From: Candidatus Jettenia ecosi
GTDB lineage: Bacteria > Planctomycetota > Brocadiia > Brocadiales > Brocadiaceae
Assembly (NCBI GenBank): GCA_005524015.1
Contig: SULG01000022.1
Coordinates: 1-45,434, forward strand
Direction of reading: 5' to 3'
Length of the DNA stretch: 45,434 bases
Made by a program: the position numbers and the translations under genes
Notes under the pieces: generated by a model
The model's database searches: none
What the model was told of the DNA's origin: nothing
The model's input: only the letters and a program-made list of their open reading frames with translations
Shown: positions 1 to 45,434 of the stretch, piece after piece
Position numbering within the stretch: the first letter of the stretch is position 1
How the letters are laid out: the number at the start of each line of letters is the position of its first letter

Positions 1-8
1 AGGAGAAC

Positions 9-60
9 TAAGGGGGATTATGCATTTCCCCCTTTTCTAAAGGGGGATCAAGGGGGATTA
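9..60. repeat. Palindromic repeat family A, copy 1
   Basis: Two runs of AAGGGGGATTA flank the palindrome CCCCCTTTTCTAAAGGGGG. The same module is seen at 22591-22665, in diverged form at 43486-43559, and on the opposite strand inside a coding sequence at 27391-27430. It is non-coding here and could fold as a G/C-rich hairpin. Confidence 0.8.
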
Positions 61-95
61 CGGGTGATTTGTTATTCTTTGCCGTTTCCACATGT

Positions 96-427
96 TATAG
101 TGATCAACGATTGAAACCGAACAATAAAAGATATCATGATTAGGGTATACGGTGTTTTTTCTTTCTCAATCTCGAAGAGATGTTATGATTATAGCAAAAG
201 CAGAAAAAAGAGTTTCAACCCCGAAGGGGTGACAGAACAAACCAGTGTTTCGGTATCATCCCTTCGGGACTTGATTTACGGGTAGTTTCTTATCTCTCAG
301 TATCTCACTCCTTCAGAGTGAATTTCATAATCAACGATTGAAACCCATTAACATATGCTGGAAACCAAGCTTTTCCCTTGCCTTCTGAGATATGCGGTAT
401 GTTCGGTTTCATCCATGGAGTACTATA
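96..427 (-). repeat. 332-bp terminal-inverted-repeat element, locus 1
   Basis: The element runs from TATAGT to ACTATA and has imperfect inverted ends that share GAAACCGAACA / TGTTCGGTTTC. Inside is one CCCGAAGGG-type palindrome module (184-275) in the opposite orientation to all other copies. Read on the minus strand, most of the interior matches 22692-22984, while the outer flanks (CCACATGT on the left, GCTTGATGCATATG on the right) match that locus on the plus strand. It therefore looks like one element placed in opposite orientations in the same target context. Confidence 0.65.
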
Positions 428-599
428 GCTTGATGCATATGGGCTAAAGCCTATCTCGGTTCGATTTTTTACTTCAAACAATTTTTTTTAGTTTTTTATC
501 TTTATTTATTGATGTTTGTACTCTCATGGTACACATATTGCATACTATCATTTCTATAATGATATCAAATTTTCTCATTTTGGAAAGGAGGTAAGAATT

Positions 600-644
600 A
601 TGAGGAAATTAGAAAAGGCACAAAAAATTCAAAGTACAATTTAA
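600..644 (+). CDS. 14-codon mini-ORF with strong ribosome binding site
   Basis: A perfect Shine-Dalgarno sequence (AAAGGAGGT, 584-592) stands 7 bases before an ATG that opens only 14 codons, MRKLEKAQKIQSTI, then TAA. It lies 170 bases upstream of the membrane-protein gene at 815 on the same strand. It may be a leader peptide, a small basic protein, or the start of a decayed gene whose remainder is lost. No family is recognised. The Shine-Dalgarno match is the main reason for listing it, and expression is unproven. Confidence 0.35.
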   Translation: MRKLEKAQKIQSTI

Positions 645-814
645 ATATCCGGATAGGCATATTAACAGAAATTTGAATATCAGCTTTTCCCACAGTTTTT
701 TCAATACATCATAGTACTAAACTCATATCAACAAGTCATCAAAAGCCAGGTGTTTTTATCAAGAGAACTTTTGTTTTTGTCTTTATAATCATTTTTCATT
801 ATTGAGGAGGAGTT

Positions 815-1789
815 ATGGTTAATTTAATCGATAGGAAAGAAGGTGCTGAAAGGCGATTAAGTGAAAGACGGGTAGGATACTTCGAAAGCGGCATAGCAGC
901 TTTCAAACGGATTTCATGGGGAGCCGTATTTGGAGGGCTTGTAATAGCATTAGTTGTTCAATTAATGCTCAGTTTGCTGGGAATAGGAGTTGGAATGGGA
1001 ACCGTAGACCCATTACAGGAAAGCAATCCCTTCGCCGGAGTAGGCATAGCCGCATTAGGTTGGGGCATTATTAGTATGCTGTTAGCGCTCTTTGCCGGAG
1101 GTTTGGTAGCAGGGCGTCTTGCCGGTATTCCAAGAACAATCGACAGTGTATTACACGGTTTACTAACATTTTGCCTTTTTACCATAGTCGTGTTCTATTT
1201 AATTACCACAACTGCCGGTTCTATTGTAAGCGGTATTAGCGGTCTTGCCATGCAAACCTTATCAGTAGCAGGTAAAGGTGTCGGCGCTGCCGCAGGTAAA
1301 GCAACTGACAAAATTGCTCAAAACGGTGTTGATTTAGGCGATATTAAAAGAGAAGCAAGAGCACTATTAATGCCGGCAGAAAAGTCTGAATGGAATCAGA
1401 ATACAGCCGGCACGGAATCCGATAGCCTTATTGATCAATTATTCAGCAATGGGGATAAAAAGATCGATAAGGAAGCTGTTGTAAATGCTATCGTAGCCCG
1501 TACTGGTAAAAGCCATGAGGAAGCTAACAGAATAGCTGATAACTGGATACACAATTATCAAAATGCTAAAACAGAATTGAATGAATTTAAAGCAAAATCA
1601 GAACAACAAGCGCGTGAGACCGGGGCTGTTGCTGCTTCTGCCGTATCTAAAGCAGGTATTTTCTTATTTGTCGGATTAGTACTTGGCGCTGCTGCCGCTG
1701 CTGCCGGAGGTAAATTAGGCGAGCCTCATCCTGCTGCTTTACGCACAGAGACAGAAAGCACTATCAGTTCAGAACGTACTTGCCGATGA
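815..1789 (+). CDS. PhnA-like / TIGR04086-like integral membrane protein
   Basis: A 324-residue protein of unknown biochemical role, probably in the inner membrane. A charged N-terminus (residues 1-30) is followed by hydrophobic glycine-rich segments near 35-58, 72-98 and 115-140. A soluble, mostly helical and charged middle part spans about 160-275, and a last membrane segment lies near 281-300. The Gly/Ala-rich first half resembles small membrane proteins annotated as PhnA-like or general-stress proteins in many bacteria; that match is from memory and is only family-level. The start is well supported: GAGGAGG lies just upstream of the ATG. It stands alone between repeat-filled gaps, so no operon partner suggests a function. 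The Ser/Thr-rich C-terminal tail ending in Cys-Arg looks unstructured. Confidence 0.75.
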   Translation: MVNLIDRKEGAERRLSERRVGYFESGIAAFKRISWGAVFGGLVIALVVQLMLSLLGIGVGMGTVDPLQESNPFAGVGIAALGWGIISMLLALFAGGLVAGRLAGIPRTIDSVLHGLLTFCLFTIVVFYLITTTAGSIVSGISGLAMQTLSVAGKGVGAAAGKATDKIAQNGVDLGDIKREARALLMPAEKSEWNQNTAGTESDSLIDQLFSNGDKKIDKEAVVNAIVARTGKSHEEANRIADNWIHNYQNAKTELNEFKAKSEQQARETGAVAASAVSKAGIFLFVGLVLGAAAAAAGGKLGEPHPAALRTETESTISSERTCR

Positions 1790-2154
1790 ACAAAAAAAAG
1801 CTACTGTGATAGAGAAGCTTGTTTATAGACCCATTTTCCTTATTCAACCCAGAAGAGGTGAAATGATTATAGATACAATACACCCTACGATGAAATCCCG
1901 AAGGGATGATATCTCAACGCAGAGCTCCCATGTCACCCCTTCGGGGTTGAAGAGCTTTTTTCTGCTTTTTCTATAATCATGACATCCCTACGGGATTAGG
2001 CAGGAAAATGAAAGGAGAGACGCAAGATTTTGCGTCTCTACAATCGACAAACGCAAAATCTTACGCCTCCAAAACCCTGCGCTGGTTTCAATCGTTGATC
2101 ACCATAGATATCTCATTTATCCTGCCCATCCCTGTTTCACTCGTTTACCCAGAA
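1790..2154. repeat. Repeat-filled gap with CCCGAAGGG module C2
   Basis: The module at about 1843-1999 carries, in order, an AGAAGAGGTGAAATGATTATAG half-site, the palindrome AATCCCGAAGGGATGA, the palindrome CACCCCTTCGGGG, a T-rich stretch, CTATAATCAT, and ATCCCTACGGGAT. It is followed by the palindrome GAGACGCAAGATTTTGCGTCTC (about 2017-2039) and a GGTTTCAATCGTTGATCACC end-like sequence (about 2083-2103). The hairpin plus T-run at about 1932-1965 could terminate transcription. A close direct copy lies at 17542-17698. Confidence 0.75.
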
Positions 2155-2493
2155 TTATCCTCTTGGCCAATACATGATGATACATACACCGATGAGGGCA
2201 ATAAGACCACCTATCAGGTCGAATGTATCAGGGGATATCTTATCAACCTTCCACCCCCAGAAAATAGAGAGAACTATAAATACACCACCATAAGCAGCAT
2301 AAACCCGCCCAAAGCTTGCAGGTTGAAAGGTTGGAATAATTCCGTAAATAACTAACACGATTGCCCCAAATAAGCCATACCAGATGTTCTTCCCTTCCCG
2401 CAGCCAGAGCCATACCAAATATCCTCCACCTATTTCGCAAAATCCTGCAAGGACAAAAAAGAGAAGTGATTTAACCATAGTAATTTTTTCCAT
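2155..2493 (-). CDS. ynfA: YnfA / UPF0060 family small membrane protein
   Basis: A 112-residue, four-helix inner-membrane protein of the UPF0060 (YnfA) family, related to small multidrug resistance exporters. Family landmarks are visible: the [18 protein letters not shown] segment in helix 1 with the conserved Glu, the YGxxPTFQP loop, [11 protein letters not shown] in helix 3, and a C-terminal helix ending in Trp-Pro-Arg-Gly. The length is typical for the family. The start at 2493 is supported by GAGGT six bases upstream; an internal Met at residue 6 is possible. It is convergent with the gene at 815 and lies upstream of the divergently ordered metal-efflux region on the same strand as the first efflux operon, but about 190 bases from it. 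The substrate is unknown. Confidence 0.93.
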
Positions 2494-2683
2494 TTTTTAC
2501 CTCATTTAATAAAATTATCGGTTTTACACATTATTTTGAGTAGTTACTCTTTCATACACCCTTATCTTGTATAATTTAAGTTTAAAAAAGGGGGAAGATG
2601 GGTAGATGCTGTAGAAAGGGTGTACAGACGCACATTACCCCTGCATCCCTATTTATCTCCATGCCCTCTGCGGTAAAACTATC

Positions 2684-5600
2684 TTATGCCGGCTCAATCC
2701 TTTTCGGAAACCATTGATAGAGGGAAGGGATCACAAAAAGGGTTAAAAAGCTTGAGAAACATACCCCGCCAACGATAACGGTTGCCAGGGGCTTCTGTAC
2801 CTCAGCCCCTACATCAGTGGACATGGTCATCGGTAATAATCCAATAATATCTGTTATAACAGTTATCACGACAGGTCTCAGTCGTGTTGTAGCAGCCTCT
2901 ACGATGGTATCTCTCGTCTCTTTTCCTTTTTGCAAAAATTCATTAATACACGAAACCATGACCGTGCCGTTTAATACACACAGCCCAAAGAGGGAAATAA
3001 ACCCTACCCCTGCAGAGACACTTAAAGGCATATCTCTCAGGAACAATGCTACAATCCCTCCTGTTGCCGCAAAAGGGACGTTTATGTATATAAGAGCAGC
3101 ATTTTTAAAAGAACGAAAACTCATATAGAGAAGTATGAAAATTAATCCCATGGAAATGGGGATAACGATTGCAAGACGGTTCCTTGCCCGTTGCATATTC
3201 TCGAACTGGCCACCCCAGTCAAGATAATAGCCAGGGGGGATTTCCACATTTTCCCGTATCCTCTTTTGTGCCTCAGATACAAAGCTGCCAATATCCCTGC
3301 CTCGCACATTACATTCCACTACGATACGCCGGAGTCCATTCTCACGGCTGACCTGGGCATGTCCCTCTTCCATAAAAATATCTGCCATCTGGATGAGCGG
3401 CACACGTACACCGCCAGGGGCGTTAATCAAGATATTTTTGATTTCCTCCACGCTGTTCCTTGCCTCTTCAGTAAAACGGACTACAAGATCGAACCGCATT
3501 TGACCCTCCAGTACTTGCGATGCGGCCCTGCCACCAATGGCTGTTGTAATAACATCCTGTATATCCGATACGTTGATCCCGTAACGGGCAATGGCGCTTC
3601 TGTCAATTTTTATCTGTACCACAGGCAATCCTGCCACCTGTTCTCCTTTCGTATCACTGGCTCCCTGGATATGAGAGACAACTCGTTCGATCTCCTCTGC
3701 CTTCGCCTTTAGTATCTCATAATCATCGCCAAAGAGCTTGATAGCAACATCAGAACGGACGCCCGCTATCAATTCGCTGACCCGCAACTCAATGGGCTGA
3801 GAAAAACTATACTGCATGCCTGGTATCTTCTCCAAATCCTCTTCTATACGGATAATGAGTCCCTCTTTGGTCTTAGCCGTCTTCCACATCTCTTTAGGTT
3901 TGAGCATTACAAATACATCGCTAATCTCCTGGCCCATAGGGTCTGTGGCAATCTCAGCTCGCCCGGTCTTGGATACAACAGTCTCTACCTCCGGATATTT
4001 CATGAGAGTTTTTTCTACGAGCGTAGAAAGTTGTACCGACTCCTTTAAAGAGACGCTGGGCAAGCGCCGTACATTGATTGCAATAGCGCCTTCATCCAAT
4101 TCAGGCATAAACTCCGAGCCTAAAAAGGGGATAAGGGCAAGGCTTGAAAGGGAGCATAAGGCAGCAATAATTAAGGTCACCTTGGGATGGAATACGGCCT
4201 TTTGTAAAAAAGGTTTGTAACGACTCTTTAAAAACCGCATAATACGATTATCCGCCTCCTTCTCATGTAACGTTGTCTTTATTCCCCCTTTTCTGAAAAC
4301 AAGGGAGCACAAGGTGGGCATAATGAACAGGGCAATAAAAAGAGAACTCAGCATGGCAAGACTTACCGTAAAGGCTACCGGTTTGAACATCTTACCTTCA
4401 ACGCCCTGCAAACTCAAGAGCGGTACATAGATGATAATAATAATACTTACGGCGAAGAAGATGGGACGTCCCACCTCCTGAACTGCACGGAGTATTGTTT
4501 CCTGGTACCCATCACTCTTTTTTCTCAAGGTAAGGCGTTGGACAATATTTTCTACCGTGCACACTGAACTATCGGTAATGTTGCCAAACCCCAGAGAACC
4601 GATACTCATTATCGTAGCAGCAATCCCGGCGTAATACATGCCTGAAAAGGTTAAAATAACCGTTAAAGGAACGGAAAGAGCAATAAGGAGTGATACCCGC
4701 CAATTTCCTACGGTTAACGTGAGCACTATAATAATCAGGATAATCCCGGAAATAACATTGGTAATAACCGTATGAATAACATTACTGACAAGGTCAGACC
4801 GATCATAAAACGGTACGATATCAACACCTTTTGGCAGGCTTTGCCTGATCTCTTCCACCTTCTGCTTTACTCTTTCCACCACGGTACGACTGTTTTCACC
4901 CTTGAGCATCATGGCAATACCCGTAACAACCTCTCCCTTACCGTCTTTGGTGACTGCCCCATAGCGCACCTCAGGCCCTATTCCGGCATTCGCCACATTT
5001 TTTATATAAATGGGAATACCCTCTGCTGTCGCATGAACAATGATATTTTCAATATCCTGTATGGTATTGATAAGGCCTATCCCCCGTATGAGATACTGTT
5101 CAGATGCATGTTCTATATATTGTCCGCCGGCATTGGCATTATTTGCGGCCAGGGCATCAAAAACTTGCCGGAGGCTGATATCATAGGTAATAAGCTTTTT
5201 GGGATCTATCAGTACCTGGTACTGCTTTACAAAACCACCGAAACTATTGACCTCAATAATTCCTGGTGTGGTGAGCAGCCTCGGTCTGATCAGCCAATCC
5301 TGGATAGTTCTCAGTTCCATGGCATCTTTACCCTCACCGGTAACTACGTATTGATATATCTCGCCCAGACCCGTGCTAATCGGTCCCATGACGGGCTGAG
5401 CCATGAAAACCTGCGGAAGCTGTTCCTCTACAATTTGTAACCGCTCAAGTACCAACTGGCGGACAAAATAGATGTTTACGTGGTCATTAAAAACTATCGT
5501 GACTTGAGAAAGCCCTGTCTTTGAAATGGAACGTACCTCCACGACATCCGGTAAGCTGCTCATGGAAAACTCAATAGGAAATGTGATGAGTTTTTCTATT

Positions 5601-5794
5601 TCAAGAGGGCCGAGTCCCGGCACTTCGGTATTGATCTGTACTTGATTTGTTGTAACATCGGGCACGGCATCGATCGGCAAGCGTAAGATGTAGTATAAAC
5701 CCAATCCTATAATGACACATATCACGATAAGAACGAGGAATCCCTGTTTTAATCCATATTCAATAAGTCTGTTAATCATAAGATTAGTGTGCAC
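2684..5794 (-). CDS. czcA: Heavy-metal efflux RND permease (CzcA/CusA family)
   Basis: A 1036-residue inner-membrane proton/metal antiporter, the pump of a tripartite efflux complex. Family features include the N-terminal helix followed by [16 protein letters not shown], two large periplasmic loops (about 40-335 and 560-870), and twelve expected membrane segments. The TM4 proton-relay region reads LGFGNITDSS followed by VEN. Numbered from Met1 it carries Gly402, Asp408 and Glu415, whereas classic CzcA has Asp402/Asp408/Glu415, so one relay acid is missing. The start overlaps the adaptor gene by 11 bases, indicating an operon with translational coupling. The substrate is probably a divalent or monovalent transition metal. 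The altered relay makes a CzcA-like Co/Zn/Cd assignment unsafe, and CusA also lacks the first Asp. The gene symbol is family-level. Confidence 0.93.
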   Translation of the reverse strand: MHTNLMINRLIEYGLKQGFLVLIVICVIIGLGLYYILRLPIDAVPDVTTNQVQINTEVPGLGPLEIEKLITFPIEFSMSSLPDVVEVRSISKTGLSQVTIVFNDHVNIYFVRQLVLERLQIVEEQLPQVFMAQPVMGPISTGLGEIYQYVVTGEGKDAMELRTIQDWLIRPRLLTTPGIIEVNSFGGFVKQYQVLIDPKKLITYDISLRQVFDALAANNANAGGQYIEHASEQYLIRGIGLINTIQDIENIIVHATAEGIPIYIKNVANAGIGPEVRYGAVTKDGKGEVVTGIAMMLKGENSRTVVERVKQKVEEIRQSLPKGVDIVPFYDRSDLVSNVIHTVITNVISGIILIIIVLTLTVGNWRVSLLIALSVPLTVILTFSGMYYAGIAATIMSIGSLGFGNITDSSVCTVENIVQRLTLRKKSDGYQETILRAVQEVGRPIFFAVSIIIIIYVPLLSLQGVEGKMFKPVAFTVSLAMLSSLFIALFIMPTLCSLVFRKGGIKTTLHEKEADNRIMRFLKSRYKPFLQKAVFHPKVTLIIAALCSLSSLALIPFLGSEFMPELDEGAIAINVRRLPSVSLKESVQLSTLVEKTLMKYPEVETVVSKTGRAEIATDPMGQEISDVFVMLKPKEMWKTAKTKEGLIIRIEEDLEKIPGMQYSFSQPIELRVSELIAGVRSDVAIKLFGDDYEILKAKAEEIERVVSHIQGASDTKGEQVAGLPVVQIKIDRSAIARYGINVSDIQDVITTAIGGRAASQVLEGQMRFDLVVRFTEEARNSVEEIKNILINAPGGVRVPLIQMADIFMEEGHAQVSRENGLRRIVVECNVRGRDIGSFVSEAQKRIRENVEIPPGYYLDWGGQFENMQRARNRLAIVIPISMGLIFILLYMSFRSFKNAALIYINVPFAATGGIVALFLRDMPLSVSAGVGFISLFGLCVLNGTVMVSCINEFLQKGKETRDTIVEAATTRLRPVVITVITDIIGLLPMTMSTDVGAEVQKPLATVIVGGVCFSSFLTLFVIPSLYQWFPKRIEPA

Positions 5795-7118
5795 ACCCTT
5801 CCCCGAACTTCTCCTTCATAATCTCAGATTTGAGCAGAAAGCCACCATGAACAACCACACGGTCATTACCGTTTAAGCCACTGATAACCTTCACATAGCC
5901 ATCCGCCCTTGCTCCCAGGATTACGTCCCTTCTCAGAAAAAACCCTTCATCAAGGGGCACAAAAACAAAGTGTTTTTGCCCATCTGTCTGGACAGTTCCC
6001 TCTGGTACCACTGGCGCACCATTCTCTGTTTCTGATGAGAGTTGGAGCATTACCCTGGCAAACATACCCGGCTTTAATTTCTCATGGCGATTGTCGGCCT
6101 CCGCCCTGACCTTCACGGTACGTGTCTTTTCATCAACCACAGCCCCTATATACGTAACGACACCCTCAAATTGTTCTCCCGGATAGGAAGCTACCGATAT
6201 CATCACGTTATTTCCAATCTTAACTCTTGGAATATCTTTCTCATAAATATCAAACCATACCCATAACCGTGTGAGATCAGAGATAGTAAAAAGAGGAGCA
6301 AAGGCATCCTTAAGCCCACCAACAGCTACATTTTTCTCGGTCACCGTGCCATCAAAGGGAGCCGAGACGATAAATAACGAAGAAATGGGGCTTTTTTCTA
6401 TATGTCGGATATCACTCTCCTGCTGACCCAATAGTTTTAATTTTTCTTTTAGTGTTTCCAATTCTATCTGCGCCTGTTCATAGGCAGTCTTAGCTTCCAG
6501 GAATTGTTTTTTGGAACATATATTTTGGGAATAAAGAGACTTTTCCCTTGAATAATTCTTTTTTGCCAGCCTTAACATCGCTATTGCTTTTGTATAATCG
6601 GCTCTGGCTTCTCCAAGTTCTATGCTGTCCAACAGGGCTAGCTTCTGTCCCTTTTTCACATGATCTCCCCAGTCTGCAAACACCTCTTTAACAACTCCGG
6701 GTACTCTGGGAGAAACGATAACAAAACGGTCTCTGTTTGCTCCTACCTCACCGGTTGCGTTGAGAAAGACACCCATATCTAGCGTTTCAACTTCCTTTAT
6801 CGTAATAATTTCCCCTAGTATAGAAGTATCAACTTTGACAACTCCAACCTCATAGCGACACCCATCGCACTCAATAATGGAGATATTATGTTCACATTGT
6901 TTTTTTAACAATTCCTCATACGTATTGCCTTTCATACTAGGGTTACACAAAGAACATTCCCTTTCCGGAACACCATGTTCAGGGCATATTTCGTCTTTAT
7001 GCGTATCCTGACAACCCTGATGTGCAAAGATGTTCCCAGGGGGAAGGACCCCTGTAAGGAGGAAAAAAATAATTACCCGTGTAATCGTTCGTATTTTACC
7101 TGTTGGTAAATATGTCAT
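5784..7118 (-). CDS. czcB: RND efflux periplasmic adaptor with N-terminal Cys-rich metal domain
   Basis: A 444-residue membrane-fusion protein linking the RND pump to the outer-membrane channel. A signal sequence or anchor (about 12-32, ending in FAHQ) is followed by a Cys/His-rich segment: Cys36, Cys45, His48, Cys55, Cys58, Cys75, His77, Cys84 and Cys87, with a CPEHGV motif and two CxxC pairs. The barrel-sandwich/lipoyl half-motif (about 135-170, PRVPGVVKEVFADWGDHV), a coiled-coil hairpin (about 175-235), the second lipoyl half, a beta-barrel and the membrane-proximal domain follow. The extra Cys domain probably captures metal in the periplasm. It is translationally coupled to the permease downstream and preceded by the channel gene 115 bases upstream, giving the order channel-adaptor-pump. 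Confidence 0.92.
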   Translation of the reverse strand: MTYLPTGKIRTITRVIIFFLLTGVLPPGNIFAHQGCQDTHKDEICPEHGVPERECSLCNPSMKGNTYEELLKKQCEHNISIIECDGCRYEVGVVKVDTSILGEIITIKEVETLDMGVFLNATGEVGANRDRFVIVSPRVPGVVKEVFADWGDHVKKGQKLALLDSIELGEARADYTKAIAMLRLAKKNYSREKSLYSQNICSKKQFLEAKTAYEQAQIELETLKEKLKLLGQQESDIRHIEKSPISSLFIVSAPFDGTVTEKNVAVGGLKDAFAPLFTISDLTRLWVWFDIYEKDIPRVKIGNNVMISVASYPGEQFEGVVTYIGAVVDEKTRTVKVRAEADNRHEKLKPGMFARVMLQLSSETENGAPVVPEGTVQTDGQKHFVFVPLDEGFFLRRDVILGARADGYVKVISGLNGNDRVVVHGGFLLKSEIMKEKFGEGCAH

Positions 7119-7233
7119 AGATTCCCTTTACTCAAAAATAGTTAAAATGATGAAAAAAATAAATATCTCATTACAAAAATGGATGCAGAAGAAAAACGAG
7201 GCCATTTTGATAAATAAAGTATCTCGCCCCATG

Positions 7234-8571
7234 TTATTGTTTCCCTATTTTAGTCACTGCCAGCCTTTCAATATCTGCAATTAACAGGTTTAAATTTTTT
7301 AAGGATTCTATGTATGAAATCCTCGTATCAGCCCAGGTTCTTTGGGCATCCAGAAGATCCATATAGTCAAATTCACCCTCTTTATATCCTCTTGTAATTA
7401 ACATAAGTGATTCTTCTGCCTTGGGCAGAATAGTATCTCTGTATTCAAGAACACGTCTCTTCTCTACATTGTATGAGTTAAAATTCCTTTTTAGCTGAGA
7501 GAGCAAATCATGGTAAACGGATTGATTATCATGTTTAGCCTTTTTTGAGAGAGCCTTGCCTCTTTGTATGTTTCCCTGATTACGATTAAAAAACGGAACT
7601 GGTACCTCAATACCTAGCTGGACGGTATCCAGTTCTTCACGATTAAGCCGTTTATAACCAGCGGATACAAGAATATCAGGTATAATTTGCCGCTTCTCTA
7701 ACGTAAGCTGAGTTTCCGCTATTTCCATATTCTTCTTTGATGCCTTAAGGAATGGTTGATTGTTCCTCATCCTGGACTCAAGATCCTGAAGCGACAACTC
7801 TGCAGGTTTTGTAGAAAGCCTTCCCGACGCACCGGCAAGAGTTTCTTCCGGAATACCCATTACTGTCAGTAATTCCTTTATTGAATTTTGCAGATTTCCC
7901 TCTGCTATAAAAACAAGGTTTCGCGCTTTTGATAATTCTACTTCTCCCCTGAGGACATTCGTTGCAGGAACCTCGCCTGCTTCAAACCTTACTTTCTCAC
8001 TCTCGTAAATTTGTTTTGCAATTTTTTCCGTTTCCTTTGCTATGGAAAGCCCTTCCTGATCTGCAATAGCCCTGTAAAATGCCTTCTTTGTATCAGCCAT
8101 GACCTGTAACAAAACAGTATCCCGATCAAAGGTATCTTTTTCCTTTAACTGCTCACTCACTTTTATTCCAAGCCTTCTTTTACCACCAGTGATAATTGGC
8201 TGGGTTATAGCCACAAGGTTTTGACTTTGATTTAGCCCAATTTCATTTGTAGGGATTTCCTCAGCCAAAAGATCAAGGACGGGATTCGGATACAATTTTG
8301 ACTGTCGTAAAGCGCCTGTTGCAGCATCAATCTGATCTCTTGCCGATTGCAATTGTGGATTTTTTTCAATAGCAATGGCAATAGCCTCCCCGAGTGAAAT
8401 TTTCCTGTTTACTGGTTTAGAATTCCTGTCCTCAATTTTATTCGGGGGATTGCCTCCAAGGGCTGTTGACCAAAAGCAGGGTAGACAGATAAAGAGGAAC
8501 AACAACCCCGCAATACAAATTACGGTCTTGTTTTTTTGAAAAATGGACTGGTAATTAAAATAGGTATCCAT
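7234..8571 (-). CDS. czcC: TolC/CzcC family outer-membrane efflux channel
   Basis: A 445-residue outer-membrane factor of the TolC superfamily that should form the exit duct for the adaptor/pump pair downstream. An N-terminal hydrophobic segment (about 17-38) is likely a signal peptide. The mature part has the two-fold repeat of long amphipathic helices typical of OEP proteins: the first half opens with SLGEAIAIAIEKNPQLQSAR and the second contains NNQPFLKASKKNMEIAETQL. PVPFFNRNQGNI is a hallmark of CzcC-type channels. It is the first of the three efflux genes on this strand. The second efflux set (12257-17448) has no channel of its own, so this one could serve both. The start at 8571 gives a plausible signal peptide. 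Confidence 0.9.
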   Translation of the reverse strand: MDTYFNYQSIFQKNKTVICIAGLLFLFICLPCFWSTALGGNPPNKIEDRNSKPVNRKISLGEAIAIAIEKNPQLQSARDQIDAATGALRQSKLYPNPVLDLLAEEIPTNEIGLNQSQNLVAITQPIITGGKRRLGIKVSEQLKEKDTFDRDTVLLQVMADTKKAFYRAIADQEGLSIAKETEKIAKQIYESEKVRFEAGEVPATNVLRGEVELSKARNLVFIAEGNLQNSIKELLTVMGIPEETLAGASGRLSTKPAELSLQDLESRMRNNQPFLKASKKNMEIAETQLTLEKRQIIPDILVSAGYKRLNREELDTVQLGIEVPVPFFNRNQGNIQRGKALSKKAKHDNQSVYHDLLSQLKRNFNSYNVEKRRVLEYRDTILPKAEESLMLITRGYKEGEFDYMDLLDAQRTWADTRISYIESLKNLNLLIADIERLAVTKIGKQ

Positions 8572-8919
8572 AATAAAGCCTTTCGTATCGTAAATAAACT
8601 ATGTACCTGGGATAACTCACCACAGATTTCCGCTCAGATAAGCAGGGTAAGGCTAAACAGGCTGTCCGAGAATTCAATCGACCCACAAATGCCATACTAA
8701 ATATTGTTATCATGCTAATATTTTGTCAACATAGAGTATGGGATTTGTCGTGTGAAAGCATTCTCGGACAGCCTGTAAAGCCTTGCCCTACATTGATTCT
8801 GTTTTTCATGATTGGCACGGATTAAAAGTCTATGACTATCAATACCCGCCTAGCCCCGGATTTATCGGGCATTTTAGTTAATATTCTGATCTTTCTGTGA
8901 TGAAGTATTATAAGATGAA
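8572..8919. other. Gap holding a 120-bp inverted-repeat element
   Basis: Apart from the 120-bp element at 8657-8776, the gap contains the remains of the dispersed palindrome GGCTAAAGCC, split by that element, and a short hairpin CCCCGGATTTATCGGG near 8854-8870. No gene is seen. Confidence 0.6.
8657..8776. mobile_element. 120-bp MITE-like element, copy 1
   Basis: The ends are perfect 17-base inverted repeats, ACAGGCTGTCCGAGAAT and ATTCTCGGACAGCCTGT, around an AT-rich core with no coding capacity. A second element with the same ends and exactly the same length is at 17823-17942. The flanks GGCTAA and AAAGCC rebuild the palindrome GGCTAAAGCC if two bases (AA, or TA with the end shifted) were duplicated on insertion. 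No transposase with these ends is present in the window. Confidence 0.75.
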
Positions 8920-9300
8920 TTATGCGGTTAAACGCGGCGGATGATAGATAATACTTTGGAAGATAGTGTTGGATTGCTTGAAAAGAGGCGCCTTGAACCG
9001 GTAAAAAGAACCCGCTAAGGTATACGGAGAGTTCTGATTCGTATGCATAACTAAATTATGGATACACAGTGCACAACAATCGGAGCAGTGTGAATTATCT
9101 TGCGGAAGAGAAGGGTCGGCAGCATTATGAGTAACAGTAACTGATTCATTCTCGGTACAATGAAATGCATGTTTTTCTGCGCAACCTAACAATAGGCAAT
9201 CTCCTGGTAATATGCATACAAAAAACCACAGCGCCAAAATAGTTTGTATTGCTCTTTTCAGGAAAAAAGTTTTGCCCATACTGTATAAATTACATGACAA
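8920..9300 (-). CDS. Small secreted Cys-rich protein upstream of efflux operon
   Basis: Up to 126 residues with an N-terminal hydrophobic segment (about 17-40) that looks like a signal peptide ending in a Cys-containing region (LLLGCAEKH, possibly a lipobox). The mature part has clustered potential metal ligands: HAFHC near the start and HCSDCCALCIHN in the middle. The C-terminus ends in YHPPRLTA, a PPR-type ending I associate with small secreted proteins of metal-resistance loci (DUF2946/CopL-like, uncertain). Codon 1 is TTG with AGGAGA 13 bases upstream; ATG at residue 8 (9279) is an alternative. It is followed on the same strand by czcC, czcB and czcA after a 348-base gap. A metal-binding or sensing accessory role is inferred. 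Confidence 0.6.
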   Translation of the reverse strand: MSCNLYSMGKTFFLKRAIQTILALWFFVCILPGDCLLLGCAEKHAFHCTENESVTVTHNAADPSLPQDNSHCSDCCALCIHNLVMHTNQNSPYTLAGSFYRFKAPLFKQSNTIFQSIIYHPPRLTA

Positions 9301-9454
9301 ATATTTTTAATACTCTCCTATAATTTATCATAATAATGAGCGACCTGCTTTAAAACAAGGAGAAAATTATTTTGGTTTACTTCAGTATCTGTTTACCGAT
9401 ATACTAGTTGCCCCTAAGTTGAATAATTTTGAAAGTAATTATGGAGAAATATTA

Positions 9455-12124
9455 ATGTATATATCGATTAAAACCCGGCTTATTCTTTTACTTATTGTGT
9501 TTACGCTGCTTCCCTTTATTTTGTTAAAGATTATTGCCTATCCACGGATACAGGCGGATCTTCAGGAGGTACTGATACGTGACCTTGATGGTATGGGACA
9601 CAAACAGGCAGAGTTAGTGACCAATTGGATGCAGGAAAGAATACTGAATACCCGAGTGATAGCAAATAATCCTTTGATGGCTGAAAGTGTAAAGATTACG
9701 AAAGAGGATGAGGACTATCATGATATCGTTCAGTACCTTGAGGTGGTAAAGAATGAGTATGGGTATAAGGGGTTACTGGTAAGCAATGATAAAGGAATCG
9801 TAACCATTGCTACATCGGAAGAAGGGGTGGGAAATGATGTCTCACAGATGGATTATTTCAAGGAAGCCGTACAAGGAAAGACCTATGTATCGAGTGTAGT
9901 GCCATCTGAAATACCCCTTATGAATGAGTATGGAGAAAAAGAACTCGGCCTGCCTAACATGCTTGTCTCATCACCACTGAAAGATAGAGAGGGAAATATC
10001 ATCGGTATTGTTGCGCTAAGGATTGATGTATTGAAACTGAGCGAATTAATGTTAAGCCTCAGTTTAGGAAAGACGGAAGAAACCTACCTTATTAATAAAG
10101 ACGGATACATGATTACCGAATCAAGATTTGCAGGGCACCTCAAAGAAATGGGACTGGTAAAAAAGCGATGCGCCCTGGAATTGAAACTGATTAACCAGGA
10201 AACAGGGAAATTAACCGAAGGCGCACAACAGTGTATTTCAGGCAATAACGGCTTTGATGCACAGGGCTATAAGGATTACAGCGGGGTAACCGTACTGGGG
10301 GTATGGCGCTGGTTACCGGAGTTTCATTGGGGCGTTATCACGGAAATCGATAGAGATGAAGGGTACGGACCAGCCTATAATCTGAATTATATCGTAAGCT
10401 CTGTGCTCTTAATCCTTGCATTTCCCTTTGTTATGGTAGCATACCTTGTGGGGAAAAAACTTTCAGTGCCGATTCTTAAGTTAACGGAAGTGACCAGGAA
10501 AATGGCATCGGGAGATTTAGCGCAACGGGTAGACATCCGGAGAGAAGATGAGCTGGGTGAATTGGCAAGCTCATTTAATGTTATGGCAAAGTCCCTTGTT
10601 GAGAAGACAAAAGAGATCGTCATTTCCGAGAAGAGATACCGGGAGATCTTCAATTCGATTAAAGAAGGGGTGTATCAGTCAGAGCCAGGAGCGGAAGGAG
10701 TCTTTACGTTTATCAACAAGACAGGGGCAGAGATCCTGGGATATAGCGATCCTCAGGAAATAATTGGGACGAGGGTAAAGAATATCTATGTGGATGCGGA
10801 AGACCGGAATCGGTTGTGCGGGAAACTGGAGAAGGATGGGGTCTGGAGAGAGTTTGTATCGCTGTGTAAGAGGAAAAGCGGTGAGAGTTTCTATGCAGAG
10901 CGCACAAGCAGTATGCTGAGGGATGAGAAAGGCAATCCGGCGGCTATTTATGGAGTATTCCGGGATATTTCCGAGAGGAAGAAGGCAGAGATGGAGATCG
11001 TAGAGTCAGAGAAGAGATACCGGTTATTATTTGATTCACTGAAGGAAGGGGTATATCAATCCGGGCCGGAGGTGGATGGGGTATTTACCTGGATTAATCA
11101 GGCAGGGGCAGAGATCCTTGGCTATAAATCTCCGGAAGAAGTGGTTGGGCTTAAGGTAAAGGATGTTTATGTAAATCCGGATGATCAGAAAAAGGTGGTA
11201 GAAAAGCTCTCGAAAGAAGGGGTTTGGAAAGGATTTGCCTCGTTTTGCAAGAGGAAAAATGGTGAACGGTTCCATATGGAGAGGACATCGAGTGTAGTGG
11301 CGGATGAGAAGGGAAACCCAATCCGGATAGACGGGATATTCAGGGATATAACAGAACGGAAGAAGCTGGAGCAGGAGTTACAGGAATCGGAGAGGCATCA
11401 TCGTCAACTGCTGAATTCCTTAAAGGAAGGGATCTATCAGTGTGAACCTGTAGAAGACGGGGTATTTACCTGGATCAATCAGGCAGGGGCAGAGATCTTG
11501 GGCTATGCATCCTCAGAGCAAGCGATAGGAACAAAGGTAAAGGATATATATGCGAATCCTGATGAACGGAGAGAAATCATCGAGAAGTTAACAAGGGAAG
11601 GAATACTAAAGAGTTTTACATCGTTATGCAAGAGACAAAACGGGGAATACTTTTTCATGGAACGGACGTCAAATCTTGTTGTTAATGAGGAAGGAAAACT
11701 GGTCCGCATAGATGGAATATTCAGGGATATTAGTGAACGAAAAAGGCTAGAGGAAGAATTATTAAAATCTGAAATACAGCACAAGCAATTACTGAATTCC
11801 CTGAAAGAAGGGATATACGTGTGTGAGCCTGCAGAAGATGGAGTATTTACCTGGATCAACCAGGCAGGAGCAGAAATACTGGGTTATAATTCACCTGAAG
11901 AAGTTATTGGGATACGGGTAAAGGATGTGTATGTAAATCCCAATGATCGAAAGGAACTGATCAGGAGATTGAAAGAAGAAGGCGTATGGAGAGATTTTGT
12001 TTCCTATTGTAAGAAGAAAAATGGTGAGCGATTCATTTCTGAGACGACATGTAATCTTGAGTATGATGAAAGCGATAAGCCAATCAGAATTGGTGGTATA
12101 TTCAGGGATATAACAGAGAGATAA
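9455..12124 (+). CDS. Membrane sensor with dCache-HAMP and four PAS/PAC repeats, no output domain
   Basis: An 889-residue signalling protein. It has an N-terminal membrane helix (about 8-27), a periplasmic dCache-like sensor (about 30-305, with ATSEEGVGNDVSQMDYFKEA typical of the family), a second membrane helix (about 311-332), HAMP (about 335-390) and four consecutive PAS-PAC units of about 126 residues. Each unit opens with a form of SLKEGxYxxEPxxDGVFTWI and closes with GIFRDITER. The protein stops exactly at the end of the fourth unit. There is no histidine kinase, GGDEF, EAL or methyl-accepting domain, which such sensors normally have. ATG at 9455 with GGAGA upstream is preferred over an in-frame TTG at 9419. 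It may be truncated, or it may act by protein contact. It lies between the two efflux sets, suggesting but not proving metal sensing. Confidence 0.88.
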   Translation: MYISIKTRLILLLIVFTLLPFILLKIIAYPRIQADLQEVLIRDLDGMGHKQAELVTNWMQERILNTRVIANNPLMAESVKITKEDEDYHDIVQYLEVVKNEYGYKGLLVSNDKGIVTIATSEEGVGNDVSQMDYFKEAVQGKTYVSSVVPSEIPLMNEYGEKELGLPNMLVSSPLKDREGNIIGIVALRIDVLKLSELMLSLSLGKTEETYLINKDGYMITESRFAGHLKEMGLVKKRCALELKLINQETGKLTEGAQQCISGNNGFDAQGYKDYSGVTVLGVWRWLPEFHWGVITEIDRDEGYGPAYNLNYIVSSVLLILAFPFVMVAYLVGKKLSVPILKLTEVTRKMASGDLAQRVDIRREDELGELASSFNVMAKSLVEKTKEIVISEKRYREIFNSIKEGVYQSEPGAEGVFTFINKTGAEILGYSDPQEIIGTRVKNIYVDAEDRNRLCGKLEKDGVWREFVSLCKRKSGESFYAERTSSMLRDEKGNPAAIYGVFRDISERKKAEMEIVESEKRYRLLFDSLKEGVYQSGPEVDGVFTWINQAGAEILGYKSPEEVVGLKVKDVYVNPDDQKKVVEKLSKEGVWKGFASFCKRKNGERFHMERTSSVVADEKGNPIRIDGIFRDITERKKLEQELQESERHHRQLLNSLKEGIYQCEPVEDGVFTWINQAGAEILGYASSEQAIGTKVKDIYANPDERREIIEKLTREGILKSFTSLCKRQNGEYFFMERTSNLVVNEEGKLVRIDGIFRDISERKRLEEELLKSEIQHKQLLNSLKEGIYVCEPAEDGVFTWINQAGAEILGYNSPEEVIGIRVKDVYVNPNDRKELIRRLKEEGVWRDFVSYCKKKNGERFISETTCNLEYDESDKPIRIGGIFRDITER

Positions 12125-12136
12125 TGCATCTTTATT

Positions 12137-12244
12137 GTTACTTCTAAACGTGAATGGATAGACCTTGTACCCGGGCTCCTGATTATGATTAATGAGTTGG
12201 GAGGATTGCTGGCTATCGCAAATGGATTAAGACTATTAAGGTAG
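12137..12244 (+). pseudogene. Probable C-terminal remnant of a heavy-metal P-type ATPase
   Basis: The stretch translates without a stop as 35 residues, beginning VTSKREWIDLVPG, then LLIMINELGGLLAIANGLRL and ending LR before TAG. The last helix and the NGLRLLR ending closely resemble the C-terminus of P1B-type metal ATPases (CadA/ZntA/CopA group). There is no start codon or ATPase body upstream. The frame is the same as that of the PAS protein, whose TAA lies 12 bases before it. Most likely a deletion fused the end of a lost metal ATPase gene to this point. The family call rests on a short match by eye. Confidence 0.45.
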
Positions 12245-12256
12245 CAAAACAGAACT

Positions 12257-13789
12257 ATGAAAAATCCAATACTTCGTTTTAAAAAAATCTTAGCGGTCGG
12301 CGTGCTTATTCTCGTGGGAATTATTCTGGCATTCATTATTCTCCGTATGGAAAAAACAGGAACAGAACAGAATCATGAGCATACTCATGAAGATACGGCA
12401 TTACACCATGAGGAAGATGATGAAGCAAGAGGACCTCATGGAGGAAAATTAGTATCAGAGGCAGGGTTTCAAATGGAGATTATGATCTACGAGCAAGGTA
12501 TTCCTCCTCAATTCAGGGTCTATGCATATAATAAAGAGGAAAGGATTGACCCTCATGAGGTAGAATTAACCATTGAGCTGCAGAGACTTGGCGATCGTAA
12601 AGAAGTAATTAATTTCCAGCCTGAAGGCGAGTATCTTCGTGGTGATAAGATTATTGAAGAGCCACACTCCTTCGACGTCACAATAATAGCAAAATGGAGA
12701 GATACTACTTACCGATGGGAATATTCCCAGGGAGAAGGAAGGGTAGAGCTTCCTCCTGAATTAATACGTGACCTGGGGATTGTTATTGAGACTGCAGGTC
12801 CCGTTCAAATGAAAACCACACTCGAATTTCCTGGTGAAATTAAGCTGAATGCAGACAAGGTAATCCATGTTGTTCCAAGGGTATCAGGCGTGGTAGTAGA
12901 GGTATATAAAAACCTCGGTGACACCGTTCAGCACGGCGAAGTCATTGCCATTCTCGACAGCCATGAAGTAGCAGAGATCAAGAGTGAATATCGGGCTTCC
13001 GTGAAACGATTGGAATTGACACAAGCAACTTTTCAACGGAAAGAGCGTCTCTGGAAACAGAAAATCTCTTCCGAAAAAGAATACCTTGAAAGCCGGCAGA
13101 GTCTGGCAGAAGCAGAAATAAAGCTGCAAGAGGTTACACAAAAATTGTTAACCCTGGGATTCTCACAAGCTGATTTAGAAAACATACCGGAAAATACAGG
13201 AAAAAATCTTTCCCGGTACGAAATCCGCGCGTTGTTTAACGGTGTGGTTATTGAAAAGCATATCTCTGTCGGCGAGGCAATCGATGAGGATGCAGACATC
13301 TTTGTCCTTGCAGATCTTTCAACGGTATGGGCCGAAGTTACCGTATACGCCAGGGATCTCAATGCAGTGAGGGTCGGGCAAGATGTTACGGTAAAATCTG
13401 ACGTGTTAGGCCTAAAAACGAAGGGTACCCTTACGTATCTAGGATCCCTTGTTGGGGAACAAACACGGACTGCCACAGGAAGGATTGTTATACAGAACAC
13501 AGAAAGGCATTGGCGGCCGGGCCTTTTCGTGACAGTTGAAATTGTGCAAGAAGAGGTAACTATACCTTTAGCAGTATCGGCAGATGCAATTCAATCGCTC
13601 TATGACCATCCCGGAGTTTTTGCAAAATATGGTAATCTGTTTGAGTTTCGTCCATTAGAGTTAGGCCGGAGTGGTGAACAATGGATAGAGGTATTGCACG
13701 GCATATCACCTGGCCAGCAGTATGCTGCAGAGAATAGCTTTATCCTCAAAGCCGAATTAGGTAAGGCAGGAGCGGTGCATGAGCATTGA
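12257..13789 (+). CDS. czcB: RND efflux periplasmic adaptor with His-rich N-terminus
   Basis: A 510-residue membrane-fusion protein of a second heavy-metal efflux system. A membrane anchor (about 11-30) is followed by a His/acid-rich segment (about 39-62, with His40, 42, 44, 50, 51 and 61) and a CzcB-type N-terminal beta domain (about 65-165). Then come the barrel-sandwich halves (PRVSGVVVEVYKNLGDTV, about 206-240, and again after the hairpin), a coiled-coil hairpin (about 245-300), the beta-barrel and the membrane-proximal domain. The C-terminus again carries His (VHEH). The His region probably binds Zn, Ni, Co or Cu before export. It is followed by an inserted four-helix-bundle element and then the permease. 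It differs clearly from the Cys-type adaptor at 5784, so the two systems may favour different metals. Confidence 0.92.
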   Translation: MKNPILRFKKILAVGVLILVGIILAFIILRMEKTGTEQNHEHTHEDTALHHEEDDEARGPHGGKLVSEAGFQMEIMIYEQGIPPQFRVYAYNKEERIDPHEVELTIELQRLGDRKEVINFQPEGEYLRGDKIIEEPHSFDVTIIAKWRDTTYRWEYSQGEGRVELPPELIRDLGIVIETAGPVQMKTTLEFPGEIKLNADKVIHVVPRVSGVVVEVYKNLGDTVQHGEVIAILDSHEVAEIKSEYRASVKRLELTQATFQRKERLWKQKISSEKEYLESRQSLAEAEIKLQEVTQKLLTLGFSQADLENIPENTGKNLSRYEIRALFNGVVIEKHISVGEAIDEDADIFVLADLSTVWAEVTVYARDLNAVRVGQDVTVKSDVLGLKTKGTLTYLGSLVGEQTRTATGRIVIQNTERHWRPGLFVTVEIVQEEVTIPLAVSADAIQSLYDHPGVFAKYGNLFEFRPLELGRSGEQWIEVLHGISPGQQYAAENSFILKAELGKAGAVHEH

Positions 13790-13829
13790 ACTTGACTATT
13801 CAGGTGTATCTGGTATGTTTTTGGATAGA

Positions 13830-17448
<3,619 letters not shown>

Positions 17449-17541
17449 TACTATATTCCATTACGGTACAGACACCAGAACTATACTCCCAGACAATACC
17501 AAAATATAGTACCCTCTGTATTAGACCCGAACATACCGCAT

Positions 17542-17698
17542 TCAACCCCGAAGGGGTAGAATGATTATAGACAAAATATATCCTACCATGAAATTCCGAA
17601 GGGATGACATCTCAACGCAGCTATTCCATGTCACCCCTTCGGGGTTGAAGGGCTTTTTTCTGCTTTTTCTATAATCATAACATCCCTACGGGATTAGG
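17542..17698 (+). repeat. CCCGAAGGG module C3
   Basis: Ordered hairpins CAACCCCGAAGGGG, TTCCGAAGGGATGA, CACCCCTTCGGGG and CATCCCTACGGGAT, with ATGATTATAG near the left end and CTATAATCAT near the right end, form a nested inverted repeat. The right half is almost base-for-base the same as 1890-1999. The CACCCCTTCGGGG hairpin followed by TTTTTTCTGCTTTTT could terminate transcription after the permease gene. Confidence 0.8.
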
Positions 17699-17822
17699 TA
17701 GAGACACAAAATCTTGCATCTCTACAACCGACAAACGCAACATCTTGCGTCTCTACCATTGCAACATCGTGTATCTCTACGTTTAATGTTGAGAAATTTC
17801 AATTCCGTAGGGCAAACCCTTT

Positions 17823-17942
17823 ACAGGTTGTCCGAGAATGCAATTGTAGTCTTTAGTATATACTATATATTGTTTAAATTCTAACGATTGATCAATATAC
17901 AGTATAGCTTTTGACCTGCAAAGTAATTCTCGGACAGCCTGT
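17823..17942. mobile_element. 120-bp MITE-like element, copy 2
   Basis: The inverted ends ACAGGTTGTCCGAGAAT and ATTCTCGGACAGCCTGT (one mismatch) enclose an AT-rich core that differs from copy 1 at 8657-8776, although the total length is identical. The flanks CCCTTT and TTAGGG rebuild the palindrome AACCCTTTAGGGTT if TT was duplicated. It has no coding capacity. Confidence 0.75.
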
Positions 17943-18643
17943 TTAGGGTTGGCCATCCCCCGTGCGCTATTCAGGCGGGGAGGCAAGGCTAAAGCCTCAC
18001 CCTACATCGACTCCGTTTTTTCATGAGGAGAGACGGTAAGATTTTACGTCTCTCCTGCCAAAGATAGCCTCATATATGATCTATGTGACTACAGAGTAAG
18101 AGAACAATAACCATAAGATACTATAATCTAAACCCGAAGGGCTGTCATGATTATAGATAACATACAACCACGAGTAAATAACCCCGAAGGGGTGAAATGA
18201 TTGTAGAATCCCTCTATTTCGAATCTCCGAAACATCATCATATCTCATTCTTATAGACCCGTTTGCAATAAAATGTATGCAATTGCCGACTTATCGTATA
18301 TTTTTATAAATTTACAAAACAGGACATATATATCTATGTGATAACTGTTTAAAATGAATTGGCAATATGTGTGTATGCATGGGCATACGAAAATAAAATT
18401 TATCTCAGGAATGGGAAATATTTATATGTTTGATACTATTATTATAACAAACTATTTATAAAGCACTTATATATTAATCCCATCCTTATTACGACAAATT
18501 TCACCTCAAGAATTCTTTGGCAAGCATGTTGCATTACTTATAGTAAATATAAGATTCAACCTGCTGCATTAAGAATAATTTCTGATTTGATAGAAAAACA
18601 TCGTGCGCCAGTTAGCACTTCATATCTTTAAAAGGAATATCAG

Positions 18644-19093
18644 ATGTGGAAAGAATTCAGAGAGTTTATCGCCCGTGGCAATGTAATTGATTTGGCTGTC
18701 GCATTCATTATCGGTGCAGCTTTTGGCAAAATAGTTACCTCTCTTGTCGAAGGTATTCTTATGCCGCCAGTCGGATTACTCCTCAACAAGGTGGATTTCA
18801 GCAGTCTGTTTTATGTGCTCGATCAATCAAGAGGTATGCCTGCATCCTTTGCAGATGCAAAGGCCAAAGGAATTCCGGTTATAGCGTATGGTTCGTTCAT
18901 CAATGATGTAATTAATTTCTTAATTATTGCTTTCGTCGTATTCTTACTTGTGAAGGTAGTCAATCGGATCAAGAGCAAGAAAGAGGTAACATCAGATGAG
19001 CCTACGGTAAAGGATTGTCCTTATTGTTTATCTACAATTCCCATTAAGGCAACGCGTTGTGCACACTGCACAGTGGATTTAAAAAAGGTATAA
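18644..19093 (+). CDS. mscL: Large-conductance mechanosensitive channel MscL with C-terminal zinc ribbon
   Basis: A 149-residue inner-membrane channel that opens under membrane tension to release solutes on hypo-osmotic shock. The family N-terminal amphipathic helix ([20 protein letters not shown]) leads into TM1 with [15 protein letters not shown] and the pore-lining Gly/Ala pattern. TM2 is [18 protein letters not shown]. The C-terminus carries CPYC and CAHC pairs, a zinc-ribbon tail found in a subset of MscL proteins. AAAGGAA lies upstream of the ATG. It is a single gene preceded by a 1.2-kb repeat-rich gap. Function is secure; the tail may sense or stabilise, which is unproven. Confidence 0.97.
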
Positions 19094-19309
19094 ATGGATA
19101 AAAATTCTAAAAGATAAAATTTCTTAAAGAGCGCCGGGTAAGAGAGCAGGCCGCATCCATAAGCGACCTACTGGGCGTTTCTCTTCTGTTGAGCCTGGAA
19201 TGCTGCCGGGTTTATATTCCGGAGAAGCGCTTCATTTCCCTTCAGACGGTGAGTTCCTTGTATAGCATACTTAAGCAACCGGGGCACTCACTTACAGGAG
19301 TATCACATC

Positions 19310-20527
19310 GTGTCAGAACAGAAAAGCGATACCCGCAGACACCAGAAGAAGTTTTTCAATACCTGGTATAAACAACTCTTCTTATGGATAGCTATTGCCG
19401 CAGTTGTGATCTTTGCTTTCCGCCTGGCGCTTGATCCTATAGCCAGCTACCTTACTCAGCAGGCACTCGATGGATTAGAAGATTATAAAGGGAGTTTTCA
19501 GGACGTTTCTCTGTCAATCATACCCCCCCGATATGAGATCACCGGCGTCAAGATCTTCGAGGAACCTGCCGGCAGATCAGATGAGCCTTTCTTTTTTGCA
19601 GAACGGATTAAGGTTAACATGGTATGGAAACAACTCCTGAAGGGGACGCTGGTTGCACGGGTAGATGTTGATCATCCCAAGGTAACGGTTGTGAAGGAGT
19701 GGGCAGCGCCACCGGAAGAAAAGAAACCTGCGCGTATCCCTGACATAGGCGCACAACTCAAAAAAGCTCCACCCCTGCGCATAGACCGTGTAGAGGTAAA
19801 TGAAGCCGAGATTATTTTTATCGACGCAACAGAGGAAAACCAGCCTCGGATCTGGCTCCATGATATGGAGGTAAAGGTGAAAAATATCGCCACACGGGAA
19901 AAACTGGCGCAAGATATGCCAACTACCGTATCCGCTAATGCAATACTGCAAAAATCAGGAAATCTCACCTTTTCCCTTTCCGCCAATACCTGGGAGAAGG
20001 GACTCAACTTCACGGGGAAAACAGCGCTAAAAGGCCTGGCTCTAACAGATCTCTCTCAATTCGCCGTCGCACAGTCAGACCTCAAACCGATAAAGGGCAC
20101 TGTCGATCTTTTTGTTTCATTTGAAGTTGAAAAGAATCAAATTACCGGTGGAGTTAAGCCCGTCCTCCATAATGTAGATGTCGCCCCTGAAAAGCCGTCT
20201 TTCCTAGACTGGATCAAGTCTAAGGTTGTGGATACGACTCTGTCAATCTTCTCCAGCAGTCCAGAGCAGGCCCCGGAGCAAGAAAAGCTGGCTACTATCA
20301 TTCCTATCAAAGGTACCATTACAGATCCCAATCCACAAATTCTTCCTACTATCCTGGGAATTATCCGTAATGCCTTCGTTGAAGGTATAACCGCAGGATT
20401 TGCCAACCTGCCACCACCAACTGCGCCAGAAAAGGAAGGTGTGGTAGAACAGGTAATCAATGCCATGACTCCGGGAGCGGGGCCACCTCAGGCTCAGCCA
20501 GAAAAAAGTGAAGAGAAAAAGGAGTAG
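19310..20527 (+). CDS. DUF748 / AsmA-like envelope protein
   Basis: A 405-residue protein with one N-terminal membrane helix (about 24-43) and a long periplasmic part resembling DUF748 proteins: LTQQALDGLEDYKGSFQDVS, then IIPPRYEITGVKI, then DHPKVTVVKE and PPLRIDRVEVNEAEIIFID. The family is related to AsmA-type proteins implicated in lipid or envelope homeostasis; the specific role here is unknown. The C-terminus is Pro/Glu/Lys-rich and probably disordered. The start is GTG at 19310 with AGGAG nine bases upstream. Its neighbours are MscL upstream and a DUF11 lipoprotein downstream on the same strand, with about 70 bases between it and the latter, so an envelope-stress grouping is possible. 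Confidence 0.8.
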   Translation: MSEQKSDTRRHQKKFFNTWYKQLFLWIAIAAVVIFAFRLALDPIASYLTQQALDGLEDYKGSFQDVSLSIIPPRYEITGVKIFEEPAGRSDEPFFFAERIKVNMVWKQLLKGTLVARVDVDHPKVTVVKEWAAPPEEKKPARIPDIGAQLKKAPPLRIDRVEVNEAEIIFIDATEENQPRIWLHDMEVKVKNIATREKLAQDMPTTVSANAILQKSGNLTFSLSANTWEKGLNFTGKTALKGLALTDLSQFAVAQSDLKPIKGTVDLFVSFEVEKNQITGGVKPVLHNVDVAPEKPSFLDWIKSKVVDTTLSIFSSSPEQAPEQEKLATIIPIKGTITDPNPQILPTILGIIRNAFVEGITAGFANLPPPTAPEKEGVVEQVINAMTPGAGPPQAQPEKSEEKKE

Positions 20528-20595
20528 TACAGTAGTACAGTAGTACAGATAAAATTTGATATTAATAATTCATTTTAATTTGAAGGGAGGTATGT

Positions 20596-22161
20596 ATGAG
20601 TCGTTGGAAAATGGCGAGTTTTTATTCATTACTGCTGGTAATTATGATAGTGAGTGTATATGGCTGCAAGCGCAAAGAAGAAAAGACAGTATCTAAGGAA
20701 GAGTATATCTCTACGGAAAAAATAACAGAAGAACGCCCATCTAAGGAAGAAGCAAAAGAAGGAGCGGATGTGCTTAAAGTCACTGCATCATACCCTCCTG
20801 AAGGCAGTGTTCTTTCTTTGGAGGGAACCGCGCCGAGAGAAATCAATATAAATCAACCTTATGAGTATTCTGTTACCGTAACTAACCTTACGAAGATGCC
20901 CGTGAGAAATGTCGAAGTTATTCAACATCTTCCCCAAAAGTTCCAGATAAAAAGCTCCGATCCCACAATGCGGGAAGGCGTGAAAAACGGTACTGTAAAA
21001 TGGTCTTTAGGAGACTTAGAACCAGAGGAAACAAAAGTAATACGGATCACCGGTATATCCGGAGAACCAGGGGAAATCCCGATATGCGCCGATGTTACCT
21101 ATCATTTACCCCAGCTCTGTCTCATGACAAATGTCGTGCAGCCTAAATTAGCGGTTACCATGCATGCGCCGTCAGAGGCTTTAGTTTGTGATGCGATCCC
21201 GGTAACTATTGTTGCAAGCAATACCGGTAGCGGAGCCGTAAAAAATGTGGAGATAAAGGAAGCACTGCCTGCAGGATTGAAAACGTCAGAAGGTGATACC
21301 AAGGTGGTAGAAAATATTGGCACGTTAAATCCGGGAGAGACCCGGGAGATATCATTAACAGTCAGGCCGGATAAGACCGGCAAGTTTACGGGCGCTGCAA
21401 AAGCAGTCGGTGAAGGTGGTTTGAGCGCTGAGTCTGCTCCAACGACAATTGTTGTAAGACAGCCCGTGCTTACGATTGAAAAATCAGGACCTGAAAAGAG
21501 ATACATCAATCGTAAAGCTACCTATGATATTACGGTTGAAAACACAGGCGATGGCGCTGCAGCATCCACGATTATTGAAAACCCAATACCCGTAAACATG
21601 TCATACGAGAGCGCCAGTGAAGGCGCTACGGTAGCGAATGGCGCCATCAAATGGAATTTAGGTACCCTGCAGCCTCAAGATTCCAGGAAAGTTAGTATGA
21701 CTTTGATCACCAAGAGTTTGGGGAGCGCAAAAAGCATAACAACAGCTAAGGCTAACTGCGCAGAGCCTGTTTCTGCCGCCGTTACAACTGAGGTGCTGGG
21801 TGTTCCAGCTCTCCTGCTTGAAGCAGTTGACACAAAGGACCCGGTTGTGATTGGTAATACCACATCGTACACGATCAGTGTGACCAACCAGGGTTCTGAG
21901 GTTAGCACCAACATCAAGGTCGATTGCGTGCTGGCAGATGCGATGCAGTATGTATCATCCACAGGTCCAACGAAAGGAGCCATTGATGGCAAGACGGTGA
22001 GATTTGATCCTTTGGAAACACTGGATCCAGAAGCAAAGGCAAGTTGGCAAGTCGTCGTTAAGGCAGTTGATCAGGGTGATACCCGGTTCAAGGTCAGTAT
22101 GATAGAAGATTGCCTGGATAAACCCGTCGAAGAAACCGAGTCTACTAATTTTTACAAGTAA
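20596..22161 (+). CDS. DUF11-repeat lipoprotein
   Basis: A 521-residue probable lipoprotein. The N-terminal signal ends in the lipobox VYGC (Cys24), followed by a charged linker rich in Lys and Glu (about 25-60). Four Ig-like DUF11/CARDB-type units follow, each with an NxG-SYTVTVTN-like strand (EYSVTVTNLTK, TIVASNTGSGA, TYDITVENTGDGA, SYTISVTNQGSE) and a closing VKWSLGDLEPEE-like strand. Such proteins are common in Planctomycetes and are thought to be structural surface proteins. AAGGGAGG upstream supports the start. It is followed by a short perfect hairpin (ATATCTTTCAGAAGAAAGATAT, split by 3 bases) at 22163-22184. Exact function unknown. Confidence 0.88.
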   Translation: MSRWKMASFYSLLLVIMIVSVYGCKRKEEKTVSKEEYISTEKITEERPSKEEAKEGADVLKVTASYPPEGSVLSLEGTAPREININQPYEYSVTVTNLTKMPVRNVEVIQHLPQKFQIKSSDPTMREGVKNGTVKWSLGDLEPEETKVIRITGISGEPGEIPICADVTYHLPQLCLMTNVVQPKLAVTMHAPSEALVCDAIPVTIVASNTGSGAVKNVEIKEALPAGLKTSEGDTKVVENIGTLNPGETREISLTVRPDKTGKFTGAAKAVGEGGLSAESAPTTIVVRQPVLTIEKSGPEKRYINRKATYDITVENTGDGAAASTIIENPIPVNMSYESASEGATVANGAIKWNLGTLQPQDSRKVSMTLITKSLGSAKSITTAKANCAEPVSAAVTTEVLGVPALLLEAVDTKDPVVIGNTTSYTISVTNQGSEVSTNIKVDCVLADAMQYVSSTGPTKGAIDGKTVRFDPLETLDPEAKASWQVVVKAVDQGDTRFKVSMIEDCLDKPVEETESTNFYK

Positions 22162-22277
22162 TATCTTTCAGAAGAAAGATATACTATTATAGTATCAAGA
22201 TCATTCATGATACTACGGCTGGCTCAATCTTCTACGATTGAATCAAGACGTTGAGCATTTCTCTCTGATATCATCTT

Positions 22278-22360
22278 GTCATTGCGAGGGTATTGTCTGA
22301 AGCAATCTCCTGAATAGTTCAGAAAAGAGATTGCTTCGGGAAAAAACCCCTCGCAATGAC
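22278..22360. repeat. CATTGCGAGGG palindrome, copy 1
   Basis: The arms GTCATTGCGAGGG and CCCTCGCAATGAC, with inner AGCAATCTC / GAGATTGCT arms, form a large imperfect hairpin. The same family is at 24738-24816, and similar palindromes are widespread in bacterial genomes. Confidence 0.85.
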
Positions 22361-22590
22361 AAATACGAGAAAGTCCTATTATAATAAATTAAGTTGAGAG
22401 TGTACTATGAGGGCAATCGCACCAAAATAAGAATTGCGCCGCCCAAACGGCTTAAACGGTTTTTTATAAGCATCCTAAGCTATGTCTCCTGGTTATTTTA
22501 AAGATGTGGGTAAGGATAAGTTTAAAAAAGGGGAGAAAGAAGGAAGGATTTTTTCTTGAGAAAAGCTTGCCTGATCAAACATATCAAATA

Positions 22591-22665
22591 TTTCCTCCTT
22601 TCTAAAGGGAGACTAAGGGGAATTATGCATTTCCCCCTTTTCTAAAGGGGGATTAAGGGGGATTA
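22591..22665. repeat. Palindromic repeat family A, copy 2
   Basis: TTTCCTCCTTTCTAAAGGGA is followed by the main palindrome CCCCCTTTTCTAAAGGGGG and AAGGGGGATTA. It continues into GTTATTCTTCACCGTTTCCA, the same sequence that follows copy 1 at the window start. Confidence 0.85.
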
Positions 22666-22691
22666 TGTTATTCTTCACCGTTTCCACATGT

Positions 22692-22984
22692 TATAGTACT
22701 CCATGGATGAAACCGAACATACCGCGTATCTCAGAACACCATGAAAACCTACGAATAAATACCCCCGAAGGGGTGACATGGTTATAGATAAGCAATTACC
22801 ATGAAATCAAATCCCGAAGGGATGACACCGGAACGCAGGTTTCTCATGTCACCCCTTCGGGGTTGAAAACCTTTTTTCCGTTTCTGCTATAATCATGACA
22901 TCCCTTCGGGATTGAGAAAGAAAGATACCTTATACCATAACCATGATCTCTCTTCCTGTTCGGTTTCAGTCGTTGATCACTATA
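22692..22984 (+). repeat. 293-bp terminal-inverted-repeat element, locus 2
   Basis: The ends are TATAGT and ACTATA with sub-terminal GATGAAACCGAACAT / TGTTCGGTTTCAGTC. It carries CCCGAAGGG module C4 (about 22760-22915) in the plus orientation. The left arm matches the right arm of locus 1 (96-427), and the right arm matches the left arm of locus 1, so the element is inverted relative to locus 1 while the outer flanks are alike. Confidence 0.65.
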
Positions 22985-23259
22985 GCTTGATGCATATGTG
23001 GTTTGCCCGTGTCACCCTATCCAGGGCTTGTGGGTAATGATAAGGGGCAACCCTTCAGGATTATGCTATCCCCCGTCTATACATTCAGGCGGGGGAGCAA
23101 GGCTAAAGCCTTGCCCTACAAGGGCAATCTCATGGGTGAATTGAATAGTGGACCAGCAGAGAATTCTCTCCATATTTCAATCCTTAACCAAAAAGCTACT
23201 CAGTCTCTGAAACGGGAATTTCTCTGCAATAAATCTCCCCGGCAGTGGAGATCTGTATT

Positions 23260-24360
23260 ATGAATAAAGAGCATGCAGGACAGGAACAAAGAAACCAGGA
23301 GATAGACCCGGATACTGTGCATACAAATCGTTCTGTTTTTGCACAACGTGTTCTCCTGGCAGTAGGGATTGGCACATTCATCATTATCTTATTGCTGGTA
23401 TTCTGGACGACTATTGATGTGCTTTTACTTATCTTTGCAAGCGCATTAATGGCAATTTTCCTGCGCGGCCTCAGTGACCTTATCAGAAAATACACCCATC
23501 TCTCCGGCGGCTTATCGCTGGTAATAGTCTTGTTTAGCCTTATCGGTATCTTTGGCATAGTTACCTGGTTTATTGTGCCTAAAGTAACGGAACAAATTGA
23601 CCAATTGGTACAGACCCTTCCCCAATCGATACAACAGCTCAGAGATCAACTCATGCAATATACATGGGTCAAAAGACTCCTAACAAAAGTACCCAGTATC
23701 AACGAGATTATGTCTGGAAAAATGAATGTATTATCAAAAATCGGCAGCTTTTTTTCAGCGACATTTGGTCTTGTAGCAAATTTCCTCATTATCATTATTG
23801 TCGGTTTATTTCTTTCTATTAATCCCAAATCTTACATAAAAGGCATTGTAAAACTCGTCCCTATAAAGAAACGGAAGCGTGCTCAGGAGGTTTTGAATAA
23901 CGTTGAGAAGACTTTATTTTGGTGGCTTGTAGGCAAGATTATATCAATGGCTATTATTGCCATGTTTACCGGATTTGGGTTGAACCTGCTTGGTATACCT
24001 GTTGCAATGGCATTGGGCTTCATCGCCGGTATATTCACATTCATTCCCAATATAGGTCCGATCCTCTCGGCTATACCAGCCGTGTTACTCGCGCTCATGC
24101 AAAGTCCTGTGAAGGCATTCTATATCGTACTCCTTTACCTCGCTATCCAGGGTATCGAGAGCTATATAATCACACCCTACATCGAACGGCGCGCCACATC
24201 AATACCAATAGCCCTGGTTATTATTGCTCAGGTATTAATGGGAGTTCTCTTAGGATTTCTGGGCCTTGTGTTTGCAACCCCTCTTGTGGCTGCCATTATT
24301 GTATTGGTAAAAATGCTTTACCTTGAGGATACACTGGGTGATACGGCAAAATCAGATTGA
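23260..24360 (+). CDS. AI-2E family (PerM/YdiK-like) transporter
   Basis: A 366-residue inner-membrane protein of the AI-2E exporter/PerM superfamily. After a polar N-terminus (1-25) there are two close helices (about 29-66), an amphipathic periplasmic segment (about 100-155), and five or more further helices. The family landmarks GFIAGIFTFIPNIGPILSAI and YIITPYIERRATSIP are both present; the latter is the conserved NxxxPxxxG-like region. Members export small molecules such as autoinducer-2 or serve in Na+/H+ exchange; the substrate here is unknown. ATG at 23260 is chosen because GGAG lies nine bases upstream; an in-frame GTG at 23245 is possible. It is a single gene. Confidence 0.9.
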   Translation: MNKEHAGQEQRNQEIDPDTVHTNRSVFAQRVLLAVGIGTFIIILLLVFWTTIDVLLLIFASALMAIFLRGLSDLIRKYTHLSGGLSLVIVLFSLIGIFGIVTWFIVPKVTEQIDQLVQTLPQSIQQLRDQLMQYTWVKRLLTKVPSINEIMSGKMNVLSKIGSFFSATFGLVANFLIIIIVGLFLSINPKSYIKGIVKLVPIKKRKRAQEVLNNVEKTLFWWLVGKIISMAIIAMFTGFGLNLLGIPVAMALGFIAGIFTFIPNIGPILSAIPAVLLALMQSPVKAFYIVLLYLAIQGIESYIITPYIERRATSIPIALVIIAQVLMGVLLGFLGLVFATPLVAAIIVLVKMLYLEDTLGDTAKSD

Positions 24361-24944
24361 TAGGGAAAATAAGGAGCTACCGAAGGTATCTTCTCTTTGC
24401 CCTCTCAGTTTTTTCAAGCTATGAGTAGGATGGATTAAGTCGTTAGTTTTTACGCCGAATCCACCACTACTATTTCCAGGAAAGGCGGATTCGCTATCGC
24501 TTAATCCGCCCTGCTCATAACTCGATGTATAGGAATTTCAAAGCAATTCTGTAGTGGCAAGGCGCGCCTTGCCACTACACGTCTTTACGATTTAAAAGTC
24601 GTCGGAGACTTAATTAAACGTATAGGGATTTCAATTCTATAGGGCAACCCTTTCAGGTTGCCCTACATATTTCATAGTTATAGTATCTAAATGATGAAAC
24701 CGAACATATCATCAACTGAAGAAAGATTCCCCAGTCTGTCATTGCGAGGGTCTTTTCCGAAGCAATCTTTTCTGAAATATTCAAGGGATTGCTTCGGACA
24801 CTACCCTCGCAATGACATGTTAAGAATCCTCTCCATTTCATACACTTACCTATGAGCCAAAGACTCAGCTTTCTCCCTGTTCTGCCCGGTTTCATCTGTT
24901 GGATGCTGTAATCACGATAATGCAAGCCCAAAGGGGTGAAATGA
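24361..24944. repeat. Gap with several palindromic repeats
   Basis: No gene is seen. Contents: a GGATGGATTAAG / CTTAATCCGCCC imperfect inverted repeat (about 24427-24520), the palindrome GTAGTGGCAAGGCGCGCCTT continuing to GCCACTAC (24551-24578), and an element with TATAGT end (24679 to about 24919) that carries a CATTGCGAGGG palindrome (24738-24816) as cargo. Half of a CCCGAAGGG-type module follows (about 24925-24955). Confidence 0.7.
24738..24816. repeat. CATTGCGAGGG palindrome, copy 2
   Basis: The arms GTCATTGCGAGGG and CCCTCGCAATGAC match copy 1 (22278-22360). This copy lies between GATGAAACCGAACAT (left) and GCCCGGTTTCATC (right), that is, inside the ends of another repeat family. Confidence 0.85.
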
Positions 24945-25952
24945 TTATAGAATCTTTTTACCAATAATTAATGATGAATTGGATACCAGATCAATCCTTT
25001 TAATATCTTTAAAGCCTGTGTTCTCAAGCCATGCCCTGTACTCAGATTCGCTATAAGATGCGCCTTCTTGTGTGCCAATAAGCATATTTAAGCTGAAGAG
25101 CGCAGCAAATTGCGGATGGGTTCTGGTTTCATCCAGCACAAACTCGTGGATAATAACCTGCCCACCACTTCTTAAGGCATCATGGCACTTCTTGAGTATT
25201 TTTCTATTATTTTCGGGATTATAAATATGGAGAAGATTTGAGGCAAGAATGGTATCGTAGGCATTCTCCCCAAAAGAATCCTCCAGGCAATTGCCTGCTT
25301 GTGTAATAACCCGGCCTTCCACGCCAGCAGCTTGTATAAATTCCCGGGTAAGTTTAACAACATGCTCCAGATCAAAAACCACAGCACGGAGCTGGGGGTT
25401 AGCCTTTGCACACGCAATGGCGTATGTACCAGGACCGCCTGCAAGGTCTAAGAGCGTTTTTACTTCCTTTAAACAAATCTTGCTGCAAAGAATCTCTGTC
25501 TTTACCGAGGCAATAGTATGCATTGCGGTAATAAAATCTCTGAGATCATGAGGATCCACCTCTTCAGGCAGATCCTTCAACGAGACGGCCTTCCCCGTTT
25601 CTATCGTCTCGCGGATCATCGTCCAGTTTTCCATGATATTATGGAGATGATGAATAAAATCCCCCTGATAATAAGGCTTTCCCTTTACTAAATAGAGCTC
25701 TGAAATTTGAGAATTATCGTAACGGTCTGCCTGCTTCGTAAGTAGCTCAAGTGAAACGAGGGCGTTCAGAAGCATCTCAGTAGCACGCTCATCAGAACGG
25801 ATTGATTGCGAGATATCTTTCCTGGTATGCTTGCCGTTATTGATCAGGGTAAATATATCAAACTCTACGGCGGTAAAGAGTATACAGGATTTCCAATAGC
25901 CGCAACTGAGCTGGACGAGATAATCGACAGATGAATGGTTTATGTTATTCAT
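24945..25952 (-). CDS. SAM-dependent O-methyltransferase (hydroxyindole O-methyltransferase type; BzaC candidate)
   Basis: A 335-residue class-I methyltransferase of the plant-type O-methyltransferase (Methyltransf_2) family. An N-terminal winged-helix dimerisation domain (about 1-100, with YWKSCILFTAVEFDIFTLI) precedes the Rossmann domain. Motif I is LLDLAGGPGTYAIACAKANP near residues 167-186, the acidic SAM-ribose position is VVFDLEHV, and ASNLLHIYNPENN contains the His that serves as general base in this family. Length and family match BzaC, the enzyme that methylates 5-hydroxybenzimidazole in anaerobic cobamide lower-ligand synthesis. The two upstream genes on the same strand encode a B12-type radical SAM protein and a ThiC homologue, which fits that pathway. 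Start ATG 25952 has GAGG seven bases upstream. The BzaC assignment is inference; another small phenolic or indolic substrate is possible. Confidence 0.88.
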   Translation of the reverse strand: MNNINHSSVDYLVQLSCGYWKSCILFTAVEFDIFTLINNGKHTRKDISQSIRSDERATEMLLNALVSLELLTKQADRYDNSQISELYLVKGKPYYQGDFIHHLHNIMENWTMIRETIETGKAVSLKDLPEEVDPHDLRDFITAMHTIASVKTEILCSKICLKEVKTLLDLAGGPGTYAIACAKANPQLRAVVFDLEHVVKLTREFIQAAGVEGRVITQAGNCLEDSFGENAYDTILASNLLHIYNPENNRKILKKCHDALRSGGQVIIHEFVLDETRTHPQFAALFSLNMLIGTQEGASYSESEYRAWLENTGFKDIKRIDLVSNSSLIIGKKIL

Positions 25953-26305
25953 TCGGAATCCTCACATATACAGATTTTTTAAAAAATATTTCACTATGTT
26001 ATTTTGTCTTCCTGAGCAAAAATCGTACAGGAAGCCTGCCATACACAGGGCAAGGCTGAGGCCCCATATGCATCAGGCTAAGCTCTCGTAGATTGCTGGC
26101 TTGTTCCCAAACTCTTCCCCATTTACATGAGGACATGGTTTGGGAACAAGTTACCACAAGCTACTACAAGCCACAAGAACCATCATCGGCCGAAAGGCCG
26201 GAAGTCTCTAGCCAGGGATGAAGGCTCCTTGGATACAAAAATCCTTAGCTTGATGCGTATGGGCTGAAGCCCTGCCCTGCCGGTGTATTTTCCGATCTAT
26301 TCAGA
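25953..26305. other. Gap with inverted repeats
   Basis: No gene is seen. CTTGTTCCCAAAC (26100-26112) pairs with GTTTGGGAACAAG (26138-26150), and GGCCGAAAGGCC (about 26188-26200) is a tight hairpin. AGCTTGATGCGTATGGGCTG (about 26248-26267) is the sequence that flanks the terminal-inverted-repeat elements at 428 and 22985, here without such an element. Confidence 0.55.
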
Positions 26306-27901
26306 TTAAGATGATGACTGCATATTTGCCTCTATCTCAGATATCAATTTTTGACTAACCTCCTTCACTTTATCAGAATTATAATAATCAATGGTATGAG
26401 CCTCAAAACCAGAAAGTGTTTTTTCAAAAAGAGTGATAAGCTCATTGTTTACGGTATCGAATGAAGATGATTTGACAGTTGTGTTTGATGTTTTTGTTCC
26501 GTCACAATCAAAATCTTTTGGGATGAAAGACAAGGCAGCCCTGCAAACTGCGGTAATAATTTCCGAGAATGCCTCTATTTTTTGGTCTTGTATCTTATAG
26601 AGCGCTTCATACCTGGTAAACGAGGTATGAGGATTGGAAGTTTCATGCATCACAGACTGGTAGTCAGGTGTCCCTTCAAAAAGAGTTTGCCGGTGATGGA
26701 GCAGGTGCGCAGTTACTGCAGGAGAGGTCATGATTTCCACTTCTTTCAAAAATTCAAAGTTATTTCGTACACTTTCCAGCGTGGAATGAGGTTCAAACAT
26801 AATAAAACCAAAGGTAGGCTCAATCCCATAATCGCGTAATAACTGAATAGCCTTTTTATTTTCATCAACAGTGGTATGCTTCTTAATCCGTTTTAATGAC
26901 TCAGGATCTCCACTCTCTAAACCGAGAAATACCTTGGTAAGGCCTGCCATAACCAGTCTTGAAAGGGAATATTCCTCAATATCATTTACCCGGCACTCAA
27001 AACCGAAATGGATATTTAAATCATTGATGAGTATGAGTTCCGCCAGGGTAATAGCCCGTTCCCTTCCGGATTTTCCAGGACCAAAAAAATTGGCATCTGA
27101 AAAATAGAAGTTCCCGATAGAATACTCGCGGTGTAATATGAGCATTTCATCTACGATATTTTTTACACTCCTGCTGCGCCATTGGCTTATCTGTCCATAG
27201 AAAGGATTGAGATAACAAAAGGTACAGCGTCCATAACACCCGCGGCTTCCTTGTATATAGGTTGCAATGTTTTTCTTTTTATAGAGTTCTATATCCTGCC
27301 TGTCAGGATAAGGAAGCTGATCTATCTCTTGAATAGGATGGCGGGGGTGGAAAATAACCTCTCCGCTCTTGTCTCTCCGGGCAAGGCCGTCAATCCCCCT
27401 TATTCCCCCCCTAAAAAAGGGGGAATAAGAGATGTCTTCAGGAGAGGGGGAATGAAGAATTCCTCTTTGGGATAGGATACACCTTGCAAGATCAAGGGAA
27501 ATAAATTCAGGTTCGCCAATGGTTACCGAATCAATAGAGGGAAAATCGGTAAGGATTTTTTTATGGGCAAACGTGGGATAGTATCCGTAAAGATTGATAT
27601 GTACCCTGTTATTCTTCGATTTTATTACCGAAAGCATATCAAAGACATCGTGCGTCCTCTCCCAAAGATACACCATATGAACACACAGGAGAGGAGATAA
27701 CCTCTTCGAAAGATGTACGATCGTCTGCTCTATTGACCAATCATAGAGGTGCGCATTAATAATCTCTGTTTCTATCTTATGTTTCCTGAATACTGCGGCT
27801 ATATAACCGGTAAAGAGGCAGGCCGATAAGGGGGCGTTGACTACATCCTCAAATCGGTTTGGATTTTCAGGGCGTGGGTGCTCTAGAAGGATTACCGGCA
27901 T
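26306..27901 (-). CDS. B12-binding-domain radical SAM protein (BzaD candidate) with in-frame repeat insertion
   Basis: A 531-residue protein with an N-terminal cobalamin-binding-like Rossmann domain (about 1-140, no DxHxxG motif, with VTIGEPEF near the end) and a radical SAM barrel containing the cluster motif GCYGRCTFCYL (Cys-x3-Cys-x2-Cys, about residues 221-231). A helical C-terminal part follows. Cobalamin-dependent members transfer methyl groups to unactivated carbons; others (BchE-like) cyclise or oxidise. Residues about 150-180 (SPSPEDISYSPFFRGGIRGI and onward) are translated from a family-A palindromic repeat inserted in-frame. Upstream lies a ThiC-like gene (222-base gap) and downstream an O-methyltransferase, as in bza clusters. 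No clear Shine-Dalgarno is seen at 27901. BzaD is an inference; a methylase for another natural product is the alternative. Confidence 0.88.
   Translation of the reverse strand: MPVILLEHPRPENPNRFEDVVNAPLSACLFTGYIAAVFRKHKIETEIINAHLYDWSIEQTIVHLSKRLSPLLCVHMVYLWERTHDVFDMLSVIKSKNNRVHINLYGYYPTFAHKKILTDFPSIDSVTIGEPEFISLDLARCILSQRGILHSPSPEDISYSPFFRGGIRGIDGLARRDKSGEVIFHPRHPIQEIDQLPYPDRQDIELYKKKNIATYIQGSRGCYGRCTFCYLNPFYGQISQWRSRSVKNIVDEMLILHREYSIGNFYFSDANFFGPGKSGRERAITLAELILINDLNIHFGFECRVNDIEEYSLSRLVMAGLTKVFLGLESGDPESLKRIKKHTTVDENKKAIQLLRDYGIEPTFGFIMFEPHSTLESVRNNFEFLKEVEIMTSPAVTAHLLHHRQTLFEGTPDYQSVMHETSNPHTSFTRYEALYKIQDQKIEAFSEIITAVCRAALSFIPKDFDCDGTKTSNTTVKSSSFDTVNNELITLFEKTLSGFEAHTIDYYNSDKVKEVSQKLISEIEANMQSSS
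27391..27430 (-). repeat. Family-A palindrome inside a coding sequence
   Basis: AATCCCCCTTATTCCCCCCC, then TAAAAAAGGGGGAATAAG, matches the reverse complement of the intergenic modules at 9-60 and 22591-22665 at most positions. It lies wholly within the radical SAM gene, preserves the reading frame, and encodes a Phe/Arg/Gly-rich segment between the B12-like domain and the radical SAM barrel. Confidence 0.75.
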
Positions 27902-27924
27902 GGATTTTATAAAGTCTTAAAAGA

Positions 27925-28111
27925 GAGGCCACAGATTTCACAGATTACACAGATAAAGATTTATCATAATTCTACAAAATAATGTTGGGTTGTAATTGTG
28001 CTATTTGTAAGGGGCAAAGCATTTGCTAATCGCCAACCGAGTATATCTTCATATATTTTTGTAAATGCTTTGCCCCTCCCTATCTGTGTAATCGGTGAAA
28101 TCTGCGACCTC
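27925..28111. repeat. Nested inverted repeat between ThiC-like and radical SAM genes
   Basis: Outer arms of 31 bases (27925-27955 and 28081-28111; GAGGCCACAGATTTCACAGA pairs with TCGGTGAAATCTGCGACCTC with few mismatches) enclose a second pair, AGGGGCAAAGCATTT (28010-28024) and AAATGCTTTGCCCCT (28063-28077), which is perfect. It would form a long double hairpin in the transcript. The CACAGATTACACAGAT core is a dispersed repeat type seen in many genomes. Confidence 0.8.
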
Positions 28112-28123
28112 AAATGTTTCTAT

Positions 28124-29455
28124 TTAAAAGGCTACAGGAGTTGCACTCTTTTTGCGGCTTTTCTCGAGATCGTGCTCGTAGTATTTCATCACACCCTTCA
28201 ATGAACAGAGGTTGCCACACATGGTACACGTATCTTCATCCATAGGTGGCCGGCTGTTACGAATCTCTTGTGCGCGTTCTTTGGTGATAGCCGTATCATA
28301 CTGGGTCTTCCAATCAAGATCTCTCCGCGCAATACCCATTTTCAGGTCTAAATTCTTTACTTTATCTTTAAGCTTTACCATATCGCCTACATGGGCGGCA
28401 ATACGGGCAGCCATGACACCTTCCCGGACATCATCAGGTCCTGGAAGAGCCAGGTGCTCAGGCGGCGTCACATAACAGATAAAATCGGCCCCATAGCATG
28501 ATGATAAGGCCGCGCCAATAGCCGATGAGATATGGTCATATCCGGGGGCTACATCGGTAGTAATAGGTCCGAGCATATAAAACGGGGCATTATTACTCAG
28601 GCGCTTTTGGATAAGTACGTTTGCTTCAATTTCGTCAATGGGGATATGACCGGGGCCCTCTACAATAATCTGCACGCCCTTACTCTGCGCATATTCTGCA
28701 ATTTCAGAATTTATAATAAGTTCCTGAATCTGAGCACGGTCTGTACTATCATGGATAGCCCCTGCCCTGAGCCCGTTTCCGAGACTAAGAATAACATCAT
28801 GTTTTTTCATGATGTCGATGAGGCGGTCGATCTGTTCGTAGAGTGGATTTTCCTTCTTGTTATGATTCATCCATGCAGTAAGGAATGAGCCGCCGCGGCT
28901 AACGAGTCCACCGTAGCGATATCCTTGTTTCCTTAACCGTTCAAGTGTTATGAGATTAATGCCGCAATGGATAGCCATAAAACCAATACCTTCTTCGGCC
29001 TGTTGTTCTATGATATCAAAAAGAAAATCGGCCTCCATGTATACGATAGAACTCTTTTTTTTAATCGTTTCTATAGCAGCCTGATAGAGTGGCACAGTAC
29101 CTACTGTTAGAGAAATAGAATCAAGTACACGCTTCCTGATCTTGGTCAAGTCTCCCCCTGTCGAAAGTTCCATGAGGGTATCGGCGCCATACTTCTCAGC
29201 AGTTTGAGCCTTTTTCACCTCCATATCAATATCAATGATATCAGGAGAGGTACCAATGCTGGCATTTATCTTTGTTTTCAGTCCTTTACCAATACCAATT
29301 ACCCGCGCCTTTCTATTCGGGTTTCCATAGATAACAATCTGTCCCTTAGCGATGCCTTCACGAATGAATTCCGGAGATACATCATCATACGCAGCCGCTT
29401 CTTTCATTGCATCGGTTATTATACCATCACGGGCAAGTTCTAACTGAGTGTTCAT
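28124..29455 (-). CDS. thiC: ThiC-family phosphomethylpyrimidine synthase (or BzaF-type HBI synthase)
   Basis: A 443-residue radical SAM enzyme of the ThiC family, which rearranges aminoimidazole ribotide. True ThiC makes hydroxymethylpyrimidine phosphate for thiamine; the paralogue BzaF makes 5-hydroxybenzimidazole for cobamides. Landmarks: IGKGLKTKINASIGTSPDI, ELSTGGDLTKIRKR, VGTVPLYQA, SRGGSFLTAWM, VEGPGHIPIDEIEANV, and a C-terminal cluster motif CTMCGNLCSLK (Cys-x2-Cys-x3-Cys). It is the short form lacking the N-terminal extension of enterobacterial ThiC. ATG at 29455 with AGGAG is preferred over an upstream TTG (29512). It lies after bioA-bioD and before a B12 radical SAM protein and an O-methyltransferase, which favours considering BzaF. 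No TPP riboswitch is visible upstream. I call the family with certainty, but not the choice between ThiC and BzaF. Confidence 0.95.
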   Translation of the reverse strand: MNTQLELARDGIITDAMKEAAAYDDVSPEFIREGIAKGQIVIYGNPNRKARVIGIGKGLKTKINASIGTSPDIIDIDMEVKKAQTAEKYGADTLMELSTGGDLTKIRKRVLDSISLTVGTVPLYQAAIETIKKKSSIVYMEADFLFDIIEQQAEEGIGFMAIHCGINLITLERLRKQGYRYGGLVSRGGSFLTAWMNHNKKENPLYEQIDRLIDIMKKHDVILSLGNGLRAGAIHDSTDRAQIQELIINSEIAEYAQSKGVQIIVEGPGHIPIDEIEANVLIQKRLSNNAPFYMLGPITTDVAPGYDHISSAIGAALSSCYGADFICYVTPPEHLALPGPDDVREGVMAARIAAHVGDMVKLKDKVKNLDLKMGIARRDLDWKTQYDTAITKERAQEIRNSRPPMDEDTCTMCGNLCSLKGVMKYYEHDLEKSRKKSATPVAF

Positions 29456-29478
29456 GTATTTTTTTACTCCTAAGTAAA

Positions 29479-29504
29479 CCGGGTTAAGGAAAGGAAGAAC
29501 CCGG
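29479..29504 (-). promoter_or_regulatory. Hairpin just upstream of the thiC-like ribosome binding site
   Basis: On the coding strand, CCGGGTT and AACCCGG (7 base pairs, 12-base pyrimidine-rich loop) stand immediately before AGGAG and the ATG at 29455. Together with the spacing it could modulate initiation or be a weak processing site. It is not a TPP riboswitch: the CTGAGA and ACCTGA-type THI-box elements are absent. Confidence 0.35.
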
Positions 29505-29551
29505 CAAATCAAATTATTTGCAAATCATACACCATATCTTACTATGAAGCG

Positions 29552-31662
<2,111 letters not shown>

Positions 31663-31755
31663 GAGTATTTTGTGTATTTTAAATGAAACGCCTTCGGCAG
31701 ATTTTTATTTTTTTGTTACAGGATAGGGCAAGGCTCAGCCTTGCAGAGCTGCAAA

Positions 31756-32574
31756 TTACCGGCGCTGCGCATGCTTCATCAAACGGATACTTATTTTACT
31801 GCCCCTGTCTGCGTTAAAATATTTTTGGGCATTTCCCTGATTTACCGAGATTTCCAGAAAGCCCGCACTTCCAATAAGAGCAAGCGGTTTCCCGTCACTT
31901 ACATCCGCATAGGTCTTGCTCAATCCCAAAATTTTCTTCTTCCCGATGATTACTTCCCTGTCTTTCTGATCTAATGCTAAACTTTCTCCATGCGTTCTTG
32001 TAATATTAGTAATAAGATTTCCAAATCGGTCAATAGAGATGATTTGACCTTCCAGTTGTCCCGGTTTTTTAAAGCGCGGCTCAGGTATATCAAGGCGCTC
32101 CAGTCGATCTATCTTAGCGCCTAATTGCCGGGTTTTTATTCCCCGTGATAAATGCGCAGCAACAGGCGCAAAGATATCCCGTCCGTGGAAGGTATGACCC
32201 GGCGATGGCAGAAAATATTTGCTATTGGTTACATGAATGATATTTTTCAATCTTTCCTTCCGGGCAATGAAACTCAGGAGACCATTATTGGGAGCAAGGA
32301 ACAGATAATCCTGCGTTTCAACACAGACAATACCTCTGGCGCTTCCTACACCGGGGTCAATAACTGCTACGTGAATAGTCCCTTTGGGAAAATATGTATA
32401 AGATGTAGAGAGGAGATAGGCGCCGTTACATATATCGTGTGGAAGAATATTGTGGCAGATATCAATAATATGCACACCAGGATTAATCCCTGCTATTACC
32501 CCTTTCATGATGCCCACGTATGCATCTTGATTGCCAAAGTCCGTAAGTAAACTAATTACTCCTGATCGATGCAT
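31756..32574 (-). CDS. SAM hydroxide adenosyltransferase (DUF62)
   Basis: A 272-residue member of the DUF62 / SAM_HAT family, which hydrolyses S-adenosylmethionine to adenosine and methionine; halogenases such as SalL and fluorinase are relatives. Family marks: SLLTDFGNQDAYVGIMKGVI with the catalytic Asp near the N-terminus, VAVIDPGVGSARG, APNNGLLSF, TFHGRDIFAPVAAHLSRG with the conserved His/Arg, and IDRFGNLITNI in the C-terminal domain. The physiological purpose of the family is poorly known. It precedes bioA by about 90 bases on the same strand, and the next five genes all use SAM or a SAM-dependent step, or are near such genes, so a role in SAM balance is an attractive inference. Confidence 0.92.
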   Translation of the reverse strand: MHRSGVISLLTDFGNQDAYVGIMKGVIAGINPGVHIIDICHNILPHDICNGAYLLSTSYTYFPKGTIHVAVIDPGVGSARGIVCVETQDYLFLAPNNGLLSFIARKERLKNIIHVTNSKYFLPSPGHTFHGRDIFAPVAAHLSRGIKTRQLGAKIDRLERLDIPEPRFKKPGQLEGQIISIDRFGNLITNITRTHGESLALDQKDREVIIGKKKILGLSKTYADVSDGKPLALIGSAGFLEISVNQGNAQKYFNADRGSKISIRLMKHAQRR

Positions 32575-33031
32575 CGCTGTTGCATTACTCTGTAAAAATG
32601 GTTTTATAGTGAAAGCTGCATAACGAGAAAAACATCTTACCTACAAAATCTTTCATTTTCTTTTTAATATCAGGTACATGAGTATTAACCCGACTATAGT
32701 AATGGCAAAATATTTTAAATTCAAGGATTTTTTCAAGCAGAACAAAATAGCGGACAGGGAATGCAGTATGTCGTAAGCAACGATTGGAACTGAACGGGAT
32801 ATGGTAGAAATGAAGCTGGTAGCTTATGTTTGGCACATCATGCAGTTAAGATACTATAGAATTTATCCCTTTGGTGGATTCGCTCCGCTTAATCCACCCT
32901 ACCGGTAATTTTATAATGAGTAGGGTGGATTAAGCGGAGCGAATCCACCATTGCATCGTAATGACATTGGTCTGCAACCTGAACTGTTTCTTCTGGTCGA
33001 TAAAAAGGGAGGTTTTCGTTGTATAATACTT
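32575..33031. other. Gap with a perfect 30-bp inverted repeat
   Basis: No convincing gene is seen. A degenerate ACGATTGGAACTGAACGGG end-like sequence lies near 32779-32797, and the perfect inverted repeat at 32874-32950 separates the SAM gene block from the rubrerythrins. Confidence 0.6.
32874..32950. repeat. Perfect 30-bp-arm palindrome
   Basis: GGTGGATTCGCTCCGCTTAA continuing to TCCACCCTAC (32874-32903) is the exact complement of 32921-32950, with a 17-base loop. A diverged relative is at about 24427-24520. It lies between genes transcribed in the same direction and would form a very stable hairpin in RNA. Confidence 0.9.
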
Positions 33032-33580
33032 TCATGGAAAAGCAACGAAATACTCTTTCGGTGCTTTACATACGGGGCATTTATTCGGCGTATCTCCTTT
33101 CCGTGTATATCCGCATACCTTACAGACCTGAATTGGACCAAATTCTATATCATTATTACTCCCGATAACTTCTTTTACCCTCGCCAAAAGCTTTTTATGT
33201 ATTCTTTTAACGAGATAAGCCCATGTAAAACTTTTCTCCGCTCCTTTTTCTCCTTGAAACTTAGCGATCTCAATATAAGCGGGATATACATCGGTGATTA
33301 CAAATCCCTCTTCTGCCATAGCTAATTTTACATTCTTCCTTGTATCGCCAAATCCGAATGTTACCCTGCTGTTCACCACAAACCCCCCTTCCAGGTGCCT
33401 GAGCTCAGCATAGTGGTTGTTAGCCTGAACTTTTTTCGAATAAACGATAGCCCGGAATATATGAGCCGTATTGGGGAACCCTTCTTTATCAGCCTGGTCA
33501 GCAAAATGCAGGTACTGTGTAGAGGCGTGACTTTCACTACCAAAGACATTCATTAACTGCTGCTCAATCATTTTTCTCAT
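33032..33580 (-). CDS. Rubrerythrin paralogue with degenerate diiron site
   Basis: A 182-residue protein collinear, residue for residue, with the intact rubrerythrin directly upstream (33594-34142). It keeps Glu16 and His128 and the C-terminal rubredoxin-like iron site (CKVCGY and CPVCKA). The other ligand positions are changed: Glu49 to Lys, His52 to Gln, Glu94 to Val, Glu97 to Asp and Glu125 to Lys. A normal diiron centre is therefore unlikely, and peroxidase activity is probably lost. It may act as an electron carrier, a scaffold, or a partner in a mixed dimer. The start at Met 33580 matches the paralogue; the open frame extends further upstream into the previous gene. No strong Shine-Dalgarno is seen, and the 13-base gap to the upstream gene suggests coupled translation. 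Confidence 0.85.
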   Translation of the reverse strand: MRKMIEQQLMNVFGSESHASTQYLHFADQADKEGFPNTAHIFRAIVYSKKVQANNHYAELRHLEGGFVVNSRVTFGFGDTRKNVKLAMAEEGFVITDVYPAYIEIAKFQGEKGAEKSFTWAYLVKRIHKKLLARVKEVIGSNNDIEFGPIQVCKVCGYTRKGDTPNKCPVCKAPKEYFVAFP

Positions 33581-33593
33581 AAAATCTTTGGCA

Positions 33594-34142
33594 TTACCGA
33601 AAGGCAATGAAGGCTTCTTTTTTTGCTTCACACAAAGGGCATATATCCGGGGCTTCTCCTTCAAGTGTATATCCACAGACACTACAAACCTGAATAGGCC
33701 CTAATGCGACATCACTGTTTCTATCGACATCCTCTTTCGCCTTTTCAAAAAGCGCTTTATGCATCTTTTCCGTACCGTAAGCCCATTGGAAACTCCTCTC
33801 AGCGCCTTTTTCTCCCTGGAACTTGGCCACTTCAATATACGTAGGGTACATCTCGGTAATCTCATAATTTTCTCCCATGATCGCTAATCGTATATTCTTC
33901 TTTGTATCGCCAGGTCCAAAGGTCGCCATACTATTCGCCACAAATCCGCCTTCCAAGTGAACGAGTTCACGATAATGGTCGCCAGCGTGGACAAATTCCG
34001 CATAAGAGATAGCCCGAAATAAACGGGCTGTATTGGGAAGGTTTTCTTTATCAGCCTGGTCGGCAAAATGCAGATAACGCATATGGGCCTGACTTTCACC
34101 GCCAAAGGCGTTTATCAGATTTTGCTCAGTCATCTGTTTCAT
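33594..34142 (-). CDS. rbr: Rubrerythrin
   Basis: A 182-residue non-haem iron protein that reduces hydrogen peroxide in anaerobes. The N-terminal four-helix diiron domain has all expected ligands: Glu16 (GGESQAHMRY), Glu49 and His52 (AEFVHAGDH), Glu94 and Glu97 (YEITEMYP), Glu125 and His128 (TEKMH). The C-terminal rubredoxin-like domain carries CSVCGY and CPLC. ATG at 34142 lies three bases after the stop of the M48 peptidase gene, so the three genes form one operon. The electron donor (rubredoxin or NADH oxidoreductase) is not in the window. Confidence 0.94.
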   Translation of the reverse strand: MKQMTEQNLINAFGGESQAHMRYLHFADQADKENLPNTARLFRAISYAEFVHAGDHYRELVHLEGGFVANSMATFGPGDTKKNIRLAIMGENYEITEMYPTYIEVAKFQGEKGAERSFQWAYGTEKMHKALFEKAKEDVDRNSDVALGPIQVCSVCGYTLEGEAPDICPLCEAKKEAFIAFR

Positions 34143-34145
34143 ACA

Positions 34146-34868
34146 TTACTCCTTTTCTAAAGTAGGTATATACTTTCTCAAAAGATTAATCCTCGAATTA
34201 ACCCTAACAGAAAAACTAAAATTCAAGAGACTAAATATCCTGTCACTCATCATGAGATTCAGATGTCTTTCCAGAAAATCTGGCAATCCGTTCGGGTTGA
34301 ATCCTGCTTTATACGCATAGAAAACACCGGTGGAATCTGCCTCATGCTCAAATTCCTCAAGGTGGTTGTTCAAGAGCAAGGTCACATCAAGACCTGATTC
34401 GCTGCCATGAGAGTTTTCCATAACCTCGTGATACAATCTTGAAACATGCCTAAGAGATGCATGAGCAATCTCATGACCAATAATCCCCGCAACCTCATCT
34501 TCGCTTTTTGCGAATGCTAATAAACCATAGGTTACGTATATATACCCGCCAGGGGCAGAAAAGGCATTGATTGAACGGGATTGGATAATAGTACAGGTAA
34601 AGGGAAGTGTCTTCCGGTCAGAAAGGACGATAAGTTTGTGCGCAATATTGTTAACTGCCTGAATAAGCACCGCATCATCACACAGGTAAAAGTGATGCCT
34701 TATATATTCATCCACTCTCTTGCCCTGCTCAATCTCTTCATCGTCGCTCATTTCTGCTGAGTTACCATCTAACTGCCAGGCGTCATCAGCCTTACTGTAG
34801 TTTACCTGAGAAAAAAAGATAACCACCGGTATGATACTAATACAAAATAACCTTCTATACATTTCCAT
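34146..34868 (-). CDS. Periplasmic M48-family metalloprotease
   Basis: A 240-residue secreted zinc peptidase of the M48 (BepA/LoiP/Oma1-like) family. A signal peptide (about 6-27) ends in SKADDAW. The catalytic motif GHEIAHASLRH contains HExxH, and the third zinc ligand is the Glu in EFEHEADSTG. The family segments INAFSAPGGYIYVTYGLL and VAGIIGHE are also present. Members degrade misfolded outer-membrane proteins. No TPR domain follows, making it a short member. It is the first gene of an operon with two rubrerythrins, which suggests a shared oxidative or envelope stress response; that is inference. Confidence 0.9.
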   Translation of the reverse strand: MEMYRRLFCISIIPVVIFFSQVNYSKADDAWQLDGNSAEMSDDEEIEQGKRVDEYIRHHFYLCDDAVLIQAVNNIAHKLIVLSDRKTLPFTCTIIQSRSINAFSAPGGYIYVTYGLLAFAKSEDEVAGIIGHEIAHASLRHVSRLYHEVMENSHGSESGLDVTLLLNNHLEEFEHEADSTGVFYAYKAGFNPNGLPDFLERHLNLMMSDRIFSLLNFSFSVRVNSRINLLRKYIPTLEKE

Positions 34869-35699
34869 AACGTTACACCATGGTTTGGATAAGGAAAACG
34901 AAAGATTTTACGGTATTCAAGATACGGTTACAGATTTTATTGATTATGGATCTTATACCAGGATTATACCAGGACTTTGCCCTCCTTTGCCATATTATAT
35001 AATGTAAGAGTAACTTTGTTATAGTAATGTTAAAACAAAATGTCACTTTATTTTTGAGATCATGATAGTACAAAAATACCCGTAATTACTCAAAATAAGG
35101 TGCAAAACCTGGGTAGGGGCGAACCTTGTGTTCGCCCTGATCATGGGAAAACGCACAGATCTTGGATTTACACAAAGGGTGGGCGAACACAAGGTTCGCC
35201 CCTACTGTGATCCAACAGTATTTTGAGTAACTACAAATACCCTATAATTCAGAAGTGGTAACAGATAAAATGAAGATGATCTCTATTTCAAGCCCGAAGG
35301 GCTGTCATGATTATAGATAATGAATTACCGCAAAATCAATAACCCTGAAGGGGTAAAATACTTATCAGAAAACAACGGCAAATTCCCAGGCAATGACCGG
35401 TATACACGGGTTTTCCATGCCACCCCTTCGGGGTTCAAATCCTTTCTTCTGCTCTTTTGCTATAATCATACCATCCCTTCGGGATTATGAGACAAAAATA
35501 CCTTGATTGTGTAGGAATTTTCATTTTATGTAAGCGGTTTTCAGGGTGGCATGGACAAACAAAGTTTGTCAGTGCCACCCTTGACTAAACAATACCTTGA
35601 TACTCTATCACTCCGTTTCTTTGGGATGAGGAAAAACTGATCTGCACTTTCCGGGAAATTTTACTCTACTCTGTGACATTTTGTTTTGAGATTGCTATA
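34869..35699. repeat. Gap with nested palindromes and module C5
   Basis: No convincing gene is seen. An outer inverted pair, AATTACTCAAAATA (about 35083-35096) and TATTTTGAGTAACT, encloses the perfect 25-bp-arm palindrome at 35113-35205. Module C5 (about 35289-35488) follows, with CCCGAAGGGCTGTCATGATT, CACCCCTTCGGGG and CATCCCTTCGGGATT. GGGTGGCATGGACAAACAAA / GTTTGTCAGTGCCACCC (about 35546-35579) is a further hairpin near the 3' end of the YihY gene and may help terminate its transcript. Confidence 0.7.
35113..35205. repeat. GTAGGGGCGAACC palindrome, copy 1
   Basis: The arms begin GTAGGGGCGAACCTTGTG and are perfect over 25 bases (35113-35137 with 35181-35205). The same family is at 43636-43727 with one mismatch, with a different loop sequence of nearly the same length. 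Confidence 0.9.
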
Positions 35700-36692
35700 T
35701 TAACCCGTATCCGAAGTATCTTCTTCCTTATTGGGCGACTTTATCTTTGTAGTTGCAGTATCTGCTATTCCTTTTTCGGCGCAATATCTTTCAGGAAGAG
35801 ATGTGGCGCCTTTTGAAGGTTTCACACCTGAACCATACGTATTTGCATACACCTGGGTAAACTCGGCGCCAAACAAAAATATCTGGGCTGAATAATAAAC
35901 CCAGATAAGGATAATAACGAAAGAACCAGCTGCGCCGTAAGCGGATGAGACACTGCTCTTTCCAAGGTATAAACCAATCAAAAACTTACCCACGGTAAAT
36001 AACATCGAAGTGATTGCGGCCCCAAGCCAAACATCACTCCAGGCAATTTTTACATCGGGCAGGATTTTATAAATCATTGCAAAGAGCAGGGTAGTAATCC
36101 CGAAAGAGACAATGAAGTTTATACTGTGCATGATAAAGGAAAATTTAGGAAATATTTCGTTCAGAAGGCCGCCGAAGACAGATAATGCAGCGCTCATCAC
36201 CAGCGATATCAGAAGTAAAAAACCGATTGCCAGTATCATGGAGAAAGAAATAATACGGTCTTTCATAAAGCCAATCACACCACTCACTGGCCTGGGTGTT
36301 ATCTCCCATATAGTATTGAGGGCATCCCGAAGTTGGCCAAATACAAATGTCGCTCCCAGGAATAGAGCACCAAGAGCAAATATCGTTGCGATGATACCTG
36401 AAGAGGTATTCCGCGCGCTCATGATCATCCTCTCTACTGCATGTGCGCCTGCTTCACCGATCAAACCTTTCATTTGATTCACAATCTCTCCCTGCGCCGC
36501 TTCCTGCCCAAATATAAAACCGGCAATAGCAATCACCATAATTAATAAAGGAGCAAGAGAGAATATTGTATAATATGCCAACGCGGCGGCTAAGCGAGAT
36601 GCCTTATCCTCATTCCATTCAAGGTATGTATTTTTGAGTAAGATCCAAATAGGGCTGTTCTTACTCCATTCCCATAATTTATTTCTAACCAA
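35700..36692 (-). CDS. YihY/BrkB family inner-membrane protein
   Basis: A 330-residue membrane protein with six or so helices. The family signature near the N-terminus, RLAAALAYYTIFSLAPLLIM (about 33-52), is complete. LFLGATFVFGQLRDALNTIW and SSAYGAAGSFVIILIWVYYS with FLFGAEFTQVYA are also typical of YihY proteins. The family was once annotated as ribonuclease BN by error; its function is unknown, with roles suggested in transport or envelope biology. The C-terminal 40 residues are polar and charged. The start is TTG at 36692 with AAGG about ten bases upstream. It is a single gene bounded by long gaps. Confidence 0.92.
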   Translation of the reverse strand: MVRNKLWEWSKNSPIWILLKNTYLEWNEDKASRLAAALAYYTIFSLAPLLIMVIAIAGFIFGQEAAQGEIVNQMKGLIGEAGAHAVERMIMSARNTSSGIIATIFALGALFLGATFVFGQLRDALNTIWEITPRPVSGVIGFMKDRIISFSMILAIGFLLLISLVMSAALSVFGGLLNEIFPKFSFIMHSINFIVSFGITTLLFAMIYKILPDVKIAWSDVWLGAAITSMLFTVGKFLIGLYLGKSSVSSAYGAAGSFVIILIWVYYSAQIFLFGAEFTQVYANTYGSGVKPSKGATSLPERYCAEKGIADTATTKIKSPNKEEDTSDTG

Positions 36693-37039
36693 TACTGAAA
36701 TACCTTACTATTCATAGATGATACATGGAGAGAACTAATATCAGTGGATATGAGCACATGAGAACACTTACCATGACAGGAAATCACAAAAATGCTTATG
36801 GATTTAATACGGTGTTATTGGCGACCAGCAAACTATAACTAGTCGCCTCTTACACCTTACCAAACTCATCGTTTCTCCGCCAGGGAACTGGGTTCCATAT
36901 GAGTATTCCCGGAATAGAATTATTAGCAGTATCATTACAGACTTTTATGAGGAGATACTATTGATAAACTCCATCCTTTGACAATTCTAAACTTGAGAAC
37001 AAACCTCTGTTCTCTGTTCAATACCCGACTTACATTTAC
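36693..37039. other. Gap without a recognised gene
   Basis: AT-rich sequence between two minus-strand genes. It holds a small hairpin GGCGAC/GTCGCC (36820-36847). A promoter for the YihY gene should lie here, but no clear -35/-10 pair stands out. Confidence 0.5.
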
Positions 37040-37651
37040 CTATTCCTCTTCCTGTTCCTGTTCCTGGATTCTTTCGGTTCTTCTGTCTACGCCACTACTC
37101 CTTCTCTCCTCTCTGTCTGTTTCGCCTACAACAGTAATAGTTAACGGAGAACTAATCTTTTCCAATCCTGTGTACTTCGTGCTGGCAGAGATATTTCTTA
37201 TGTTTATATTAAACATATCACTATCCCGCTTGCTCGGAGACGGATAAACAGTAATCTCCCGATAGGCAAGATTATTGGTACTAACATCCGGCATGAGTTT
37301 AGAAGTGTAATATCCCAGATCCGCAGCTTCCAGATCACGTTGTCTTTCTACATTTTCTACTAATCCTATAACATTCCCGTCAATATCAACCTGGAAATCT
37401 GACAGGTATGCTGAGTTTAATTGAATAACAACCGATTCGGTTGGCAACATCTCATATTCGCCTTTCAGGTTTGGTATAATTACTTTCTCCGTCGGCGGTC
37501 CAGGTCTAATAACCCTGTGAAGTCCGGGTGACTGAGCAGCCGGAGCCCTCTTAGCCATGGTGCGGTCTATGGCACAACCTGCAGTTACTACGAGAAATGC
37601 ACAAGCTAGCCCTACTATTGTATTTTTACTCATTACGTTCTTTCTTTTCAT
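37040..37651 (-). CDS. Small lipoprotein of unknown function
   Basis: A 203-residue probable lipoprotein: the signal peptide ends in the lipobox VTAGC (Cys26). The mature part has a Pro-rich linker (about 35-55), a domain with LPTESVVIQLNSAYLSDFQV and VDIDGNVIGLVENVERQRD, and an acidic Gln/Glu tail (about 188-203). The tail is encoded by short tandem repeats (TTCCTG units on the plus strand, about 37046-37066), so its length could vary between strains. AAAGGAGG upstream makes the start secure. No known family is recognised. Confidence 0.8.
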   Translation of the reverse strand: MKRKNVMSKNTIVGLACAFLVVTAGCAIDRTMAKRAPAAQSPGLHRVIRPGPPTEKVIIPNLKGEYEMLPTESVVIQLNSAYLSDFQVDIDGNVIGLVENVERQRDLEAADLGYYTSKLMPDVSTNNLAYREITVYPSPSKRDSDMFNINIRNISASTKYTGLEKISSPLTITVVGETDREERRSSGVDRRTERIQEQEQEEE

Positions 37652-38029
37652 TTCTTTCCTCCTTTCACATCAATAATGCCAAAATTTCCATACAAATATT
37701 ACGGTGTATATTTACAATAGAGTGACATACAGTATATACTATACCTATGCCCTGCCCTGGTATATTCACCAGAAGCTTTTCTTTTACAAACCTCCTTCTT
37801 TTCTCCCTCCTTTCGCCAAAAATATTGAATAAACTTGTAACAGTTCAGCTCACCGCCGAGCCTGCCCTCATGAAAATGGGGGAACGCCGAGGTCGCCGAG
37901 AATGTAAGAGAGGTATAAGCAGAAGTTATTACACAAAATTCCTATCTTTCCTTTATTTCTCCGCGTTCTCCGCGCCCTCTACGGTGAACTATTACATAAA
38001 CTTTTGGATACAGAAGAGTTCCTTTCTCA
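37652..38029. other. Gap with GC-rich dispersed repeat fragments
   Basis: No gene is seen. CGCCGAGGTCGCCGAGAA (about 37890-37907) and TCTCCGCGTTCTCCGCGCCC (about 37959-37978) belong to a dispersed repeat type, here in inverted arrangement. The promoter of the lipoprotein at 37040 must lie near 37660-37750, where the sequence is AT-rich. Confidence 0.5.
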
Positions 38030-41000
38030 TCAGGGTGTGATAAATGTCCCCTCACTTCCATAAACAATCCCAATACCGTTTTTCGCCCCTATCCGGTAAT
38101 AGTATGCTGTTCCGGGTGATAATCCGCTTACCTCGGTACGTATTGCCGTGTCAATCGATCCATCGATAGTCTGGGTTGAGGAGGTAGTATTATATAAACC
38201 GCTACCTGTGCCGTATTCGAACCATACCTCAGTTGAAGACTGATTCGCATTTGCTGTCCCATTCAACATCGCGGAATTGGCTGTTACATTTGTTGCAGCC
38301 CCGGTTGTTGCTACCGGTGGTATAGCCGCAGTCGTGGTTGGCCATGTTCCTGTCAGTGAGTATGTTAAATTTTCATCGTAGTCGCCTGAATGACTTGAGA
38401 CCTCCAGGTAATAGGTCCCTATCGTGGTTGCGTTATAATTTATGGTATCCACACCTTTTGTATATAAAGACGTAGAGGCTATTAAAGACCGTGAAGGATC
38501 ATAAAAACGCATATTATATTGCCTGTTCCTTGGCATATCGAGTTCAAGCGATACCCTTCCGGGGCTAGCTATCATTATCTTAAAATAATCGACATCTGAA
38601 GAACTGCATATCCTTCCGTGGTAACTGGCGCCAAGAATTATCGGCCCATAGGCTGTATCCATGTTTTCATTAGGCTCGTAGGAGTCTGTACAAGGGGAAA
38701 AAGTAGACGACCTTCCATAGGTAGTCCCCGCCTCATTCTGCGCTACTATTCTATAGTAATAGAGTATCGCGCCTGCTAACTCTTCTATATCAATACGTAT
38801 CTCTGTATCGCCTGACCCGTTTATTGTTTGCCTGGGCGAATTCCTGGCATACTCTCCTTTATCCGTGCTATACTCAAACCATACAACGGTACTCAAGCCG
38901 TTAGCATTTACTACCCCCTGTAATGTTGCCGAGTGCGCCGTCACATTTGTCGCGCCCCCCGTTACCGCAGCAGGCGCAATAAACGGGGTGGAAAGATTAT
39001 TATCAAGCTTTGCTACAAAGATATCGTAATCGCCGTTATAAGAAGCATCATAAGTATTGCCCGTTACGGGAAAGTTTTTTGATTCAGTCCAACCGGACAG
39101 ATAGATATTTCCGGCAGGATCCATCATCTGACCATACCCGTAGTCACGCAGAGTCCCCCCCAGGTATGTTGATGCAAGGAGATTTCTTAAATCACTACTT
39201 ACCTTTGATACAAAAGCATCGGTAGCGCCGCTGAGAGCAGTATCATAAGCGCCGGTAGTTACAGGAAAGTCTGGCGAAGTAGTATAACCAGATACATAGA
39301 TAGCTCCATGCCGCAAACTTCTGCTTGAATCTATGATTACAGACTCACCATAATCATAGCCGGACCCGCCTAAATAGGTAGATCCTAAAAGACTTGCCAG
39401 GTCCCCGGGGAACACTGATATAAAGACATCGTAATAACCACCATGTGCAGGAGCAAAAACGCCGTATGTTGTTGGAAAGTTTGATGAATAGGTCTGACCA
39501 ACCACAACAACATTTACATCTGCATCTACGATTATAGACTGACCATAATCGTAATCGTTCCCTCCCAGATAGGTAGAGGAGAGAAGGTTTTTTAAACTTC
39601 TGTCAAATTTTGATATAAAGGCGTCAGAAGGTCCATCCAGAAAGATATCATATGCATTTGCAGTAGTTGGAAAGCCTGACGACCACGTATTACCAGTAAT
39701 ATAAAGGTTTTCATCGGAGGCTATAGCTATGGAATAACTATAATCATAATCTTTTCCTCCCAGATAGGTAGATGCGAGGAGTTTTGTCAGATTTCTGTTT
39801 AATTTCGATATAAAAATATCGTAATAACCACCATAAGAAGTATCATAAGAACCCTTAATAATGGGAAAGTTTGATGAATACGTCTCACCCGTTACAAATA
39901 CATTTCCTTCCCGGTCTGTAACTATGGATTCTCCCTTATCATCAGAAGACCCACCCACATACGTGGATGCATTAAGTATGGTTAAATTCTCAGATAACTT
40001 TGATAGAAAGAGGTCGGAGTTTCCGCCATTATAAGAAGTATCAAATGCATCAGCGCTTGTTGGAAAATCTGATGATGCGGTTAAACCAGCCACGCATATA
40101 TCTCCGCCGGAATCTATTGTTAGAGAATGAAGATAATCATCGGAACTTCCTCCTAAATACGTGCATGCGGTAACTTTTGTCAAATCACCATTTATTTTTG
40201 CTATAAAAACATCAGAATTACCACGATGAGAAGTCCCATAAACACCTGTACTTGCTGGAAAATCTGATGATTTAGTCCAACCACCTATATAGATATCGCC
40301 ATCCGGACCAACAGCCATTGAATAAGCAATATCATGAGACCCTCCTCCCAGATAGGTAGCTGCCAAAAGAGGATCTATAACAAGTTCTTTTGTTCTATCA
40401 TAGCTTGCCACCTTGAAACCGTAGATAAGTTGAGGAGTTGTAAGTTGAGAGATTTTTTCTTCTGGATTCTGACTTCTGTATTCTGACTTTTGTATTCTGT
40501 ATTCAGCATCAATCTCCACCCGTTTTCCATGAATCTCCTGATACGCAACAGGTTTTGTGAACAGAACAGTTCCGAATACTGTTTCTGCCTCAAGCTGACC
40601 TTTCTTATTCACTTTCAGGGCATTCGCCCCGCTGAGTTTTATTTTTATACTATCAAGGTCTGCATAGGGCTTTACATAAAAGAGCTTTTCAACATTAGCC
40701 CCACAAGCCTTTAATTTTAACTCTACCCCATTGTACACTTCTCCGAAACTGATATATTCATATGCTGAGATATTCTCCTTCCACAGAGATGGATCATTTC
40801 CCTTAAAATAATTCACCTGTGTTGTGGCCTTTCCTTCCCCCTCTACCAGAGTAATGTTTCCATCGAAAATTTCTTCTTTTAGCGTCAAACACCGTGAATT
40901 TTTCTCATCCAGGTCAACATGGCGCATATTCCATTTCGATGAACCGGAATAGCCTTGTTTTTTATCATGAAGATTACAGATCTCTTCTAATAAGCTGCAG

Positions 41001-41443
41001 GGAGGCAGGAGGAAATAAGAAAGGGCGCGGGACCGGCTGGCGGTATCTTTTATGGAATAGAAATGAAAAGGCATTTTATGAAAAGAGGATAAAGGGTTTG
41101 TACCGGAATTGCCGTAGTCACCCGTAATACTATTTTTAAGATTCTTTACATCTCTCAAATACGTATCCTTTTTCCCTTTAAACGCAGGCAGAGAATATAC
41201 AATCTCCCCCGCTTTCGTAACGAATAGAGTTCCTCCATTAAAAATATGGGCATAAAATTTTACCCTTTCGTTAACCTGACCTTTATTACCTACGAAAGGT
41301 ATCTGCATTCCTTTGGTCTTTTGGATAACCTCCATTTTTGATGGCTGGGCTATACATTTTTGCTCATGTAAAAAAGATCGTATGAAAAATAGTACCAGCA
41401 AAAGAATCACCGGCGCTGTAAAAACCTTACTTACCCTCTTCAT
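38030..41443 (-). CDS. Giant secreted SBBP-repeat protein with FN3 and PPC domains
   Basis: A 1137-residue extracellular or surface protein. A signal peptide (about 8-33) is followed by an N-terminal DUF7948-like domain (about 45-360, with PFVGNKGQVNERVKFYA and GVELKLKACG). Seven SBBP beta-propeller repeats of about 65-75 residues follow, each opening with a form of LASTYLGGSSDDY and containing FPTTxGAYDTSY. Then comes an FN3-like unit (TNVTAHSATLQGVVNANG), a PPC-type domain (DSYEPNENMDTA onward) and a second FN3-like unit to the end. Such proteins are typical of biofilm or cell-surface architecture. Residues about 315-336 (EYRIQKSEYRSQNPEEK and onward) come from a dispersed repeat and look inserted in-frame. 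Function is unknown; no sorting signal is recognised at the C-terminus. Confidence 0.9.
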   Translation of the reverse strand: MKRVSKVFTAPVILLLVLFFIRSFLHEQKCIAQPSKMEVIQKTKGMQIPFVGNKGQVNERVKFYAHIFNGGTLFVTKAGEIVYSLPAFKGKKDTYLRDVKNLKNSITGDYGNSGTNPLSSFHKMPFHFYSIKDTASRSRALSYFLLPPCSLLEEICNLHDKKQGYSGSSKWNMRHVDLDEKNSRCLTLKEEIFDGNITLVEGEGKATTQVNYFKGNDPSLWKENISAYEYISFGEVYNGVELKLKACGANVEKLFYVKPYADLDSIKIKLSGANALKVNKKGQLEAETVFGTVLFTKPVAYQEIHGKRVEIDAEYRIQKSEYRSQNPEEKISQLTTPQLIYGFKVASYDRTKELVIDPLLAATYLGGGSHDIAYSMAVGPDGDIYIGGWTKSSDFPASTGVYGTSHRGNSDVFIAKINGDLTKVTACTYLGGSSDDYLHSLTIDSGGDICVAGLTASSDFPTSADAFDTSYNGGNSDLFLSKLSENLTILNASTYVGGSSDDKGESIVTDREGNVFVTGETYSSNFPIIKGSYDTSYGGYYDIFISKLNRNLTKLLASTYLGGKDYDYSYSIAIASDENLYITGNTWSSGFPTTANAYDIFLDGPSDAFISKFDRSLKNLLSSTYLGGNDYDYGQSIIVDADVNVVVVGQTYSSNFPTTYGVFAPAHGGYYDVFISVFPGDLASLLGSTYLGGSGYDYGESVIIDSSRSLRHGAIYVSGYTTSPDFPVTTGAYDTALSGATDAFVSKVSSDLRNLLASTYLGGTLRDYGYGQMMDPAGNIYLSGWTESKNFPVTGNTYDASYNGDYDIFVAKLDNNLSTPFIAPAAVTGGATNVTAHSATLQGVVNANGLSTVVWFEYSTDKGEYARNSPRQTINGSGDTEIRIDIEELAGAILYYYRIVAQNEAGTTYGRSSTFSPCTDSYEPNENMDTAYGPIILGASYHGRICSSSDVDYFKIMIASPGRVSLELDMPRNRQYNMRFYDPSRSLIASTSLYTKGVDTINYNATTIGTYYLEVSSHSGDYDENLTYSLTGTWPTTTAAIPPVATTGAATNVTANSAMLNGTANANQSSTEVWFEYGTGSGLYNTTSSTQTIDGSIDTAIRTEVSGLSPGTAYYYRIGAKNGIGIVYGSEGTFITP
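40461..40505 (-). repeat. In-frame AATACAGAA-type repeat inside the SBBP gene
   Basis: Four imperfect units of ATTCTGACTTCTGT / ATTCTGTATTC lie in tandem. This AGAATACAGAAGTCAGAAT type is a common intergenic repeat in bacteria. Here it stays in the reading frame and adds a charged segment at a loop of the N-terminal domain. It is followed on the same strand by TCTCAACTTACAACTCC, similar to the arms of the IVS-type element at 13830-14250. Confidence 0.6.
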
Positions 41444-41949
41444 CTTGCAGCTTTCTCCTCTTTCTGTTTAAGGGGCATACAACAGATTATCTTTGTCTTG
41501 ATTATCCCTCTCCATAAAGATCACATAGTCACAAAAAATGTACCACAAAAGGGAAATATCGTTTACTTTGTCATATTTATAGTAAAAGTCAGGGTAAACA
41601 TAAAAAGTAAATAGGTATAAGACAAGGCTTTAACCCTGGTATAAGTTTTTAACAAAATGTGTCAGACCTATATATAACTTTTCCTGGAACAGGACAAGAA
41701 AAGGAACAGAATAGCAGATAAAATGTAACCTATTACAGAAGTGTGTCGTCACAAGGAGTGTAACCGTCACACGTTCTGTAATATTAATATCAGGAAATGG
41801 CCCCATACCTCTTACCAATGAAGCAGGCTTCTCTTCCAAAATAAGCACAGAAAAGAGATTCACCTCATTCTGACATGGAGCATTATTTCAATGCTCAAAA
41901 GAGGGAAGAAGAAAAAAGAGGATATGTTTATCATCCTCATATTTCCCTG
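41444..41949. other. Gap without a recognised gene
   Basis: AT-rich sequence between two minus-strand genes. No palindromic family is seen. The first 200 bases likely hold the promoter of the giant secreted protein, but no specific site can be defended. Confidence 0.5.
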
Positions 41950-42348
41950 TTATTTATACTTTGTAATGGATCGGCCGGAACCACCGATAATAATGCCGTA
42001 AAGGAAAAAACCGACAGCGGTAAGCGCCAAATATGTCCATGGGTTGTCATGGATTTTCTTATCAAAGGTAACGCTCATCTCTTTTAACTTTTTCTCGCCG
42101 CTTGCCATAGCTTCGCCCAGATTTTGTTTTGTTTTTTCCAATGTATCTTTGAATGATTCCGTTGCTTCCTCCATCATTTCTCTGACATTCGAATATCTTT
42201 CACTAATCAATTGATTCAGTTCTTCTTTCTTTTCTTTTGCTACTTCGTTCAATAGTGCAAGGGCTTTATTCATTTTCTCGGCGCTACTATGCTCCATCCC
42301 TTCTCCACCAATATTCTCTTTTGGTCTTTCTGGAGTCTGATAATTCAT
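41950..42348 (-). CDS. DUF883/YqjD-like membrane-anchored protein
   Basis: A 132-residue protein with a long amphipathic, Lys/Glu-rich helical region (about 18-100, probably coiled coil) and one C-terminal membrane helix (TYLALTAVGFFLYGIIIGG) followed by a short basic tail. The NPW motif before the helix is typical of the YqjD/ElaB (DUF883) family, whose members tether ribosomes to the inner membrane in stationary phase in E. coli. ATG at 42348 is chosen because AGGAGA lies nine bases upstream; a GTG three codons earlier would overlap that site. It is paralogous to the next gene upstream (42396). Confidence 0.8.
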   Translation of the reverse strand: MNYQTPERPKENIGGEGMEHSSAEKMNKALALLNEVAKEKKEELNQLISERYSNVREMMEEATESFKDTLEKTKQNLGEAMASGEKKLKEMSVTFDKKIHDNPWTYLALTAVGFFLYGIIIGGSGRSITKYK

Positions 42349-42395
42349 AATCCGCACTCTCCTTTCCGATTTTTCTTGTCTTTATAGTACTCATT

Positions 42396-42698
42396 TCACT
42401 TTGAGCGTTTGCATGCTGCTTCAACAGCATAACCTAAAAGGAAACCAGCAGCGGCAGCAATGCCTACCGATAGCCATGGATTTTCATGAACCCTTGTATC
42501 GATTTCTGTCGCCATTTCTTTCGCTTTTTCCTCTCCACTCGCCACAGCTCCACCCATCATATCTTTGATGTTCGAGTATTTTTCTCCAATTAATCGATTA
42601 ATCTCCCCCTTCTTTTCTTTTGCTTCTTTATTCAAATATTCAAGAGCCTCTGCTATTTTATCTTGATCTTTGACACCGCCTGTTTTGGTCTGATCCAT
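42396..42698 (-). CDS. DUF883/YqjD-like membrane-anchored protein
   Basis: A 100-residue paralogue of the gene at 41950. It shares the LNKEAKEKKGEINRLIGEKYSNIKDMM-type helix (compare LNEVAKEKKEELNQLISERY), the ENPW motif and a C-terminal membrane helix (VGIAAAAGFLLGYAVEAA). The segment MASGEKKLKEM is echoed by VASGEEKAKEM. GAAAGGAGA upstream supports the start. A role as a stationary-phase or stress membrane anchor is inferred from the family. Confidence 0.85.
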   Translation of the reverse strand: MDQTKTGGVKDQDKIAEALEYLNKEAKEKKGEINRLIGEKYSNIKDMMGGAVASGEEKAKEMATEIDTRVHENPWLSVGIAAAAGFLLGYAVEAACKRSK

Positions 42699-42731
42699 AA
42701 CACTATCTCCTTTCTCATGTATTCATGTATT

Positions 42732-43124
42732 TTAAACATCTTTATCCAAGACTTTATGCATCAATTCGTTCGCTTTTGACAACTTCATCCAACTCCTTTG
42801 CGAGGCATAATACATATAAATTCCCATCGGAATAAAGAAGTAACAAATACCGAGCACAAACACGGTTAATAATTTCACATCTCTGCTCCAGGGCATATAA
42901 TAGAAAAATGCTACATGGATAAGCAAAAAACCGTTAACCATGCAAATGAAAAGAACCAGCAAGAGAAATAAACCGAGATATGCGAACCGGGCAATTTTAA
43001 CACTTTTAATATAGTACATAAGGGCTTTGATCTTGACGATATCCACAGATTCTTGCTTGTATTGCTTCAATAGATCAGTAAAAATAAGCAAGACAAGATT
43101 AAAAAAGACTTTTTCGATCTTCAT
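42732..43124 (-). CDS. Small membrane protein, family unknown
   Basis: A 130-residue protein with an amphipathic N-terminal region (1-40) and two strong membrane helices (about 45-73 and 84-105), then a basic and polar C-terminus. No catalytic motif is visible. It lies between a YqjD-like gene (32 bases downstream) and a small basic protein gene (3 bases upstream), so it is probably part of the same stress-type operon. DUF1469/holin-III-like proteins often sit beside YqjD genes in other bacteria; the match here is by context and topology only. Confidence 0.7.
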   Translation of the reverse strand: MKIEKVFFNLVLLIFTDLLKQYKQESVDIVKIKALMYYIKSVKIARFAYLGLFLLLVLFICMVNGFLLIHVAFFYYMPWSRDVKLLTVFVLGICYFFIPMGIYMYYASQRSWMKLSKANELMHKVLDKDV

Positions 43125-43127
43125 AAT

Positions 43128-43301
43128 TCATTTCCCCTTTTCATGACCTTTCTTTTTGTATTGCTTGATCACGGTCCTCGCAGCTACTTCCTTTGCTCGC
43201 TTGCCATACCGGCCCGATTTTTGTGCCTTTTCTTTGATATGCTCATACTGACGTTGTTCTTTGTCACCCACATTTTTTATAGACTTTTTCTTTGTCGGCA
43301 T
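43128..43301 (-). CDS. Small basic protein of the plasmid-stabilisation-like (KNEKQYEHIK) family
   Basis: A 57-residue Lys/Arg-rich protein with EQRQYEHIKEKAQKSGRYGK and RAKEVAARTVIKQYKKKG, which match a widespread family of small proteins often labelled plasmid stabilisation proteins with no demonstrated function. The start at 43301 (MPTKKKS) has AAGGAG upstream; the open frame extends 14 codons further but without a site. It is the first gene of the group with the small membrane protein and two YqjD-like proteins. Confidence 0.8.
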   Translation of the reverse strand: MPTKKKSIKNVGDKEQRQYEHIKEKAQKSGRYGKRAKEVAARTVIKQYKKKGHEKGK

Positions 43302-43485
43302 AATAAAAACTCCTTGTTGGTATTCTCCTAAGCAATAAATCATCCTGTATTTCCATACTATTTAGTTATAGTATTTAAAGGATGAAACCAGACATTATTA
43401 AATTAAGCTGCCTTTGGCAGCGACTTTTTGAATATACGGAAAATATCGGTTAAAAATAACCTCCTGACCCTCTTTACTAACAGAG

Positions 43486-43559
43486 ACAACCCCCTAGCCC
43501 CCTTTCTTAAGGGGGATTTCTTCAAGTCCCCCTTAGAAAATGGGGATTCAGGGGGTTGT
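43486..43559. repeat. Palindromic repeat family A, copy 4
   Basis: The outer arms ACAACCCCCT and AGGGGGTTGT enclose CCCCCTTTCTTAAGGGGGAT and CCCCCTTAGAAAATGGGGAT, a double version of the family-A palindrome. Confidence 0.8.
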
Positions 43560-43635
43560 TTCGTATGCTATGATACAAACTTTGAAATTCCTAAACATTT
43601 AATTAGGCCTTCGGCGACTTTTTTATAGCACCTCT

Positions 43636-43727
43636 GTAGGGGCGAACCTTGTGTTCGCCCAAATCGAAAACAAACACAAACGTTCTGGATTGTGCAGGGC
43701 AAGGGCGAACACAAGGTCCGCCCCTAC
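43636..43727. repeat. GTAGGGGCGAACC palindrome, copy 2
   Basis: The 25-base arms (43636-43660 with 43703-43727) match those of 35113-35205. One mismatch (TCCG for TTCG) lies in the right arm, and the loop is different. Confidence 0.9.
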
Positions 43728-43764
43728 AAAAGAAACATTGAAATTCCTATACATTGAATTAGCA

Positions 43765-43820
43765 ACAAAAAAGCCTTACTACAAAGATATTCACTAAAAA
43801 ACACCTCGGCAGTAAGGCTG
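43765..43820 (-). terminator. Possible terminator after the Lys/Glu-rich secreted protein gene
   Basis: On the minus strand AGCCTTACT pairs exactly with AGTAAGGCT and is followed at once by TTTTTTG. The loop of about 30 bases is long for an intrinsic terminator, and the site is 250 bases beyond the gene, so the call is tentative. Confidence 0.4.
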
Positions 43821-44076
43821 TCTTTTCCTGTACTTCTCTTCACTCTTCCCAAGACCCTTTCCTTTGCGTCCTCTGATTACTCAGAGTTTGCCCTTATCCG
43901 TACTACATTTTATCTTTGGTAAGAATCCTTATTGCATATTGCTTAACCCTTCTCCGAATACATTACAAGCGAGCAATCTCTTAAAGATGTTGCATCTGAA
44001 GGATATATTCTTGAATCTTTTCAAGAAAGGAGGGGAACCCAACAGATGCAACAATCTAAGTATTTCATAAAACTCT

Positions 44077-44313
44077 TTAATAGTTCTTTTCTGTCTTCTG
44101 TGTCTTTTCTACTTCCTTCTCTCCATCTTTTTTCTGCACCTCTGTCTTCTTTTCTACCGTTTTCCCATCATCTGTTTCCACTTCTTTCTTCTCTTTTTTC
44201 TTTTCCTCATAGTGATGGTCTGCCATGGCAGAACCAATAAACGGAGTATTTACAATACCGAAGCTAAAAACAAATGCCCCTACCGCTAAACCAAGACCGA
44301 GTTTTTTCAACAT
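44077..44313 (-). CDS. Small secreted Lys/Glu-rich protein
   Basis: A 78-residue protein with a clear signal peptide (MLKKLGLGLAVGAFVFSFG through SAMA, cleavage before DHH) and a mature part of about 45 residues made almost only of Lys, Glu, Asp, Thr and Val, with repeats such as EKKKEKKEVE and GEKEVEKTQK. It should be disordered in the periplasm. GGGAG lies upstream of the ATG. No family is recognised. It stands alone between long gaps. Confidence 0.7.
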   Translation of the reverse strand: MLKKLGLGLAVGAFVFSFGIVNTPFIGSAMADHHYEEKKKEKKEVETDDGKTVEKKTEVQKKDGEKEVEKTQKTEKNY

Positions 44314-44734
44314 ACCTTTTTCTCCCTATCAAAAAGTTTTTAAATTTCTGAAATGACGCTCAACAGAGCTGTCTGACGTAGTATACTGTGCGCAAAAAGT
44401 TTGCCAAAAACCGTTCATATCAGAATTTATTATCAAGATACCATTTATATATAATAGCTAATTATCTAATGACTTATGACTAAACAAGCATACTGCCGGG
44501 TTTTTTACCTCATCTTCTCACAAAAAAACTGCTATCATTCTTTGCATGTATACCCATACAAGGACATTGGATACCATCTTAAATATCATAATAATAAATT
44601 CTTATGATATTTTCTATATGGCTGCAAAAACATACGTTCAATAGGTAATTGCATACATTGTGGTACTTATGTGATATGGATAAGGGCTGTCCAAAAGGGT
44701 AATTGGGTAGGGGGAGAAGGTAAAGGCAAGGTAA
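44314..44734. other. Gap with a short hairpin
   Basis: No gene is seen. AATATCATAA (44582-44591) pairs with TTATGATATT (44602-44611). The region is AT-rich and includes the probable downstream exon side of the group II intron (below about 44735). Confidence 0.5.
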
Positions 44735-44779
44735 ACCGCCGAGTAGGCCAGGGGGAGTTTCACCCCCAAGCCTCTCACA

Positions 44780-44813
44780 GAACCGTACGTGACAGTCTCC
44801 CGTCATACGGCTC
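44780..44813 (-). ncRNA. Group II intron domain V
   Basis: The 34-nt catalytic hairpin GAGCCGTATGACGGGAGACT continuing to GTCACGTACGGTTC on the minus strand. It has the family outline: GAGCCGTAT paired to ACGTACGGTTC with a bulge, and a short capped upper stem. Domain VI follows at about 44744-44773 (AGGCTTGGGGG / CCCCCTGGCCT). Confidence 0.9.
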
Positions 44814-44832
44814 GTGTTATTCTTGATACGCT

Positions 44833-45434
44833 TCAACAATATCCCATTTTCCAGTGATAAAACAGTTCTGTGTTTGCTTGTTTTATCGAATTGAGTTTTG
44901 CCACTGATTTCCGGTAGCCAATCTTGTGCTTTTTCCTCAGCCACTTGATGAGTCGCCCGTCTATCGTCATTAAGCTGTTTCTTAGGCTTCTTATGCTGTA
45001 TTTACCATAATACGCTATCCAGCCCCGAAGTTTGGCATTGAGGAGTTTTGCGATTTCCTGGATTTCTACCTGCGTGTTACTCCAGAGTTTTACTTCCCTG
45101 ATTTCTTCCCGTATTCGCTTCTGATTGGTTTGGCTTATCTCGGCTGCAAATGCGGTAAAACTCTTACCATCTCTGGTGCTCTTTTTTGCTCTCGGCTGAT
45201 AACTGTATCCAAGAAATTCAAATTTGACCTCTTCATGCCTTCCTTTCCGTCTATAGTCCTTACCGTAAGCAATCCGTGTCTTTTCCTCTTTGATTTGCAG
45301 CTTTACTTCTGCAAGTCTCTGCCTTATCGCTTCCAGCACTTTCCCCGACTCTGCTTTGCTTGTACCGTGTACCACTACGTCGTCCGCATATCTCACAAAG
45401 CTTACTTGCGGATAGTGCCTGGATAGCCACACAT
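44833..45434 (-). CDS. ltrA: Group II intron reverse transcriptase/maturase, C-terminal part (partial)
   Basis: The last 199 or more residues of an intron-encoded protein. FVRYADDVVVHGTSK holds the reverse transcriptase YADD active site, EEKTRIAYGKDYRRKGRHEE and VKFEFLGYSYQPR are the following RT blocks, and the maturase (X) domain follows with LRGWIAYYGKYSIRSLRNS and LIKWLRKKHK. The protein ends soon after (ELFYHWKMGYC), with no HNH endonuclease domain, as in endonuclease-less lineages. It needs the intron RNA around it for splicing and mobility. The N-terminal half is missing only because the window ends. Confidence 0.95.
   Translation of the reverse strand, partial: VWLSRHYPQVSFVRYADDVVVHGTSKAESGKVLEAIRQRLAEVKLQIKEEKTRIAYGKDYRRKGRHEEVKFEFLGYSYQPRAKKSTRDGKSFTAFAAEISQTNQKRIREEIREVKLWSNTQVEIQEIAKLLNAKLRGWIAYYGKYSIRSLRNSLMTIDGRLIKWLRKKHKIGYRKSVAKLNSIKQANTELFYHWKMGYC

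What the first reader, a model, noticed from the sequence alone, without database searches (positions are those of the whole stretch)
24679..24919. Different palindrome families exchanged as cargo inside the same outer ends
At 24679-24919 ends of the TATAGT/GAAACCGAACA type enclose a CATTGCGAGGG palindrome, whereas at 96-427 and 22692-22984 the same ends enclose CCCGAAGGG modules. At 35083-35232 a TACTCAAAATA pair encloses a GTAGGGGCGAACC palindrome. The intergenic DNA appears to be built by repeated insertion of palindromes into palindromes.
Basis: seen in the sequence. Interest (0 to 1): 0.5.

Follow-up and report, generated by a model that had tools for sequence, protein, structure and literature searches.

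The report
Palindrome cargo nested in bacterial mini-transposons
In an uncultured bacterium, tiny transposons that share the same ends carry different hairpin repeats as passengers, and one of those hairpins turns out to be the usual companion of a small DNA-cutting enzyme gene in many bacterial phyla, a partner that hairpins of this kind were thought to lack.

Summary
Window 24679-24910 is a mini-transposon (MITE; 228 bp plus a duplicated TA) with TATAG..GAAACCGAACA ends; a same-genus relative keeps the exact empty site. Of 72 such elements in fetched DNA of this genome, 44 carry the CATTGCGAG palindrome, 16 CCCGAAGGG, 11 CGGACAA and 1 two of these. The CATTGCGAG palindrome also occurs outside these ends, so cargo is exchanged. 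But at 24679 the composite moved as one unit; its nesting is inherited. Other nestings are separate insertions with their own target duplications. Enrichment of nesting over repeat density is only weakly supported.

The cargo is the larger result. One TATAG element carries a GIY-YIG endonuclease gene between the CATTGCGAG arms. Of 80 related GIY-YIG genes from many phyla, 71 have such motifs within 200 bp on both sides (reversed-motif control 2 of 80). The unit is TGTC-tagged, the format of the 'CGTC' REPs that a 2013 study found without a dedicated transposase. The CCCGAAGGG cargo instead encloses a REP-type tyrosine transposase in one copy. That GIY-YIG spreads the hairpins is inferred, not shown.

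The parts
24679..24910 (+). A-type TATAG element with TA target duplication (element proper 24681-24908)
   Evidence: 30-copy alignment; empty site in relative G095; 218 end motifs, control 0
24679..24706 (+). left terminal repeat TATAGTATCTAAATGATGAAACCGAACA (first TA = target copy)
24878..24911 (-). right terminal repeat as delimited by the repeat finder (target copy TA at 24909-24910)
24737..24817 (.). cargo: TGTC-tagged CATTGCGAG hairpin dimer, the gene-less form of the GIY-YIG unit
   Evidence: half-site pattern 140 matches in the genome, reversed control 0
22692..22984 (+). B-type TATAG element with CCCGAAGGG cargo, inserted at a TTAG site in the end of a D repeat
22763..22913 (.). cargo E: CCCGAAGGG module (two hairpins plus two inverted); elsewhere its arms enclose a Y1 transposase gene
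96..427 (-). B-type TATAG element, same family, opposite orientation within the same D-end flanks
22985..22998 (.). D-repeat end GCTTGATGCATATG next to the B element; the other flank is CCGTTTCCACATGT
22277..22361 (.). second CATTGCGAG dimer, not inside TATAG ends
22185..22407 (.). repeat F that holds the second dimer (span of matches in relatives; right end TTGAGAGTGTACTA 22394-22407)
35082..35234 (+). C element: GTAATTACTCAAAATA terminal repeats around a GTAG-type palindrome; 8-bp target copies 35074-35081 and 35235-35242
35113..35205 (.). cargo of C: GTAGGGGCGAACC palindrome arms (35113-35137, 35181-35205)
26065..26261 (.). D repeat with 11-bp target duplication (1 mismatch)

Best explanation
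The intergenic DNA holds two layers. Outer layer: MITE-like elements moved by transposases that are not inside them: TATAG elements (TA target duplication, target pyrimidine-TA-purine, as in IS630/Tc1-mariner), C elements (8-bp duplication, GTAA ends, as in IS66) and D repeats (11-bp duplication). Inner layer: REP-type hairpin units with their own enzyme partners, which have become trapped in the outer elements and are then copied with them. The CATTGCGAG cargo at 24737-24817 is the gene-less form of a unit TGTC-hairpin / GIY-YIG gene / inverted hairpin; the CCCGAAGGG cargo is the gene-less form of a unit with a REP-type Y1 transposase. Exchange of cargo = separate trappings of different hairpin units, or separate origins of MITEs that keep only the ends needed by the same transposase. 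Proposed mechanism (inferred): the small GIY-YIG nuclease cuts at or next to the hairpin, and repair or gene conversion spreads the hairpin unit, as RAYTs are thought to do for GTAG REPs. Shown: anatomy, TA duplication by an empty site, several cargo types inside one set of ends, co-occurrence of the GIY-YIG gene with the palindrome across phyla, one site where a relative lacks the GIY-YIG unit. Inferred: which transposase moves TATAG elements, and that GIY-YIG moves the hairpins.
For: Empty site for the window element in G095. 72 strict TATAG elements with three main cargo types; the base outside the TA is C or T at 137 of 144 ends. Five elements sit inside a D end with D on both sides; they differ in cargo (A or B) and orientation, so at least four insertions. 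Separate nestings with target duplications: D 11 bp, H 4 bp, K TA. C element: 6 of 12 copies have an exact 8-bp duplication. A GIY-YIG gene between CATTGCGAG arms inside TATAG ends at C37:9082-9612. 71 of 80 GIY-YIG loci with the motifs on both sides, reversed control 2 of 80, 200-bp windows 600-800 bp away 10 and 8 of 80. Half-site pattern in 37 of 40 genomes, reversed control 0 in 40 (the own genome plus the genomes of 39 of the 80 loci). Label follows the GIY-YIG tree: 12 changes, shuffled mean 44.5. The GIY-YIG unit between two genes is absent in relative G137, whose two matching pieces are adjacent. Y1 transposase enclosed by CCCGAAGGG arms in L189.
Against: No transposase gene was found inside TATAG ends: of 9 stretches fetched around DDE_3 matches only one (L141) shows TATAG ends, and these belong to a complete mini-element beside the gene. 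I saw no GIY-YIG copy caught moving; in this genome there is one copy with intact arms, and the hairpins multiply inside MITEs. In relative G105 truncated GIY-YIG genes multiply inside a larger repeat, which shows hitch-hiking and not own movement. In gammaproteobacterial genomes only 10 of 48 small GIY-YIG loci have inverted repeats of 11 nt or more around them (swapped-pair control 2 of 48), two of the ten without a clear REP. 3 of 40 genomes lack the half-site although they have the gene. The enclosed-transposase case for CCCGAAGGG is one of 16 Y1 loci examined. No target duplication was resolved for the hairpin unit.
Confidence: 0.72

Rival explanations
1. The CATTGCGAG and CCCGAAGGG palindromes are only the inner parts of old MITEs. 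The shared ends are the whole mobile unit, the palindromes are passengers without an enzyme, and the GIY-YIG gene is a chance passenger too.
For: In this genome most copies move with outer ends; in G105 truncated GIY-YIG genes multiply inside a larger repeat; several hairpin copies in G003 share flanks with each other.
Against: 71 of 80 GIY-YIG loci in many phyla carry the same palindrome, most without any TATAG end seen, against 2 of 80 in the control; dimers with unrelated flanks in G003; similarity between two outer contexts stops at TGTC / GACA.
Confidence: 0.2
2. The GIY-YIG gene is a homing endonuclease gene: it invades existing palindromes by cutting the uninterrupted hairpin, and the palindromes themselves spread by another route.
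For: The gene sits between the two half-sites, as a homing gene splits its own target; catalytic positions are kept in 60 or 61 of 61 aligned proteins (Y8, Y19, G21, R29, E66, N85).
Against: In several loci a complete hairpin pair lies on each side of the gene, so the gene does not always split one; where a relative lacks the unit it lacks the palindrome too.
Confidence: 0.3
3. The nesting is no more than expected where repeats are dense and genes do not tolerate insertions.
For: Intergenic DNA is only 16-19% of the three blocks by an ORF mask, and the D hairpin test is not significant.
Against: At least four separate TATAG insertions at the same TTAG of the D end, and D copies with 11-bp duplications in three different palindrome-bearing elements (and L157).
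Confidence: 0.35

Closest known systems
REP/RAYT systems and REPINs (GTAG-tagged REPs; Di Nocera 2013 PMC3733652, REPIN paper PMC3116915 seen in listing only)
   Same: short tagged hairpins, inverted dimers, many dispersed copies, one enzyme gene flanked by the hairpins
   Different: the enzyme next to CATTGCGAG is a GIY-YIG nuclease, not a Y1 tyrosine transposase
CGTC/TGTC-tagged REPs (Di Nocera 2013: sections 5, 6, 16, abstract and searched passages read)
   Same: TGTC/CGTC tag, stem beginning with AT, head-to-head dimers, several phyla
   Different: the paper reports no dedicated transposase and does not mention GIY-YIG in its text; its consensus figure is not held, so I cannot say whether CATTGCGAG is among its four families
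MITEs of IS630/Tc1-mariner type
   Same: short, terminal repeats, TA duplication, no gene, many copies
   Different: no autonomous partner found; carries exchangeable REP cargo
IS66-type MITE (C element; family features recalled)
   Same: GTAA ends and 8-bp duplication
   Different: no transposase partner sought or found
Homing endonuclease genes (GIY-YIG)
   Same: nuclease gene between two halves of a conserved site
   Different: no intron or intein; the site is a dispersed hairpin

Membership tests
MITE (TATAG element) | terminal inverted repeats, less than about 600 bp, many copies | tested here: met
MITE (TATAG element) | target duplication shown by an empty site | tested here: met
   TA at 24679-24680 / 24909-24910, empty site in G095
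MITE of the IS630 family | ends shared with an autonomous IS630-type element | tested here: not met
   no TATAG ends around DDE_3 genes in the 9 stretches fetched; contig ends and other genomes not covered
IS66-type MITE (C element) | GTAA ends and 8-bp duplication | tested here: met
   6 of 12 copies exact, 2 with one mismatch, 1 without, 3 with degenerate ends; family assignment recalled
CGTC-tagged REP | CGTC/TGTC tag and AT-starting stem | tested here: met
   TGTCATTGCGAG..CTCGCAATGACA around GIY-YIG genes; criteria
CGTC-tagged REP | matches one of the four published consensus families | not testable with these tools
   the figure with the consensus is not held
REPtron (RAYT flanked by REPs) | Y1 transposase gene flanked by the repeat, for CCCGAAGGG | tested here: met
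   L189, one of 16 Y1 loci
REPtron (RAYT flanked by REPs) | Y1 transposase gene flanked by the repeat, for CATTGCGAG | tested here: inconclusive
   of 16 Y1 loci of this genome, motifs within reach belong to neighbouring TATAG elements or are single words; no enclosed case was seen in the motif lists; other genomes not tested
GIY-YIG homing endonuclease | catalytic GIY-YIG domain | tested here: met
   PF01541 E 6.5e-19; catalytic positions kept
GIY-YIG homing endonuclease | cuts the uninterrupted site | not testable with these tools
   needs a biochemical assay

The most novel reading that the evidence does not exclude
Small stand-alone GIY-YIG endonucleases are the dedicated enzymes of the CGTC/TGTC-tagged REP hairpins: a hairpin-plus-nuclease class of mobile DNA, spread over many bacterial phyla, that works like RAYT/REP but with an unrelated enzyme, and whose gene-less hairpin dimers are picked up as cargo by ordinary MITEs.
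Probability: 0.45. Interest if true: 0.85.

Novelty: new variant of a known kind. Interest (0 to 1): 0.66.

Why it matters
CGTC REPs were described in 2013 as having no dedicated transposase, and the authors left open how they move (PMC3733652). A GIY-YIG gene enclosed by TGTC-tagged hairpins in 71 of 80 loci makes that question directly testable. It would also give a function to very common small 'GIY-YIG nuclease family' proteins, and it explains how intergenic DNA of this bacterium gets its layered palindromes: MITEs take up REP units and copy them further.

Tried and rejected
Palindrome inserted anew at 24679: rejected by the empty site, the composite came as one piece. L171 (158 bp) as the empty precursor of A: rejected, it keeps part of one arm and reads as a deletion. 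An IS630 gene inside TATAG ends: not found. The contig C118 transposase next to a TATAG end: that end belongs to a complete 233-bp element beside it. D repeats prefer hairpins: a first stem test showed nothing, a second gave p 0.11 for 7 unselected sites and p 0.036 for 10 sites from loci fetched for other reasons; I do not claim it. A loose end search gave 127 'elements' with false pairings; a strict one returned 0 because of a wrong spacer and was corrected; a few of the 72 long ones (440-854 bp) may still be wrong pairings. Paper searches for the literal sequence gave only noise. Searches of the open PMC library for GIY-YIG with REP, RAYT, REPIN, dRS3, CGTC, MITE or palindrome terms listed no paper that links GIY-YIG to these bacterial repeats; most subscription papers and all preprints are outside that library, and lists were read as listings. 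Of papers: PMC3733652 sections 5, 6, 16, outline and found passages; PMC10969869, PMC1564403, PMC12306157 and PMC6006769 by word search only; the rest as listings. A search on anammox repeats gave nothing.

Full report
Where it is. The window is contig 22 of a 3.86-Mb genome in 223 contigs. The best matches of one of its proteins are in Candidatus Brocadia (81-86% identity), so it is probably an anammox planctomycete; I did not test the species.

The structure at 24679. The ends TATAGT..GATGAAACCGAACA enclose a TGTCATTGCGAG..CTCGCAATGACA dimer. The composite is a repeat family: 85 matches in the genome with 40 of 150 candidates scored. Of 30 nearly full-length copies, 26 have exact TATAG..CTATA at both ends. 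In relative G095 (same genus) the orthologous gap reads TTTCATAGTTAATCACGATAATGC; in the window the same flanks enclose the element with TA doubled. So a 228-bp element entered a TTAA site as one piece. At 137 of 144 element ends the base outside the TA is a pyrimidine, i.e. the target is pyrimidine-TA-purine. This is like IS630/Tc1-mariner elements (recalled), but no transposase inside these ends was found.

Exchange of cargo. 218 end motifs lie in the genome, control 0. Of 72 strictly defined elements in the DNA that I fetched (chosen by similarity to A, B and the ends, so not a random sample), 44 carry CATTGCGAG, 16 CCCGAAGGG, 11 CGGACAA and 1 two of them. The CATTGCGAG dimer also lies outside TATAG ends: at 22277-22361 in repeat F, and in the relatives' blocks. 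At least one dimer in the G095 block (positions 1047-1123) has degenerate TATAG-like ends that the strict search missed.

Nesting events. TATAG elements of both cargo types and in both orientations lie at the same TTAG in the end of repeat D: five with D on both sides, hence at least four insertions. D lies in GTAGGGGCGAACC palindromes of two C elements and in the CGGACAA palindrome of a TATAG element, each with an 11-bp duplication. H (4-bp duplication) lies in a third C element; K (TA) lies in A and B elements. GTAGAGACGC palindromes have replaced parts of loops and one end of TATAG elements. The C element has GTAA ends and an 8-bp duplication in 6 of 12 copies, with 2 more at one mismatch. 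Against density: in the window 3 of 7 cargo units are in TATAG elements where about 8% is expected for a random unit; copies are related, and the strict search found no TATAG element in the two sister blocks, which hold 8 cargo units. Gene order in the three genomes is collinear, while intergenic contents differ.

What the CATTGCGAG cargo is. A TATAG element at C37:9082-9612 carries, between the CATTGCGAG arms, a 95-residue GIY-YIG protein (PF01541, E 6.5e-19). In 71 of 80, motifs of the palindrome (9-mers, one mismatch) lie within 200 bp on both sides; reversed motifs 2 of 80; windows 600-800 bp away 10 and 8 of 80. Examples show the gene exactly between TGTCATTGCGAG..CGAAGCAATC and its inverse. 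The exact half-site is dispersed in 37 of 40 genomes tested, reversed control 0 in all 40 (these are the own genome and the genomes of 39 of the 80 loci). In 60 of the 80 proteins plus the query, the catalytic positions Y8, Y19, G21, R29, E66 are invariant and N85 is kept in 60 of 61; 4 of the sequences contain a stop. In a Nitrospirota relative pair, the unit between two genes of L203 is absent in G137, where the two matching pieces (74% and 71% identity) adjoin; at that distance no target duplication can be read. Of 18 further loci printed for G003, at least seven show inverted dimers; some loci share flanks with each other, so part of them again lie in larger repeats.

Other CGTC hairpins. 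In 56 gammaproteobacterial genomes 54 have a GIY-YIG match. Of 48 small GIY-YIG loci examined (28 of the 30 loci returned, leaving out two with long frames, plus 20 fetched of the remaining small ones, not all), 10 have an inverted repeat of 11 nt or more around the gene, swapped-pair control 2 of 48; tags on both sides in 5, reversed tag 0. Several are classic CGTCATTCCGGC..GCCGGAATCCAG hairpins (L296, L302, L307, L309). Most of the 48 have none, as a set of old, settled genes would. On a tree of 129 proteins the hairpin type changes 12 times, shuffled mean 44.5; the sampling is uneven and few forks are resolved. The 2013 paper on these repeats says that CGTC REPs lack a dedicated transposase and its text does not mention GIY-YIG.

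A second view in the family. Among 33 genomes of the family, 24 have a match; G105 has 37. One G105 gene is complete (89% identity), and it lies behind a copy interrupted by the hairpin; 16 aligned derivatives have hairpin + codons 49-95 + hairpin, inside a larger repeat. This shows cargo multiplication by hitch-hiking, and it does not show movement by the nuclease.

The CCCGAAGGG cargo. Its modules read TGTCATCCCTTCGGGATT, also TGTC-tagged. In L189 (C3:33201) a Y1 transposase gene lies between two modules and their inverse, one of 16 Y1 loci.

Judgement. The nested cargo is real and explained by two layers of mobile DNA. The GIY-YIG/CGTC-hairpin partnership is well supported as an association; its mechanism is open.

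Noticed in passing
window 43805-43902 (-): c-di-GMP-I riboswitch above the gathering score.
   Followed up: no
window 44738-45432 (-): Group II intron match with a reverse transcriptase/maturase reading frame.
   Followed up: no
window 13836-14178: About 343 bp with a 120-aa reading frame present in the window and at least begun in G095 but cleanly missing in G096.
   Followed up: partly
L380 (G105:C1:1395500-1398600): A GIY-YIG gene copy interrupted by the hairpin near codon 48, directly followed by a complete copy; truncated derivatives start at the same codon.
   Followed up: partly
L159:482-1014 and L181: The GIY-YIG-bearing TATAG element seems to interrupt a gene whose remaining frame resembles a Y1 transposase end (resemblance judged by eye).
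   Followed up: no
G095 block (L344-L345), site of the window's B element: The relative has a gene of about 1.9 kb with propeller-like repeats between the same neighbours (repeats judged by eye).
   Followed up: no

Follow-up and report, generated by a model that had tools for sequence, protein, structure and literature searches.

Known in-protein palindromic repeats

Palindromic repeats that lie in frame within unrelated conserved proteins, and also between genes, are known from the RPEs of Rickettsia (Ogata 2000), which are 105–146 bp long and have been reviewed (PMC2229807, PMC10969869). Intragenic REPs that carry GTAG/CGTC tags occur in several phyla (Di Nocera et al. 2013, PMC3733652). 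Their hosts are biased toward repair and tRNA modification (uvrA, UvrD, recBCD and tRNA pseudouridine synthase), and one same-site case was described, in recB of Xanthomonas (PMC3733652). We found no open-access report of repeats of this kind in anammox bacteria, although this does not prove that none exist.

We describe a palindromic repeat in frame within a radical SAM gene of a member of the Brocadiaceae, which works like RPEs and intragenic REPs but involves another repeat and a lineage new to such insertions. As with RPEs, related repeats occur in frame in unrelated conserved proteins of the family as well as between genes, and give a similar peptide type in each host. We observe a repeat source in the same genome, orthologues free of the insert (for the radical SAM, KBL and U32 proteins), an open frame, unrelated hosts, and a tolerated position, the last modelled for the radical SAM gene of the window only. 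The initial annotation drew the parallel with Rickettsia in a different lineage; the behaviour is alike, but in-protein palindromes outside Rickettsia were already known (PMC3733652). The Brocadiaceae repeats belong to another lineage, have C/G-run stems, and are set apart from RPEs here by length and composition, being shorter (a hairpin of 33–46 nt, or about 95 nt for a coding-type element). Like tagged REPs they are short in-frame palindromes that share sites and are found in repair and tRNA modification proteins (here UvrA, UvrD/AddA, AddB, TruD and MnmE). Unlike them, they lack GTAG/CGTC tags. Nematomorpha mitochondria also have coding inverted repeats, but those are long and perfect and, in the sections of PMC6649704 that concern them, give no sign of being copies of an interspersed repeat, unlike the repeats described here.

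The host gene

The window is the whole stretch of DNA analysed, 45,434 nucleotides that make up contig C22 of G000, a near-complete genome of 3.86 Mb whose family and order also include Ca. Brocadia and Ca. Kuenenia genomes. G000, G027 and G028 constitute genus g1. The in-gene repeat and its host have the following features:

26306–27901, minus strand: gene for a B12-type radical SAM protein, the host of the insert (ORF, 531 aa)
27389–27457, minus strand: genus-specific extended linker, residues ~149–171 (orthologue alignment; pLDDT < 50 at 151–165)
27392–27424, minus strand: 33-nt match to the consensus of the intergenic palindrome; in frame it encodes residues 160–170, SPFFRGGIRGI (3 mismatches)
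27396–27432, minus strand: hairpin with a 17-bp stem and a 3-nt loop (RNA fold −24.5 kcal/mol, z −3.12)

The protein matches Radical_SAM (PF04055) at residues 219–385 (4e-20). Its N-terminal half had been called B12-like, and the predicted fold of the protein does match the cobalamin-dependent radical SAM enzymes OxsB, TsrM and TokK (OxsB and TsrM best, by Foldseek), but the Pfam B12-binding model does not recognise this half. All 62 Brocadiales genomes contain a match to the protein, the weaker of which may be paralogues. Because no NCBIfam model reaches its cut-off (the best, BchE, scores 102 bits against 481), the earlier label of a key biosynthetic enzyme is unsupported. Viral contigs searched with ThiC gave nothing relevant.

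The in-gene palindrome

Read on the minus strand from 27424 to 27392, the sequence TCCCCCTTTTTTAGGGGGGGAATAAGGGGGATT has 3 mismatches in 33 positions to the repeat consensus TCCCCCTTTTTTAAAGGGGGATTAAGGGGGATT. The region first proposed to match the intergenic repeat, 27391–27430, falls within the radical SAM frame, and the match is borne out: the best chance matches to the 33-nt consensus in three shuffled windows have 12–14 mismatches, never fewer than 12. A 21-nt probe also detects the in-gene copy, with an expectation of 0.00 from 100 dinucleotide shuffles. The in-frame residues S160–I170 lie in the Ser/Pro/Phe/Arg/Gly-rich linker noted earlier. By sequence reading, stop codons interrupt most frames of the canonical element, and the in-gene copy has TAT at the position where the canonical left arm has TAA.

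In the AlphaFold2 model (mean pLDDT 75), residues 151–165 have pLDDT below 50 and separate the N-terminal domain from the radical SAM barrel. The insert is in a low-confidence interdomain linker; a structure model had been proposed as a check for a surface loop.

The repeat across genomes

Two intergenic copies of the in-gene repeat and one related form are present elsewhere in the window:

27–59, plus strand: intergenic copy (2 mismatches to the consensus)
22632–22664, plus strand: intergenic copy (1 mismatch to the consensus)
43497–43560, plus strand: related intergenic two-hairpin form, CCCCCTTTCTTAAGGGGG with an inverted partner ~30 nt on

All censuses are pattern searches. The inner hairpin has 152 copies in G000, against 5 for a reversed-pattern control, and at least one copy in 57 of the 62 Brocadiales genomes (range 0 to 189 per genome). 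The repeat is almost always intergenic, and among the 47 G000 copies listed only the radical SAM copy lies in a substantial ORF. The unpaired end tag of the GTAG/CGTC-tagged REP class is not a feature of these copies, where GTAG (1/47) and CGTC (2/47) near the hairpin are at about background level (1/47 and 1/47).

Radical SAM orthologues with and without the insert

Among 30 aligned orthologues the linker is in most cases short, as in LSEKDISGELDIPGLAFR, and free of palindromes; the element is present in all three g1 species. These have a common segment of the SPFF(K/R)GG(L/I)RGI type, which reads SPFFKEGLRGI in L010, from G028, and SPFLKGGLKGI in L011. The in-gene copy of L010 has a single mismatch to the repeat consensus. 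Because the insert is common to G000, G027 and G028, the last of which is a one-contig assembly, it is not an assembly error. We did not find the same segment in distant orthologues lacking the repeat family. A near-identical empty site was not found either, the nearest relatives without the g1-type element being ~71% identical.

In g7, the linkers of G032 and G033 are long and show no clear palindrome, although L012 may have a degenerate one. Since the g7 linkers of L012 and L019 are similar in length to those with the insert, the net gain of residues is uncertain.

In a sister clade (G038, G039 and G036) the same linker contains palindromes of another type, CCCCCCTTGCGAAGGGGGG, which are shifted in phase by one base and read PPLAKGG or SPPCEGG; G039 has two in tandem. 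The corresponding loop has no copies in G000 and G028, and 10–23 copies per genome in five g10/g11 genomes. On a radical SAM gene tree from which the linker was excluded, the insert changes state at least three times. The simplest reading of these comparisons is at least two independent insertions at one tolerant site, each of the repeat then resident, together with losses.

Origin and retention of the insert

We consider it highly probable that a resident copy of the short palindromic repeat inserted in a stop-free phase into the linker that joins the N-terminal domain to the radical SAM domain, before the three g1 species split. The insert would now be translated as about 11–20 additional residues in a flexible linker and would be retained because the site tolerates it, as selfish or neutral DNA of presumably near-neutral effect, in the manner of RPEs. 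Copies would survive only where frame and position permit, and then drift. In the sister clade the same linker would have been struck again by that clade's own repeat subfamily, and the same process would have placed elements in ~20 other conserved Brocadiaceae protein families.

An improbable alternative is that the hairpin is kept in the gene for a function in RNA or DNA (attenuation, an RNase III or Rho signal, or protein binding), its coding being incidental. The in-gene hairpin does fold strongly (z −3.1), and the G000 stem is more stable than those of the sister copies, but the stems of G028 and G027 are eroded (−15.9 and −17.2 kcal/mol) while the frame is still open. It is far less probable that the insert is skipped rather than translated, in the manner of the bypassing elements of yeast mitochondria. 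Palindromic insertions in genes are bypassed in Magnusiomyces mitochondria, according to work cited in PMC6649704. However, nearly every copy described here leaves its host frame open, and the KBL inserts are of whole-codon length, neither of which bypassing would require. Finally, linker length varies across the radical SAM family, but a chance resemblance of G-rich low-complexity sequence to the repeat is refuted by a 33-nt match with 1–3 mismatches (12–14 at best in shuffles) and by the palindrome subfamilies in this linker, which differ from clade to clade.

Under the preferred explanation, insertion of a resident repeat, the repeat itself is probably mobile. A possible mover, though somewhat less likely than not, is a trans-acting Y1/HUH transposase. 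Y1_Tnp is found in 60 of the 62 Brocadiales genomes, and the number of Y1 transposases is not correlated with the number of palindromes (rho 0.13, p 0.31). Template switching at hairpins is another candidate.

The stem of the in-gene copy is perfect in G000 and eroded in the sister copies (L010, L011), though the G028 copy is nearer the consensus. Quasipalindrome correction by template switching is a possible source of the perfect G000 stem.

Other in-protein palindromes in Brocadiaceae

Related elements occur in frame in ~20 conserved protein families of Brocadiaceae. By Pfam, the hosts include TruD, MnmE, SelA, UvrA, UvrD/AddA-type and AddB-type helicase-nucleases, a phosphodiesterase, a PDZ protein, a Radical_SAM_N2 protein, a U32 protein, a P-type ATPase, YfhO, CobT, a GltD-like oxidoreductase and others. 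The element lies between two domains in Lnt, in ApbE, and again in a further B12-binding radical SAM protein (L189). Some long frames with the palindrome close to one end, such as CbiD (L207) and a LOG protein (L100), may be extensions instead of containing true inserts. One copy, in L091, is covered by a 109-aa ORF that had no family match and was excluded from the count. Among the 36 TTCGCAA-loop copies listed for g10/g11, 16 lie inside ORFs of at least 200 aa, mostly in G038 and G040.

The search for similar elements that had been proposed gave one more case in G000 and many in relatives. The G000 case is a palindrome of another family, CCCTTGATGGAAGGGGTAGAGGGG, in a 751-aa U32-type protein (L235, G000:C18:36710–38962), where it sits in a g1-specific linker of ~70 aa; orthologues without the insert exist. 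L194 was rejected as a counterpart of this protein, being a distant paralogue, and was replaced via orthologue search.

The KBL orthologues are the clearest case of this wider in-protein insertion. All but one of the 62 genomes (61) contain a match to KBL, the remoter matches being paralogues. The aligned segment is 68 residues against 36; G038, G041 and G017 carry 32 extra codons that most other genomes lack, and in G036 and G026 this position is occupied by different palindromes. The KBL tree requires at least six changes of state, and G017 has the insert while its tree sister G022 does not. Filled and empty KBL sites were compared for the target-site duplication expected of a MITE, and their flanks are strongly diverged.

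These cases, which involve dozens of host proteins, would extend the conversion of palindromic repeat DNA to protein to an order of planctomycetes. Many sister genomes have or lack an insert, so that comparative work, together with proteomics of anammox enrichments, can directly address the long-standing question of whether the inserts are neutral, selfish or of use to the host.

A coding-type element

Beyond the palindrome, several inserts have a 5' flank in common, (R/K)LTKEDKN. This coding-type subfamily encodes LTKEDKNTPPxSPPSQGG. A DNA pattern for the flank, with up to 3 mismatches, has 11 matches in the 62 genomes and none in a reversed control; 9 are in inserts already identified, the other 2 were checked, and all 11 lie inside ORFs in the same frame. 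Of the peptide-profile matches listed, 26 of 30 that include the flank are in frames of at least 300 aa, against ~24 of 125 for the palindrome only (hand-counted, approximate numbers compared by Fisher). Because the profile was trained on in-protein copies, the DNA flank search is the better evidence. In 149 sampled Planctomycetota genomes, profile matches at 1e-4 occur in Brocadiales only.

We tentatively raise the rather doubtful proposal that Brocadiaceae have an element specialised for coding sites, a unit of ~95 nt with the LTKEDKN 5' flank and a palindrome, confined to ORFs in one strand and frame and repeatedly re-using tolerant sites in conserved enzymes. In annotated proteins of Brocadiaceae, loops of the PPxSPPSQGG type may derive from repeats instead of being functional motifs.

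Other repeats

A 232-aa CobU-like frame, recognised by eye in L231 (around 1501, G039:C190), has three different palindromic repeats adjacent in frame. One is of the GGGCGAAC type, which is also intergenic in the window at 35107 and 43630. The window further contains a longer intergenic repeat family of ~160 nt with several CCCGAAGGGG palindromes (1837–2003, 17535–17701, 22752–22919 and 35281–35457), and an inverted pair of CACAGATTTCACAGATTACACAGAT-type repeats (27925–28111) between the radical SAM gene and thiC. A perfect 31-bp inverted repeat with GTAGGGTGGATTAAGCGGAGCGAATCCACC at 32872–32950 is GTAG-ended and REP-like. At 9419–12124, a 901-aa ORF has four direct repeats of ~381 nt (127 codons).
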